From Entophlyctis helioformis (taxonomy: Eukaryota > Chytridiomycota > Chytridiomycetes > Chytridiales > Chytriomycetaceae): 64,000 nucleotides of DNA. Under the pieces are notes generated by a model. That model saw only the letters and a program-made list of their open reading frames with translations. It did not search any database and had not been told where the DNA came from. Position 1 is the first letter of the stretch, and each line of letters begins with the position of its first letter. The translations under genes were made by a program, and so were the position numbers. Location of the stretch: the NCBI GenBank assembly GCA_025526915.1, contig JAHLKH010000083.1, forward strand, positions 47,258-111,257, given 5' to 3'. Positions 1 through 64,000 of the stretch are shown here, piece by piece.

Positions 1-130
1 GGAAGAGCATTCAAGGAAGCCATCAGGCAGTCGGCCGCCTTAAACACAGAATTGCCCGCCACTTGTCCAGCACGGCAACACCACGAACGGACGAACCTCA
101 ATCACGGATCTGAGGCTCAGCAGCGCCAGC

Positions 131-3100
131 ATGATCCGACGCAACGCTGGTGCCAGTGACAAGGCAGCCACGACAAGGCAGCCTGCCAAAGCCACAGACA
201 CACGCACACAAGGCGCAGCTGCTTCCCAGGACCCAGCTGCCCGTTCGCAACCGCCGGCCGTGCGGCCACTCGGCCTTGTGCCGCTGCGCATCCGCTGGTA
301 TCTGGCCGCCGCATCGCTGACGTCCCTTGTCGAAGGCAGGTCTACGCAGCCGCTGCCCTCGTACACGCTGTGTGTGCCTTGCATGTGCACCGACTGCCGT
401 CTAACCGTCTCTGCTGTCGTAGGCTCGGTGCAGCCACTGCGCAACCTCCTCCTCGGTGCCTTCACGTCCATTTTCGCTGCATATGCTCTGTCAGGATCGG
501 ATGCCACGTTCACGGCCGCCTTGCACACGCTGCTCGTCTATGCAGGATCCTCGCCGTCACTGCCCTCGCTGCAACTGCTGCCCAGTCAGCCACCTACAGC
601 ATCACAGCAACATCGCTCGTGAACAGTCTCCGTGCGCAGTACATGGCTTCCCTGCTGCGCTCGTCGCCTACGTGGCGGTCGCTGCACGCGTCGAGCGATC
701 TGCTACAGACGCTGTCCAGCGACCTTGACACCGTGCACGACGTCGTGTCAGCCAAGCTGCCGTTCGTGGTCCGCAACGGCGTCGTGTTTGCCGTGGGCAT
801 GGTGCTGGCCCTGCGGTCGTCGCTCGCGCTCTCGCTGTCGATTGTGTGCGTGTTCCCCCTCGTCGGCGCTGTGCTGGGGGTCATGCACCACCAGTCCACG
901 CTGAACGACGCCAAGATGCGATCGGCGAATGTGCGCGCCATGGCCGTGTCGGCCCAGGCGCTGCGGGTGTGCGCACCGTCATGGCGTTCAACCGCCAGGA
1001 CTCGGAAAGCGAGCGCTTTGAAGCAGCGGTGGAAGGCAGCGCGACTGTGCAGCGATGGGTGTCGATCGTGAACGGGTCGGGTGGGGTGGGTTACTCGGCC
1101 ACCATGTTCATGGCGTTTGCGGTGTCGTTTGCTGTGGGCGGATGGCTGGTCGCTGCTGGTCACATCTCGCCTGGCGACGTGCTCAACTCGTTCACGCAGA
1201 TCGCTGTTGGTGAGTACAATCACTGCGTGTGTGTGTCGCCTGTCCGCGAGCTGCGACTGAGTTGTTGTTTGGCAGCATCACGGCGCTTGGAAACTTGGGT
1301 CAAGCGCGTCGAATCTCGAGCTCGCTTGGACGTGCTCAAGACGCTTGCATCCCACATTGCCGACCTCGAGTGTCTCTCCGCCCCGCTCGAGGATCTCATC
1401 GAGCCGCCTTCGTTTTCTGGCAAACTCGAGTTCTGCAATGTGTGGTTCAGGTACCCAACACGCCACGACACATGGATCCTGCAGGATTTTAGCCTGGTGA
1501 TCGATGCAGGGCAGCATGTTGCGCTGGTCGGCGAGAGCGGGTGCGGCAAGTCGACACTCTTCCACTTGGTGACACGGTTGTATGAGGTCGAGTCTGGCAC
1601 GATCCTGCTTGATGGATCGATATTGCCCGCATCAGCGTGCCATGGCTGCGTCGGCATTTTGGCGTTGCAAGTAGAAGAGCTCTGCACGCTGCTGTCACCT
1701 GTGTTGATGCTGCGAGCATTTTTCACTGACTCGTGCGTGGCACAGTCAGCATTCGGATCTGTTTGACGGCACAGTCCGCGCAAATGTGGCCATGGGTTCA
1801 CACCAACATGAATCAACCGACAGAGTCCCAGAGGCTGACATTGAGCGCGTATGCAGCATTGCCCAAGCATCGCCGTTTATTGCAGGCCTCGACTGCGGGC
1901 ATGATACTCTGCTGACAGGATCAATGGTCGCGCTGAGCGGCGGCCAAGTGCAGCGAATCGCGATCGCGCGCGCACTGCTTGGCGCATCGTCTGGCCTGCT
2001 CATACTCGACAAGCAACAAGCGCGCTGGATCCACGCACAGAGCGGCTTGTGCTGTCATCCATCATCTCATCGCGTCCCAACCAGACAGCGCTGTTCATTT
2101 CCCATCGAGTTGCATCCCTCCATGCCTTCAGTCGCATCGTTGTGCTCAAAGGCGGCCGGGTCGTCGAGACGGTTCCTTTGCGCAGCTTAAAGCCGGAGAC
2201 ACGCTATTCCGCTCATTGCTGGAAAAATACGGCAACGGCAATAGTCCAGGCGATGCTCAGGGAGACGACTGCGAGCAGGATTTATCGCCTACAACATCGA
2301 CAGCCGGGTCTGGATCGTCGTTTGAGGTCATCAGCAGCCATCTTGCATCAAGCGACAGCGATCCGCCCACGATCGTGTCCACGTCAACTGTGCCATCTGC
2401 GCCGCCACCGTCCAACGCGGAGCAGCAGTCGCAGCCGGCCGTTGATGCACCACAGCCATCGCCAGTCTCCCGGATGCTATGGACACGAACCTTCTTTGCA
2501 CGCGTGTACAGCATGACGGTATCCGAGTGCCGTACCTGCTGGTCGGCTACCTCGGCGCACACTCGAGGGGCTGCAATTCCCACTCGAGGCTACATTATTG
2601 GTAAAGTGGTCTCAGGATATGCACTGCCAACTCCCGAGGCCATCCGCGCATCGACAGTCTTTTGGGCATCCATGATCGCGCTGGCGGACTGGCTGCCATG
2701 CTCGCGACCGTCATGCACTCTACGGGCTTTGGGTACGCGTCGTCGCGCAGTGTGGCCCGGCTGCGCGCGCGGCTGTTCCGCCATCTCATTCGGCAGGACA
2801 TGGCGTTTTTTGCGGCAGGCGACGGCAAGCACGGTGCTGCGAGGCTCGCCGCTGTGCTGGCCGAAGACACGGACAAGATCGCGCGAGTGTCGGGCTACCT
2901 GTTCTCGGATGTGCTGCGGGGGATGGCGAACGTTGGGCTGGGACTCACACTCGGGCTGACGAATTCGTGGCACATGGCTGTGGCCATGGCCGCCCCTGTG
3001 CCGCTTATTGTCGCCATCGTTGGTCTGCAGGCACGCATCTCCAAAACGCAAGTGGCGTCTCTCTTCCGTGTAGGCCATTCTCGCCTGCATCTGCGTTCAT

Positions 3101-4489
3101 GTGTTGCTGACGCGACTTGGCACGGCATCATCCAGGTTCGCTCAGGAGCACCAGACGCTGCGCGACAGGGCCGCACACACAACGTCCGAAATGGTCACTA
3201 AACTGACGACCATCACCCTGCTGGCACGCGAAGCCCATTTCCTCTCGCTGTACAAGTCCATCCTATCCGACTTTGCCTCCATCAGCACGCGCCACCAGGT
3301 CGCTGTGTCGCTGGGCCAGGGCCTTGTCGAGTCGCTGCTCATTGTCGTCTTCTCGCTCGGTCTGTACGCGGGCGGAACGATCATGGTGTGGGGATGGGCG
3401 ACCAACGAGCAGGTGCTGGTGTCGCTCGTCACGCTCACCATGACAGCCATCAGCGTCAACCAGGTTGCCGGCAGTATTGCATATGCCGTTGGGCCGGCTG
3501 CTGTAGACTTGCAAGGGGTCTTTGATCTCCTGGACACGCGGCCTGGGATTGACGTCACAGAGTCCGGCGGGCGTGTCGATGCGGGTCACGAGTTTACCGG
3601 CCTGCGCTGCGAGAACGTGTCGTTTGGATACAACGGCCCCGATGGTGTCATTGCCGTGTCGGGCATCAGCTTTACGGTCGAGCCTGGCACCAAGGTTGCG
3701 CTGATCGGGCCGACTGGCAGCGGCAAGTCGTCCATCATCTCGCTTGTCAGCCGCCTGTACGACCCCCATGCGGGCCAAATGTCGTTCAACGGCACGCTGC
3801 TGCGCGACTGGAATTTGAAGGCGTTGCGTGGACGTATCGGCATGGTGCCGCAGAGCCCTGACCTGTTTGACGCGAGCGTGCGCGAGAACATCGCGTATGG
3901 CCGGCCGGATGCCAGCGACAAGGACATTGAGCGTGCAGCCAGGCTTGCTAATGTGCACGACTTTGTGGCTGCGCTTCCAGAAGGATACGAGACGCGCATT
4001 GGCGAGAACGTGCGTTGCTGTTTGTTGCCGCTGCTCAAACGCTGAGAGGCTGACCCATGCCGGTGGCAACGGCTGAGTGCACAGGGAAGCCTGCTGTCCG
4101 GTGGACAGCGACAGCGTATCGCGATTGCGCGTATCTACCTGGTCGATCCGCATCTCATCATCCTGGACGAAGCCACCAGGCACGCACTTTGGCATCGCAC
4201 TGTGTTCTTGGCTGGCATGCGGACTAACGCTGGCGCGCACAGTGCTCTGGATGCTGACAACGAGGGCCAAGTGATATCTGCACTCGAGTCGTACGCCAAG
4301 CAGACCAACAAGGGCGTGCTGGTGATCACACACCGACTGGAGACCGTGCGCGATGCAGACACCATCCATCTGTTATCGGCCGGCAGGATCATTGGGTCAG
4401 GCACACACGCCGATCTCATGGCCGCACAGCCAGTGTACCGCGACCTTGTGGCATCCAGCAGCGCGGCTTCCAAGCCTGCCAAGCAGTGA
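131..4489 (+). CDS. ABCB-type full ABC transporter (MDR/STE6-like), frameshifted
   Basis: Full transporter laid out TMD1-NBD1-TMD2-NBD2; the family exports lipids, drugs or prenylated peptides using ATP. The ATG at 131 precedes the first hydrophobic segments. NBD1 has Walker A GESGCGKST (about 1530), signature LSGGQ (about 1935) and an H-loop region FISHR (about 2095). NBD2 has GPTGSGKSS (about 3710), LSGGQRQR (about 4095), LDEATS/ALD and ITHR. Introns include 1210-1273, 4009-4079 and a GC-AG intron at 4180-4242 that splits ATS/ALD. The conserved protein is recovered only by changing frame near 545, 965, 1300-1345 and 2010. At 2010 a single missing base destroys the NBD1 LDEATS motif, although all its other codons remain. 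Substrate unknown. Either sequence error or recent pseudogenisation. Confidence 0.85.
336..422 (+). other. Candidate GC-AG intron in the ABCB gene
   Basis: Only a gc donor (GAAG/gcaggt) joined to the gtcgtag acceptor keeps phase and gives the motif LVEGSVQPL, which aligns with the start of TM1 in P-glycoproteins. The neighbouring GT would shift the frame. Confidence is limited because this gene carries indels elsewhere. Confidence 0.45.
4180..4242 (+). other. GC-AG intron in NBD2 of the ABCB gene
   Basis: The exon ends ...GCCACCAG/gcacgc and resumes at gcgcacag/TGCTCTGGAT. Splicing restores LDEATSALDADNEG exactly. A branch-point-like actaac lies about 14 bases before the acceptor. No GT donor in this stretch keeps the frame. 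Confidence 0.75.
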
Positions 4490-4507
4490 ATGAATGCATA
4501 TGCACCA

Positions 4508-7114
4508 TCAGCCAGCTTGTATTGAAGGGAAATGCTGGAAGAGGCGGCCGTGTGCAATGAGAAGATGGCGGTCGCCGCACGCAGACAGCTGGAAGCGGAG
4601 AGTATCGTCATCGACTGTAAAGTCAATGCGCATGCTGGCACTGCGGGCAATGCCGTCCTGGCCAAGGCGGCACCCAGCCGCACTGCTGAGCATTTGCATC
4701 GCAAAGTGCGGCGCAGGATGCCCAGACTGTGGTGATCCCGACATCCGTGCCAGATCAGCCATGCTAACGGCCAGACGCGCCGTCGAAAACAGGGCGAGAT
4801 CGTCGCATGCTGGCAGGAACACGCAGGTTAGTAGAGGATGGACAGAGATGGCACATGCCATACACCTACATTGGCTGTCAGACACGGGCAGTGATAGAGA
4901 CGGCCCGTATGCCGGCATGGGATCATCACCAGCCAGTCGATAGACGGGCAGCAAGTGTGCAACAAGGCGTCCGGTTTCAGCGAGAAGTGCAGCCTGCACA
5001 GAGATCGAAACTCTGCACATAATATGAACCGTCTTGTCTGGACCGAGCTCGGGCACCGCAGTCGACCAGCACCCAGAACCAGTCGCAGCGCTCGAGTCTC
5101 CAGCCAGATGCACTTGAACGGACGCATTGTACAACGATCTGCATGTCTCGTGCGTCAGAGTCGACCGTTTCAAAAGATCCAAGGAGAGCAAACGTACTTG
5201 GCAGATACGTTGCGGAGATTAAGCCGCACATGCACCCACGTGCGATCGGCGTCGACCGTACAGGAGACGCTGCCGGCAACAATCTGCACATCGAACGGCA
5301 TGACAAACACGCCGTCGGAGTCACCAGGCATCGGTACAGGCTCCTCTGGCCCTGCAATGCGACGATCGGGATCCGTGAGAGCGATGCAGGACAGGCTGGC
5401 AATGTATTGACGGCGTGCCTGGATATCGTGTTGCGCCGACGTGATCTGTGGGTTTCAGCAGAAGCCAGTCAGCGACACTGTCTGGACGGCGCAGCAGAAC
5501 AGTGCACGCACTTGCCTGGCTCAGCAGATCAGACACATCTCTACGGGCGAGTGCCAGTTGCCGCTCGATAGAGCCCATCAGCACACGTTCAGCAGACTTG
5601 GCATCTACCGCCCGCGACGCCTCGGCTGGTATTCCTGCGACCAGATTGCTGCAAACGGTATCCAGTCGTATGATCTCTAGCATTATCGAGTCTGTGCGGT
5701 TTTGGATGAGCGACAATGTCTGGCGAGACTTGTCGATCCAGACAGCGTCAAGGTCGCGGTCAACTGTCGTGTCATTCAATGCGCGTTGTGATTGCAATGT
5801 GAGTACCAGCACGCGACAAACGTTGTGTTAAATGAGCAAACACACCGCGACGTATATGGCCGTTGCAGACCACGACCGACACCGAGTCCGAGACAACAAC
5901 AACGACAGACCCTTGGCAGAGTGTCGAGACCGCGACGCGAGAGTTGCTGGAAACCAGATGCGACAGATCAACAGCCCACGATAGGCGTCCGCTTGTAAAC
6001 ACAGCCAATGTGCGCGATGCCGTCCAGACAGCAACATTGGCGTCTAGCCGGTCAGGCCGCCAGTCCACATTCAGCGCTGCATCTGTCACAAAATCGGGTA
6101 TCGACAGAGAGGCTGCAGGCTGTGGCGGTTCGCCATCCAAGCGCGACTGGAGCGGCGTTGACTGATGCTGGATGACAGCCAGACCACTGTGTTCGTCTGT
6201 TGCCTTGACAAGAAAGTGCAGGCGATCTTGGTACAGATCTGTCCAGCATCCGACGACATCCGATGCATAGTGCGGCAGTCCAAGCGTGTGCGGTGATTGT
6301 GGCAGTCCAGCGACAACCGACAGCAGGCCGCCATTGTCGAGCAGGATGGCAGGACCGTCCAGAAGAGTTGCGGATACGATGTGCGGTGGATGGATAGGCG
6401 AGGATATCAGAGTGACGGCATGATCGGTGCAGCTCGCGGTGCCAGAGTGCGGATACGGGATTGTGACGAGCACGAGCGAGATGCCGCGTCTGATAAGCAG
6501 ACACGGCACGAACCTGCCGATCCCGAGCGTGGAGAGCATGGCGCATCAGACGGCAATACTATACAAGTGCACGGCATGCAGTCCACTCACATGCCAGACG
6601 ATGTGTCGAAGACGGTCTTTGCAGCCAGGATCGTCAATGGCGTCGAGTCCGAGCCGGACGCGGCAGCGACACACTCGAGAGGGACGGCGAACGCCGCGTC
6701 TGGGTTGCTGTTGAGGGCAACCGGCTGCACGGCCTCGAGGGTGTCGCTGGGACATGCGGCGTGGGAGATGCTCCACAGCGACACACGAATGGCTTCTGTG
6801 CCTGCCTGATCAGCCGTTGGCGAAGCGGCAGCCGCAGCGATGTGGCACACGAGCAGCCAGTCGGGCGAGCAGAAGGAGGCGATCTTGCTGTTGCTCGTCG
6901 GGCTGGCGGGTGCCGCTGGCGCTGCCTGTGCCTGTGCCGTTGTGGGATCGGCGGCATCCGGACACGCCTGCTGGTGGTGCGCCGTGTCCAGACGCCTGCG
7001 CTTTGCAGCAGCCTTGGACGCCTTGGACGCACTGGACGCACTGGACGCACTGGACGCATCTGTGCGACTGCGGCTGAGACTGCCTGCCCCTGCGCCATGG
7101 GCCGTCTGCACCAT
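4508..7114 (-). CDS. FAAP100-like protein (candidate Fanconi anaemia core-complex subunit)
   Basis: Six exons (about 7114-6591, 6513-5846, 5763-5516, 5445-5198, 5138-4930, 4809-4508) join in frame to 732 residues with no indel. Order: low-complexity Ala/Ser/Lys N-terminus; a beta-strand-rich region of about 400 residues that looks like a propeller (LLDGPAILLDNGGLLSVV, WTASRTLAVFTSGRLSW); a coiled coil of about 100 residues with the motif DVSDLLSQ; then a beta-sandwich-like tail (VPELGPDKTVHIMCRV). FAAP100 has this same propeller/coil/sandwich order and about 880 residues; it pairs with FANCB and FANCL in the interstrand-crosslink ubiquitin ligase. The assignment rests on layout and scattered similarity, not a search. 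The intron at 5446-5515 is GC-AG (CAG/gcaagt). The gene ends 18 bp from the convergent ABCB stop. Confidence 0.5.
5446..5515 (-). other. GC-AG intron in the FAAP100-like gene
   Basis: On the minus strand the exon ends CTGAGCCAG/gcaagt and resumes cccacag/ATCACGTCG, joining two halves of the coiled coil in phase 0. The donor matches the GC-intron consensus, and ctgac sits upstream of the acceptor. Confidence 0.75.
7011..7058 (+). repeat. 9-bp coding minisatellite
   Basis: Tandem ggacgcact/ggacgcctt units inside exon 1 of the FAAP100-like gene. Translated on the minus strand they give the Ala-Ser-Ser / Ala-Ser-Lys run in the disordered N-terminus. Confidence 0.8.
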
Positions 7115-7666
7115 GCCCGCTGTGCTGCGTTGTTGGCCGTGCGTGTGCTCCCGACGCTCAACCGTCGGTCGCTCTGCCTGCCTGCTGGCCGTGATGCCCC
7201 TCAAATGAACGAGTTAGCGAAACCGTGAAAAGTGGTGACATTTCGACGAGAGCTCGACGAGAGGAATAGCAAACGTGGTAGCGGCTGCAGCGGCTGGTGA
7301 TGCTGTGCTGGCTGCGGGAGAGGTTCGTATGAGGCCATGGCGAGACTGGCTGCTTGCAACAGGTTTGAAGGGAAAGCACGATCGAGCCGACGCGGTTTGC
7401 AGGAACGCGCAGTTGGCGAAGCGAGCGACTTTCCAGCATTCCAGACTGCGCATCTTGCCGTCTTTGCAGCAACTGCATCTGCTGGCCAGCTGCAACCAGT
7501 GCCACTCACAGATGCAAACACACGAGCAAGCAGGCGAGCGACCGAGATGTAAGCTGTGTGCGATCTGCTGCTGTGCTGGCACACTCGTCACGCACATCTC
7601 ACTCACATCCTGCCAGTCTGCATCCCTGCGCCTGCCAGAACAGCCCCCATCCAGCTGTTTGAAGAC
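7115..7666. other. Divergent intergenic region
   Basis: About 550 bp between the divergent starts of the FAAP100-like gene and the coiled-coil gene. Open frames exist on both strands, but none shows a recognisable domain or splice-consistent extension. The promoters of both genes presumably lie here; no specific element was recognised. Confidence 0.5.
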
Positions 7667-8937
7667 ATGGCTGAAGACACGGTCGCGGCAATGGCCACCG
7701 CTGACGGATCCGGCTGCTCATCAGATTCTGGCACCTCTGGCATCCCAAGAGTCCCAGCCAACTTTGCTGCCATCAATGAGCTGCGCATTGAGACTGCCAG
7801 ACTGCATGTCGTGGCGTATCAGACAGACCACCTGCTCCAGCAACACAGGGATCTGGCTGTCCGTCTCAAGAGCGAGCTTGGTGATGCAAGAGCAGCCATC
7901 ACACACCTGCGCTATGCTGCTCAGACACGCCATGAGCAGATGGCACGCCTGCATGGCACACTCAGCCAGTGGATGGCTGCTGCCCAAGAGTATCGCTGCC
8001 AGGCTGTCGAGGCACGCTGTGCCAATGCGCGGCTGCTGCAAGACAACCGCGCTCTGCAGGACGATCTGGACAACAGCCAGCACACCATCCGTGATCTGCT
8101 TGACACGGTGGACCAACTCAAGAAGCAAGTGGCGGCATCCAATGCGCGTTGTGCTGGAAGCCAGGCTGCTGCCGTGTCCGACATTGCGCGGCACAAGAGA
8201 AACACGAGCAGTCTGGATGTGCAGGTCGGACTGCAGTCTGAACAGCCACGCGTGAGTGACAGCCAGATGGCGCTGCTGGACACGGCCACTTGCCTCCAAG
8301 AGACGACCACCAAGACCCACAAGGATGCTGCCATTCGACTCAATGGCCACACAGACGATGCCACGATCAATGGTGCCAACGAGTCTGTGATGCGTCGCCT
8401 GGATGCCACAAAGCGTGAGGCTCAGATCGCTGGTGCGGCTGCGACGCATGCGATCCTGCAGCATGACGACACGCGGATTGCCATTGGAGACACGGCAGAC
8501 CGTCAGAGCCTTGAAGACAGAGCCTTATGTGAGCACAGACAGTCGGCCCTGCCTGGCAATGCACGCACTGCTGCCTCTGCTGCTGCCTCTGCTGCTGCCT
8601 CTGCTGCTGCCTGTGCTGGCTGTCACAGCCATGAGACTCATGCCGGCATGCCAATGGCAGATGCATTGGACGGCACAGCCACCAACACAGCGCCGACCCG
8701 CAAAGGCAAGAGAGGGCCGCTGCACAAGGCGAGGAAGATGGTTGCATCATTCAACCATGTGAGTGGCGAGATGGCACCATGCGTGTGGCTGCGGCTGCGG
8801 CTGCGGGATCGGTGCACGAGTGGCATGCTGACGAGTGTGGCGCATTGGCAATCCATCAGACGGTGCGAAGCAAGGTCAAGAGTGCGCAAGTGCGGCTGGC
8901 GCAGCTTGCAACTGCCGCTTGGAGACGCCGTCGCTGA
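7667..8937 (+). CDS. Coiled-coil protein of unknown function
   Basis: Not recognised. Start chosen at the ATG of MAEDTVAAM. Exon 1 runs to 8758. Its gtgagt donor pairs with the acceptor at 8858-8859, giving a 26-codon last exon that ends LAQLATAAWRRRR; the spliced product is about 389 residues. Residues about 35-190 are heptad-like (DHLLQQHRDLAVRLKSEL, NRALQDDLDNSQ, LLDTVDQLKKQV) and predict a long coiled coil. The middle is polar and Thr/Asp-rich. An Ala/Ser repeat at 8571-8618 precedes a basic tail (RKGKRGPLHKARK). Composition suggests a structural or scaffold protein; no catalytic motif is visible. Confidence 0.6.
8571..8618 (+). repeat. 12-bp coding minisatellite
   Basis: Four ctgcctctgctg units encode a Ser-Ala-Ala-Ala repeat within the coiled-coil protein. 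Confidence 0.85.
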
Positions 8938-9005
8938 CCAAGCAAGGGATCACTTGGAGGAAAGTGAAGGGCGATGGAGTGGTGTAACGGATGCTCGGTC
9001 GCGGT

Positions 9006-9029
9006 CACGTGATCCACGTGACCCACGTG
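9006..9029. promoter_or_regulatory. Three CACGTG motifs at exact 9-bp spacing
   Basis: CACGTG occurs at 9006, 9015 and 9024, the first within TCACGTGA. CACGTG is the palindromic E-box bound by bHLH factors such as Cbf1, Pho4 and USF. It lies just past the coiled-coil gene and about 1.2 kb before the ankyrin gene at 10284, so its target is unclear. Confidence 0.45.
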
Positions 9030-9083
9030 ACCGGACAGACATTGCCCGGCCGCGTTCCCCGCTCTGGTTGCCCCCGTTCTTGC

Positions 9084-9207
9084 AGTCGTCTGCCCGCCCT
9101 TCCTCGCGTGCATACTCACTGCCCCTGCAACCAGGTCCGTGCTTATGTCTCAATGAAGTCGTCTGCCCGCCCTTCCTCGCGTGCATACTCACTGCCCCTG
9201 CAACCAG
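9084..9207 (+). repeat. 51-bp direct repeat, two copies
   Basis: The block at 9084-9134, beginning agtcgtctgcccgcccttcc, recurs identically at 9157-9207; the start-to-start distance is 73 bp. The repeat has no open frame conserved in both copies. Confidence 0.9.
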
Positions 9208-9703
9208 CCGGCAAGTCCGCCTGGAGGCCCAGTGTCACAAATGGAGTGGAGTGGAATGAAGAATGGATTGCACATGGCATCTCGGATGCATCAACGGCCC
9301 AATGCAGGTGATCCACTGCGAGATGTGCACAACACTTGGGCAGAGCATCCAGCCAATGCCAGCCAGACGCGACGCGACGCGATGTTGGCGAGATTGTCCT
9401 TACAGGATCAGAGTGCAGAGAGTGCAGCTGGATGGCTGGATGCAAGAGTGGCGGCTGGCACAAGCAGCAGGCTTGGGATGTGAACGCTAGATGCTGGCTG
9501 TTGGCCGCTGGCTGCTGGCTGCTGTTTGACGCTGCTGTCGAGCGCACACACCGGAACAATGCAGGAACAGCCGAGCAGGACGGATCAATCCAGGAACAAT
9601 CCAGGAACAACTGGCGACTTGGATGGCTTGGTTGTTCCGCAGCCACAATCATCCTCATGTGGGCTGCAAGTGGACATCCAACCAGTGCTTGCCTTTGAAT
9701 GGA

Positions 9704-10020
9704 TCAGAATGCGTTGTTCCAAGTGCTCACACTGCACGCGCCGCCAGCCTCAGTGTGTGCAGCTGCAAGCCATGCGTCCAAGCCACGCTGCTCATGTGCT
9801 GCTCGGATAGCAACGATCTGCTCATCTGTGCACTCAAGCGCAAAGTGCGCAGTCTTCAGCGTGTTTCCCAGATCCTCGCCGCACAGGATGCAGCATGAAC
9901 CGTCACCAATCGAGTAGGCTGGGTCGAGCAGGTTGGCAATGATGGCGCGGCGAGCCGTGTAGATGCCGCCCATAAGAGAGAGCGTCAGAAACCGAGTGCC
10001 TTCTGAGCGTCGCGGGTCAA
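9704..10020 (-). pseudogene. Possible C-terminal remnant of a non-LTR retrotransposon
   Basis: The minus-strand frame ends with a segment of about 100 residues containing RFLTLSLMGGIYTARR, a cysteine-histidine cluster CILCG...HFALEC and a TGA at 9704. A C-x2-C...H-x4-C knuckle after the last helices is typical of the 3' end of non-LTR reverse transcriptase ORFs. No RT motifs are seen upstream, and the frame then runs antisense to the next gene's 5' region. The assignment is by motif shape only. Confidence 0.3.
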
Positions 10021-10283
10021 AGACCGGATCGCGACTGACGCTGGCTGTCTTGTGGCATCTGGAAGACAGTGTGGATGGCAGCCGTATCGCACTTGCTGGC
10101 AGACTTGAGCGTGACTGCCAAGCCGTATGCCATGAGGCGTGGCAGGTCTCGACACTTGCTGCCAAGACCGCTGCACAGCAAGCGAGCGAGCAGACCAGCA
10201 AAGCCAAGAGTGCTGCAGATGGACGCGGTCGCGCAGAGTGGATCTTGTCCTCACAGCCACAAAGCGAGCAAGCGGCTGTGACG

Positions 10284-11966
10284 ATGCAGCCAACGCATAC
10301 GACAGACAACGCAGACGCAACGACAGCCAGCGACGAGCATGTGCACCGTCTGCAGAGCCAGCTGCAGAGCACAGCCGAGCAGCTGGTTGCCCTTGGCCGC
10401 ACCGACATTGTGCTGGCTGTGGTCGAGCAGGTCGTTGGAGCGAGCGGCAGCCAAGCCGTCGAGCCAGGGTTGCCAGGACAGCCGCAAGTGCAGCCGCCAG
10501 CCAAGCGACTCAAGGCAACAGCAGCAGCAGCAACGACTGCCCAGCCAGGTGTGCCTCGCTATGTGGTGCCGCCAGCCACTGGCGACCTTGCATACGGACG
10601 CAGCCACTGGGACGGCAAGCCCGCCGAGATCCACGCCATGATCCTCAAGCACGCCGGCCCACTCACTCGCTTCCTGTGCGGCCTGCTCGGCAACGCCGCC
10701 ACACTCGACGAAGCGACTAAGTTGCAGCTGTGGATCGAAGCGTTCAAGATGGACTGGCAGGGCGATCTGGCGCTGCTGCCTGACGTTGAGCTGACGGCCG
10801 ACAACGGACTCTTGCTCGCACACTCTCGGTCCATGTACGATCGTCTCTGCAAGCGCTTTCCTCAGCACACCGAGACCAATGCCAAGTATGCGAGAGACGA
10901 CGCAGACAACAACAACTACTACGACTCGTTCATCTACAATCCCTGCGACAGTGACCGTCTGCTTCTCATCGCCATGCGGCACGGCTGGTTCGATCTGCTC
11001 GACTTTTCGTTTCCGATCGCACTCGCTCGCTGTGCCATCCGCTATGGATGCCTCGATCTGCTCAAGCATCTCGACGACAAGTACAGCACGCTTCAACGCT
11101 GGATGGCAAAGCACCATCCGACAAGTGAGCTCTGGCACGGCGCAGTTGATCAAGCAGCGCAATACGGGCATCTCGAAGTTGTGCACTACTTGTTTGATGT
11201 GGGTATAACGGGATGCACGACAAAGGCAATGGACGGCGCGGCTGCCAACGGACATCTGCACGTTGTCAAGTGGCTGCACGAGAATCGGACGGAAGGTTGC
11301 ACGACAAGGGCGATGGATAAGGCGGCCGAAAACGACCACCTTCATGTCGTCATCTGGCTTCACGAGAACACGACTGCAGGATGCACGACTGCTGCAATGG
11401 ATTGGGCGGCTTTCTTCGGCCATCTGCATGTCGTCAAGTGGCTCCACGAGAATCGGACGGAAGGATGCACGACTGATGCAATGGACAAGGCGATCAGGAA
11501 TGGACATATGCATGTCGTCATCTGGCTTCACGAAAATCGGACGGAAGGGTGCACGGAACAGGCGATGTGCGAAGCTGCGAAATATGGCTACTTTGATATT
11601 GTGCAGCGGCTCTACGAAACCCGAAGGAAAGTGTACACGCCTTACGTAGTGAATGAGGCCATTTACCTAGGGCACATGGACATCGTCAAGTACTTGCATT
11701 CCAAGGGCATCCGCGCATTACACTGCGCCATTGATTACTCGTCCAAAAATGGCAACGCCGAGATGCTGCAGTACCTGATGGATTACGGATACGACTTTGA
11801 ACCCAAAGCACTCAACAACGCCAAAACAACCGAGATCGCCAGCATTCTCCTTGGCAGTCTCACGCTTGACAGGGCACAGGCGCTGCTTGTCCGCGCGAAA
11901 CAAGGAGAAGGCAACAAGGCCACCATCAAGCGACTCGAGTCGACCATCAAGAAGCTGCAGAAGTAG
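10284..11966 (+). CDS. Ankyrin-repeat protein, NRTEGCT subfamily
   Basis: 560 residues from the ATG of MQPTHTTDN. Another in-frame ATG at 9963 would add 107 residues of poor composition overlapping the retroelement-like remnant, so the later start is preferred. Residues about 1-90 are low complexity. Next comes KPAEIHAMILKHAGPLTRFL, an F-box-like helix pair shared by all ankyrin genes of the window. The rest is ankyrin repeats of about 28 residues with consensus AA..GHLHVVKWLHENRTEGCTT.AMD. The frame is intact and there are no introns. Function unknown; F-box plus repeats would fit a substrate adaptor for a ubiquitin ligase, which is inference. Confidence 0.85.
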   Translation: MQPTHTTDNADATTASDEHVHRLQSQLQSTAEQLVALGRTDIVLAVVEQVVGASGSQAVEPGLPGQPQVQPPAKRLKATAAAATTAQPGVPRYVVPPATGDLAYGRSHWDGKPAEIHAMILKHAGPLTRFLCGLLGNAATLDEATKLQLWIEAFKMDWQGDLALLPDVELTADNGLLLAHSRSMYDRLCKRFPQHTETNAKYARDDADNNNYYDSFIYNPCDSDRLLLIAMRHGWFDLLDFSFPIALARCAIRYGCLDLLKHLDDKYSTLQRWMAKHHPTSELWHGAVDQAAQYGHLEVVHYLFDVGITGCTTKAMDGAAANGHLHVVKWLHENRTEGCTTRAMDKAAENDHLHVVIWLHENTTAGCTTAAMDWAAFFGHLHVVKWLHENRTEGCTTDAMDKAIRNGHMHVVIWLHENRTEGCTEQAMCEAAKYGYFDIVQRLYETRRKVYTPYVVNEAIYLGHMDIVKYLHSKGIRALHCAIDYSSKNGNAEMLQYLMDYGYDFEPKALNNAKTTEIASILLGSLTLDRAQALLVRAKQGEGNKATIKRLESTIKKLQK

Positions 11967-13569
11967 CGCAAGTGATGATTGTGGTGCTGTGCGGTCGATT
12001 GGTGGATGTCCAAGTCTTTCCATTGGAATGAAGGCGTGATGGTCATGTTTGTGAGAGTGTTGATGGTCAGAGCAGATGTGGCTCGGTTCAAGACGAGTGC
12101 CAGCAATCTCAACAAGAGGGACTGTGGATGGATCGCTCGAGCCAGCCAGTCAGTCAGTCTGGCTGTCCAGTATCTGTATCTTGCTGCACTCGCACACGCT
12201 GTCTTGGCATTGTGGCTGGCTGCGTCCCTGTGCATCTGTGAATGCCACAGCGCATGGCTGACCACAAGGCTCTTGTCAATGCCAGCGTGTTGGGATCTCT
12301 GGCACTATGGACATTGGTCGCAAGGCAACGTGCCAGCCATCCAGAGGCAAGCAAGGCGTGTCAACACTGAAACTGCACAGCGGCTGCAGACGCGGCGGGC
12401 GAGACGGGGTTCGTTGCGTGGGATGCCGCTGCGCTGGTTTGTCTTTGATTCGCAACGTTCATCCAGCCACGTGGACAGCCGCATCAGACGAACGGATGCA
12501 GCGAGCTGTGCTGCAAGAGTGCTGCTGCTGCAAGAGTGCTGCTGCTGCACACGGGATGGTCCACATGGACAGCATGCTCGTGTCCATGCCACACCGTGCA
12601 GCGCCGTTCCACACCACGCAGCTCGCACGCAGACCGGCAGCAGCGTCAAGAACAGCAGCCAGCAGCTGGTTCGTCGCCAGCAAGGGCAGCAGCTGGTTCG
12701 CCGCCAGCAAGGGCACAGACGGCGCTGCTGCCCAGCCGTGCTCGCATGGCCACTCTGCCCGCATGTCACTCGGCCGCTGTGTGCGACCACAGCCACGGCA
12801 GCCGATGCAAGCCGCTCGCCCACAGATCAGCAAGCGGCTCATGGCTCGGCGGTCTCTGTCCGCTGTTCGTCATTTCATGAGCCGATGCACGACGACGCTG
12901 TGACGATCCAGCACGGCAGCCAGCCAGCCAGCAAGTCGCTGTGAGTGCACTCAATGCAGCACAACAAGCATGCTCAAGTGGACGAGACGGCCGGCTGCCT
13001 CGCATCGTCGACATCACAGATCAACAGACCAAGACCAGCAGACCAAGACAACACCGATGAGCGATCACAGCAGCCACAGACACGGCCATGATGCCATGCC
13101 GTGCACCGACAGACACGGCTGCATCGCTTCTCGTTGCATTCAGCAGCACAAGACACGCAATCAGGCAGGAGTGCTCTATGGACAGCAGGACACTATGGAC
13201 AGGATGGCGTCAACCGCACACAGCCACACATGGCATCACGGCGTGCCCATCGACGCGTCGTGTCTGCCATCGTCATCTGCAATGGACGCTCGGATCTGGA
13301 CCACCAATGCACAACCTCCGCTCCTCGCGCATCATGCCAGCACGCCATCACACACACTCGCACCCCTCGCTCCGCCAGACCGCCCACAAACCCCATCCCA
13401 CAACCGTTTTGGGCTGGACAGTCGCATCCTTTATCGCCTGGCGACGGCATCCAGACATCAAGGTGAGTCGGAGCATAGGACATTGGACATGGACATGGAC
13501 GCGGATGGGCAGCACAGCAGCATAGCAGCAGAATCCGGAGGGGTTGTGAAGATGGCGGCCTCAGCAGCC
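11967..13569. other. Region without a convincing gene
   Basis: Overlapping open frames on both strands lack recognisable domains. Tandem repeats include a 27-bp duplication (about 12659-12712) and a short duplication of a gctgctgctg unit (about 12516-12549). A candidate exon with a hydrophobic stretch (GWTVASFIAWRRHPDIK) ends at a gtgagt donor near 13463, but no partner exon was found. Confidence 0.4.
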
Positions 13570-13570
13570 T

Positions 13571-13586
13571 CTATAGAGTACTATAG
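13571..13586. repeat. CTATAG inverted repeat
   Basis: The sequence ctatag-agta-ctatag can fold into a 6-bp stem with a 4-base loop. It lies 37 bp upstream of the double hairpin. Confidence 0.6.
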
Positions 13587-13623
13587 TGTTTCAGGACGGG
13601 TGGAGGACTAGTGCCTCTGCTCA

Positions 13624-13681
13624 AACCCCCACAGCCGGACCTGTGGGGGTTGGGGGCCAACCTTCCGAAAGGGAGGTTGGC
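13624..13681. repeat. Double-hairpin element (two perfect-length 11-bp stems)
   Basis: Stem 1: AACCCCCACAG (13624-13634) pairs with CTGTGGGGGTT (13641-13651) around a CCGGAC loop. Four G residues follow. Stem 2: 13656-13666 pairs with 13671-13681 (GCCAACCTTCC against GGGAGGTTGGC, one G.T pair) around a GAAA tetraloop. The layout matches the GC-rich double-hairpin elements known from Allomyces mitochondrial DNA, here in a nuclear context. Confidence 0.8.
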
Positions 13682-13696
13682 TCTTTTGCTTTTGGT

Positions 13697-13812
13697 GGAT
13701 GCCTTGCTGGATGCCTTGCTGGATGCCTTGCTGGATGCCTTGCTGGTGTTGGTGTCATGGATAGCGAGCTGGTGGTTGTCTGGTTGTCTGGCTGTCTGGT
13801 TGTCTGGCAGCC
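13697..13812 (+). repeat. 12-bp and 8-bp minisatellites
   Basis: About four ggatgccttgct units are followed, after a short spacer, by about five tggttgtc-type units. They begin within about 20 bp of the double hairpin. No gene is supported here. Confidence 0.8.
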
Positions 13813-14385
13813 AAGAGAGAGTGCCTCTCAGATGCAGCTGTTGACAGGCGTGGAGTGTGGAGACTGGAATGAAGAGACATGTGCTGTATCTGCCAGTCTG
13901 CCAAGCCGTCTTCATTGTTGAGCGAGGCGACAGCCGAGGGCACGCAGCAAGAAGCATGGCAGCTGTGCTTGTGGCAGACACGAGTGCCGTTGTCACAGCA
14001 ACGCGGAGGCTGGCTGCTATGTGCTGGCATGCTGTGATGCAGCCATCATGCGAGACACGCGGTGGCCCAGCGTCTGTGTGCCCGACGGTGCCGCCCCTAG
14101 TGATACTGGTGCTCCTGGTGCTGCAGCCATTGTCGTTGTGTCTGCGTCTCAGACTCTGGATTTCCGAGTGTCAGCGACCGTCCGTCAGGCCCAATCGTAG
14201 TCAGATCTGAAACACGCACGCGAATGTGCTCATCCATCGAAACGTTCCAGCCAGCAGTAGACTGATCCGTGTGGTTCATTCTCGACAAGACGCGTGGGAT
14301 GGCGATGCATACTGGTGATGGCTGGTGGTGGTTTGGCAACGACTACAGGACACAAAGAGAAAGGCAAGGCAAGGGACGGTATCAT
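13813..14385. other. Non-coding stretch downstream of RCC1
   Basis: No domain or splice-consistent frame on either strand. It includes the 3' flank of the minus-strand RCC1 gene. Confidence 0.4.
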
Positions 14386-16308
14386 CACTCGGCCTTGGGA
14401 CGGAGCAGAAACAGCGTGTGCTGTCCGCCAGCAGCCGCCGCGATCACATGCCGGCCCTTGAGCGTAAACTCGGACGGCTCTGGCGAGTCCTCGCCGCCGT
14501 TGGCCAGCTGGTTCATCTCGCCGTATCCCCAGCCGTAGAGCTTGTGATGCCGCTCTCCTTGTCCTTGCAGACAGCCAGCGAGAAGGCACCGTTGGCCGAC
14601 ACGCTCACGGTGTTGGTCAGCGACGGCAGGTGCTTGGCTTCTTCGAGACGCTCGGTGCTGGGGGAAGCCCAGCTGGCCAGAGTCACCACGTCCAAACGTG
14701 TGAACATTGCCTGTAACGCATGGATCGTGCCGTCAGTGATTGCCACCAAATCGTACCCTCAGAGTACGCCGGCTTCGTACCTTTTTGGTCCAGGACAACC
14801 GTGTGGTGCTCGCCGCCAGACACAAGAGCGATGCCATCTGCTGGCTCAAGACCCTCGACCTGCTCGGGTTGTCGTGATCCTCGGCATCGCCGAGTCCGAG
14901 CTGGCCGTAGTTGTGAGGCCAAACGAGAAAAGCGCCTGGGCTCGTGCACCATGAACGTGTGGTATCCGCCGCAGTAAAACGTGCGTGAAGCGCGAACTTA
15001 AGCGGTGCGGAGGACGGAAGTTGACTGGACGCGGCGTCAGAGATGCCTCGACCAAGTGACGCGAAATGACCTTGCGACCAAGCTGGCCCTGTTCACCGAC
15101 ACCCCAGGTGTAGATCTTGCCTAGATTTGGCAGCATGGCAGACCTCCAGTCAGACTTGTTTCGTCGTGTGCATTCAGCCCCCACAACAGGCGACGACGCA
15201 CCATCGCGGCCAACAGCGACAAGATGGTTGGTGCCAGCAGCAATCTGCACAACACTCTTAAGCTCAGGAATCAGGTGCGGCCGGTCCTGGATCTTGATGC
15301 CAGGTGCAAACCCAAAGATGCCCGTCTTGTCACGGAATGTGCCCCAGGCGTAGACTCTGCTCAAGCCACCAAGGTCAGCGACGCGTTCCAAAGCAGCAGC
15401 CGTCAAGGGACAGAGCCTGACGCATGGCCCACACACCTTCCCTCGCGGGTCAGGGCAGCAGAGATGGAGTCACCCGCAGGCAGCCGTGACAATGAATTCC
15501 TTGTCAAGACCCTCGACGGGTCCAGGCTCAGTCTCTCACCGTCGCGTCCTGATGGGATGCAGTGCATAAGCAACACTTGGGGGTCAGCCAAGCTATTGGC
15601 TTGCTGGCATGCCATCCAAGCCGGCGCACATACCCAGAGCCTTCTGATCGTTGCATCCCCAAGAGTACAGCTTGCCGTCGAGAGAGAGGGCAAGATTGTG
15701 CAGGCCGCCGGCGTAGACACCGACAATCTGCTTCTCCTTGAAGTAGTGCAGCAGAGCCGGACGCTCCTTTTCAAGCACCTCCTGTCCGAGACCCAGCTGG
15801 CCGCAGTCGCCCGCTGCCGACCACAAAAAACGTCGCCGACTTCGGTGTTGGGGAGCGACAGGTGCGGCACTGGACAGAGAGCGCATATCGCATGCATGAG
15901 AAGGCTGGACGCTTCTGCTGGCAGGTGGCGGCAGCACAGGCGAGATCGCTGAGCCATCCTCACTCACCGATGCTGGCTTGGCGAGTCAGTTTGGCCGTGG
16001 CAGCACTTGCGCTGCGAGGGACGGCGTCGGTTGGCTTGGCGGGCTTTACGGCCATTGGAACCGGTACATCTGGCTTGGCAGCCGTTGCCACGGCCGTCTT
16101 CTTTCTGGATGCCGTCGTTGACGCCGACGCTGATGCCGATGCCGATGCCGATGCAGCAGCGGTGGCGGCAGGCACGGATGCGCTCTTGGCCAGCCGTGTG
16201 GGTCTGCGAGACGAGCCAGCAGCGACAGCGTCTGCCGTGGCGGCCTTTTTGGGCGGCGATGTCTTGGGCGGCTCGTCGTCGGTCGTTCGCTTGGCTCCGC
16301 GCTTCATG
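14386..16308 (-). CDS. RCC1: RCC1, Ran guanine-nucleotide exchange factor (indel-bearing)
   Basis: RCC1 loads Ran with GTP on chromatin. The start MKRGAKRTT at 16308 opens a basic tail with an Ala-Ser tract (16130-16165). Blade motifs follow: DCGQLGLGQEVLEKERPALL, YAGGLHNLALS, GKLYSWGCNDQKALG, RVYAWGTFRDKTGIFG, AAGTNHLVAVGRDG, KIYTWGVGEQGQLGR, VSGGEHHTVVLDQKG, HTFGRGDSGQLGF and KLYGWGYGEMNQLA. The protein ends GGQHTLFLLRPKAE at 14386. Introns lie near 15960-15910, 15600-15530, 15455-15365, 15215-15120 and 14775-14705. Several one-base indels interrupt it, mostly in short homopolymers: an extra T in a T6 and an extra G near 15830, a lost A near 14915, a lost C near 14870. The blade set is otherwise complete, which favours sequence error. 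Confidence 0.85.
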
Positions 16309-16370
16309 GTGACGCTCGTGTCTGGCTGCTTCTGCAGGCGATCCGCCACGAGCACGCCGGCGTGTGTGTC

Positions 16371-16452
16371 AGTATGCCAGTATGCCAGTATGCCAGCAAG
16401 CTGTCGGCAATATGCGCACAGACAGGCAACAGACAGGCAACAGACAGGCCGG
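16371..16452 (+). repeat. Two adjacent minisatellites upstream of RCC1
   Basis: Three agtatgcc units (about 16372-16395) and three caacagacagg units (about 16425-16452) lie between the RCC1 start and the next plus-strand ORF. Confidence 0.8.
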
Positions 16453-16528
16453 CAACAGGCACGCACACAAGCGAGAGATCACGCACGATCTTGCCGTGTC
16501 GACCGCCAACCCGACGCTGGCTGCCAAA

Positions 16529-16987
16529 ATGCTCAACTCGTTGCCGCTGGTGGTGCGCGGTGGTGCCCGGCAGCTGCTGCGCGGCCAATCGCAGGTGCTT
16601 GCCATGCGGCGCCAGCTGTGGGCTGCCGTGCTGCCCACGGCCACGCCATCCAGCGCCATGCACGCCATCGCTGCCATGCCACCGACGGCCGTCCCGCCAC
16701 GGACTGCGCTTGCGTCCGCGACCCGACGCTTCCACTCGCACACAAGCCCGCTGCTCGCTCAGCAGCACGGCCAGCAGCACGGCCAGCAGCCCGCCGTCCA
16801 CCACCCGCGCACCTTACGCCAGCGCTTATCCAACGGCTGGGACCAGACGGTCAAGATTGTCATGAGCCGCATTGCAGCGAGTCTCTCTCCGAGTGTCGTC
16901 TTCTCAGTCAATGTCACATTGCATCCAACAAGCGTCCTGATATGCGTCTGCATTGTGACCCAGTGTGATGCAGTTGGTGTTGCCTGA
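16529..16987 (+). CDS. Hypothetical protein with mitochondrial-presequence-like start
   Basis: 152 residues from MLNSLPLVVRGGARQ. The first 40 residues are rich in Arg, Leu and Ala with no acidic residue, as in a mitochondrial targeting peptide. A His/Gln repeat (QQHGQQHGQQ) and the motif LSNGWDQTVKIVMSRI follow. No family recognised. It could be the first exon of a longer gene, but no clear donor was found. It diverges from RCC1 across about 220 bp. Confidence 0.35.
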   Translation: MLNSLPLVVRGGARQLLRGQSQVLAMRRQLWAAVLPTATPSSAMHAIAAMPPTAVPPRTALASATRRFHSHTSPLLAQQHGQQHGQQPAVHHPRTLRQRLSNGWDQTVKIVMSRIAASLSPSVVFSVNVTLHPTSVLICVCIVTQCDAVGVA

Positions 16988-17911
16988 CTGGCCAGCTGGT
17001 CCATGGACTGGTTGGCCGTTGGCGCACTGCCTGCATCGCCCCTCTGCTCTGGATTGTCCTTGTCAACAAACACAGTGCATGCAAGACTTGGATCGTCAGG
17101 ATCATCGCCATCATCATCGTCGTTGTGGTTGTTGAATGAATCGAGAGTGCATGGTCTGTCTGGCCACTCCATGTGCTGCTCAGTGGATCGCATCCAAGAT
17201 GCCATCGCACCAAGTGCAATGTGGCCAGACACGCCTGCCAGCACTCGCGTCCTCCTCACCAATCTCGCCTGGATCAGTGTCACCGAGTGTGTTGCTCGCC
17301 GAGTGTGCTGCCACTGCCGAGTTTGGCATCCAAGTTGGCATGCCGATCCAGCTGTCCAGCAAGCAGTTCCTGCAGCCAACTCCAAGGATCGGCCCATTGA
17401 GCACGTCTCAGTGGCTGCTCATCTGCTGCTGCTGCATCCCATGTCGCAGTCGGAAAGCACCAGGCAGCTCGGCCCTGCGATGCCAATGCTCTCGCTGTCC
17501 TCTTGAACAACAGCCAGATCGCCCTGCTCACAGCCGTCTTGCCAACGTCTCTTGTTGCTGTTTGGACCCATCAGACAAGCACACAGTCTGTGCCAAGACC
17601 ACGCAGACACGGCCGTCAGACTGCTGTGCCGTCGTCATCAAGTGGAAATGGAGCATGCCTGGACAGACAACGAGTCAACGCACCTGCTTGCCTGTCTGTG
17701 GCCTGCCTTCTGTCCGCCCGCCTTGTTGGGCACGCCTCTCAGACGGCCACGACCACGCTGCTCTGCTGCATGGCCTGCTGCATGGCCTGCTGCATGCCAC
17801 CTTGAGCAGTGAGCCTCGCAGTCTCTCCTGAAAGGACTCGTCCAGCAAGCGAGTGTTGTCCCATATCCGTGCTGTCGCCTGTGCCATGGGCCGTGTGCAC
17901 CCGACCCTCAG
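16988..17911 (-). other. Unresolved, possibly coding on the minus strand
   Basis: Minus-strand pieces have protein-like composition in successive frames: DEQPLRRAQWADPWSWLQEL (about 17420), NTLGDTDPGEIGEEDASAG (about 17280), CTLDSFNNHNDDDDGDDPDD (about 17120) and FVDKDNPEQRGDAGSAPTAN (about 17050). They do not join through clear splice sites. A frameshifted or multi-exon gene is possible, and no family was recognised. Confidence 0.3.
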
Positions 17912-17935
17912 CCAGCCAGCCAGCCAGCCAGCTGC
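17912..17935 (+). repeat. (CAGC)n microsatellite
   Basis: About six cagc units, 57 bp before the helicase ATG, probably in its 5' UTR. Confidence 0.85.
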
Positions 17936-17991
17936 GTTCAACGCACGCGGCGATCTCGCAACTTTCCGACCGTCTCAACAACCGCGCGGCC

Positions 17992-20900
17992 ATGGACGGC
18001 CACAACCACAACAACTTCGACGGCCGCAACCACAACAACCAGAACCACAACCACGACGGCCACAGCCAAAACCACGGCCGCACACACGACGTGCACCTGC
18101 AGCAGCATCCGCAGCCCAGCCGCCACGACGTCGACGCCGACGCCAACCACCACGTCGTCCACCACGACTACAACGTCCGGCAGCACCCGCAGCCGCACTA
18201 TTCGCTCGTGCATCTGCAGCATCCGCCCCGCAACAGCCCGCCCAGTCTGGGCCATCGCCCCGCATGGCCTGGCCACCAGGCGCTGCCCAGCCACCCGCCC
18301 GGCTACTCGTCTGGCCATCCGTCTGGCCCATGGTCGGCGCCACAGCCGCTCTCGCATTCACCGCATCCGCCGAATGATCGCCACATGCCGCCGAGCGCAC
18401 ACGATGCCCACGATGCCCACGATGCTCAACATCGCTTCCACAGCCGCAGCGCATCCAATGGCCACATGCCGCCTCTCTCCTACACTTCAATCGATCAGCC
18501 TCACCAACAACAGCATCAACAACATCAGCAATATCAGCATCAACAGCAATACCCAGATCCAGGCCCAGAACCAATCCAGCCATCGCAGAACCAGCCGCAT
18601 TCATCCAGCCGGCCCCAGACAACCGTCGATGATCTGCTGCACAACATGCTCAACGGCTACGTCGATGGCTATACGCGGCATTCTCCGTCTGGCTCGCCAC
18701 CGTCTATTACGCCTGCATCTGCATCTGCACCTGCACCTGCATTTGGATCTGGATCTGCATCTGGATCTGCATCAGGACCTGCTTCAGCCCCTCGAACAGA
18801 TGCCAATGGCGCTTCTTCAGCCATTGTCATTCACGACCGAGACACGCCGTCTTCGCAAGACCGGCTGCGGCTGATGCAGCAACGCCAGATGCAGCGCCAG
18901 CACCAGCAAGCCGGGCAGAATGCCCACCTGTCCCATCTCAAGTCTCTCCTGCCTGGCCACCCTCTCCGACGCCCGTCGTCTGCTGGCGGCAAGTGCATTC
19001 ATGCATTCATGCGTGTTCGGCATCGCCGCTCTATGGTTTTACACCCTGCTGACTGCTGCATGCATGTCGCCTTTCCCAGGCCAGTCACCCGCTGCCGCGG
19101 CCCAACAGCCTGCATTCACTCCTGCAAACACGCAGCACAGATCGCAGCCCGCGAGCCAGCAGTCCACTCAGCAACAGCAGCAGATGCAAACGGGGCGGCC
19201 GTATACTCCACAGCAGCATCAGCAGCATCAGCCAACTGTCGCTTCAACCGCGAATCTGCATCGCCCTCAGCCGAGACTCGCAGTCCCCAGACCCGTGTTG
19301 GGATCGTCTGGGCAGGCACCTGAACCTTCCGCGTCATCTGCAAACAAAACCACCATCGCCACCGCCACGACAAAGCCCGTCATCGACCTCACACGGGACA
19401 ACACCTCGGACTCTGACGACAGCGGCAGCATCATCATCACGTCCGACACTACCGGTTCCGCAACAGCAGGAACTTCCAGTGCAGCAGCAGCCACCGCTCG
19501 CACGATTCTGCCCACTGTATCCCGCTCCAACGACGATGTGCAGATCACAGGCATGACCGTCGCCAAACCCCAACCCGTTCCATCCCTCGAAGAAACGCAG
19601 GCCTGCTTCGGCTCGCTGGACGTTGCGATCGCTCGCGGCGTCGGCACCAACCTAACCCACATCAGGAACACCATCTCGCCTTCTGTCGGCTACATCCATG
19701 TCCTCTTTGACTTGCACTCGCAGGGCTCCGAAACCGGTGCGTTCCTGCCATTGCACCACACTGTCGCACTGTCGCACTGCCGCACCTTCTAATGCTTTGC
19801 GTGCACAGCCCTTCTGGTCAAGGTCCGAGACAGTCGACTGCTGGTAAGCCACACGCAGCATATCTTGGCTCGGTGCATGCAGCGCCCGTGCCATGCCCTC
19901 TGCCAGCCCCTCGTTGGCCATCGCATGCACATCAGCGCCGGCTGGATGGCCATCGATGGGAGGTGTCTGCCGTTGCCCACGTCCCGGTCAGCTGACTGGC
20001 CGGTCGGTGCCTGCAACCGCCCGTGTGATTCGTGCACTGTGCTCACATGAATGCGTGTGCGCTGCGCACTCGCTCCCAATGCTCGCAGCTCGGCATCGTC
20101 GAGGAAAGGGTGACGCAGGCGATTATGCCCATCCTGAGGTACATGTCGCTCGAGGGCTTCCTGGACATGAACACCATCTCGGTATGTCCCCCTCGCTGTC
20201 GCCTCCCATCCATTGCCCCGTCCATTGCCCCAGCCCCTGTCTGGCTGTCGCCTTGGTCGCGCTGTCCGCCGACTGTGCGCGTGACGCGTCATGTGAACAA
20301 ACACTCAGTCTGGTGCAATCACATGATTGCGGTGCACACGCCATGGAAACACGGATCGGCCCGTTGGTTCACGCACCCTCTTGCAAACGGCTCTCGCACG
20401 CGAATCTCGCACAACAACGCTTGGACCTGGACAGCCGCACAAGGCACACGCAAGGCTCAAGATCAACGTGTACGGCAAGCGCGGCTTCGCTGCAACGTTT
20501 GGCAACGTCATCTCTGCGTCGCGCATCCAGCTGTACAGACCCGAGCGGCACTCGCAGCCGTACGTCAACCCATACAGCATCGCTCAGACACCTTCCGCAT
20601 CGCGGCAGTATCTGGCGTTCCAGCAGGGGTCCCAGTCCGATGCGGCCGCTGCAAAGGATCTCGTCGAGCTGGCCAAATCCCAGATCGAGGCCGTGTACAA
20701 CTCGCTCACGTCTCCGCAGGACCTGGAGCAGGCCGAGCAGAGCCCGTTGCTCACCACGATCCTCTACAAGCATCAGAAGCAGGCGCTGTTCTTTATGATG
20801 CAGCGTGAAACGTCCTGGGATATCGACCAGCCAGATGCGGCGCACCACACCTTTTGGAAACGCAGCGTAGATGGCGGGTACAAGAACACGATTACCGGTC

Positions 20901-23549
20901 TCGTCGTTCCGTCGCGGCCAGCTCTAGCTCGCGGCGGGATCCTTGCTGGTGAGCTGCCCTCTTTCAGCCCATCCGGCTTTCGCCATGACCCGGTGTTTGC
21001 TGACTTGGACCTCTTGAATGGGACAGACGACATGGGCCTGGGCAAGACCATCGAGGTCATCTCACTGATCCTCAAAACCAAGCCCGATGCGCCGCTTCAT
21101 CCGCCGCCACAACAGCCGGACCCCTGCGACACCGCCCTCTCCAGGCACCGATCAGACCCGTTTGGGTTTGTGCCCGCCAAGCTTTTGCCCAACCATACCC
21201 GCGACGCCATTCCCATCATTGGCGGCAGGATCCCGTCCAAGTCGACGCTGATTGTGTGTCCGCTCTCGACAGTCGCCAACTGGGAAGACCAGATCGAGTC
21301 GCATTCCTTGCCAGGCTCTCTTTCCGTCTATGTGTACCACGGCACTGCCAAGTCGATGGACCCCGTCTTTATTGCATCGCACGATGTTGTCATTACAACG
21401 TACAACACGCTCGGCAATTCGTACTCGCGCGACCCGAGGTCATTCAAGCCCACCAAGCAGCAGAACGCTCAGCAGCAGCAGCAGCATGGGCTGGCCGCGT
21501 CGACAACAACGAGCGGGAGCGGGAGCGCAGCAACCGGCCAGCACTCCCCTTTGCACGAGATTCACTGGCACCGCGTTGTGCTCGACGAGGCGCACATTAT
21601 CAAATCCTCATCGACGGTGCAATGCAACGCATCATGCGCGCTCAGTGCACACACCCGCTGGTGCCTCACGGGCACGCCCATCCAAAACCGCATGGACGAT
21701 CTCTACGCGCTCGTGCGGTTCCTCCGGCTCAAGCCGCTCGACCTTAAGCCCCACTGGTCGCAGTATATTGCTCGGCCCATCAAGCTGCAGCAAAACAACT
21801 CGATCGGGCTGTCGCGGCTGCAGACGCTCATGAAAGCCATCACGCTGCGACGCACCAAGGGCCAGATGATCGACGGCAAGCCGCTCCTCGACATCCCGGC
21901 CAAGACGGAGTCGGTTGTCCTGCTCGTCCTCGGCCAGCGGGAGCGCGATGTATATGACACGGTGCACACAAAGGCCAAGCGGCTGTTTCGGCGGCTCGAA
22001 GCAAGCGATGCGGTGCTCAAGAACTATATGCATGTGCTTGAGGCTATCCTCCGCATGCGGCAAGCGTGTACGCATCCGCGCTTGTGTAATGATGCGGCTG
22101 TGGTCGACAAGATACGTGACTGGTCGAGCGGGGGCAGCGATGGCGGCGGATCGACGGCAGTGCAGCAGATGCAACTGCAACAGATGGCTGGTGCTGAGAG
22201 CCTGAACATGAACATGAGCCTGAACATGACCGCGGATGGGGACGGGGACACAGACGCGCTGGGAATCGGCGCGGAACCGTTTCCGCCGTCGCTGCGCATG
22301 GCGCGGCATATGCTGTCCTTGTACCGCGAGACGGGCGACGACAAGTGCTGTGCGTGCGACAATACTATTGATGGCCAGGAACGCACTGTCGCGCTGAGCG
22401 CATGTGGGCATCTGTGAGTCTGGTTGCTGGCTGATGCTGGTGGCGGGTGGCTATGGGCTTGTGGCTGACTGGACTCGGATCTGGCGCGTATCGCTTGGCA
22501 GGTTCTGTGGCGAGTGTGCACAACGGATTCCAAAGAAACGGGGCGGGCAGTGTCCGCAGTGTTCCGCGCTCATCACGGCCAAGGACATTAAGGAATACCC
22601 GGACCTGGACACGACGGTATGCTGCCTTGATTGCATCGGTTTTGGGCCTGGTTGGTTTGACTGCTGACTCGTTGATGCTGCATTTACAGACCGCCGACGC
22701 GGTGGACGACGAAGGCGGTGAAGTGATTCCGCTCAATATGCCAGACATGGATAGCAAGATGGTCCAGCCGGCGAGCGGAAGCGGCGTGCTGCAGGGACAC
22801 TGGCTGCTGTATCCGACCAAAGTCACGGCGCTGCTCAACCATCTGGTCAGCGTGCGCGACGCAGACGTGGCTGGCGAGCCGCCCGTCAAGAGCGTCGTGT
22901 TTTCCCAATGGAGGGAGATGCTCAACATGCTGGAGGTAAGCTCCTTGCACGCCGCTTTTCACCTTTGCATTCGCAGCAGTTGCTAACATTGTGCATACAG
23001 CGTCCGCTGCGCGACCACGGTTTCGGCTACGCCAAGCTCGACGGCACCATGAACCGCCAACAGCGGCTAACGTCTCTCCAGGCCTTCAAGACGGACCCGC
23101 ACACCACCGTGCTCATTGTCTCGCTCAAGACAGGCGGCGTCGGACTCAATCTCACGGTGGCGTCGCGCGTGTACATCATGGAGCCGTACTGGAACCCAGC
23201 GATTGAGCAGCAGGCTGTCGACCGCGTGCACCGGCTCGGCCAAACGCGGCCCGTTGTCGCGGTGCGGTTCATTGTCAAGGACTCGATCGAGGAGAACATC
23301 CTCGCGCTGCAGCGCAAGAAACTCGAGCTGGCGCGCGTAACCTTTAAGGAGGGCGACGACGACGACGGCGACGACGATGGCGGCAGCGGTGGCGACAGCG
23401 ATGACGACGGACGCAAGCGCGGCAAGAAGGAGGATGGCGGCAAGGTCAAGCGTGGGCGGCGGCCGGCTGGCGCAGCGAGTGCAGGGAAAACAAAGCACAT
23501 GCAGCAGCAGAAGGAGCGATTGGATGATCTGCGGCTGTTGTTCAAATGA
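17992..23549 (+). CDS. RAD5/HLTF-type SNF2 helicase-ubiquitin ligase (HIRAN-SNF2-RING)
   Basis: Proteins of this family remodel stalled forks and polyubiquitinate PCNA. Start [10 protein letters not shown] opens a disordered His/Gln/Pro-rich region of about 500 residues. A HIRAN-like domain is split over short exons ([50 protein letters not shown]). SNF2 motifs: [10 protein letters not shown] (after removing the intron 20949-21026), [21 protein letters not shown]. The [12 protein letters not shown]...CGHLFCGEC...CPQC falls between the two RecA lobes and is also split by an intron (about 22408-22499). The C-terminal lobe ends with TGGVGLNL and [11 protein letters not shown], then a basic tail ([17 protein letters not shown]). 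RING inside the helicase plus HIRAN distinguishes RAD5/HLTF from RAD16. No frameshifts. Confidence 0.85.
18989..19079 (+). other. GC-AG intron in the helicase gene
   Basis: The donor GGCG/gcaagt keeps phase with the acceptor cccag/GCCAGTCACC. The nearby GT donor at 18993 would not. ctgac lies upstream of the acceptor. Confidence 0.65.
20949..21026 (+). other. Stop-free 78-nt intron splitting helicase motif I
   Basis: CTTGCTG/gtgagc...gggacag/ACGACATG rejoins [10 protein letters not shown]. The intron is a multiple of three and has no stop in the coding frame, so retention would insert 26 residues immediately before the ATP-binding motif. Confidence 0.75.
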
Positions 23550-23788
23550 AGCTCGTTGGTGTCGAGGGATGTCCTTTTACAGTGCCGAGCATGTTGGCAT
23601 GGCTGAGTAGCGTGATGATGCTCAACACGACACATGCCATTCGCAGTCTGTTTGTGAGTGACGTCTGCTGTCAGCCCATGCCTGCACACGCTTGACAATC
23701 GACACGTCAGCAACGCGCAGATCTGGAATGTTTGGTTTTGTGGCGAGTCAGCCTGGAAACCAACAAACAGTCACAGCGACCACAACGC

Positions 23789-25450
23789 ATGGAGCAGCAG
23801 GAGAGCGGACGGCTGGCTGGCAATGCGGCGGCTGTAGCAGCTGTGGAGGACAGCACACAGCGCTCGGTGTCTCCATCTTCCGACAACGCTGACGGCAACA
23901 GCAGCAACAACGGCGGGCCGCAAACTGCTGAGGCTGTAGCAGCCAACGACGACGACGACGACGACGCCGACGGAGACAGCAGCAGCGAGAACGACAATTT
24001 CGACGACGACGACACCGACGAACGCAGTACCGACGACGACAGCGACAACAGCGAAGACGACAACGAAACAGACAGCAACAGTGCTGCCGTGGCTGCCACG
24101 GACGAGATGCCGTGGGGATCGTCATGGTGGGACAAGATGCCCGCCGAGATCCGCATCATGATCCTCGACTTTGTTGGTCCTCTCCAGCGCTTTCTCACCG
24201 GACAGCTCGGCACCAAGCAACAGCCTGCGAGAAGTTTTGAAGGGAAGCCAGCGACAGTGGCGATCTGGGTCGATGCACTCAAGCGTGACTGGAAGGGCGA
24301 CCTGGATCTGCTGCCAGACATGCTGCTATCGGTCAAGGAGGGTCTCTGCGAAGCGCGCTCTCGGTCCATGTACAAGCGCCTGTGTCGTCGCTTTCGGGGT
24401 TACAATAGGCTCATTGTGGACAAACCGCGGAAGCCTAGCAACCTGAATACCTATCATTACAAAGGTCGTTTGTCTTTCCGTGACCAGTCGCTGCTCCACA
24501 TCCCCGCGCGCCACGGCTGGTTCGATCTGCTCGACTTTAAGCACCCGATCACTCTTGGCTGGTTTGCGATCAAGCACGGCCATCCAGCTCTCCTGCGCCA
24601 CCTCGCTTTCACTCTCAAGGTCGTCGATCTGTCGCGGTTCAAACGGTTTCGCCATGAGAATGCCATGGATGTTGCTGCTTCAAGTGGCAGCCTGGAGATT
24701 GTGCAGATGCTTCACGACGCGGGCAACAACAACTGCACGGCCGACGCGATGGACTGGGCAGCTTTTTGTGGCCACTTGGACGTGATGCAGTGGCTTCATG
24801 CCAACAGACGCGAAGGATGCACTGAACGGGCTTCACGTAGTGCGGCAGCGAACGGTTGTCTGCATGTCGTCGAATGGCTGGTCGAGCACTATCCATCCAA
24901 GATTGACAAAAACGCCGTCATTTATGCAGCTCAATATGGACACGTTGATGTTCTCGCGTTCCTGCTTCCTCGGTTTCCTGACGTTAATGTTCAAGCCGGC
25001 ATCAATGATGCAGCCAAAAATGGACACGTTGACGTCCTCGCGTTTCTGCTTCTTCGGTTCCCTGATTATAGGGTTCAAGCCGCCATGCGTATTGCCGCAT
25101 ACAACGGCCACCTGACGGTGATCAAGTGCTTCCACACACACCGACCCGACGCTTTCACTCCACTCGTATTTACAGAGGCTGTGGAACAAGGTCATGCTGG
25201 CATCGTGCGGTTCTTGCTGGACTCTGGTTATTTGTTTGATGTTGAGACCCTCGCGAAGGCCAATAATCCCTCTCTCAAGCACATGATGGTCAAGAGACTG
25301 ACACTTGAACGCGCTCAGGAACTGTTGGAGGATGCGTACAGGTCGCCATACGCGCAAATCATCAACCGGCTCGAAGCTGCAGTCAGTCGGCTTGAGGACG
25401 CCAAAGCCAAAGCCAAAGCCAAGGCAGACAACGAAGCCATCGCAAAGTAG
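23789..25450 (+). CDS. Ankyrin-repeat protein, array copy 1
   Basis: 553 residues from MEQQESGRLAG, the first in-frame ATG; the spacer upstream is open but has only non-ATG codons in this frame. The linker at residues about 30-100 is a run of Asp/Ser/Glu. Then come the F-box-like KMPAEIRIMILDFVGPLQRF and an intact series of 28-residue ankyrin repeats of the DVLAFLLPRFPD type. The C-terminus has a coiled Ala-Lys segment (AKAKAKAKADNEAIAK) and a TAG, followed in frame by RKTTSK and TGA. Single exon. Confidence 0.85.
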   Translation: MEQQESGRLAGNAAAVAAVEDSTQRSVSPSSDNADGNSSNNGGPQTAEAVAANDDDDDDADGDSSSENDNFDDDDTDERSTDDDSDNSEDDNETDSNSAAVAATDEMPWGSSWWDKMPAEIRIMILDFVGPLQRFLTGQLGTKQQPARSFEGKPATVAIWVDALKRDWKGDLDLLPDMLLSVKEGLCEARSRSMYKRLCRRFRGYNRLIVDKPRKPSNLNTYHYKGRLSFRDQSLLHIPARHGWFDLLDFKHPITLGWFAIKHGHPALLRHLAFTLKVVDLSRFKRFRHENAMDVAASSGSLEIVQMLHDAGNNNCTADAMDWAAFCGHLDVMQWLHANRREGCTERASRSAAANGCLHVVEWLVEHYPSKIDKNAVIYAAQYGHVDVLAFLLPRFPDVNVQAGINDAAKNGHVDVLAFLLLRFPDYRVQAAMRIAAYNGHLTVIKCFHTHRPDAFTPLVFTEAVEQGHAGIVRFLLDSGYLFDVETLAKANNPSLKHMMVKRLTLERAQELLEDAYRSPYAQIINRLEAAVSRLEDAKAKAKAKADNEAIAK

Positions 25451-25732
25451 CGAAAGACCACCTCGAAATGAAGATCATGAGTGTGCTCGCTTTGGTTGCA
25501 TGGCAGCTAAAGGACAGATATGCTGGCTGCTGCATTGATGCGTCGATGGCAGACATGGATGATGCTCAACACGACACATGCCATTCGCAGTCTGTCTGAG
25601 TGTGATGTCTGTTATCTGCCCATGCCTGCACACGCTTGACAGTCGCCGCGCCAGCATCGCGCAGATCTGGAATGTTTGGTTTCGTGGCGAGTCAGCCTGG
25701 AAACCAACAAACAGTCACAGCGACCACGACGC

Positions 25733-27715
25733 ATGGAGCAGCAGGAGAGTGGACGGCTGGCTGGCAAGGCAGCGGCTGTGGAAGACAGCACACAGCGCTC
25801 AGTGTCTCCATCTTCCGACAACGCTGGCGGCAACAGCAGCAACATCAACGGCGAGCCGCACACTGCTGAGGCTGTAGCAGCCAACGACAGTGACGACGAC
25901 GAAGACGAAGAGGAAGACGAATACGAAGACGAAGACGAAGACGAAGACGAAGACGAAGACGATGCCGTCAACGACGACAGCTTCAGCGAGAGCGACTATT
26001 ACGACGACGACGCCGACGGAGACAGCAGCAGCGAGAGCGACGACTATGGCGACGATGACACCGACGAATGCAGCACCGACGATGATGACAGCGACGATGA
26101 TGACAGCAGCGATGACAGCAACGACGACGAAGCAACCAAAAGCCACAACAGCAACAGTGCTGCCGTGGCTGCAACCGGCGAGATGCCGTGGGGATCGTCG
26201 TGGTGGGACAAGATACCCGCAGAGATCCGTGACATGATCCTCGACTTTGTTGGCCCTCTCCAGCGCTTCCTCAACGGAGAGTTCGGCACCAAGCAGCAGC
26301 TCGAGTGGAGCAAGGAGGACGAAGCAACTGCCGTGGCGATTTGGGTCGATGCCTTCAAGCGTGACTGGAAGGGCAACCTCTATCTGCTGCCAGACATGCT
26401 GCTATGGGTCGATCAAGGTCTCTGCGAAGCGCACTCTCGGTCCATGTACGAGCGCCTGTGTCGTCACTTTCGGGGTTGCCAGAGGCTCATTTTCGACAAA
26501 CCACGGAGGCCTAGCAACCTGAATACCTATCATTACAAAGGTCGTTTGGGCTTAGATGTTCAGTCGCTGCTCCACATCCCCGCGCGCCATGGCTGGTTCG
26601 ATCTGCTCGACTTTAAGCACCCGATCACTCTTGGCTGGTTTGCGATCGAGTATGGCCATCCTGCTCTCCTGCGTCACCTCGCTTTCACACTCAAGGTCGT
26701 CAAGCTGTCGCGGTTCAAACGGTTTCACCATGAGCCGGCTATGGATATTGCTGTTAGAAGTGGCAGCCTGGAGATTGTGCAGATGCTGCACGACGCGGGC
26801 AACAACAACTGTACGGCCCATGCAATGGACTGGGCAGCTTCTCGTTGTCGATTGGACGTGATGCAGTGGCTTCATGCCAACAGGCGCGAGGGATGCACCG
26901 AACGGGCTTCGAAGGACGCGGCCTGGAACGGTCATCTACATGTCGTCAAATGGCTGGTCGAGCACTATCCATCCAAGATTCGAAAAGGCGCCGTCATTAA
27001 GGCAGCCGAAGGGGGACACGTTGACATACTCGCGCACCTGGTTCCTCGGTATCCTGACCTTGTCGTTCAAGACGCCATTCAAGCTGCAGCCCGCGAGGGA
27101 CACGTTGACGTTCTCACGCTCCTGCTTCCTCGGTTCCCTGACTTTGATTCTCAAGCCGCCATCCGTTCTGCAGCCCAAAATGGGCACGTTGACGTTCTTG
27201 CGTTCCTGCTTCCTCGGTTCCCTGACTTTGATGCTCAAGCCGCTGTCATTGCTGCAGCCCAAAATGGGCACGTTGACGTTCTTGCGTTCCTGCTTTCCCG
27301 GTTTCCTGATTATAGAGTTCAAGCCGCCATGCGTCTTGCCGCATACAAAGGCCGCCTGGAGGTGGTCAAGTGGTTCCACACACACCGACCGGACGCATTC
27401 ACGCCACGCGTATTCACAGTGGCTGCGGAACAAGGTCATGCCGACATCGTGCGGTTCTTGCTGGATTCTGGGCATGTGTTTGATGCGGCTCAGCTCCAGA
27501 AGGCCAGGAATCCCGCCCTCAAGCACATGATGGTCAAGAGACTGACACTTGAACGCGCTAAGGAACTGTTGGAGGATGCGTACAGGTCGCCATACGCGCA
27601 AATCATCAACCGGCTCGAAGCTGCAGTCAGTCGGCTTGAGGACGCCAAAGCCAAAGCCAAAGCCAAGGCAGACAACGAAGCCATCGCAAAGTTGCGCAAG
27701 ACCAGTTTGAAATGA
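25733..27715 (+). CDS. Ankyrin-repeat protein, array copy 2 (longest)
   Basis: 660 residues. Its acidic linker is the longest of the family because of a (GACGAA)n expansion near 25898-25965 (Asp/Glu runs). It has extra repeats: two consecutive 84-bp units near 27176-27343 are almost identical (AAQNGHVDVLAFLL), so recent repeat duplication is visible. The codon that is TAG in most copies is TTG here (27692-27694), and the protein reads on through RKTSLK to the TGA at 27715. The last 160 bp are nearly identical to copy 1, which suggests recent duplication or conversion. Confidence 0.85.
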   Translation: MEQQESGRLAGKAAAVEDSTQRSVSPSSDNAGGNSSNINGEPHTAEAVAANDSDDDEDEEEDEYEDEDEDEDEDEDDAVNDDSFSESDYYDDDADGDSSSESDDYGDDDTDECSTDDDDSDDDDSSDDSNDDEATKSHNSNSAAVAATGEMPWGSSWWDKIPAEIRDMILDFVGPLQRFLNGEFGTKQQLEWSKEDEATAVAIWVDAFKRDWKGNLYLLPDMLLWVDQGLCEAHSRSMYERLCRHFRGCQRLIFDKPRRPSNLNTYHYKGRLGLDVQSLLHIPARHGWFDLLDFKHPITLGWFAIEYGHPALLRHLAFTLKVVKLSRFKRFHHEPAMDIAVRSGSLEIVQMLHDAGNNNCTAHAMDWAASRCRLDVMQWLHANRREGCTERASKDAAWNGHLHVVKWLVEHYPSKIRKGAVIKAAEGGHVDILAHLVPRYPDLVVQDAIQAAAREGHVDVLTLLLPRFPDFDSQAAIRSAAQNGHVDVLAFLLPRFPDFDAQAAVIAAAQNGHVDVLAFLLSRFPDYRVQAAMRLAAYKGRLEVVKWFHTHRPDAFTPRVFTVAAEQGHADIVRFLLDSGHVFDAAQLQKARNPALKHMMVKRLTLERAKELLEDAYRSPYAQIINRLEAAVSRLEDAKAKAKAKADNEAIAKLRKTSLK

Positions 27716-27967
27716 AGATCACGAGTGTGCTTGCTTTGGTGGATTGGCAGCTAAAGGCCAGACATGCTGGCTGCTGTGTCGATGGCAGACATGGATGATG
27801 CACAATACGACACATGCCATTCGCAGTCTGTTTGTGAGTGATGTCTGCTGTCAGCCCATGCCTGCACACGCTTGACAGTCGCCGCGCCAGCATCGCGCAG
27901 ATCTGGATGTTTGGTTTCGTGGCGAGTCAGCCTGGAAACCAACAAACAGTCACAGCGACCACGACGC

Positions 27968-29776
27968 ATGGAGCAGCAGGAGAGTGGACGACTGGCTGGC
28001 AAGGCGGCGGCTGTGGCGGCTGTGGCGGCCAGCACAAAGCACTCGATGTCGCCATCTTCCAACAACGCTGACGGCAACAACAGCAACATCAACGGCGAGC
28101 CGCACACTGCTTACGCTGCAGCAGCCAGCGACGACGACGACGACGACGACGACGAAGAGGAAGACGAATACGAATACGAAGACGACGCCGACGGAGACAG
28201 CAGCAGCGAGAGCGACAATTTCTACGGCAGCGATGACACCGACCAACGCAGCGATGGCAGCGACGACCGCACGGACGACGACAGCGACAACAGCAACGAC
28301 GACGAAGCAACCAAAAGCCACATCAGCAACGATGCCGCCGTGGCTGCCACCGGCGAGATGCCGTGGGGATCGTCGTGGTGGGACAGGATGCCCGCCGAGA
28401 TCCGCATCATGATCCTCGACTTTGTTGGCCCTCTCCAGCGCTTCCTCAACGGACAGTTTGGCACCAAACGGCAGCTCGAGAAGAACACCAAGGAAGCCAG
28501 AGCAACTGCCGTGGCGATTTGGGTCGATGCCTTCAAGCGTGACTGGAAGGGCAACCTCTATCTGCTGCCAGACATGCTGCTATGGGTCGATCAAGGTCTC
28601 TGCGAAGCGCACTCTCGGTCCATGTACAAGCGCCTGTGTCGTCACTTTCGGGGTTGCCAGAGGCTCATTTTCGACAAACCGCGGAGGCCCAGCAACCTGA
28701 ATACCTATCATTACAAAGGTCGTTTGTATCTAGATGTTCAGTCGCTGCTCAACATCCCCGCGCGCCACGGCTGGTTCGATCTGCTCGACTTTAAGCACCC
28801 GATCACTCTTGGCTGGTTTGCGATCGAGTATGGCCATCCTGCTCTCCTGCGCCACCTCGCTTTCACGCTCAAGGTCTTCGATCTCTCGCGGTTCAAACGG
28901 TTTCACCATGAGCCGGCTATGGATATTGCTGCTTCAAGTGGCAGCCTGGAGATTGTGCAGATGCTTCACGACGCGGGCAACAACAACTGCACGGCCGACG
29001 CGATGGACAGTGCGGCTTCTGATGGTCGATTGGACATGGTGCAGTGGCTCCATACCAACAGGCGGGAGGGATGCACCGAATGGGCTTCACGTAGTGCGGC
29101 TGGGAGCGGTCATCTGCATGTCGTCAAATGGCTGGTCGAGCACTATCCATCCAAGATTCAAAAAGGCTCAGCTATGGCTGCTGCCCGCGAGGGACACCTT
29201 AACATTCTCGCGTTCCTGCTTCCTCGGTTCCCTGACTTTGATGCTCAAGCCGGCATCAATGATGCAGCCCGCGAGGGACACGTTGACATTCTCGCGTTCC
29301 TGCTTCCTCGGTTCCCTGACGTTAATGTTCAAGCCGGCATCAATGATGCAGCCGAAAAAGGACACGTTGACGTTCTCGCGTTCCTGCTTCCTCGGTTCCC
29401 TGGCTGTGACGTTCAAGCCGCCATGCGTCTTGCCGCATACAAAGGCCACCTGACGGTGATCAAGTGGCTCCACGCACACCGACCCGACGCATTCACGCCA
29501 CGCGTATTCACAGTGGCTGTGGAACAAGTTCATAACGACATCGTGCGGTTCTTGCTGGACTCTGGATATTTGTTTGACATCGAGACCCTCACAAAGTCCA
29601 AGAATTTCTCTCTCAGGAGAATGATGGTCAACAGTCTGACACTCGAGCGCGCTCAGGAACTGTTGGAGGAGGCGTACTGGCCGAAATACAGGCACATTGT
29701 CAACCGGCTCGAAGCTACAGTCAAGCGGCTTAAGAATGCCAAAGCCAACGCAGACAACAAAGCCATCGCAAAGTAG
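27968..29776 (+). CDS. Ankyrin-repeat protein, array copy 3
   Basis: 602 residues. The linker is acidic but differs in length and order from copies 1 and 2. Between residues about 440 and 520, consecutive units (FPDFDAQAGINDAAREGHVD, FPDVNVQAGINDAAEKGHVD) show further repeat duplication. The tail diverges from copies 1 and 2 (EEAYWPKYRHIVNRLEATVK). It ends in TAG followed in frame by RKTSSK and TGA. Confidence 0.85.
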   Translation: MEQQESGRLAGKAAAVAAVAASTKHSMSPSSNNADGNNSNINGEPHTAYAAAASDDDDDDDDEEEDEYEYEDDADGDSSSESDNFYGSDDTDQRSDGSDDRTDDDSDNSNDDEATKSHISNDAAVAATGEMPWGSSWWDRMPAEIRIMILDFVGPLQRFLNGQFGTKRQLEKNTKEARATAVAIWVDAFKRDWKGNLYLLPDMLLWVDQGLCEAHSRSMYKRLCRHFRGCQRLIFDKPRRPSNLNTYHYKGRLYLDVQSLLNIPARHGWFDLLDFKHPITLGWFAIEYGHPALLRHLAFTLKVFDLSRFKRFHHEPAMDIAASSGSLEIVQMLHDAGNNNCTADAMDSAASDGRLDMVQWLHTNRREGCTEWASRSAAGSGHLHVVKWLVEHYPSKIQKGSAMAAAREGHLNILAFLLPRFPDFDAQAGINDAAREGHVDILAFLLPRFPDVNVQAGINDAAEKGHVDVLAFLLPRFPGCDVQAAMRLAAYKGHLTVIKWLHAHRPDAFTPRVFTVAVEQVHNDIVRFLLDSGYLFDIETLTKSKNFSLRRMMVNSLTLERAQELLEEAYWPKYRHIVNRLEATVKRLKNAKANADNKAIAK

Positions 29777-30051
29777 CGCAAGACCAGCTCGAAATGAAGA
29801 TCACGAGTGTGTTTGCTTTGGTGGATTGGCAGTTGAAGGACAGACATGCTGGCTGCTGTGTTGATGTGTCGATGGCAGCCATTGACGATGCACCTGGGGC
29901 ACATCTGGCATTGCATGTTTGTCATCAGCGAGTGTCGTTTGCAAGGCCAACAAGCCGTCCAATCAGAGCACGTCCACCAAGCTCGACCAACCAGAGCGAT
30001 TCCACCAGGAGGAAGCAGGCTTTTCTTGCCATTGAGCATCCTAACGAAGCC

Positions 30052-31979
30052 ATGCTGAGCAAGTACTGTGCACAACGCCTGTGCAATGCACCGCTTGCCT
30101 GGCCAATGCACGCAACCGCCACAGCCATAGCCGCATCAGCCATGGCCGCACGAGCATCGGGGCACCACCAGAGCCGAGGCATGGCCAAAAAGACAGCGAA
30201 CCCAAAAGAGTCCAAGTCGCCCATGGACCTTGTCCAAGGCGTCTACAACCCGCCAACGTCCATGTCCAAGCGCACGGCCCGGCGCTGGGCATCGATTGCG
30301 CCGACGTTCAAGTCGTCCAAGCTCGAGCCCAACAAGCCCGACACCCGCTCGGCAACGACCGTCAAATCCTATGTGGTCGACCACGAGCACCACGAGGCCG
30401 AGCTGGCGGCCTTTCTGGGCAGCGTCAGCCAGATGGACAAGTACCAGATCCGCAAAAAGATCCTGGACGGCTGGGTGTGGGTGGATGGGTCTGCACACGC
30501 CAGCCAGGTGCGAGTGCATCCGCGCGGCGTCCTTGCTGCGGGCGATGTCGTCAATGTCACGTTTGCCGTCAAGACTGCTCCGAGCAAGATGGCGCAGTTG
30601 GAGAGCATCGAGGTTCGTGGCTGGATGCCGGCTGTGTGAATGGAGTTCCAACTGACCCCATGGACTGGACTGGACTGGACTGGTGCGAGTAGGAGGCGAT
30701 CAGCGAGCTCAAGATGCGTGTGCTGTACAGAGACGATCACATCTTTGTCATTGACAAGGAGCACGGCCTTGCGTCTCAAGGTACCTTGGCTGCGTTCTGT
30801 CGAGCTGCATGCACAGCGACTGACGTGTGCCTGAACTGGCAGGCGGCACAAAGGTGGAGAAGCATCTGGACAGACTCGTCGAGCATCTGGAAAAGGACGA
30901 TTCCAAGATGCCGAGACTGGTGCACCGTCTGGACAAGAACACGTCGGGGGCCATGATCATTGCGCGGACCAAGGATGCAGCCCGGCGCATCTCGGCCATG
31001 TTCCAGCAGCCCGGGCGCATCACTCGCCGTGTGCGTTCCTTTGCGTGCGATTATCCTGTGCATGCGACGATTTATTGGCGGCTGACTCGAGGTTGGCGGG
31101 GATGTGCGGGACAGTACATTGCGATTCTGACGCCGCCGGTGAGCGAGACGAGCGGGCTCAAGGACGGCGAGACGCGCGAGATTGTGACGGGCATTGCGTC
31201 GAATGGCCGACGAGCGCCAAACGAGCGCATGCAGGCTATTGAGTGGTGTACGTGAGTGTGCGTGTGTGTAGCTGGCTGACTGGTTGGCTGGCTATGGGCG
31301 AGGCGACTGACACTGGATGGATGGATGGATGGACTGAGCAGACGCGGACCACATGGACGAAAAGACGCCAGAGGGGCATCCGATCCGCAAGGCTGTGACG
31401 CTGGTGACGGTGCTGCAGACCAAAGACAAGGCATGTGTGGCGATGTGGAAAGCGGATGCCGCACCCATTGATGGACTAACGCGACATGATATGATACGAC
31501 ACGACTTGATACGATTCGACATGGCGTGGCACGACCACGGACAGGCGTCTGCCGTGTGCCTTGAGCCGCAGACGGGTCGCAAGCATCAGCTGCGACTGCA
31601 CTGCGCCGACGTGCTGCAGTCGTACATTCTGGGCGACTACAAGTACGGCAAGGGCAGCAGCAAGGATCTGCAGCGGCACGTGGGCGACGTGGGCCAGGTG
31701 CCGATGCACCTGCACCTGGGGCAGCTTGTGCTGCGCGACTACTTTGGCAAGGGCTCGGATCTGGCGGTGGCGGCCAAGGTGCCCGAGTACTTTCGCAAGA
31801 CGATGGCGTCGCTCAAGCTGGACGTGGCGGTGGCGCGATCGCTTGGGGACGGAGTTGGGGGATCCGTGGGTTCAACAGCAGAGGATGGATCAGTGGGAGC
31901 AGCAGAGGATGGCTCGGCAGCAGCAGTCGATGGCACACCACAGCCGTCCATGCCGTTGGCAACATCCACATCCAATTGA
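30052..31979 (+). CDS. RluA-family pseudouridine synthase, probably mitochondrial
   Basis: Converts uridine to pseudouridine in RNA. Start MLSKYCAQRLCNAPLAW is basic and hydrophobic, like a mitochondrial presequence. An S4-like segment (YQIRKKILDGWVWVDG) precedes the catalytic core: YRDDHIFVIDKEHGLASQG, then PRLVHRLDKNTSGAMIIAR, whose HRLD Asp is the family nucleophile, then CLEPQTGRKHQLRLHC and MHLHLGQLVL. Introns at about 30613-30692, 30781-30842 and 31248-31341; a further in-phase, stop-free intron at 31437-31544 is likely because it removes an odd His/Arg-rich insert and contains an actaac branch site. Layout resembles RPUSD4 or PUS5-type mitochondrial enzymes; the exact target is unknown. 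About 563 residues (527 with the extra splice). Confidence 0.85.
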
Positions 31980-32020
31980 ACGTAATTGAACGTAATTGAA
32001 CGTAATTGAACGTAATTGAA
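31976..32020 (+). repeat. 10-bp tandem repeat upstream of eIF3c
   Basis: Five attgaacgta units in a short AT-rich island between the pseudouridine synthase stop and the eIF3c gene. The AT-rich block with attcaaat motifs that follows (to about 32075) could include the eIF3c promoter. Confidence 0.85.
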
Positions 32021-32228
32021 ATGGCATTCAAATGACATTCAAATGCAATTGAAATTCACTATTTTTCTTCACTAGCGAGTGCCCGTCACCCACACGCACG
32101 CACGCACCCGCACACCAGCACACTCGCACGCCGCACACCAGCCAGCGAGTCCACGCTCCCGACGCTACAGACGCTCCAGACGCTCCCGCCTCTCCTCTGC
32201 CACCGCACAGACCCAAACCCGCACAGCC

Positions 32229-35200
32229 ATGTCTCGCTTCTTCCGTGGCGGCTCCGACTCGGACTCGTCAGACTCGTCGGACTCGGACGACGACTCCCGC
32301 ACCTCGGCCTCTGATCAGTCCGTCTCTGACTCTGACTCTGGCTCTGACTCGGGCTCTGACTCTGGTTCTGACTCGGACTCGGGCTCGGACTCGGGCTCGG
32401 ACGCCGGCGGCAAGAGCGGCGCCGCTGCCAAGAAGAGCGGCGCCGCCCGCTTCCTCATTGGTGCGTCGGACTCGGACGACTCGGATGACGACGACGACGA
32501 CGCCAAGCGCACCGTCAAGTCGGCCCGCGACAAGCGCTTCGACGAGATGCGCTCCATTGTCAAGGCGGTCCAGAACGCCTCCAAGATCAACGACTGGGTC
32601 AACATCCAGAACGGTGCGTGTGTGCCTTGTCTGTCCGTGTCTGCCCGTGTCTGTCCGTGTCTGTCCAACTGGCTGACTGATCTGCCGCTGTGCATGGCCG
32701 CTGTGCATGGCCGCTGTGCATGGCCGTCGTTGAACCAACGCAGAATTCGACCGCCTGCTCAAGGCCTTCAACAAGGCTGGCGCCATTGTCGAGCGCGAGG
32801 GCGTCCCCCGCTTCTACATCCGTGCGCTCGTCGAGATTGACGACCATCTCAAGGACTCGCTCGTCAACAAGGAGGCCAACAAGAAGATGAACGCTCTCGT
32901 CGCAAAGGCCCGCAACGCCATGAAGCAGAACATCAAAAAGGTCATCAAGCCCTACGAGGCCGAGCTGGCCAAGTTTAGAGAGGTGCGTCTGTCTGTCTGT
33001 CTGTCTATCGTTGCTGCTGCCATGGCATGCTTTCAAGCCCCTCCAGATCCGCTCATCTCTCTTGGCCTTGAACTGACCACTGTCGCCTGCGCGCTGTCGG
33101 ATATAGAACCCTGTGGACGAGGAAGCGTCCGAGGATGAAGAGGCGCAGAAGCAGGCTGCCCTCGAGGAGGAGGAGGAGGAGGCGGCCGACATCAAGGCCA
33201 AGGCCAAAAAGGACAAAAAGGTCAAGATTGAGGACGACGACGAGGAGAAGCAGAAAGCTGCCGACAAGGGCTTCACGGTGGTTGGAAAGGGCGGCAAGCC
33301 GCTCGATCTCACGCCCGAGGCCTTTTTCGGCAAGCTCAAGGAGATCCACGAGGCTCGTGGCAAGAAGGTGCGTCCCGCATAGCCGTGTTCTGTCTTGTCC
33401 TTCTTTGCCTGCCTGTCTGTCTGCCTGTCTGTCTACCGGCTGCGGCCTCGTCCAGTCTTCTCACGCCGCTGTGCACCAACCGATCCATTTGGGCCAAACA
33501 GAGCACCGACAAGGCTGCCCAGGTCGAGACGCTCGCCTCGCTCCTTGCGACCGCTGCCACGCCCTACCAGCTCATCCGCGTGCTGCTCGTGCTCCTGCCC
33601 GTCCGCTTCGACATGATCCCCTCTGCCGGCTACATGACAACAGACATGTGGAGAAAGGCCCTGACAGAGTTGAAGCAGCTGCTGGATCTCCTCGACGCCA
33701 ACCCGCACATCACCCTCACCATCAACCCCGTCGAGGAGGACGGCGAGCCCGAGCCCGAGCACATTGTTGACCGCAAGGTCACGACCGCCGGCCTTGCCGT
33801 GGCCCTGCCTGGCCACATTGCCGCTTTTGTCGACCGTCTCGACGACGAGTTCACCAAGTCGCTGCAGAACATCGACCCCCACTCGAACGAGTACATTGAG
33901 CGTCTGCGCGACGAGACCATCCTGTACGCCGCCATCGTGCGTGCACAAAAGTTCTCGCAGGCCGCCGGTGCGTCCCCCGAGAGCCACGATCTCATGGTCA
34001 TGCGCCGCGTCGAGCACATCTACTTCAAGCCCGACACGGTCATCCTGGTCGTTGAGGAGCAGGTCCGCCAGATCTACCCCAAGATTGTCGAGAAGCTCGA
34101 GAACCCCGTGGACCTCGTCGCCTCGCTCTGCATTGGCTTGTACAACTCCAAGATCGACCGCATCCGCACGCGTGCGCTCCTGTGCCACGTATACCACCTT
34201 GCTCTGCACGACCAGTACCACCAGGCACGCGACATGATCCTGATGTCGCACCTGCAGGACACGATCCTTGCGACGGACATTGAGATGCAGATCCTGTACA
34301 ACCGCGCCATGGTCCAGATCGGTCTCTGTGCCTTCCGCATCGGCGCCTTCCGCGAGGCGGCCAACGCACTGCAGGACGTGGTTTCGTCTGGCCGCATGCG
34401 CGAGCTGCTCGCCCAGGGCATGCAGTCGACCAAGTTTGTCGAGCGCACGCCTGAGCAGGAGCGCATCGAGCGCCAGCGCCAGCTGCCCTTCCACATGCAC
34501 GTCAACCTCGAGCTCCTCGAGTCCGTGTACCTCACGTCGGCAATGCTCATCGAGGTGCCGCACATGGCGCTGCACGTGCACGACGCGCGCCGCAAGGTCG
34601 GCTCCAAGAGCTTCCGGCGGATGCTCGACTACTCGGACCGCCAGATCTTCACCGGCCCGCCCGAGAACATCCGCGACCATGTTGTGGCTGCGTCCAAGGC
34701 CATGTCGGCAGGCGAGTGGAAAAAGTGCCGCGACTATATCTACGGCATCAAGTTCTGGTCTCTGCTGCCGCATGTCGAGCAGACCAAGGAGGTTCTTGCC
34801 CGGTAAGAGCAGCTCGTTCTTTGAATCGGGATGGCATGGCGACTGACCCGTTGCCGTTTTTCGTGCCCATGACAGATCCATCCAGGAAGAGACGCTCCGC
34901 ACGTACATTTTCACGTACTCGCCGCACTACGAGTCGCTTGGCGTCGAGAGCCTCGCGTCGCTCTTTGAGCTGCCCGTGTCTGCCGTAACGTCGGTCGTGT
35001 CCAAGATGATCATCAACGAGGAGCTGCACGCGTCGATTGACGTGGCCTCTGGCATTATTGTGCTGCACCGCCCGGCTCCCGGCGTCGAGATGACGCGTCT
35101 CGAGTACCTCTCTGGCGCATATGCCGACAAGGTGTCGTCGCTCGTCGAGGCCAACGAAAAGTCGCTCGAGGCACGTGCGCTCCTGCTTGGACTCCAGGAG

Positions 35201-35368
35201 CAGCAGCAGGCACAGGCGGCGCAGGGCGGGTCTGCCGGCGGCAATGGCCGCGGCGGCTCTTCTGGCCGTATTGGCGGTGGCCGTGGTGGCGCGAATGCCG
35301 GTGCCGGCAATGGCCGTGGCGGCCGTGTTGGCGGCGGCATGCGGTTCCGCACTGTTGTTGCCAAGTAG
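32229..35368 (+). CDS. NIP1: Translation initiation factor eIF3 subunit c (NIP1)
   Basis: Core subunit of eIF3, which bridges the 40S ribosome to eIF1, eIF2 and eIF5. Five exons (32229-32613, 32744-32982, 33107-33367, 33502-34802, 34876-35368) give 892 residues, a normal length. MSRFFRGGSDSDSSDSSDSD is the hallmark N-terminus, followed by a long Asp/Ser acidic tract. The conserved body includes YMTTDMWRKAL, LARALLCHVYHLALH-like helices (RTRALLCHVYHLALHDQY) and RRMLDYSDRQIFTGPPENIR. A C-terminal PCI/winged-helix region (LRTYIFTYSPHYESLGVESL, SKMIINEELHASID) precedes a Gly/Arg-rich tail (RGGSSGRIGGGRGGANAG) typical of RNA-binding RGG segments. No indels; all four introns have GT-AG ends. Confidence 0.95.
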
Positions 35369-35508
35369 ATCGTGGTGCTCTTTGTCGCTCACTCTCTTTT
35401 GCTTCTCACTCTCTTCTCTCCTCCCTCTCCTCCCTCCCCCACTCACTCACTCTCACAGTCGTGTCTGGTGTCCCGTACTCTGAAATGAACTGCATCCTAC
35501 TGCATGAT

Positions 35509-36933
35509 CTATTGGTTGTCTGGCTGCGCTTCGATCCTGCTTGACAGCCCTTTGATGATCGTCTTGAGATGTTGGACGGTGGCTCGTTTGATCCCCTTGG
35601 TGTTGCCCAGCAGCTGCTGAGCACGCTCGAGCGTCAGGCTGTCGGTCAGCATCCGCTTGATAGCGGCATCCTTGGCGGCCTGGAAGTGTTCCAAGCTAAA
35701 CACGTGGCCCGTCTCGAGCAGAAACTGCACAATGTCGGCATGGTCGGCGTACACGGCCCCCATGAACACCTCGGGCGTGTAGACATCAGGCCTGTGTGCG
35801 TGGAACCACTTGATGACGTTGAGATGGCCAACATACGCTGCCTGCGACATGGCATCCCTGACATGCAGATCGGGGAACCGAGTCAGCAGGAACGCGACCG
35901 TGTCCGCGTGTCCCTTTTGTGCCGCGCGCAAAACAGTAAAGTTGCTGACCGTCGCTGGGAAATGCTCAACGATCCATTCCACAACGTGCTGGTGGCCGTC
36001 TGCGGTTGCCGAATCCAAAGCCCATGGCGTGCACACGATGCCCAGGTTGGCGTGCAGCCACTGCATCATGTCCAGTCGGCCGGCTGCTGCCGCTGTATCT
36101 GCCACATTCTCCGAGAACTTGATGTTGCCGGCATCGTACAGCATCTGCACAATCTCGAGACAGCCACTTGCAGCAGCAGCATCCATGGCCTGCTGTCCGA
36201 AAAGCCGCTCAAACCGCGACAGATCGACGACCTTGAGCGTGAAAGCGAGGTGTCGCAAGAGAGCCACATGCCCATACCTGATCGCCAACCAGCCCAGCGC
36301 AATCGGATTCTCCATATCAAGCAGATCAAACCAGCCGTGCCGAGCCGGAATGTGAAGCAGCAAGCATTCGTAAAAGATCAGCCGGTCGCAGCTGTACGTG
36401 TTCGCGGTGGACAGACGGTCCTGCATCCCGCCAAAAGCCCAAAAGACCAGGTAATTCGGAAAGCGTCGACACAGGCGCTCGTACATGTGCCGAGTGTGTG
36501 CTTGGCAGAGATCGTTGGTGGTCAGGAGATGCGTGTCGGGCAGCAGATCCAGATCGCCGTGCCAGTCTCGTTTGAATGCGTCGACCCAGATCGCCACTGT
36601 CGCTGGCTTCCCTTTATAGAGACTCGCAGGCTGCTCCTTGGTGCCGAGCTTGCCGTTGAGATAATGGTAGAGAGGGCCGAGAAAGCCTAGGATCATGTCA
36701 CGGATCTCTGCGGGTATCTTGTCCCACCACGACGATCCCCACGGCATCTCGCCGGTGGCGACCACGGCAGCATCGTCGTCGACGTCGCTGGCTTCTGTTG
36801 CTTCAGCAGTGTGCGGCTCGCCGTTGTTACTGTTGCCGTCAGCTATGTTGGAAGTTGGAGACATCGAGTGCTGTGTGCTGGCCGCCACAGCCGCCGCCTT
36901 GCCAGCCAGTCGTCCACTCTCCTGCTGCTCCAT
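35509..36933 (-). CDS. Ankyrin-repeat protein, array copy 4 (shortest, most diverged)
   Basis: 474 residues from MEQQESGRLAG. Its linker is very short (EATEASDVDDDAAVVATGEM), with neither the long acidic run nor the KRQR block of other copies. F-box-like KIPAEIRDMILGFLGPLYHY, then about nine ankyrin units with many private substitutions (NLGIVCTPWALDSATADGHQ). The tail ends IKGLSSRIEAQPDNQ and lacks the AKAK/RKTSSK ending. As the innermost copy next to eIF3c it may be the oldest of this array. Confidence 0.85.
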   Translation of the reverse strand: MEQQESGRLAGKAAAVAASTQHSMSPTSNIADGNSNNGEPHTAEATEASDVDDDAAVVATGEMPWGSSWWDKIPAEIRDMILGFLGPLYHYLNGKLGTKEQPASLYKGKPATVAIWVDAFKRDWHGDLDLLPDTHLLTTNDLCQAHTRHMYERLCRRFPNYLVFWAFGGMQDRLSTANTYSCDRLIFYECLLLHIPARHGWFDLLDMENPIALGWLAIRYGHVALLRHLAFTLKVVDLSRFERLFGQQAMDAAAASGCLEIVQMLYDAGNIKFSENVADTAAAAGRLDMMQWLHANLGIVCTPWALDSATADGHQHVVEWIVEHFPATVSNFTVLRAAQKGHADTVAFLLTRFPDLHVRDAMSQAAYVGHLNVIKWFHAHRPDVYTPEVFMGAVYADHADIVQFLLETGHVFSLEHFQAAKDAAIKRMLTDSLTLERAQQLLGNTKGIKRATVQHLKTIIKGLSSRIEAQPDNQ

Positions 36934-37215
36934 GCGTTGTGGTCGCTGTGACTGTTTGTTGGTTTCCAGGCTGACTCGCCACGAAACCAAACATTCCAGA
37001 TCTGCGCGATGCTGGCGCGGCGATTGTCAAGCGTGTGCATGCATGGGCTGACAGCAGACATCACACTCAGACAGACTGGGAATGGCATGTGTCGTGTTGA
37101 GCATCATCCATATCTGCCATCGACGCATCAACACAGCAGCCAGCATGTCTGGCACTCAGCTGCCATGCAACCCAAGCGAGTACACTCATGATCTTCATTT
37201 CAAACTGGTCTTTGA

Positions 37216-38754
37216 CTACTTTGCGATGGCTTCGTTGTCTGCGTCTGCTTCAGCTTTCTCGAGCCGACTGACTGCAGCCTCGAGTAACTTGACGATCATC
37301 TTGAATCCCTTTTCTTTCGTCTTGGCATCCTCAAGCAGAGCCCGAGCACGGTCGAGTGTCAGACTGTCGACCATCGACTTTCGGATAGCAGGATCCTTGA
37401 CCTCCGAGATGGTCTCGACATCAAACGCATATCCACAGTCCAGCAGGAACTGCACAATGTCGGCATGGTTTCGTTCTACAGCCACTGTGAATACGCGTGG
37501 AGTGAAAGCGTCCGGTCGATGCGCGTGGAAACACTTGATCACCTCAAGGTGGCCTTCGTATGCGGCAAGGCGCATGGCGGCTTGAACGCCACAGCCAGGG
37601 AACCAATGAAGCAGGAACGCGAGAACGTCAACGTGTCCATTTTCGGCTGCAGCAATGACAGCGGCTTGAGCATCAAAGTCAGGGAACCGAGGAAGTAGGA
37701 ACGCGAGAACGTCAACGTGTCCCTCGCGGGCAGCAGCAATAGCCGAGTCTTCGACAACCGTTGACGGATAGTGCTCGACCAGCCATTCGAGGACACGCAG
37801 ATGACCGTTCCCAGCTGCGTCCTTCGAAGCCCGTTCGGTGCATCCCTCGCGCCGGTTGGCATGAAGCCAATGCATCACGTCCAAGTGGCCGCCTTCAGCT
37901 GCACTGTCCATCGCGCCGGCCGTGCAGTGGTTGTTGCCCGCGTCGTGAAGCATCTGCACAATCTCTAGGCTGCCACTTGAAGCAGCAATATCCATGGCAT
38001 CCTCATGGCGAAACTCTCGAAACTGTGACAGCTTGAAGACCTTGAGCGTGAAGGCGAGGTGTCGCAGGAGAGCCACATGTCCATGTATAATCGCAAACCA
38101 GCCGAAAGTGATCGGCTGCTTAATGTCGAGCAGATCGAACCAGCCGCGACGCGCGGGGATGTGGAGCAGCGAATGATCGCTGAAGTGCAGTTCGCCTTTG
38201 TAATAGCACGTGCTCAAGAGACTCAGGTTGTCGACTCGACCGGCCAATAGTTTCAGTCGATGTGGAAAGCGATGGCGCAGGCGCTCGTACATGGACCGAG
38301 TTTGCACTTCGCAGAGACCGTCCCTGACCGTGAGCTCTATGTCTGGCAGCAGACCCAAGTTGCCCTGCCAGTCACGCTTGAGTGCGTCGACCCAGATCGA
38401 CTTGGCAGTTGCTCTGGCCTCCTTGTTCCTCTCGAGCTGCTCCTTGGTGCCAAACTCTCCGTTGAGGAAGCGCCGGAGAGGGCCAACAAAGTCGAGGATC
38501 ATGATGCGGATCTCTGCGGGCAGCTTGTCCCACCACGACGACCCCCACAGCATCTCGCCGGTGGCAGCCGCGGCAGCATCGTTGCTGTTGGCTGTTGGGG
38601 CTGAAGACGGAGACGCAGAGCGCTGTCGCTTGCTGCTGCTGCTTCCCTTGCGCACGCCGCCCTTGACGGTCGCAGCCGCTCGCTTTGTGCTGGCCGCCAC
38701 AGCCGCCACAGTCGCCGCCTTGCCAGCCAGCCGTCCACTCGCTCGTCGCTCCAT
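37216..38754 (-). CDS. Ankyrin-repeat protein, array copy 5
   Basis: 512 residues from MERRASGRLAGKA. The linker is basic: VKGGVRKGSSSSKRQRSA, with a KRQR nuclear-signal-like cluster. Leader sequence upstream (frame reading FRDVDLSVHKQSQQR) differs from the MEQQ copies. TAG at 37216-37218 is followed in frame by SKTSLK and TGA. Confidence 0.85.
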   Translation of the reverse strand: MERRASGRLAGKAATVAAVAASTKRAAATVKGGVRKGSSSSKRQRSASPSSAPTANSNDAAAAATGEMLWGSSWWDKLPAEIRIMILDFVGPLRRFLNGEFGTKEQLERNKEARATAKSIWVDALKRDWQGNLGLLPDIELTVRDGLCEVQTRSMYERLRHRFPHRLKLLAGRVDNLSLLSTCYYKGELHFSDHSLLHIPARRGWFDLLDIKQPITFGWFAIIHGHVALLRHLAFTLKVFKLSQFREFRHEDAMDIAASSGSLEIVQMLHDAGNNHCTAGAMDSAAEGGHLDVMHWLHANRREGCTERASKDAAGNGHLRVLEWLVEHYPSTVVEDSAIAAAREGHVDVLAFLLPRFPDFDAQAAVIAAAENGHVDVLAFLLHWFPGCGVQAAMRLAAYEGHLEVIKCFHAHRPDAFTPRVFTVAVERNHADIVQFLLDCGYAFDVETISEVKDPAIRKSMVDSLTLDRARALLEDAKTKEKGFKMIVKLLEAAVSRLEKAEADADNEAIAK

Positions 38755-38981
38755 GCGTTGTTGCGACTGTTTGTGCACCGACAGATCAACGTCGCGGAAA
38801 CTCGTCAAAAGGATTGCAAGCGCGGCGATTGTCAGGCGTGTGCAGGCATGGGCTGACAGCAGACATCACTCACAGGCAGGCTGCGAATGGGATTCATCGT
38901 CCATGTCTGCCATCGACACATCAATGCAGCAACAAGAATGACTGTCCCACCATGCAACCAAAGTAAACACACTCATGATCT

Positions 38982-40709
38982 TCATTTCGAACTGGTCTTG
39001 CGCTTCTTGGGAATGGCTTCCTTGTCTGCCTTGGCTTTGGCTTTGGCTTTGGCTTTCTCGAGCTGACTGACTGCTGCCTCGAGTAACTTGACGATCGTCT
39101 TGTATCCCTTTTCTTTCGCATCCTCAAGCAGAACCCGAGCACGGCCAAGTGTCAGACTGTAGACCATCATTTGCTTGAGGGTCCGATCCCAGGCCTTCGC
39201 GATAGTGTCAACATCAAACACATGTCCAGTGTCCAGCAAGAACCGCACAACGTTGGCACGGCCTCGTTCCACAGCCACTGTGAATACGCGTGGCGTGAAT
39301 GCGTCGGGTCGGTGTTCGTGGAACCACTTGATGACCGTAAGGTGGCCTTCGTATGCGGCTTGTTCCATGGCGGCTTGAACATCAAGGTCTGGGAACCGAG
39401 GAACCAGGAACTCGAGTATGTCAACGTGTCCATTTTCGGCTGCAGCGAAGACGGCGCCGTTTTGAATCTCGGCTGGATAGTGCTCGGCCAGCCATTTGAC
39501 GACATGCAGATGACCGTTCTTAGCCGTCCAATACAAAGCCGCTGTGGTGCACCTTTCGCGCCTCATGGTATGGAGCCACTGTATCACGTCCAAGTAGCCA
39601 CCTGCTGCTGCAATGTCCAATGCTTTGGCCGTGCAGTGGTTGTTGCCCGCGTCGTGAAGCATCTGCACAATCTCCAGGCTGCCACTTCTAGCAGCAACAT
39701 CCATGGCATTCTCATGGCGAAACCGTTTGAACTGGGACAGATCGACGACCTTGAGTGTGAAAGCAAGGTGACGCAGGAGGGCAGGATGGCCGTACTTGAT
39801 CGCAAACCAGCCAAGAGTGATCGGGTGCCTAAAGTCGAGCAGATCGAACCAGCCGTGGCGCGCGGGGATGTGGAGCAGCGACTGGTCACGGAAAGACAAA
39901 CGACCTTTGTAATGATAGGTATTCAGGTTGCTGGGCCTTCGTGGTTTGACGAAAATGAGCCTATTGTAACCCCGAAACCGGAGACACAGGCGCTCGTACA
40001 TGGACCGAGAGCGCACTTCGCAGAGACCTCCCCTGACATCGATTTGTTTGCCTGGCAGCAGATCCAAGTTGCCCTTCCAGTCACGCTTAAAGGCATCGAC
40101 CCAGATCGCCACAGACGCTGGCTTCCCTTCAAAACGTCTCGCAGGCTGCTGCTTGGTGCCGAGCTGTCCGTTGAGGAAGCGCTGGAGAGGGCCAACAAAG
40201 TCGAGGATCATGACGCGGATCTCTGCGGGCATCCTGTCCCACCACGATGACCCCCACGGCATCTCGCCGGTGGCAGCCACGGCAGCATCGTTGCTGATGT
40301 GGCTTTTGGTTGCGTCGTTGCTGTTGCTGTAGTCGTCATCGTCACTATCGCTGCAATCATCGTCCTCGTCGTCGTCGAAGCTGCCGTCGTGACTGTCGCT
40401 GCCGTTGCCCTCTTCGCTGCGTTCGTCGCTGTCGTCGCTGCCGTTATTGTCGATCTCGCTCTCGCTGAAAAAGCAACGGTCGAAGTTGCTGTCGCTGTCG
40501 CTGTCGTCGTCAAAGTCACTATCGTCAGCATCGTCGTTGTTGCTGTTGGCTGTTGGGGCTGAAGACGGAGACGCAGAGCGCTGTCGCTTGCTGTTGCTGC
40601 TTCCCTTGCGCACGCCGCCCTTGACGGTCGCAGCCGCTCGCTTTGTGCTGGCCGCCACAGCCGTCGTCACCGCCTTGCCAGCCAGCCGTCCACTCGCTCG
40701 TCGCTCCAT
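38982..40709 (-). CDS. Ankyrin-repeat protein, array copy 6 (combined linker, PKKRK tail)
   Basis: 575 residues from MERRASGRLAGKA; an in-frame ATG at 40784 would add 25 residues but is ATC in copy 5. The linker carries both the basic KGSSNSKRQRSA block and a long Asp/Ser acidic run, so it combines both subtypes. The site that is TAG in copies 1, 3, 5 and 7 is AAG here, giving the C-terminus IPKKRKTSSK, a classical monopartite nuclear localisation pattern. Confidence 0.85.
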   Translation of the reverse strand: MERRASGRLAGKAVTTAVAASTKRAAATVKGGVRKGSSNSKRQRSASPSSAPTANSNNDDADDSDFDDDSDSDSNFDRCFFSESEIDNNGSDDSDERSEEGNGSDSHDGSFDDDEDDDCSDSDDDDYSNSNDATKSHISNDAAVAATGEMPWGSSWWDRMPAEIRVMILDFVGPLQRFLNGQLGTKQQPARRFEGKPASVAIWVDAFKRDWKGNLDLLPGKQIDVRGGLCEVRSRSMYERLCLRFRGYNRLIFVKPRRPSNLNTYHYKGRLSFRDQSLLHIPARHGWFDLLDFRHPITLGWFAIKYGHPALLRHLAFTLKVVDLSQFKRFRHENAMDVAARSGSLEIVQMLHDAGNNHCTAKALDIAAAGGYLDVIQWLHTMRRERCTTAALYWTAKNGHLHVVKWLAEHYPAEIQNGAVFAAAENGHVDILEFLVPRFPDLDVQAAMEQAAYEGHLTVIKWFHEHRPDAFTPRVFTVAVERGRANVVRFLLDTGHVFDVDTIAKAWDRTLKQMMVYSLTLGRARVLLEDAKEKGYKTIVKLLEAAVSQLEKAKAKAKAKADKEAIPKKRKTSSK

Positions 40710-40975
40710 GCGTTGTTGCGACTGTTTGTGCACCGACAGATCAACGTCGCGGAAACCCGTCAAAAGGATTGCAAGCGCGGCCATTGTCAAGAGTGTGCAG
40801 GCATGGGCTGACAGCAGACATCACTCTCAGACAGACTGGGAATGGCATGCATCGTGCTATGCATCATCCATGTCTGCCATCGACACATCAACACAGCTGC
40901 CAGCATGTCTGTCCTTCAACTGCCAATCCATCAAAGCGAGCACACTCATGATCTTCATTTCGAACTGGTCTTGCG

Positions 40976-42508
40976 CTACTTTGCGATGGCTTCGTTGTCT
41001 GCCTTGGCTTCAGCTTGCTCGAGTCGCCTGACTGCTGCCTTAAGCTGGTTGATGATGGTCGAATAAAGCCATTCCTTTGCTGTTGCTTTTCTCAGCAGTG
41101 CCCGAGCGCGTTCGAGTGTCAGACTGTCGAGCATCATTTGCTCGATAGCCGGATTATAGGCCTCCTTGAACTGAGCCACATCAAACCAATATCCACAATC
41201 CAGAAAGAACCGCACAATGTCGGCACGGTTATGTTCCACAGCCACTGTGAATACATGTCGAGGGCGAGCGTCGGGTCGGTGTTCATGGAACAACTTGATC
41301 AAATCAAGGCGGCCGCGCTCTGCGGCAAGGCGCATGGCGGCTTGAACGTCACAGCCAGGAAACCGAGGAAGCAGGAATGCGAGAACGTCAACGTGTCCAT
41401 TATTGGCTGCAGCTTGAATGGCGTCTTGAACGTCATTGTCAGGGAATCGAGGAAGTAGGAACGCGAGAACGTCAACGTGCCCTTTTTGGGCTGCCTTAAT
41501 GACGGCGTCTTTGTCAACCGTTGACGGATAGTGCTCGACCAGCCATTCGAGGACATGCAGATGACCGTTTTCAGCCGCGAACTTCGAAGCCCATTCGGTG
41601 CATCCCTCGCGCCGGTTGGCATGCAGCCACTGCATCACGTCCAAGTGGCCACCAAAAGCCGCACATGCCATTGTATGGGCCGTGCAGTGGTTGTTGCCCG
41701 CGTCGTGCAGCATCTGCACAATCTCCAGGCTGCCACTTTCAGCAGCAACATCCATGGCTCGCAGTTTGCGAAACTCTCGAAACTGTGGCAGATCGACGAC
41801 CTTGAGCGTGAAAGCGAGGTGGCGCAGGAGAGCAGCATGGCCGTACTCGATCGCAAACCAGCCAAGAGTGATCGGGTGCTTAAAGTCGAGCAGATCGAAC
41901 CAGCCATGGCGCGCAGGGATGTGGAGCTGAGAATAATCGCTGAAAGACAAACAACCTTTGTAATGATAGGTATTCAGGTTGCTGGGCCTCTCTGATGTTG
42001 CAGAAAGGAGCCTCTGGCAACCCCGAAAGCGACGACACAGGCGCTCGTACATGGACCGAGAGCGCACTTCGCAGAGACCATCCTTGAACGCGAGAGGTGT
42101 GTCTGGCAGCAGATCCAGGTTGCCCTTCCAGTCACGCTTAAAGGCATCGACCCAGATCGCCACGGCAGTTGCTCTGGTTTCCTTGCTCCTTTCGAGCTGC
42201 TCCTTGGTGCCGAGCTGTCCGTTGAGGAACTTGAGGAGCGGGCTGTTGAGGTCCATGATCATGATGCGGATCTCTGCGGGCATCTTGTCCCACCACGACG
42301 ACCCCCACGGCATCTCGCCGGTGGCAGCCGCGGCAGCATTGTTGCTGTTGCTGGCTGTTGGGGCTGAAGACGGAGACGCCGAGCGCTGTCGCTTGCTGCT
42401 GCTGCTTCCCTTGCGCACGCCGCCCTTGACGGTCGCAGCCGCTCGCTGTGTGCTGGTCGCCACAGCCGCCGCCTTGCCAGCCAGCCGTCCACTCTCCTGC
42501 TGTTCCAT
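40976..42508 (-). CDS. Ankyrin-repeat protein, array copy 7 (chimeric 5' end)
   Basis: 510 residues. Begins MEQQESGRLAGKA like copies 1-4 and shares their upstream spacer (ETNKQSQRPQR in the leader frame), but then has the basic VKGGVRKGSSSSKRQRSA linker of copies 5 and 6. This mix indicates recombination close to the start codon. The F-box-like motif is altered (KMPAEIRIMIMDLNSPLLKF). TAG at 40976 is followed in frame by RKTSSK and TGA. Confidence 0.85.
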   Translation of the reverse strand: MEQQESGRLAGKAAAVATSTQRAAATVKGGVRKGSSSSKRQRSASPSSAPTASNSNNAAAAATGEMPWGSSWWDKMPAEIRIMIMDLNSPLLKFLNGQLGTKEQLERSKETRATAVAIWVDAFKRDWKGNLDLLPDTPLAFKDGLCEVRSRSMYERLCRRFRGCQRLLSATSERPSNLNTYHYKGCLSFSDYSQLHIPARHGWFDLLDFKHPITLGWFAIEYGHAALLRHLAFTLKVVDLPQFREFRKLRAMDVAAESGSLEIVQMLHDAGNNHCTAHTMACAAFGGHLDVMQWLHANRREGCTEWASKFAAENGHLHVLEWLVEHYPSTVDKDAVIKAAQKGHVDVLAFLLPRFPDNDVQDAIQAAANNGHVDVLAFLLPRFPGCDVQAAMRLAAERGRLDLIKLFHEHRPDARPRHVFTVAVEHNRADIVRFFLDCGYWFDVAQFKEAYNPAIEQMMLDSLTLERARALLRKATAKEWLYSTIINQLKAAVRRLEQAEAKADNEAIAK

Positions 42509-42630
42509 GCGTTGTGGTCGCTGTGACTGTTTGTTGGTTTCCAGGCAGACACGCCACAAAACCAAACATTCCAGATCTGCGCGATGCTGGCGCGGCCATT
42601 CTCAAGCGTGTGCATCCAAGCTTTCTTCAT

Positions 42631-45600
42631 TCACGACTCGTCGTCATACTGATCCGGCCTGTACCCCTTCCGCTGCGTCAGTTTCCCCATGCTCGCATGC
42701 ATCCGCAGCTTGGATATCGACGACGCCGATCCGTACATGCCGCCGCTCTGTCCCGCAAGCCCGCCTGTCGGCTCCTCGTCCTCTTCCATCAGCTCCGACA
42801 GGATCCGGTCTTCCACATCGCCGCCGTCGTTGCGCTTGACGCTGTGCGACCGGTTGCTCCAGCCCTTGGCGCCGCGTGCATTCATGTTGCCGTCGTCGTC
42901 AATGTAGTCGTCGTCGTTGTAGTTGACGGCATCGACGTTGCCGGCGTCGTCGTCGTAGGACGGGTCGTCTTCCCGGCCGCGCGAATGCGCGTTCTGGAGC
43001 GAGTCGTGGTCAGAGTCTGTGCCCCCATCGCCATCGTCTGCGTCCCTGCTGCCGCGTCGTGGGCCGGTCGTGTGTCGCTTAAGTGACCCGCTGCCATGAT
43101 ACTGCTTCTGCTGTTGATGCTGTTGCCGGTCGTCCTCCTCTTCCTCGTCTTCTTCTTCGAGCGGGTCGAGCGAGCTCCTGTTGTTGCCGAAACTGATGGT
43201 CGCTTTGCGCAGCGATATGCCTCCACCGCCCATGTTGCCGACCGTGCCAAGATTGCCCATGCCCGTGCCCATGCCCATGCCCATGCCCATGCCGTCGTCA
43301 TCGTTCATCTCGGCAGACATGCCATTGGGTGTATACGCGCCATACGAATAGTATCCGCCGTCTCCACCGCCACCCGTGTAGGCGGCAGCACCACCGCCCA
43401 TGTATGCCGACATCTTGTGCGTCGCGTATCCGCCGACTTGGGACGCGCCAACCTTGAACTGCTCTTCAAACGGCGACACGCGGCCCATCTCGAGCCGCTC
43501 GATGCGGATCTGCACGCCTAACCAGACTGCCAGAACGATCAGTAAAAACGCAGTTGTTGTGGCCATGGCGGCGCCGGTGGCCTTGAAGCTAGGCGGGATG
43601 GCGTAGAGCTTGATGATCCGCTGCGACGTGAACGAGCAGTAGGTGTAGTTGGACGGCGACGACGTGTCGAGCGGGTTGGTTGTCGCCTCGATGAGAAAGT
43701 AGTATGATGGACTGGGCTGCGAGAGCGTGGGCAGGATATTTTCGCACGGGCTGCCGTGATTACAGACCCATCTGTCGCAGCACCGCGTTAGTCAATGGGC
43801 TCTCTACCCACTAAGACGCGTTGTTCTGCTTTACCTCATGCCGACGGATTTGCTGAGAAGCGGCGAGCCGTCGGGGAGCTTCCATGGCGATGCTGTCATC
43901 CACACCAATGTAGTGCTGCCACCGCTTCCCGGATTGACAGCTGCCATCTCGCTGCTAGTGTAGGCCGTGACGGTGTCCAGCGTGGGCCCGCCGCCAACGA
44001 TGCGCAGCGTATGCAGGTCCGTGTACTCCAAATGCGTCGAGGCAATCGGATCGTCAATCACCAGGCTCGGCATGAACTCTGCGTCAAACGAGACGCAGGG
44101 CACGGCTGTCGACCCGTCGACACACTCAAACTCGGGCAGCGTCTCTGTGTGCGACATGAAGTCCAGTTTGGTGTGAAGGGGGCAGCCCGAGTACACGGGT
44201 ATGCGGATGGATGTCGAGAGGCTGCTGCTGTCCATGGAGCAGTCCATCGAGTCGGATTCCAGCGTGATGGACAGCACAGTGGGCGGCGATGTGTACACGG
44301 CCGCCATTTGCACACCGGCGAGCCCAAGATCCGTCACGAGGATGCGGTACGTGACGCTGGCGTCTTGGACAGACTCGACCCGATGCGACCGGATCTGAAT
44401 GGCAGAGATGTCGCTCAGCTTGAATGAAAGGCGGAGGCTCGCGAGGTCGGCTGGCGATGCCGCTGCCAGCTTGATCTCGAAATTGTACTGGTTGTACATG
44501 TCGAGGTAGATGGACGACGGTGGCTGGGACTGAGTGACCAGCGTCGTGTCAATGACCGGACGTGTGTCGTCCTTGAGATCGCTCAGCCTGGTCTTGACAC
44601 TACCCTCGCACGGATTGTCAGCGGACGACGCCACATGCGCCAGTGCCACTCACCGCCATGACTCACCTGCGCAGAATCGTGCCGGTCTGGATGTACCGGT
44701 AGGATATGCCAGTCACTGGACAGCTCTTCCCGCTCGCGAACTCTGAGAACGACACCACGTCCGTGTACCGCAGCAGGCTCCGTGCCAACGTGCCAGTGCT
44801 CGCACCCACATTGACAGCGAGACTCTGTTCGTACAAATCGTCCGCGTCGTCGTAGTGCAGCATGTACACGGTGCCCGGCGTTGACCTGGACCGCGACAGC
44901 GGCACAAGCCGCCGCGACCCGGTCAGTCCGGTCCATATCTGGTTGTCTGAGGTGCCGAACGCGTACGGGCCAGACGGCGATGACACGAACGAGGTGATTG
45001 GCGTGGATGCCATGGACCGCGCGAGGAACATGGACTTGCCCGCATCGGGACTGTGTCAGCAACACGTGTTAGCAGCACGTCCACCATTTCCTTTGGCGCA
45101 TTGCAAGAGACGGCATGCGATGAGCAACACACCTGTAGAAAAGAGCCGAGCCGTAGACATAGAAGTCTGACGAGATGGACGCATGGAATGCCAGCCGTGT
45201 CAAGGCAACAGCCTCGGGCGACGTCACGGTCAGCAGTCCCGAAAACGCATCGGTGACCGAGGCGTCGGTGTTCCACAGTCGCTGGAACGGCGTCTGGCCG
45301 GATACCTCTGTGGACGCGGGCACGGTCGAGGGGAACCTGAACGTCAGCACCCACGACGTGTCGGACAGCCTGTAAGTGACGAGGTAGTAGACGGATGCCG
45401 ATTGTACGAGAAAGACGATCGCGCGGGTGCCGGTGGATGGCGATGACGCGTCCAGGATTGTGATGGCGGCGCTGGAGAAGATGGCATCGGCCATGGTGCG
45501 GCTTGATGCATCCTGCGCAGCATGTCGATCATCGCATGTTAGTTGGATGGGATGCGGCAGTGGGCCATGCCATGCCATGCCATTCCACAACGCGTGCATG

Positions 45601-47008
45601 ACGACTTGCCAGCAGCTCGGCGATGGTGTATGCTTCGCCGCGCAGCCACCATACGCGGCCTGCGTCTGTGCCGGACCCGATAAACACGACCGGCGACCAT
45701 GCGGACACAATGTTTGCTGGTTGCTGGGTCGGGTACGCCATGCGGCCAATGCATTTGGCCAGTACGTTGGTCCACTGCACCGATGTTTTGGATGTATACG
45801 GCACGTTGGCCATGACGATGCCGCCCTGTACATGCAGCAGAGTCGAGTTCCTCAGCATGATCGTGCCGGCGATCTTGAGTGTCGAAGGCGATGACGCGCC
45901 ACTGCACACGTCGACATCTGCCGTCAATGGGGGTCAGTTTCTGGCTGCCATTGTGGAATGAGAGCATGAGGATGCTTGCGCACCTGCTTGGACGGATGAC
46001 GGCACAGTGAAGGACAAGAGACTGATGCTGCTAAACTTGTCGGTCGATTGCAGCACCAGGCTCCCGCCCGTGCTGGTGACGGTCGACACCCAGTGCGCCG
46101 ACAGGCCCGGCACATGCGCGATGCTCGCGCTCACGCTTGCTCCAAAGACGGCATGGCTGATGGGTGCTGCGATGGCACTCCCCACGGAGATATCCGAGAC
46201 GCCGGCCGGGATCCACGAGACGCGGATGCTGAACACGAGCGGAAGGATGCCGCCGATAGCGAGCCGCGGCGTGACGATAGCGCCGAGCGTGACAGACATG
46301 GCGGCAGTACCCGCGCTGCTGGTCGTGAACGGCACCGTCCAGTCCACGTCGCCAGCCTTTATATCTGCGACAGCCCCGCGCGCTTCCAGTGTTAGCAAGA
46401 CGGTCTGGCTGGCGCGTTGTGGCGAGCATGGATGCTGCTCACTGTATATCCAAGTGCCGTTGAGGGACCGTGTCGACAACGCCGACTGCCGAACGTCCGT
46501 CTCGATCTCGGGGTACCCGCCCATGGTCGACAGCTCTGCCGCGCACACCTCGCACACCGAGCTGTCTGCCTTTGTTGTCCGGCACGGCACGGTCAGTCGA
46601 CGGTCATGGCCACCAGGACGGGAGACGGATGGCGGCACTCACACTATTGAGGATACGGATCTTGAGATAGTAGCTGGTTTTCTCGCGCACGAGGGCGGCT
46701 GCCGTGCCCCATGGCACTGCCGTGCTCGAGTAGTTGTAGTTTGCCTCGGTGCGTTCAACCACAGTCCAGTCCCTAAACACATGAACGTTGCATGTCAGAT
46801 GTACAGACACGCAGACGGGCAGACGGACAGACAGTGTGCGTGCGAGCATGGGGTGAGCGCACCACTTGTAGAGGGCAGCGTCGCGAGCCAGTGACGACGC
46901 CGACTGCACTGGCGGCATGCAGGGCAGGAGCAGCAGCACCAGCAGTGGCAGCAGTTGCAGCATTGCTGGCACGACCGACACGCTCGCGACACGAAACGCG
47001 ACCATCAT
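42631..47008 (-). CDS. CatSper auxiliary subunit, delta/epsilon-like
   Basis: CatSper is the Ca2+ channel of sperm flagella; delta and epsilon are single-pass subunits with large extracellular heads. Eight exons (starts near 47008, 46772, 46569, 45917, 45512, 45050, 44599, 43771) join in frame to about 1279 residues. A signal peptide (LLPLLVLLLLPCMPPVQSAS) starts the protein. The head is beta-rich (FVSSPSGPYAFGTSDNQIW). The family-diagnostic region near residues 750-950 reads GCPLHTKLDF, FECVDGSTAVPC, LRIVGGGPTLDT, YTSSEM and LVWMTA, then WVCNHGSPC, SYYFLIEATTNPLD and YTYCSFTSQRIIKLYAIP, followed by one TM (TAFLLIVLAVWLGVQIRI). The cytosolic tail is long (about 290 residues) with a Met-Gly repeat and acidic clusters. 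No frameshifts. Confidence 0.8.
45513..45609 (-). other. GC-AG intron in the CatSper-like gene
   Basis: GAGCTGCTG/gcaagt...ctgcgcag/GATGCATCA joins AELL to DASSRT in phase 0. The adjacent GT donor would break the frame. Confidence 0.7.
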
Positions 47009-47105
47009 GGGCGAGTTGAGATGTTGCAGGCAACAAACGACAAACGCCAACACGGTCCAATGTTCAGCACGCATGTACAGCACGTCCGCCTGCAATTTTA
47101 TTGCC

Positions 47106-50100
47106 TCAAGACGCCGAGACGCGACTATTGCCACTATTACCACCGCCCGTATTATCAAACAGCTTGGCAAGGATCCATCCAATGTTGAGTATGCCGCACA
47201 GACACCCGCCGACGGCCAGGCCAGCCGACAACGGCCGCCGCCACCCGCCCGTCTCCTCGGTCGTCAGCCGCCAGTAAAACAGGGCAGGCAGCACAAAGCA
47301 CACGACGACGCCCGACGTGCCGCCGACAAACGACATGATGACCTCGACTTCCGAGAACCAGAGGGCCGTAAAGTACACGAGGAGCAGCGCAAACGAAGTG
47401 AGAACGAGCCGCCGCCCGCCCTCTTCCTGCATGGACTCTTGCAGCAGGTGCACAACGTGCGACCACGTCTTTCGCCACGACGCGGACAGGGCGGGCAGCT
47501 GGGACGATGGCGTCGAGAAGAGCATCGACGGCCGTCTGGACGTGGGAGCCGACGACGACGACGACGACAGGAGCGATGCTGTGGATTCGCCGAGCGGCTG
47601 GTAGCCGTACGCGTGAGCGACACGCCAGCGGTAGCCGAGCGTGTTCAGAATCGAGTCGAGCGATGCGCGGCATGGATGCACTTGGATCGGCACGGACAGC
47701 GCAGCCAGCAGGGCATACATGAGCCGCCCCACGACGACCAGGAACGTGTCGGGAACTGTCCACGTGCGCATGTGTTGTCAGTGCATGTGCAGTCAAGGGA
47801 CAATAAAGTGGCAGCGACTCACGGTTGTCGAATAAGACGACGTTTGTGGAGTCGCCGAATGCGAGGTACCCGACGATGCCGACTGCGAGGTAGAGACCGG
47901 CTACGGACATGACGCTCATATCGATGACGCGTCTGATGCGCATGACGGTCTCTGGCGCCAGGCCACTGCCATGGTACGTGGCATCAATCTCGTTGTAGAT
48001 GGTGAAGATCTGCCAAGGCGGGCAAACAAGACGCGTGTGTGAGTTCAGGCCAGCCAGAGAGCTGCGACTCGCAGCCAGGAAACGAAAGTCGAGAATGCAC
48101 TCACGTTCTGGTGGCAAGTGAACGCAAAGATGTAGATGGTGATGCTCTCAAACGCCTCGAGTTTGAGCGAGAACCACGGCACAGACGGGTGGTCGACCAG
48201 CCGGCCGTGGTGCGGGTGCGGCACTATGAAGCTGAGGCCAATGACAACAAAGGCCAGGTACAGGGCTGCTCCCAGGGCGGTTGACGAGAACCACCAAAAG
48301 TCGTCGACCGATCTCGCATAGCAGAGCGGGCCAATGACGACAATGAAGGCTGAAGTTGGTTAGATTGCGGGGGCAAGTCGGTCAGTCCAAGTCGGCAAGC
48401 ATACACACGCCGAGTCTGGATTTCGCGTAAACAACAGGGCACCCACCAAAGATCCAAAACTGGGGGTTCTGCAGGACGCCGGCCAGCCAGGAGCCGACCA
48501 GGTCCGCCGGGAAAAGGTAGGCAGCGGCCGCAGGCATGGAGTCTGCGATAGCGACCAGATACGACACGGCAAACCCAAAGCAGCTGACAGCCATTGCAAT
48601 GTCCGCCCACACCGCGCCACGGCGGCCCATGGCCGTTTTCGCCAGCGCGCCGTACGACGGCTCGCCCTGGGCGATGAACAGCGACGTGTGCGAAGGGATG
48701 CGGCCGCCGCTTGCTGAGCCGTAGGCGAGCTGGGCAGACGAGACGAGAAGCCGCAGCGAGAACCAGGTGGCGGCAGCAGACGCAAAGACGAGGAAAATGC
48801 CGTATCCCAGGCCGACAGTCGCGAATGCGTAGGGTATGCTCATGAGGCCCGTGCCCATGATGGTGTTGCACAGGTCGATCACAGACGCGGTGACTAGCGT
48901 GTGTGTGTGCGTTGTGTATGCGATTGCAGTTGAAGGGTGTCAGTCACAGAACGACACGACGCGACAGGATCGACGCGGGCAGAGAGGCCGTGGGCCACAG
49001 CAAGCACGCACCAGACGGATACGGCCTGCCGTGCATGTTGAGGCGCGGCGGAGGCGGCTCGCGCGTCTGCGGATAGAGCAGCGTGGGCCGCGACGATATC
49101 GGGATGCCCAGCATCTCTGGCGGCACGGGCGGCGGGTATCGCGGCGGCTTGGTCAGCAGATCGTCATGGTCCTCCACGACGCTGCCGCCGGCGGCAGAGG
49201 CGCAGTAGAGCGAGGCGTCATGCAGGCTGTTGCACACTGAGGCGCGACGCTCGTGGGCAGCGGGCTGCTGGTCGTCCGTGTAGGTGGCGAGCGTGGCGAG
49301 CGTGTCCAGCGCTGTGTTGCTCTTGAAGATGAGAGATCCGGCCGACTGCAGAGTGCGGTCTATGCTGTAGCTGCGGCTGTGGCTGCGGCTGTGTGTGTAC
49401 GGGCCGGTATGCGACGGCAGCGATGCCGCCATGGTTGTCTGCGACCCATATGGGCCGATCGGTGCAGCAGCCGAGGAAGAGTCGCTGTGGTCGTAGTCGT
49501 GGTGATGCTGGTGATGCTGGTGATGGGCGAGTGCATCTGGATGTGGCGGATCGGACGGAACATACGGATCGTAGAGATCGTGGGGATCCGGCGAGGCAGA
49601 CGAGGCCGACTGGGGGTTGGGATGGAGCGACGCATGCGGCACAGACATGCGCTGCTTGAGGCGGGCGGAGGAGCGCTGGGTTGCGGTTGAAACCGAGGCG
49701 CGACGGTGCAAGGCGTGTGTGTGTGCGTGAGCGTGTGTGGCGAGTTCCGATGGCGACGGGCTGCCGGACGGCGGACGCAGCAGCTGGAGCGGGATGTGGG
49801 CGGCGGCCGGCGACGGCGACGGGTCGGGCGACGAGAACGTGCGGTGGACGGCGGCGGCGGTTGTGGGCGGGTGGGGCGGGAGGGCGGACAGCGACGGGCG
49901 GCGGGCGTGCGGCAGCGACAGCGAGTGGCCGTGGGCGTGACCGTGGCCGTGGCCGTGTGTGTGCGCAGCAGACGACGACGCAGACGCAGCCGCGAGGAAC
50001 TGCGACGTGCTGAGGGCTCTGCGGTGGCTGCGGTGGGCGGTTGGTGGCTGCGGTGGTGGTGCAGACGCAGACGACGACGACGACACAGACGGCAACGACG

Positions 50101-50200
50101 CTGCTGCTGGTGGTTGTGGTGGTTGTGGTTGCGGACGTGGCTGCTCGCTGCCGGTGTCGGTGTCGCTGTTGGTTGGCGACGCTCGTCGATGCTCAAACAT
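47106..50200 (-). CDS. AAAP-family amino-acid transporter with long disordered N-terminus
   Basis: The family moves amino acids by H+ or Na+ coupling, often at the vacuole in fungi (AVT proteins). The first exon encodes a disordered N-terminal extension of about 395 residues, with a His-Gly repeat (HTHGHGHGHAHGHS) and a His/Gln run. The transporter core starts VIDLCNTIMGTGLMSIPYAF, the diagnostic first helix, and about ten further hydrophobic segments follow (WADIAMAVSCFGFAVSYLV, VAGLYLAVGIVGYLAFGD, VILSFVGGTSGVVVCF-like VIMSFVGGTSGVVVCFVLPA). A hydrophilic loop interrupts the last helices (about 47450-47600). Introns lie near 49011-48902, 48445-48360, 48105-48010 and 47820-47760. The stop is 97 bp from the CatSper-like ATG on the same strand. 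Confidence 0.8.
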
Positions 50201-50327
50201 CGCCGCGTTGGAAAGCGCCGCGTGTCGACGCGCACGGAGCCACGCGGCAGTCAGAAGTAGTCGGTCGGTGGTCGGTCGGTGGTCGCGCAGTAGCCAGCAG
50301 TAGCCGCCCAGTAGCCGGGCCCTTTAT

Positions 50328-53300
50328 TCACACACGCCCGCCCGCCTGCGACTCGAGCAGCGCCAGCCGCGCGTGCAGCTGCTGGTTCTCGACGCGCACG
50401 CGCGCGAGCTCGCTCTCCAGGTCCGAGATGCGGCTCTGCAGCAGCCGCTGTTCTGCTTGTCCCGCCTGTTCTGCCTGCCCTGTACGAGCTGCCTGCCCCG
50501 CCTGCGCGTCGGGCTTTACTTGGCCGTGGCCGGGAAACGCCGACGCTGCCGGCAGCGACGACTGCGCAGACGACGACTCGGACGACGACAGCAGCTCAAG
50601 CGACGCGCCAGGCGTGCTCGTCGAGTGGTGATGTCCGTGCCCATGCACATGCCCGTGCCCATGCCCGTCCACGTGCCCCGCAAACAGCTCCAGCTCAAGC
50701 AGCTGCCCCGTCGTGGGCCGCTTGCACGGGTCGTCGGCCATCATCCACAGCACAAGCGCAGACTCCTTGGGCCGCGTCTTGAGGAACGTGTCCGGCAGGA
50801 TCCCCGCCCGCAGGTTGCTCAGCAGCGATGCGCGCTCCATGCTCGTCGACAGCGGGTGCAGCAGCTCAAACAGGATAATGCCGAGCGAGTACACGTCGGA
50901 CGGGTACGAGTACACTGTCGACTGGTTGCGCTTGGGATCCAGCTGCTCTGGCGACGCGTACTGTCAAGTTGCGTAGGTGCGTGGGTCGGTGGTTCGAGGG
51001 TCAGTCCAGCCGCACGGCTGTCACACAGATCAAGCGATGCACATACAGTCACCGTGCCGACGCCAATCGTCTGTGCAACGCGTCTCCCTTGCAGGCCCGG
51101 TCCGTCCTCGCTCGCCATCATGTCCGCCATGGTAGCCAACCCGAAATCGCCCAGTTTCCATTCGCCACCGCCACCGCTGCTGCTGCCACCGACGTGGCGT
51201 CCACGGCCGCCCTCGCCCACACCGTCCGGCTTCCAGTAAATATTCTTGGGCTTGATATCTCGGTGGATGAGGCCCATCGAATGCACGTGCTCAAGCCCCA
51301 GCAGGATATGCTGGAAACACGCCAGCGCCTCCGACTCGCGCAAATCGCCTGCATCCGCGTGCCGGCTTTGCGCGTACGACCCGTTCCGTTCTAGCAACCA
51401 GTCGTGCAGCGTCTGCTCGCAGAGCTCCATCTGGATAAACAGCGTCAGCTCGCTGGATGGCCGCATGGCCGTGCTGTGCAGTGGCTGGGACGGGCTGGTG
51501 CTCTCGATCGTGCTTGCTGTGTGCAGCGATATGGTTGTTGTTGATACAGACTTGCCTGCTGCCGATGCTTCCGTGCGTCCAGTCTGCGATGCCGCCACAA
51601 ACTGAATGTCGTCATCGTCCTCGTCATCCTCGTCATCCTCCTCATTATCATCATCATCCTCCTCATCCTCCTCCTCCTCCTCCTCCTCCGTCGACTCGTC
51701 GCGGCTCGACTCGGATGCAAGCCACGGCCGGCCGCCAGTCCCAGATGTTTCAATCAACGACGACTTGTTCTGCCGAGACTGCCGAGACCGCCGAGACGCG
51801 CCGGTCCAGTAGCTCGACTCTTCCTCATCGCCATACTCGTCATCAAATCCGTCATACGAGGGATCGCTCGCATCACTCGCCGATGAGCTCCACGGCACGG
51901 CATGCTCAAACCACGACGAGTAGTACCGCACAACGTGTGTGTCTGCAATCCGTGCCAGCAGCTTGACTTCCCGCAGTATCTGTCACCAGCCATTCGGAAT
52001 GAGCAACACGCACAAGGCGTCCAGGCATCCATCCATCCATCCATCGAGGACACTCACTCGCTCGAGATGCTTGGCACTGTGCTTGGTCAGCCGTATCTTC
52101 TTGATGGCATACTCGCGGCCGTCCAGCTTGTTGCGGCAGCGATGCACGCGGCCAAACGCACCGCGGCCCAGACAATCCAGCTCGATAAAGTCGTCCTTGT
52201 ACCGCGACGTCTGCGGCTGCAGGAAATCTGAAAAGTCGAGCGACAGGCCCCGTGCGCTAGGCAGCCCTGTTGTGCCAGATGCCGACCCCGACCCCGACCG
52301 GTGCACACCGGGATGGACCAGACTCGATCGCGAAAGCGAAATAGGCGTGCCGTCATCGGTGTACATGGGTTCGTCGTCCGAGGCTGTGCGGTGGGGTATG
52401 GCCATGGCCGGCGAGGCGAGGCTGGCAAGCGAGTTGGAGAGGGACTGGGTTGAATGCGAATGCGAGTGCGAGTGCGAGTGTGAGTCGGAATGCGAGCGGG
52501 CATGGGGCTGTGGCTCGGATGCAGCAGGCGACGACGCAGACGAGTGGAATGGATGACGACCCAGACCTGGCGGCGTGGCGGGCGGCGCGGGCTCGAGTGC
52601 CGTGTAGGTCAGCAGCCGCTGGCTGTTCTCGGACGCGTCGACGGCCGCCATGGCGTCAATGACCAGCTGCCGGAACGCGCGCTTGTAGCTCTCGCGGACG
52701 CCCGACAGCTCGTCGATGAAGTCGCTCGAATCGATGATCTGTCCAGCACGGAACGGGGCGGGGATTAGCAAGCGCCAGTTTGCAATGGCGTCGTCGCGGT
52801 GCCGGTGCATGCCCAGAACGTACTCCCATGTGCGACAGCTGCTTGCAGAGCACAAAGAACAGCCGCCGGTTGCGCTCGCCCGACTGGTCGTACAGCATGC
52901 AAAAGTTCTGTCGGTGTGGTGTGAGCGCTGCGCGTCAGCTCGCCATCCAGCTCGCCATCCAGCACGCCGTCCAGTTCGCCGTCCAGCGCGACGGGATCTG
53001 CACGCGGTCGGCACGCACCTCGAGAAGCGAGACAAGCAGCAGCTGCGATTGCCGGCTCTTGCGCAGCCGCTCCGTGCGGCGCTGCACCGCATACGCCGAC
53101 GACGGCGGCAGCTTGGCGTTGGCGTCCTTTGCGTTGGCGTCGTTGGCGTCCTTGGCGTCCTTGGCATGCACAGGCTGCTGGACATGCGGCGCGATGGGAT
53201 CCGCGTCCGGAACGTCCGAGTGCGACGCATCGAGGCCGTCGGCAGCGCGAGCAGCATGAGTCGGAATGCCATGGCTCAGCTGCGGGACGGGCTGGCCGTG

Positions 53301-53833
53301 CGGCAGGGCATCCGGTGCATCCGGGGCCGCAGCGGCTATCGCCAGCGCGGAATCTATCCAAGGCACGATGCCCAAGGCACGATGATGTGAGCACGCTGGT
53401 GGCGTCCAAGGCAGCAGAAGGTTCTGGAAGGCGGCAGAAGGCAGAAGGCAGAAGGCAAAAGGCAGCAGGCGGCATCGGGCATGGCGGGCATGGCGGGATG
53501 CCGCACGATGCGTCGGAGGGCATTGGCAGGCGGGCAGGCGGGCGACGTACCGTCGAGCGGCAGCGGGTCGCACAGGCCGAGCACGGCGGCGTCCTCGGTC
53601 AGCAGCGCCTGGCTGAAGCTGGCAAACGAGCGCAGCGTCGTGCGGGACGCAAACTGGCGCAGGCCGGCAGCCAGCGGCTGTTGTGGCTCCTGCTGCTGTG
53701 GATGGCTGGCTGCTGCTCCTGCTACTGCTGTGGATGCGGCTGTGCTTGTCGAGGTTGTCGAGGTTGTCGTCGTTCGAGAGGTTGTTGTTGTTGTTCTAGA
53801 GGTTGTGGCCACGGTTGGACGGCTGCTCGCCAT
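50328..53833 (-). CDS. HRI-like eIF2alpha kinase
   Basis: Phosphorylates eIF2alpha to throttle translation under stress. Start MASSRPTVATTSRTTTT. The HRI-type N-terminal helical region reads SQLLLVSLLE, NFCMLYDQSGERNRRLFFVL and CKQLSHMGV. N-lobe: GRGAFGRVHRCRNKLDGREY, AIKKIRLT, REVKLLARIADTHVVRYYSS. An acidic insert (about 51610-51690, Asp/Glu run) precedes FIQMELCEQTLHDWL, a feature of eIF2alpha kinases. Catalytic HRDIKPKN, KLGDFGLA and activation segment GVGT...YASPEQL are all intact. After the kinase come a His-Gly stretch and a coiled coil (RISDLESELARVRVENQQLH). HRI rather than GCN2: no RWD, pseudokinase or HisRS-like region. The first intron (about 53552-53356) holds a ctgcctt repeat. 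Confidence 0.85.
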
Positions 53834-53967
53834 GTCCGTGTTGCAGAACACGGCGGCAAGTATGGTAACTTGTAAAATAGCATATATTATGGCATCGCAC
53901 ACGGCACACGGCACACGGCACTCGGCACACGGCACTAAGCAAACACTTTGGACGATCCCCGTCGCCA

Positions 53968-55001
53968 TCACACATGCACGGCGCCTGCTGGCTTGGCCGT
54001 CTTGACCTCGCGCATGGCGTGGCCCGCGTACGGATCACCGTTGCTGTCGAGATCCAGCCCGCGCTCTGCGTCTGCCGGCCACACGGCCGCCGCATCAACG
54101 CCGCCCGCCGCGTAGCGATCCATGACACGGTCGCGCAGCCGTGCAAGGCCCCACGCCATGCCAAAGAACAGCGCATACAGGGCCGTGAAGATGACGATGC
54201 CAATGAGCGCCACAAACGCATTCGCCTTGAAGTCCAGTGCCTCAAAGAACGGGTACGGCCACGGCACGCCAAAGGCGTAAAAGAGCGTGTACGTGTACGC
54301 GGCATACGCGTACAGGGTTGCAAACAGCAGGAACACGCGGTGGCCGCGCACGGGTAGCCGGTTCGACCACAGCTCGGCCTGCATGATCAGAAAGTTGGCG
54401 CTGTGTGCGTTGACGAGCGTGAACAGCAGCAGCGGGTCGGTCACGTTCTTGAACATGCCCGTCAGAAGCGTCCAGAAGATGATGGACACGATCCACGAGA
54501 GCGAGTAGGAGAGCGTAAACAGGATCTCGACGCCTGTGATGGCCCATTGCGGGATACTTTCTGCGGCCGCGGATGCACCTGTCCACAGCGAGTAGATGCC
54601 AACGAAGGATGCGATGCTGGTTTGGGATTGATCGGTGCAGATGCGGATAGATGGACGGTGAGTTGGATGGATGGGATGGGATGAACGGCCCAAGTCACGG
54701 TTGGCATTGGCACACACGGACAGACACGGACAGACACAACTTACAACATGTACAGGGAGATGCCCATCCACGAGAGGTTGGTGAGGAAGCGGAAGTAGTG
54801 GCCGCCCTCGGGGATGATGTACATGAGGCCAAACACCAGCACGTAGCAGGCAGCGACAAGGCGGCAGCCGGCAGCACGCTCGGGACAGGATGCGCGACGT
54901 CGTGGCCGAGGCAGCGTGCTGCGGGGCAGCCCGTAGCCCATGAACCGCATGAATGCCGATGGCGGTGTTGTTGGTGTTGGTGTCGCTGTTGCTGTCGTCA
55001 T
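53968..55001 (-). CDS. Multipass membrane protein, Rolling stone / FAR-17a-like
   Basis: Two exons (55001-54745, 54616-53968) give 301 residues with about six hydrophobic helices: LVAACYVLVFGLMYIIP, GHYFRFLTNLSWMGISLYMF, ILFTLSYSLSWIVSIIFWTL, VFLLFATLYAYAAYTYTLFY and FVALIGIVIFTALYALFFGM. The pattern FRFLTNLSW...SLYM, a Trp-rich loop, then NAHSANFLIMQAELWSNRLPV resembles the Rolling stone and FAR-17a/AIG1 family (some members are FAHFA hydrolases). Assignment by pattern only. The stop is 134 bp upstream of the HRI-like start, same strand. Confidence 0.6.
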
Positions 55002-56450
55002 TGCGAATGTGTGTGTGTACGAGGTGGTGTGATATGCTATGTGCGATGGGGAGAGAGAGAGCGACCGGGCGGCTTTTTGTCGTGTTTCAAAGGCCGGTAA
55101 TGCGGCCTATCAGATACGTGGCGTTGGGCCCGACGCCGCGGGAAAATGCCTGCGAGGCATGTCCCTGGCGGCGGTAGTTGGCGGCAGACGCATGCCCAAG
55201 CAGGTGGGGTCGGCCAATCTATTGATGTGCGACGATGCGGTCGTCGACTGCAGCCGGCCAGTCTCTGGCTGCCATGTGCGATCGCACGGCAGTCGCCGCA
55301 TTGGCAGTCGCCAGTCTGCGAGGTGTGTGCGGGGGCTGTCAGGGAGGTCTGAGCCGTGTGGGCAGTCAGGAGGTCTGGGTAGTGGGAGGCCAGAGCGCCG
55401 GCGCCAGCCGTGCCACTGATCGTCCCTTGCGGCATGGCAGACGGCGCTCGCTGCACAAACAGAGCGAATCTGCCACGGCTCTGCAGTCGATGCTGGTGCC
55501 GCATGGATGCCGTTCGTGCAAGACCCTGCTGCATGGATCTCCCTGCTGGCCAGCCTATGGATCTGGCTGTGGATCTGGCTGTGGATCTGGGCAGGCGTGG
55601 AGTTGGGCCATGTGACGCACGCCGTCACACGATTGCACGATGACGGTCTGCCAGATGCGTGCATGGATGGGCGGCGTGGATGCCAGCAAGCACACGACAG
55701 CATGCGGCCATCCACGATGCCTGCGGGCAGGTCGCCGCAGCCAATATAAGAGCCGCGCGCCGCCCGGCGGCATCGTGGGTTCGCATCTGCAATCCCACGA
55801 GCCCCGCCACACACCCGTATCGGACGGCCCGCCGCTCTTATTTTCTGCACATCTGCACAGTCGTCGATGTACGTGCCCGTGACTCTTAATTTGTGCGACT
55901 GCGCACAGGCACTGGCGTGGGCTGCGGCTCGGCAGCAGCCAGGGCTCAGCGGCACCCGATCCAGCCCGACGCGGTGCGGGTGCACGGGCTGGGCGATGGG
56001 CAGGTGATGGATGCCGATGGATGCCGATGGCTGGATGCGGCGTTGTCTGCGGCTCTGTCTGCGCCATCACCTGCCATCACCTGCCATCACCTGCCATCAC
56101 CTGCCATCGCTGCCATCGCCCGCCATCTGCCACATGTGCACGGATCTGACCCTGTGACCTGCGATGCTGCGATGCTCTGATCTGCCAACGACCCACGACA
56201 CACGCCCACGGCACACGCCCACGCCAACGCCACTCGCCCACTCGCCCATTTGTTGCCGGCTGACAACTTTCATCTTTCCTTGTTGCTGGCAACCCCCCCC
56301 GCGCCCCTTTCTTTCTGTCGCTCGACTTGCCCTCTTCTGCCCTCGCCATCTGCCCACGCAGACTCGTACAGACCCGCACGGACCCTACAGCCCCTACAGC
56401 TCTGCCCTGAAGCACGCGCCATTCGAACGCACCTGAACGCCTGCCGGTAA

Positions 56451-56484
<34 letters not shown>

Positions 56485-56517
56485 ATACGCACGACAACAA
56501 CTACGACAACGACACCA
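55002..56517. other. 1.5-kb intergenic region with minisatellites
   Basis: No supported gene. Contains a 12-bp tandem tggatctggctg (about 55557-55590), a 10-bp tandem catcacctgc (about 56067-56105) and a TATA-like tataagag at 55747. The right end should hold the ABCC promoter. Confidence 0.45.
56455..56484 (+). repeat. (AGCC)n microsatellite in the ABCC 5' leader
   Basis: About seven agcc units, ending about 33 bp before the ABCC ATG. Confidence 0.9.
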
Positions 56518-59500
56518 ATGACCGACAAGCACAACGAGACCGTCGTGCTCAAGGTCGACTCCAACGCCACGCTGGGCGGCATCAGCAAGTCGAGCTCCAC
56601 GTCGTCCAAGACGGCCGCCGCCCGCGCTGCCGCCCGCGAGGCGACGCCGATCCAGCTGTGGTCCAACAACTTCCTGTCCAACTGGGTGTTTGCGTGGGTC
56701 TTCCCGCTCGTCGCCCGCGCCTACGACCGCTCCGTCAACTTTGCAAAGGTCACCATGGTGCTGCGGCCCTCGGAGACGGCCCGCATCAACACCGATCTGC
56801 TGCAGAAGGCCTGGGCCGCCGAGTACGCGGCCAAGAAACAGTGCGTTCTTCTGCGTGTCTGTCTGCGTGTCTGTCTGCGTGTCTGTCTGCGTGTCTGCCT
56901 TCTTGCTGCGATCTGCCTTCGTATGCCTTGGCTGTGGTTGCTTGTTGTTTGTTGCCGTCGCTGTCGTTGCTGCCCTCCCTGCCCCGCCAGCAGCGGCCTT
57001 CGCCCTGGCACGGCACGGCATTCACCGTGCCCAGCGTCCCAACAACAACAAAAACAGCGGCCACAACGCCGTTATCGGACGCTGCCAAGCACCTTCTTTT
57101 TCCGCTGGCCGGAATGGCGCCATCGCCACAACTGCCGCGTCACCGCCAACGTCCTCCACTCCCGGCCCCCTCTGACAGCATCGTCTGCATTCATGCACTG
57201 ACACCATCGACGTCAGATCAGCCAGCTTTGTCGCTGCCCTGAGAGCAGTCTTTGGCACAGAGTATGCCGCCATCGCCGGCTACAAGATCTCGTGGACCTT
57301 CTTCACCTGGGCCGGCGCATGGTACCTGCTCAAGTACATGCTCCTGTTCCTGTCCAACAAGGAGGAGCTCCTGCGCGGCCACATGTTCGCCATGGCCCTC
57401 TTCCTCGCTTCCGTCTTCTCGTCCATCGCCATCCACCAGCAGTATGCGAGTGCAACCGCGTCGGCGTCAAGGTCAAGGCCGCCATCACCGGCCTCGTGTA
57501 CCGCAAGTCGCTGCGCGTGTCGCGTCTCAAGGGCGGTGCCGGCGAGGTCATCAACATCCTGTCGACCGACGTGACCCGCATCAACGACGCCGTCGTCAAC
57601 CTGCACTTTTTGTGGGCCGCCTTTGTCGAAGTCCTGCTCATTCTCGCCATCTCGTTCTACGAGATCCGCCTCTCGGCTCTCCCCGCCGTCGGCTTCGTCT
57701 GATCCTCCTGCCCATCCAGATCTACCTCGGCAAGCGCACCAACGAGCTCAACCGCGAGCAGACGGCCCGCACCACCGAGCGCGTGCACCTCATGTCCGAG
57801 ATCCTGACGGCCATCAAGCTCATCAAGTTCTACGCCTGGGAGGCCCCTTTGCCGAGAAGATTAGCGAGATCCGCCGCAAGGAGATGGCTCTCATTTACGA
57901 GGTCTGTTGTCAAGACGGTCAACTTCACGGTCGTGTTCGCCATCCCCGTGCTCGTGCCCTGACCTGTCTCTCGACCTACGTTCCACGGGTAACAAGCTAC
58001 CGCGTCCGTCTCGTTCACGGTCCTGTCCGTCTTCAACACGCTCCGCTACCCGTTCTTCATGCTGCCCATGGCCGTCAAGTCGTACGCCGGTGCCCTCACT
58101 GCCTTTGCCCGTCTCGAAGAGTTCCTCCAGCTCGAGAGGTCGAGGAGCTGCCCATCTCCAAGCCCCCTGCTGGCTGCGACCTCGCCTTTGACATCAAGGA
58201 CGCCGACTTCAAGTGGGACGGCGCCGAGGGCACCAAGCCCACGCTGTCCAACATCTCGCTGTCGATCCCCAAGGGCAAGCGCGTCGCCATTGTCGGCGAT
58301 GTCGGCTCGGGCAAGTCGTCGCTCATTGCTGCGCTCCTCGGCCAGATTCGCCAGGTCCGCGGCCCCGAGATCAAGCTGTACGGCACCACGGCGTACATGT
58401 CGCAGGAAGCCTGGATCATCAACCTCACGCTGCGCCAGAACATTCTGTTTGGCAAGGAGATGGACAAGAAGCGCTACAACGAGACGATCCGCGTTGCCGG
58501 TCTGCAGCGCGACCTGACCCTGCTTGTTGCTGCCGACCACACCGAGCTTGCTGAACGCGTAAGTCGGTCTTGCCCCCACACGCCTGTGCACTCTACTTTC
58601 GCTTGGGCCACTGACTGACATGCCATCCTCCATCAACAGGGTGCCAACCTGTCTGGTGGCCAGCGCCAGCGTGTGTCGCTTGCCCGCACCGTCTACTACG
58701 ACGCCGACATTGTGATTCTCGACGACCCGCTCTCTGCCGTGGACCAGCACGTCGGCCGCCACATTTTCGAAGAGTGTTTCCTCAAGCACCTCTCCAACAA
58801 GACGGTCGTCGTGGCGCTCAACCAGCTCCAGTACCTGTCGCAGATGGACTACATTGTCTACGTCAACAACGGCACGATCCGCAGCCAGGGCACGTACGAC
58901 GAGCTCATGGCCAACGACGACCTCTTCTCGACGCTGGTCAGCTCGCACGTTGCTGACGGCGAGGCCGAGGAGGAGGAGGACGCCGGCCCGCCGATGAACT
59001 CCAAGGACTTTGAGGTGGACGACAAGCCCAAGCCCAAGGACCGCGTCAAGGACATCAAGCTGAGCCCAACCAACATCATGGAGCTCAACGGCCTGTCCGT
59101 GACATCGCGCAACCAGCTGTCGGTGCGCAACTGGCGCGACGTGAACGAGGCACCGTGCGCTCGGCGCTCGAGAAGCAGGCTGCGACGTCGATTGCCGGCG
59201 TCGGCCGCGACCACGATGTCGCCAAGATTGCGGCGCAGAACGAGCTGTCGGTGTACTCGACGCGCGACGTGCGGCCGGAGCGGTTGAGCCTGACGAGGAC
59301 GACGACGACGACGACGAGGCGGATGCGATTGCCCGCGGCCGTCTTGTTGGCGAGGACGAGTCCACCAAGACAGCCGGGCTGCCGACTTTATCGCGTATGC
59401 GCGCGCTGGATCCGGCACGTCGTCACGCTCGCAGTCGTGTTCTTTGTGCTCGTGCAGGGTGTCCGCATTGGTGCCGACTACTGGCTGCGTCTGTGGGTGC

Positions 59501-61236
59501 CGCGCATCGGTGGATTCACCGACGCCGTGTATGTCGGTGTGTTTGCCGCCATCACCGGTGTGTTCCTGTCGGGTGTCCTTGGCCGTGGTCTCTGGTTCAC
59601 CTACGTCACGTCGGACAAGGCTCGCCGTCTGCACAATGCGCTCTTTGAGGCCGTCATGCACGCTCCCATGGCCTTCTTTGACACCACGCCGCTCGGCCGC
59701 GTTCTCTCTGCCTTTTCCAAGCACATGCTCCACGTTGACGACACGATGCTCGACGCTGCTCTGCAGGCTCTCCAGTACTTCCCGCTCGGTCTCGGCACGC
59801 TTATTCTCTGCGCTGTCATTGTGCCGTGGAACTGGGCGACCGCCATTGGCATGGTTGCACCGCGTACCTGATTGTCAAGTTCTCGTACGACGCCGACATC
59901 AAGACCAAGTCGCGCGAGCGCTCTCGAGACCGCCCATCTACGCTCACCTGACGGCCACGCTCGAGGGACTCTTTTCCGTGCGCGCCTACCACGCCGAGGA
60001 CCGCTTCGACGCCATGAACCTGGCGCGCGTGGACGCCAACCACGAGGCGCTCTTTGCCATGCAGTGTGTCAAGTCGTTCCAGGCCCTCTACCTCGACATT
60101 CTCTCGTCGCTGTTCATTTACTGCACGACGCTCCTGCTGGTGCTGTCGCGGACACGGACGGTATCGCCTCGATTGCCGGTCTCGCCCTCTCCAACGCCAT
60201 GCAGATGCTCGTGTTTGTGCAGTGGACCGTGCGCATGTGGGGCGATGTCGAGAACCAGATGTCGTCGGTCGGCCAGCTCGTCTACTACGCCAAGGTTGAG
60301 CCCGAGGCGCCGTTTGAGATCCCCGACAAGAAGCCGCCCGCCAGCTGGCCCACCGAGGGCCGCATCCGCTTCTCCAACGTGGTGCTCAAGTACCAAAAGT
60401 TTGGTGTCGCCGTGCTCAAGAACGTGTCGTGCACCATCTACCCGACGGAGAAGATTGGCATTGTCGGCCGCACCGGATCGGGCAAGTCGACGCTGCTCGT
60501 GTCGCTGCTGCGCATTGTCGAGCCGTGCGAGGGCAAGATCACGATTGACGACCTGGACGTGAGCCAGATTGGTCTGCACGATCTGCGCAACAAGGTCGCC
60601 ATCATCCCGCAGGAGCCGGTCATGTTTGTCGGCACGCTGCGCTCCAACCTGGACCCCTTCCACCGCTCGACGGACGAGGAGATCTGGAAGGCGCTCGACG
60701 CCGTGCAGCTTGGCGACAAGGTGCGCAACATGCCCAGCAAGCTCGAGACGGCCGTGACCGAGAACGGCAAGTCGGTGTCGCAGGGCCAGCGCCAGCTCAT
60801 CTGCATTGCGCGCGCGATTCTGTCCAAGGCCAAGATCCTCGTGCTGGACGAGGCGACGGCATCGCTCGACGCGCAGACGGATCTGCTCATCCAGGAGACG
60901 ATCAAGAAGAACTTTGCCGACCTCACGATGCTCACGATTGCCCACCGTCTCAACACCATCATCGAGTGCGACCGTGTGCTGGTCATGGACGCCGGCAAGG
61001 TCGTCGAGTTTGACGAGCCCGTCAAGCTGCTCGACCGCCCCGACGGTATCTTCCGGTCGCTTGTTGAGCAGACGGGCGATGCGGCAGCGGCCAAGCTGCG
61101 CGAGTGTGCCGAGGTTGCGCATGCGGCTCGTGTGGCGCGCGGATACAAGATCCCCGAGGACCACGATACCACGACTGGGCCCATGACGATCAGCGAGATT
61201 GCTGCCAAGAAGCCTGCCGCGACTCGCGTGGAGTAG
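56518..61236 (+). CDS. ABCC/MRP-type ABC transporter, many one-base frameshifts
   Basis: MRP-type exporters move conjugates and organic anions with ATP. No TMD0: the start MTDKHNETVVLKVD leads directly to NFLSNWVFAWVFPLVARAYD. Introns at 56841-57216 (with a tgcgtgtctgtc repeat) and 58559-58639. TMD1 has AITGLVYRKSLRVS and INILSTDVTRIND; NBD1 has GDVGSGKSS, LSGGQRQRVSLART and ILDDPLSAVD; TMD2 has FFDTTPLGRVLSAFSKHM; NBD2 has GRTGSGKST, SVSQGQRQL and LDEATASLD. Between 57440 and 60160 the reading frame must change about a dozen times, nearly always as if one base were missing (57445, 57700, 57848, 57960, 58137, 59150, 59285, 59378, 59415, 59855, 59930, 60150). Flanking residues stay perfectly family-like. 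The last 1.1 kb is clean. Confidence 0.85.
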
Positions 61237-61380
61237 AATATTTTGATTGCGTGTGAGCGTGATGTGTGTGCTGCATTGAATGAACGGGTTTCATTCGATC
61301 ACATTGATGTTGGCGAGTCGCGACGCGTTTGTTTGGTGGTGTCGCGACACGCGTCGAGCATCGCGCTTTGCCGCCAACAA

Positions 61381-61416
61381 ACCAACCGACCGACCGACCG
61401 ACCGACTGACCGACTG
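61381..61416 (+). repeat. (GACC)n microsatellite
   Basis: About eight gacc/gact units ending roughly 15 bp before the next ATG, in its probable 5' UTR. Confidence 0.85.
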
Positions 61417-61430
61417 AGCAGCACAGCGAC

Positions 61431-63063
61431 ATGCCCAACAAGCGACGCAAAGTCCAGAGACAACCTGCTGCCACGGCACAACCACCAACAGCTGCCGCCT
61501 GCCTGCCCGCCTCGGCTGTTGATGCAGTCGTGCAGGCTGCTTCTTCTGCCGCCGCTGCTATGGCTGCCACATCCGCCGTGCAGCCTGTCCCAGCCCCACT
61601 CGTTGCCGCTCCTCAGCCATCTGCGGCCGTCGTCGTCGCTCCTCCGCCGCTGCGTGAGCTGCTGCCTGGCCAGAGCTGGTGGGACTGGATGCCGCCCACC
61701 GTCCGTCGCCGTCTGCTCGCTCTCGCTGGCATCGATCCAGACGCAAGCCGATGGGGCACACTCCCATACGAGATCCAGCTCATGATCCTCAAGGCAGCCG
61801 GCCCTCTCACGCTATTCCTCAACGGCCTGCTGGGCGACAAGAGCAGCCTCAAGAAAGCGACGATCCATGCGTTGTGGAGCGATGTCATCACCCAAGACTG
61901 GCAAGGCGACCAGGATCTGCTGCCCGACGTTGCACTCTATGCTGGCGAGGTTGATAACTTCGAGAGTGACCCTTCTGTCGGCATGCGGTCACTGTCTGTC
62001 TCTCGGTCCATGTACGACTGTCTGTGCATTCGCTTTCCAGACCAAGCCAGCGCAGACGACGGCAATGGTGCTGCTCGTCGCAACTACTATGTGACCGACA
62101 TCTTCTGCCCACCTGATCTCTTCACATTTGCTCGCCTCCGACACGTCCCCATGCGCAACTGCTGGTTTGATCTCGTCGACTTCTCGTACCCGATCGATCT
62201 TGGCTGGAAGGCGATCAGGTTCGGTTTCGCAGGACTCCTCAAGCATCTTGTTGCGCACCACGGCGTTGATCTCAGCAAGTTCAAGAGTTTTGATGAATGG
62301 ATGGCGATGGATCTGGCTGCTTGGTCTGGCCACCTCGACATTCTCAAGATGCTACACAATGCAGGCAATACGTGGTGCTCGTATCGTGCGATGGACGTGG
62401 CGGCAACTCGATGTTTTCTGCATGTTGTGCAGTTTCTGCATGACCACCGTATTGAAGGATGCACGGTAGATGCAATGGATGCTGCAGCCCGTAACGGCCA
62501 CCTCGATGTGGTCAAGTGGCTGCATTCCAACCGCACGGAAGGATGCACGGAGTGGGCAATGGATTATGCGGCAGGGCATGGCCACCTCGACATTGTGCAG
62601 TTTCTGCATGCCAACCGCACCGAAGTATGCACAGCAAGGGCGATGGATTATGCGGCTACTTTCGGCCATCTCGACATTGTGCAGTGGCTGCATTCCAACC
62701 GCACTGAAGGATGCACAACAAAGGCAATGGATCGTGCAGCCAGAAATGGACATCTGGATATCGTGCAATGGCTGCATGCCAACCGCACTGAAGGATGCAT
62801 AACTAACGCCATCGATGATGCAGCCATTAATGGGCATCTGCATGTGGTGCAGTTCCTGGTCGCGTGCGGTTACCCCATTCACGCTCAAGGCACTCCGTCG
62901 AGCACAGAATGACGCCGTTGTTGACTTTTTGCTGGACAGCGTGTCCCTTGCACGTCTGTTGAAGCTGCTTCGAAAGGCCAGACGCAGAGGTGGATGTCCC
63001 ATTCTTGCTACGCGTCTTAAGCATGTTGTTTCCAAGAAGAAGGAATCGGCTGCTGGCCAATAA
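61431..63063 (+). CDS. Ankyrin-repeat protein, NRTEGCT subfamily, frameshifted near the end
   Basis: Start MPNKRRKVQRQ (basic, nuclear-signal-like), then an Ala/Pro-rich stretch, then PYEIQLMILKAAGPLTLFL, the F-box-like element. About nine 28-residue repeats follow (AARNGHLDIVQWLHANRTEG). Closest relative in the window is the gene at 10284, not the arrays. The frame as given stops at 62912 after an abrupt ACGYPIHAQGTPSSTE. Dropping one C from the C4 at 62873-62876 instead gives FTLKALRRAQNDAVVDFLLD, matching the C-terminal pattern of the other ankyrin genes, and runs to the TAA at 63063 (about 543 residues). Confidence 0.8.
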
Positions 63064-63638
63064 AGTGATCTTGTTCTGGAGTGAGGCGTTACCAGGCAGT
63101 CACAGGACAGACGAAGCCTTGAGAGGACAGACTACAAGGGCATCCATTGCTGCAAGATGAACATGAGGACAGAACATGGTGTGAAGCAGACAGTCGAGAC
63201 AAGCAAAACAGAAACGACCAAAAGAGAAGGCGAATGTCGAGACAGGGGTGGTTGAATCAGAGAGTGATAACCCTGTCTCTTCGGCCCTCGATATGCAGAG
63301 TGTGCCAGAGATGGCTTTGAGGGTCCGGTCATCACAGCAACAGCTGGTTGTGGGATGAATGTGATAGATGCATCGCTTGACTTGTATGACGTGGATGATG
63401 GCTGTGGCAAGGATCGCGTTGCTGTCACTGCTGCCCAGCCGCGTCTGCGTCGTCGCTCGCTGGCATCACTCGGCTCATTGCGGCTGATCTGCGATGCGAT
63501 GCGATGCCGAGATGTGCGACAAGCACGTCGTGCGGCCACTTGCTGCATCTGGCACTAAGGATGCGGCAGTTGGTGCACAGCCAGGACAAGATCCATCGAC
63601 CAAGCTAACAGCGACAGCTTCATTCAGAGCACATGTCC
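63064..63638. other. Intergenic, nothing recognised
   Basis: Short overlapping frames on both strands; no domain, repeat array or RNA gene seen. It separates two convergent genes. Confidence 0.45.
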
Positions 63639-64000
63639 TCAGTCGTGCTGGTCAAAGAACGCAGCCACGACCGGCGCATCCTGGTCGTCGCCGGCAAGGA
63701 TATCGCTTGCATACAGATCAGGTGCCGGCTTGGCAAAGATGCGCTTCTCGGACAGGTTGAGCACAAAGCTCGTGGCCTTTTTGAACCGCTCCGACATCTC
63801 GACGCCTGTCACGCCCTTGAGTAATGCCCGCACGACCAGGTGGCGCTCCTTGGCAGAGTTCTTGGCCGCAAGATCCGTCTCAAAGCCTGCACCTGGTCCG
63901 CTGACATGCCGGGCACAGAGACCAGCGTCTCAAAGGGAACGGTCGAGGACGTGCCGCGGACCTGCACGTACGCGTCCGTGATGAGGTTGATGGCGTCGTT
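63639..64000 (-). CDS. Unidentified protein, C-terminal part only (continues past window end)
   Basis: The minus-strand frame enters from 64000 with NDAINLITDAYVQVRGTSST, VPFETLVSVPGMSADQV, and ends KRIFAKPAPDLYASDI...FFDQHD with TGA at 63639. A one-base deletion near 63890 (ggctttgag) must be skipped to join GMSADQVQA to FETDLAAKNSAKERHLVVRA. Helical composition and the KNSAKERHLVVRALL-like end loosely recall exportin-5-type karyopherin C-termini, but that is a guess. Confidence 0.5.

Follow-up and report, generated by a model that had tools for sequence, protein, structure and literature searches.

A CatSper gamma subunit gene in the chytrid Entophlyctis helioformis and substituted filter residues in its CatSper pore relatives

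In the window (the whole stretch of DNA analysed here, 64,000 nucleotides), the minus-strand gene at 42631–47008 of Entophlyctis helioformis is, by homology, the CatSper auxiliary subunit gamma, an identity assigned over about a sixth of its length. Taken as a whole, the observations are very likely best explained by the gamma subunit of an E. helioformis CatSper cation channel, part of a core complex in the zoospore flagellum with an unusual pore. That flagellated fungi have CatSper is known already from published work and from protein names in GenBank, and the new part is the pore-filter substitutions in CatSper1 and CatSper4, not the gamma finding itself.

Gene structure and protein plan

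The gene is real and intact, with an ATG at 47008 and a TGA ending at 42631, and its GenBank entry is "hypothetical protein BC831DRAFT_464210" (P0001, 1253 aa). The initial annotation joined eight exons in frame, and its outer coordinates are exact; an eight-exon join yields 1275 aa with the frame open throughout, while the deposited P0001 has nine exons, since 46442–46365 is spliced out as an intron that the join had missed, and its next-to-last exon begins 12 bases earlier. A simple gene finder, which over-runs into adjoining genes and mis-spliced gamma, served only for reading exons. The features are as follows.

47008-46863, 46772-46643, 46569-46443, 46364-45984, 45917-45610, 45512-45133, 45050-44667, 44599-43835, 43771-42631, minus strand: CatSper gamma subunit gene (BC831DRAFT_464210, P0001), nine exons
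46365..46442, minus strand: 78-base in-frame intron (GTGAGC...CGCAG) of P0001, absent from the eight-exon reading
45513..45609, minus strand: GC-AG intron of the gamma gene, border hexamers the same in both haplotypes
46901..47008, minus strand: N-terminal hydrophobic stretch, probable signal peptide by hydropathy only, about residues 1-36
44323..44520, minus strand: CATSPERG Ig-like domain (PF22851), weak match (E about 0.054-0.055, 13.9 bits, Pfam cut-off 27)
43534..44130, minus strand, one intron inside the span: CATSPERG C-terminal domain (PF22846), residues 776-953 of P0001
43504..43569, minus strand: single transmembrane segment by hydropathy, about residues 942-963 of P0001
42634..43503, minus strand: tail after the membrane segment, about 290 residues, Gly/Met-rich and then acidic

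The protein has a hydrophobic N-terminus (putative signal peptide), a large ectodomain and one membrane helix, a plan called by hydropathy only, and this agrees with the signal peptide and one transmembrane segment described earlier. In the eight-exon reading the two top hydropathy peaks begin at residues 10 and 964, and a lower peak at residue 189 (1.8) was not counted as a membrane helix.

Assignment to CatSper gamma

When the spliced protein was searched against Pfam, the best profile match was CATSPERG_C (PF22846), not an unrelated membrane protein, at E=2.5e-18 and 67.1 bits for the eight-exon reading (curated cut-off 27.6) and 67.0 bits for P0001. CATSPERG_Ig-like is the sole other Pfam family reported, and CATSPERD-E_C (PF22850) is not reported at E<=10, as far as the HMMER filters, which discard most matches above about 0.1, permit. 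Both matches (2 of 2) at E<=1 in the search of solved structures are CatSper gamma (CatSper gamma 2), the best at 8.5e-23, where residues 774-977 of the eight-exon reading align with 872-1078 of 7eeb_F. For the beta-propeller and head domains expected in the ectodomain, no Pfam match lies upstream of residue 668, residues 484-563 align to solved CatSper gamma at 5 bits only, and the remaining ectodomain has no significant match in the profile and solved-structure searches, the Ig-like match being below its cut-off. A protein search with the gamma query, in which the 7991 candidates sharing most words were scored, recovered the gene itself alone.

Compared with the solved CatSper gamma chains (PDB 7eeb_F, 9ubw_F), the chytrid protein has in common the C-terminal extracellular domain with its Cys-bearing motifs, including VGGG.TL.T, W.C..SPC and TYC, and the single membrane helix. 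However, only about 204 of 1275 chytrid residues (16%) align well by sequence, and the chytrid tail runs about 290 residues past the membrane segment, whereas 7eeb_F, which we take to be the mouse protein, has 67 past the aligned part. Every motif listed in the initial annotation was found in the eight-exon translation (FECVDGSTAVPC, VGGGPTLDT, YTSSEM, LVW, WVCNHGSPC, YTYC), but they had been read as marks of CatSper delta/epsilon, and they align with FDCV..MPC, VVGGGRTLNT, YTEEEI, LIWKT, WLCLENSPC and TYC of solved CatSper gamma. Thus the part of the claim that placed a CatSper auxiliary subunit in a flagellated fungus holds, and the paralogue has to be changed to gamma on the profile and the structures. 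That the gene encodes a delta/epsilon subunit is hardly credible and was rejected on the Pfam profiles and solved-structure matches: these auxiliary subunits of the same complex are alike in having a signal peptide, a large ectodomain and a single helix in the membrane, the C-terminal region carries Cys-bearing motifs, and a separate epsilon gene in E. helioformis is built in a similar way, but CATSPERG_C scores 67 bits while the delta/epsilon profile and chains are unmatched, gamma alone appears among solved structures at E<=1, and the chytrid's own epsilon gene is a different locus (contig C217).

The contig C175 is an alternate haplotype, colinear with window positions 1-54465 in long blocks of 93.4-98.6% identity; therefore its gamma match was not counted as a paralogue, and a lineage-specific gamma duplication was rejected. 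In the second haplotype copy the frame stays open and each of the eight introns retains its border dinucleotides; dN/dS between the haplotypes is 0.127, a figure that covers the gamma gene alone. Chance is excluded as the source of the observation because of the CATSPERG_C match (2.5e-18), the structures (8.5e-23) and this second copy, which is open with a dN/dS of 0.127.

Other CatSper and flagellar genes in the genome

The earlier expectation that the genome keeps a CatSper channel is borne out at the level of genes, and the lack of any pore subunit, which together with a lack of zoospore expression would have refuted it, does not apply: relatives of all four pore subunits lie on C47 (CatSper1), C42 (CatSper2), C48 (CatSper3) and C82 (CatSper4), beta on C23 and epsilon on C217, and radial-spoke genes are also present (radial spoke match 1.4e-65). 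Among the matches listed for each pore relative, the best CatSper chain is CatSper1 (1.4e-28), CatSper2 (8e-39), CatSper3 (1.5e-28) and CatSper4 (3.1e-29), respectively. Four-domain sodium/calcium channels outscore the CatSper chains in summed score for three of the relatives, those of CatSper1, 3 and 4 (best 60 of 142, 154 and 149 matches), because several of their domains match; these three were assigned by the best single-subunit chain, by likeness to proteins named CatSper 1, 3 or 4 by their submitters, and by the presence of beta, gamma and epsilon alongside them. The CatSper2 gene loses its 5' end at the contig end; an absence of CatSper2, as searches with PF00520 and PF08016 had missed it, was discarded when a CatSper2 query found it on C42.

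The beta gene matches CATSPERB_C at E=6.3e-51 in its spliced end. Both genome-wide matches to CATSPERD-E_C (2 of 2) fall on the epsilon locus, whose best solved match is epsilon at 7.5e-31 versus delta at 1.2e-19, and which matches CATSPERE_NTD2 at E=5.7e-8. The gamma gene, which belongs to a known family but had carried no name, completes the core CatSper set in a chytrid. Proteins of several chytrids bear the database names CatSper 1, 3 or 4. Passages of PMC13358043 place CatSper subunits among the orthogroups of flagellated fungi, with retention that is not universal, and passages of PMC5362262 include Allomyces among the genomes searched and give epsilon an ancient origin and a loss pattern as for beta and gamma.

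Substitutions in the pore filter

The pore relatives of E. helioformis resemble animal CatSper1-4 in being single six-helix subunits with a filter of the T-x-D-x-W type. However, the pore aspartate is termed "absolutely conserved" in the animal CatSper set in a passage of PMC2572835, and this rule of Asp in all four pore loops does not hold in E. helioformis, where the calcium-binding filter position of CatSper1/2/3/4 is Ala, Asp, Asp and Ile, and the next position Arg, Gln, Gly and Gly. The CatSper1 filter codon is GCC (C47, 96995-96997) and that of CatSper4 is ATT (C82, 41523-41525). Among the 8 rows of the CatSper1-like alignment, E. helioformis has TLARW and the other seven rows have D, with Ala in no further row; for example, the filter of Allomyces macrogynus is TLDDW. 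The CatSper4-like alignment (6 rows) contains TMIGW, TPIGW and TQIGW in three rows and D in the other three, and the Ile is common to E. helioformis, Polyrhizophydium stewartii and one unnamed protein. The filter residue is acidic in all 16 rows of the CatSper3-like alignment, and the filter of CatSper2 is TLDQW.

With Ala/Asp/Asp/Ile at the filter, the E. helioformis CatSper probably selects calcium less strongly than the sperm channel does. Tentatively, and with less than even confidence, we suggest that an asymmetric CatSper filter evolved in a chytrid lineage to which E. helioformis and P. stewartii belong, and that the channel may be poorly calcium-selective and perhaps permeable to monovalent ions, so that the zoospore would depolarise or trim the flagellar membrane with it rather than gate calcium. 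Animal sodium channels have an asymmetric lysine-bearing filter and offer a loose analogy.

A sequencing or assembly error might account for the CatSper1 Ala and leave CatSper4 alone off the aspartate rule, given that the Ala is one codon in one assembly (GCC, one base off an Asp codon) and that the nearest orthologue, from P. stewartii, has Asp; we consider such an error unlikely, and it leaves unexplained the Ile of CatSper4, which two named species and an unnamed protein have. Somewhat less probable still, the CatSper genes could be relics of a channel that has lost its function and is now decaying; this would account for both the loss of two of the four filter aspartates and the depleted S4 of CatSper2, where the alignment retains 3 of 7 basic residues of the mammalian stretch. 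However, gamma is intact on both haplotypes and under constraint (dN/dS 0.127), the parts read of the other six genes, in crude gene models, have no stop or frame break beyond what introns explain, and the CatSper4 Ile is common to P. stewartii and the unnamed protein, hence not fresh decay. The reading that we prefer is that E. helioformis has a CatSper in its flagellum whose selectivity for calcium is reduced.

Proposed complex and significance

Judged from its homologue in the mammalian complex of known structure, gamma would be a type I membrane protein, with its large extracellular part above one pore subunit and its single membrane helix docking alongside. Since genes for the CatSper1-4 relatives, beta and epsilon were observed in the same genome, these products together with gamma could form a complete core complex. 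This complex probably sits in the flagellar membrane of the zoospore, and cations entering there through the channel would modulate the flagellar beat. Calcium signalling is in wide use among fungi, and gamma and its partners might act outside the flagellum, e.g. in the thallus or in intracellular membranes; this seems improbable, as the genome has radial-spoke genes and a passage of PMC13358043 counts CatSper subunits among the flagellar proteins of flagellated fungi.

According to a passage of PMC5362262, CatSper was without functional heterologous expression as of 2017, so the importance of each of the four filter aspartates is hard to test. The pore genes of E. helioformis are a natural experiment on these residues: a lineage that replaced one or two filter aspartates and keeps gamma under constraint suggests that the CatSper complex can persist without the full aspartate ring. 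E. helioformis and P. stewartii are organisms in which CatSper selectivity could be measured.

As a minor observation on the surroundings of these genes, a linkage of CatSper genes to ankyrin-repeat genes was dropped because that family is so numerous genome-wide (760 first-look candidates, 84 scored); ankyrin-repeat genes adjoin gamma and, by eye, epsilon and CatSper1.

Identity of the gamma gene

The protein spliced from the gamma gene belongs to a known family, of which it is a fresh member. With hmmscan, it matches CATSPERG_C at 2.5e-18 (67.1 bits; cut-off 27.6) and CATSPERG_Ig-like at an E-value of 0.055, the latter below the cut-off. No other family was reported at the E-value limit of 10, at which most matches above about 0.1 are lost to HMMER's filters. 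Among solved structures, two sequences were found at E<=1, both CatSper gamma 2 (8.5e-23 and 1e-22), and they align with residues 774-977. The initial annotation had taken the gene for a delta/epsilon subunit on a series of motifs and a single membrane helix. Both features were recovered in the spliced protein (the helix by hydropathy), and the motif series aligns with solved gamma inside 774-977. Because the profile, solved-structure and motif alignments all point to gamma, that subunit name fails, while the observation and the complex hold; a delta/epsilon subunit is rejected on the CATSPERG_C match and the gamma-only solved relatives at E<=1. The gamma assignment is based on about 204 of 1275 residues, and the remaining ectodomain gave no significant match to hmmscan families or solved structures.

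Gene structure and second haplotype

Spliced from 47008 to 42631 on the minus strand, the eight exons of the initial annotation open in frame to 1275 aa with a sole stop at the end, but the deposited model has nine exons and 1253 aa. This deposited protein, P0001 (BC831DRAFT_464210), is the only one matching the gene in a protein search, at 99% identity across the entire query region. In its model, a 78-base intron occupies 46442-46365 and the next-to-last exon begins at 44599. The 78-base stretch keeps the reading frame open, so it may be read as exon or as intron. The haplotypes differ there by 3.8% (3 bases), compared with 2.4% and 0.8% in the adjoining exons, and this excess over both flanks slightly favours the intron reading. 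About 290 residues follow the membrane helix, whereas solved gamma (7eeb_F) has 67 residues beyond the aligned part.

Across the genome, CATSPERG_C matches at two sites, one on the contig of the window (which is C83:47258-111257) and one on contig C175. The latter is colinear with window 1-54465 in five long blocks (93.4-98.6% identity), interrupted in a repeat cluster, and is read as the alternate haplotype, left unmerged in the assembly. Its gamma copy is intact, and each of the eight introns, the GC-AG one included, retains its border dinucleotides. Across 1252 codons, 13.5 of the changes between the two copies are nonsynonymous and 34.5 synonymous (dN 0.0048, dS 0.0379, ratio 0.127). From this ratio and the intact second copy, gamma is under purifying selection.

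Other CatSper subunits in the genome

The initial annotation's proposal that a CatSper channel is kept is borne out by genome searches, which gave relatives of pore subunits 1-4 (contigs C47, C42, C48 and C82), beta and epsilon. CATSPERD-E_C matches a single gene on C217 in two pieces (5.7e-13 and 1.7e-11), and no second delta/epsilon locus was seen in this search. The C217 protein also matches CATSPERE_NTD2 (5.7e-8) and is nearer solved epsilon (7.5e-31) than solved delta (1.2e-19). Delta is described as a later arrival in evolution (PMC5362262), with which the single locus is in keeping. Beta lies on C23 (CATSPERB_C, 6.3e-51 for the spliced C-terminal part).

The CatSper1 (C47; 1.4e-28), CatSper3 (C48; 1.5e-28) and CatSper4 (C82; 3.1e-29, against 1.5e-19 for CatSper3) relatives were assigned by the best single CatSper chain among the matches listed. 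For these queries several sodium/calcium channels outrank the CatSper chains, because the scores of multiple domains sum. The CatSper2 relative has CatSper2 as top of all chains (8e-39); the query that located it was a region of human CatSper2, which scores 437 bits to solved CatSper2. This gene, at C42:1 to about 1940, is truncated on its 5' side by the end of the contig. With PF00520 as the query, 12 genome matches reached E<=10. No four-domain locus of Cav or Cch1 type was seen among them, which is not proof of absence, as the same search missed CatSper2.

CatSper in flagellated fungi is already known. Allomyces was among the genomes searched (PMC5362262), CATSPER1 or CATSPER2 is among the orthogroups specific to flagellated fungi, the complex not being universally retained (PMC13358043), and submitters name CatSper 1, 3 or 4 in several chytrids among the protein matches listed.

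Variant pore filter

What is new is the variant pore that gamma should serve. The filter aspartate (third residue of T-x-D-x-W) is described as "absolutely conserved" among the invertebrate and vertebrate CatSpers studied (PMC2572835).

Pore filters of the E. helioformis CatSper relatives
CatSper1, C47:96983-97015: TLARW, codon GCC, Ala replaces Asp
CatSper2, C42: TLDQW, Asp
CatSper3, C48: CADGW, codon GAT, Asp
CatSper4, C82:41505-41543: TMIGW, codon ATT, Ile replaces Asp

Comparison alignments were built from 26 of the best 120 of 254 matches and all 5 from a second protein search; the filter position is ungapped in the CatSper1-, 3- and 4-like alignments. In the CatSper1-like alignment, 7 of 8 rows have Asp and E. 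helioformis alone has Ala, while two bacterial-type outgroup rows have Glu. This Ala is confined to a single assembly, and GCC is one base away from an Asp codon. The CatSper3-like rows carry Asp (15 of 16) or Glu (1 of 16). Among the six CatSper4-like rows, Ile is common to E. helioformis, Polyrhizophydium stewartii and P0123 (a database protein), with Asp in Paraphysoderma and two others; the Ile is therefore an older change that these lineages share. NCBI taxonomy places E. helioformis in Chytridiomycota, Chytridiales, and its strain JEL805 was grouped with Batrachochytrium salamandrivorans and P. stewartii in a comparison set (PMC11797018).

The residue after the filter position in CatSper1 is Arg, likewise in P. 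stewartii (TLDRW); this position is argued to affect calcium versus sodium preference (PMC10120453). In CatSper2 S4, aligned with the solved chain, 3 of 7 basic residues of the mammalian stretch RVCRVLRSLKLFARFRQIK are kept (R, K, K). Among the titles and abstract openings listed for CatSper in chytrids or zoospores, in protists and with the selectivity filter, those of PMC11289002, PMC10120453, PMC3410928, PMC4685582, PMC7935092 and PMC13358043 included, none described filter-aspartate loss in a fungus, which is not proof of absence.

The most likely account of the mode of action starts from the observed genes, families, gamma constraint and filter residues. By analogy with the solved complex, gamma would cover a pore subunit from outside and be needed for assembly. 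The channel would sit in the zoospore flagellum, judging from its co-presence with flagellar genes (a radial spoke family, a flagellar marker, matches at 1.4e-65). The filter residues suggest that calcium selectivity would be weaker than in sperm CatSper.

Neighbouring features

Ankyrin-repeat genes make up 5 of 10 ORFs scanned in the window:
9963-11966, ankyrin-repeat gene
27872-29776, ankyrin-repeat gene
38982-40790, ankyrin-repeat gene
40976-42565, ankyrin-repeat gene
61431-62912, ankyrin-repeat gene

The family is hugely expanded (760 first-look candidates in the genome, 84 scored). By eye, members also adjoin epsilon and CatSper1, a placement probably due to chance. At 47.1-49.5 kb (minus), a multi-helix protein looks like an amino acid transporter, by eye from the C175 counterpart text. 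At 51983-53272 (minus), there is a match to the heme-regulated eIF2-alpha kinase helical domain (4.1e-7), together with a sub-threshold match to the start of a kinase domain.
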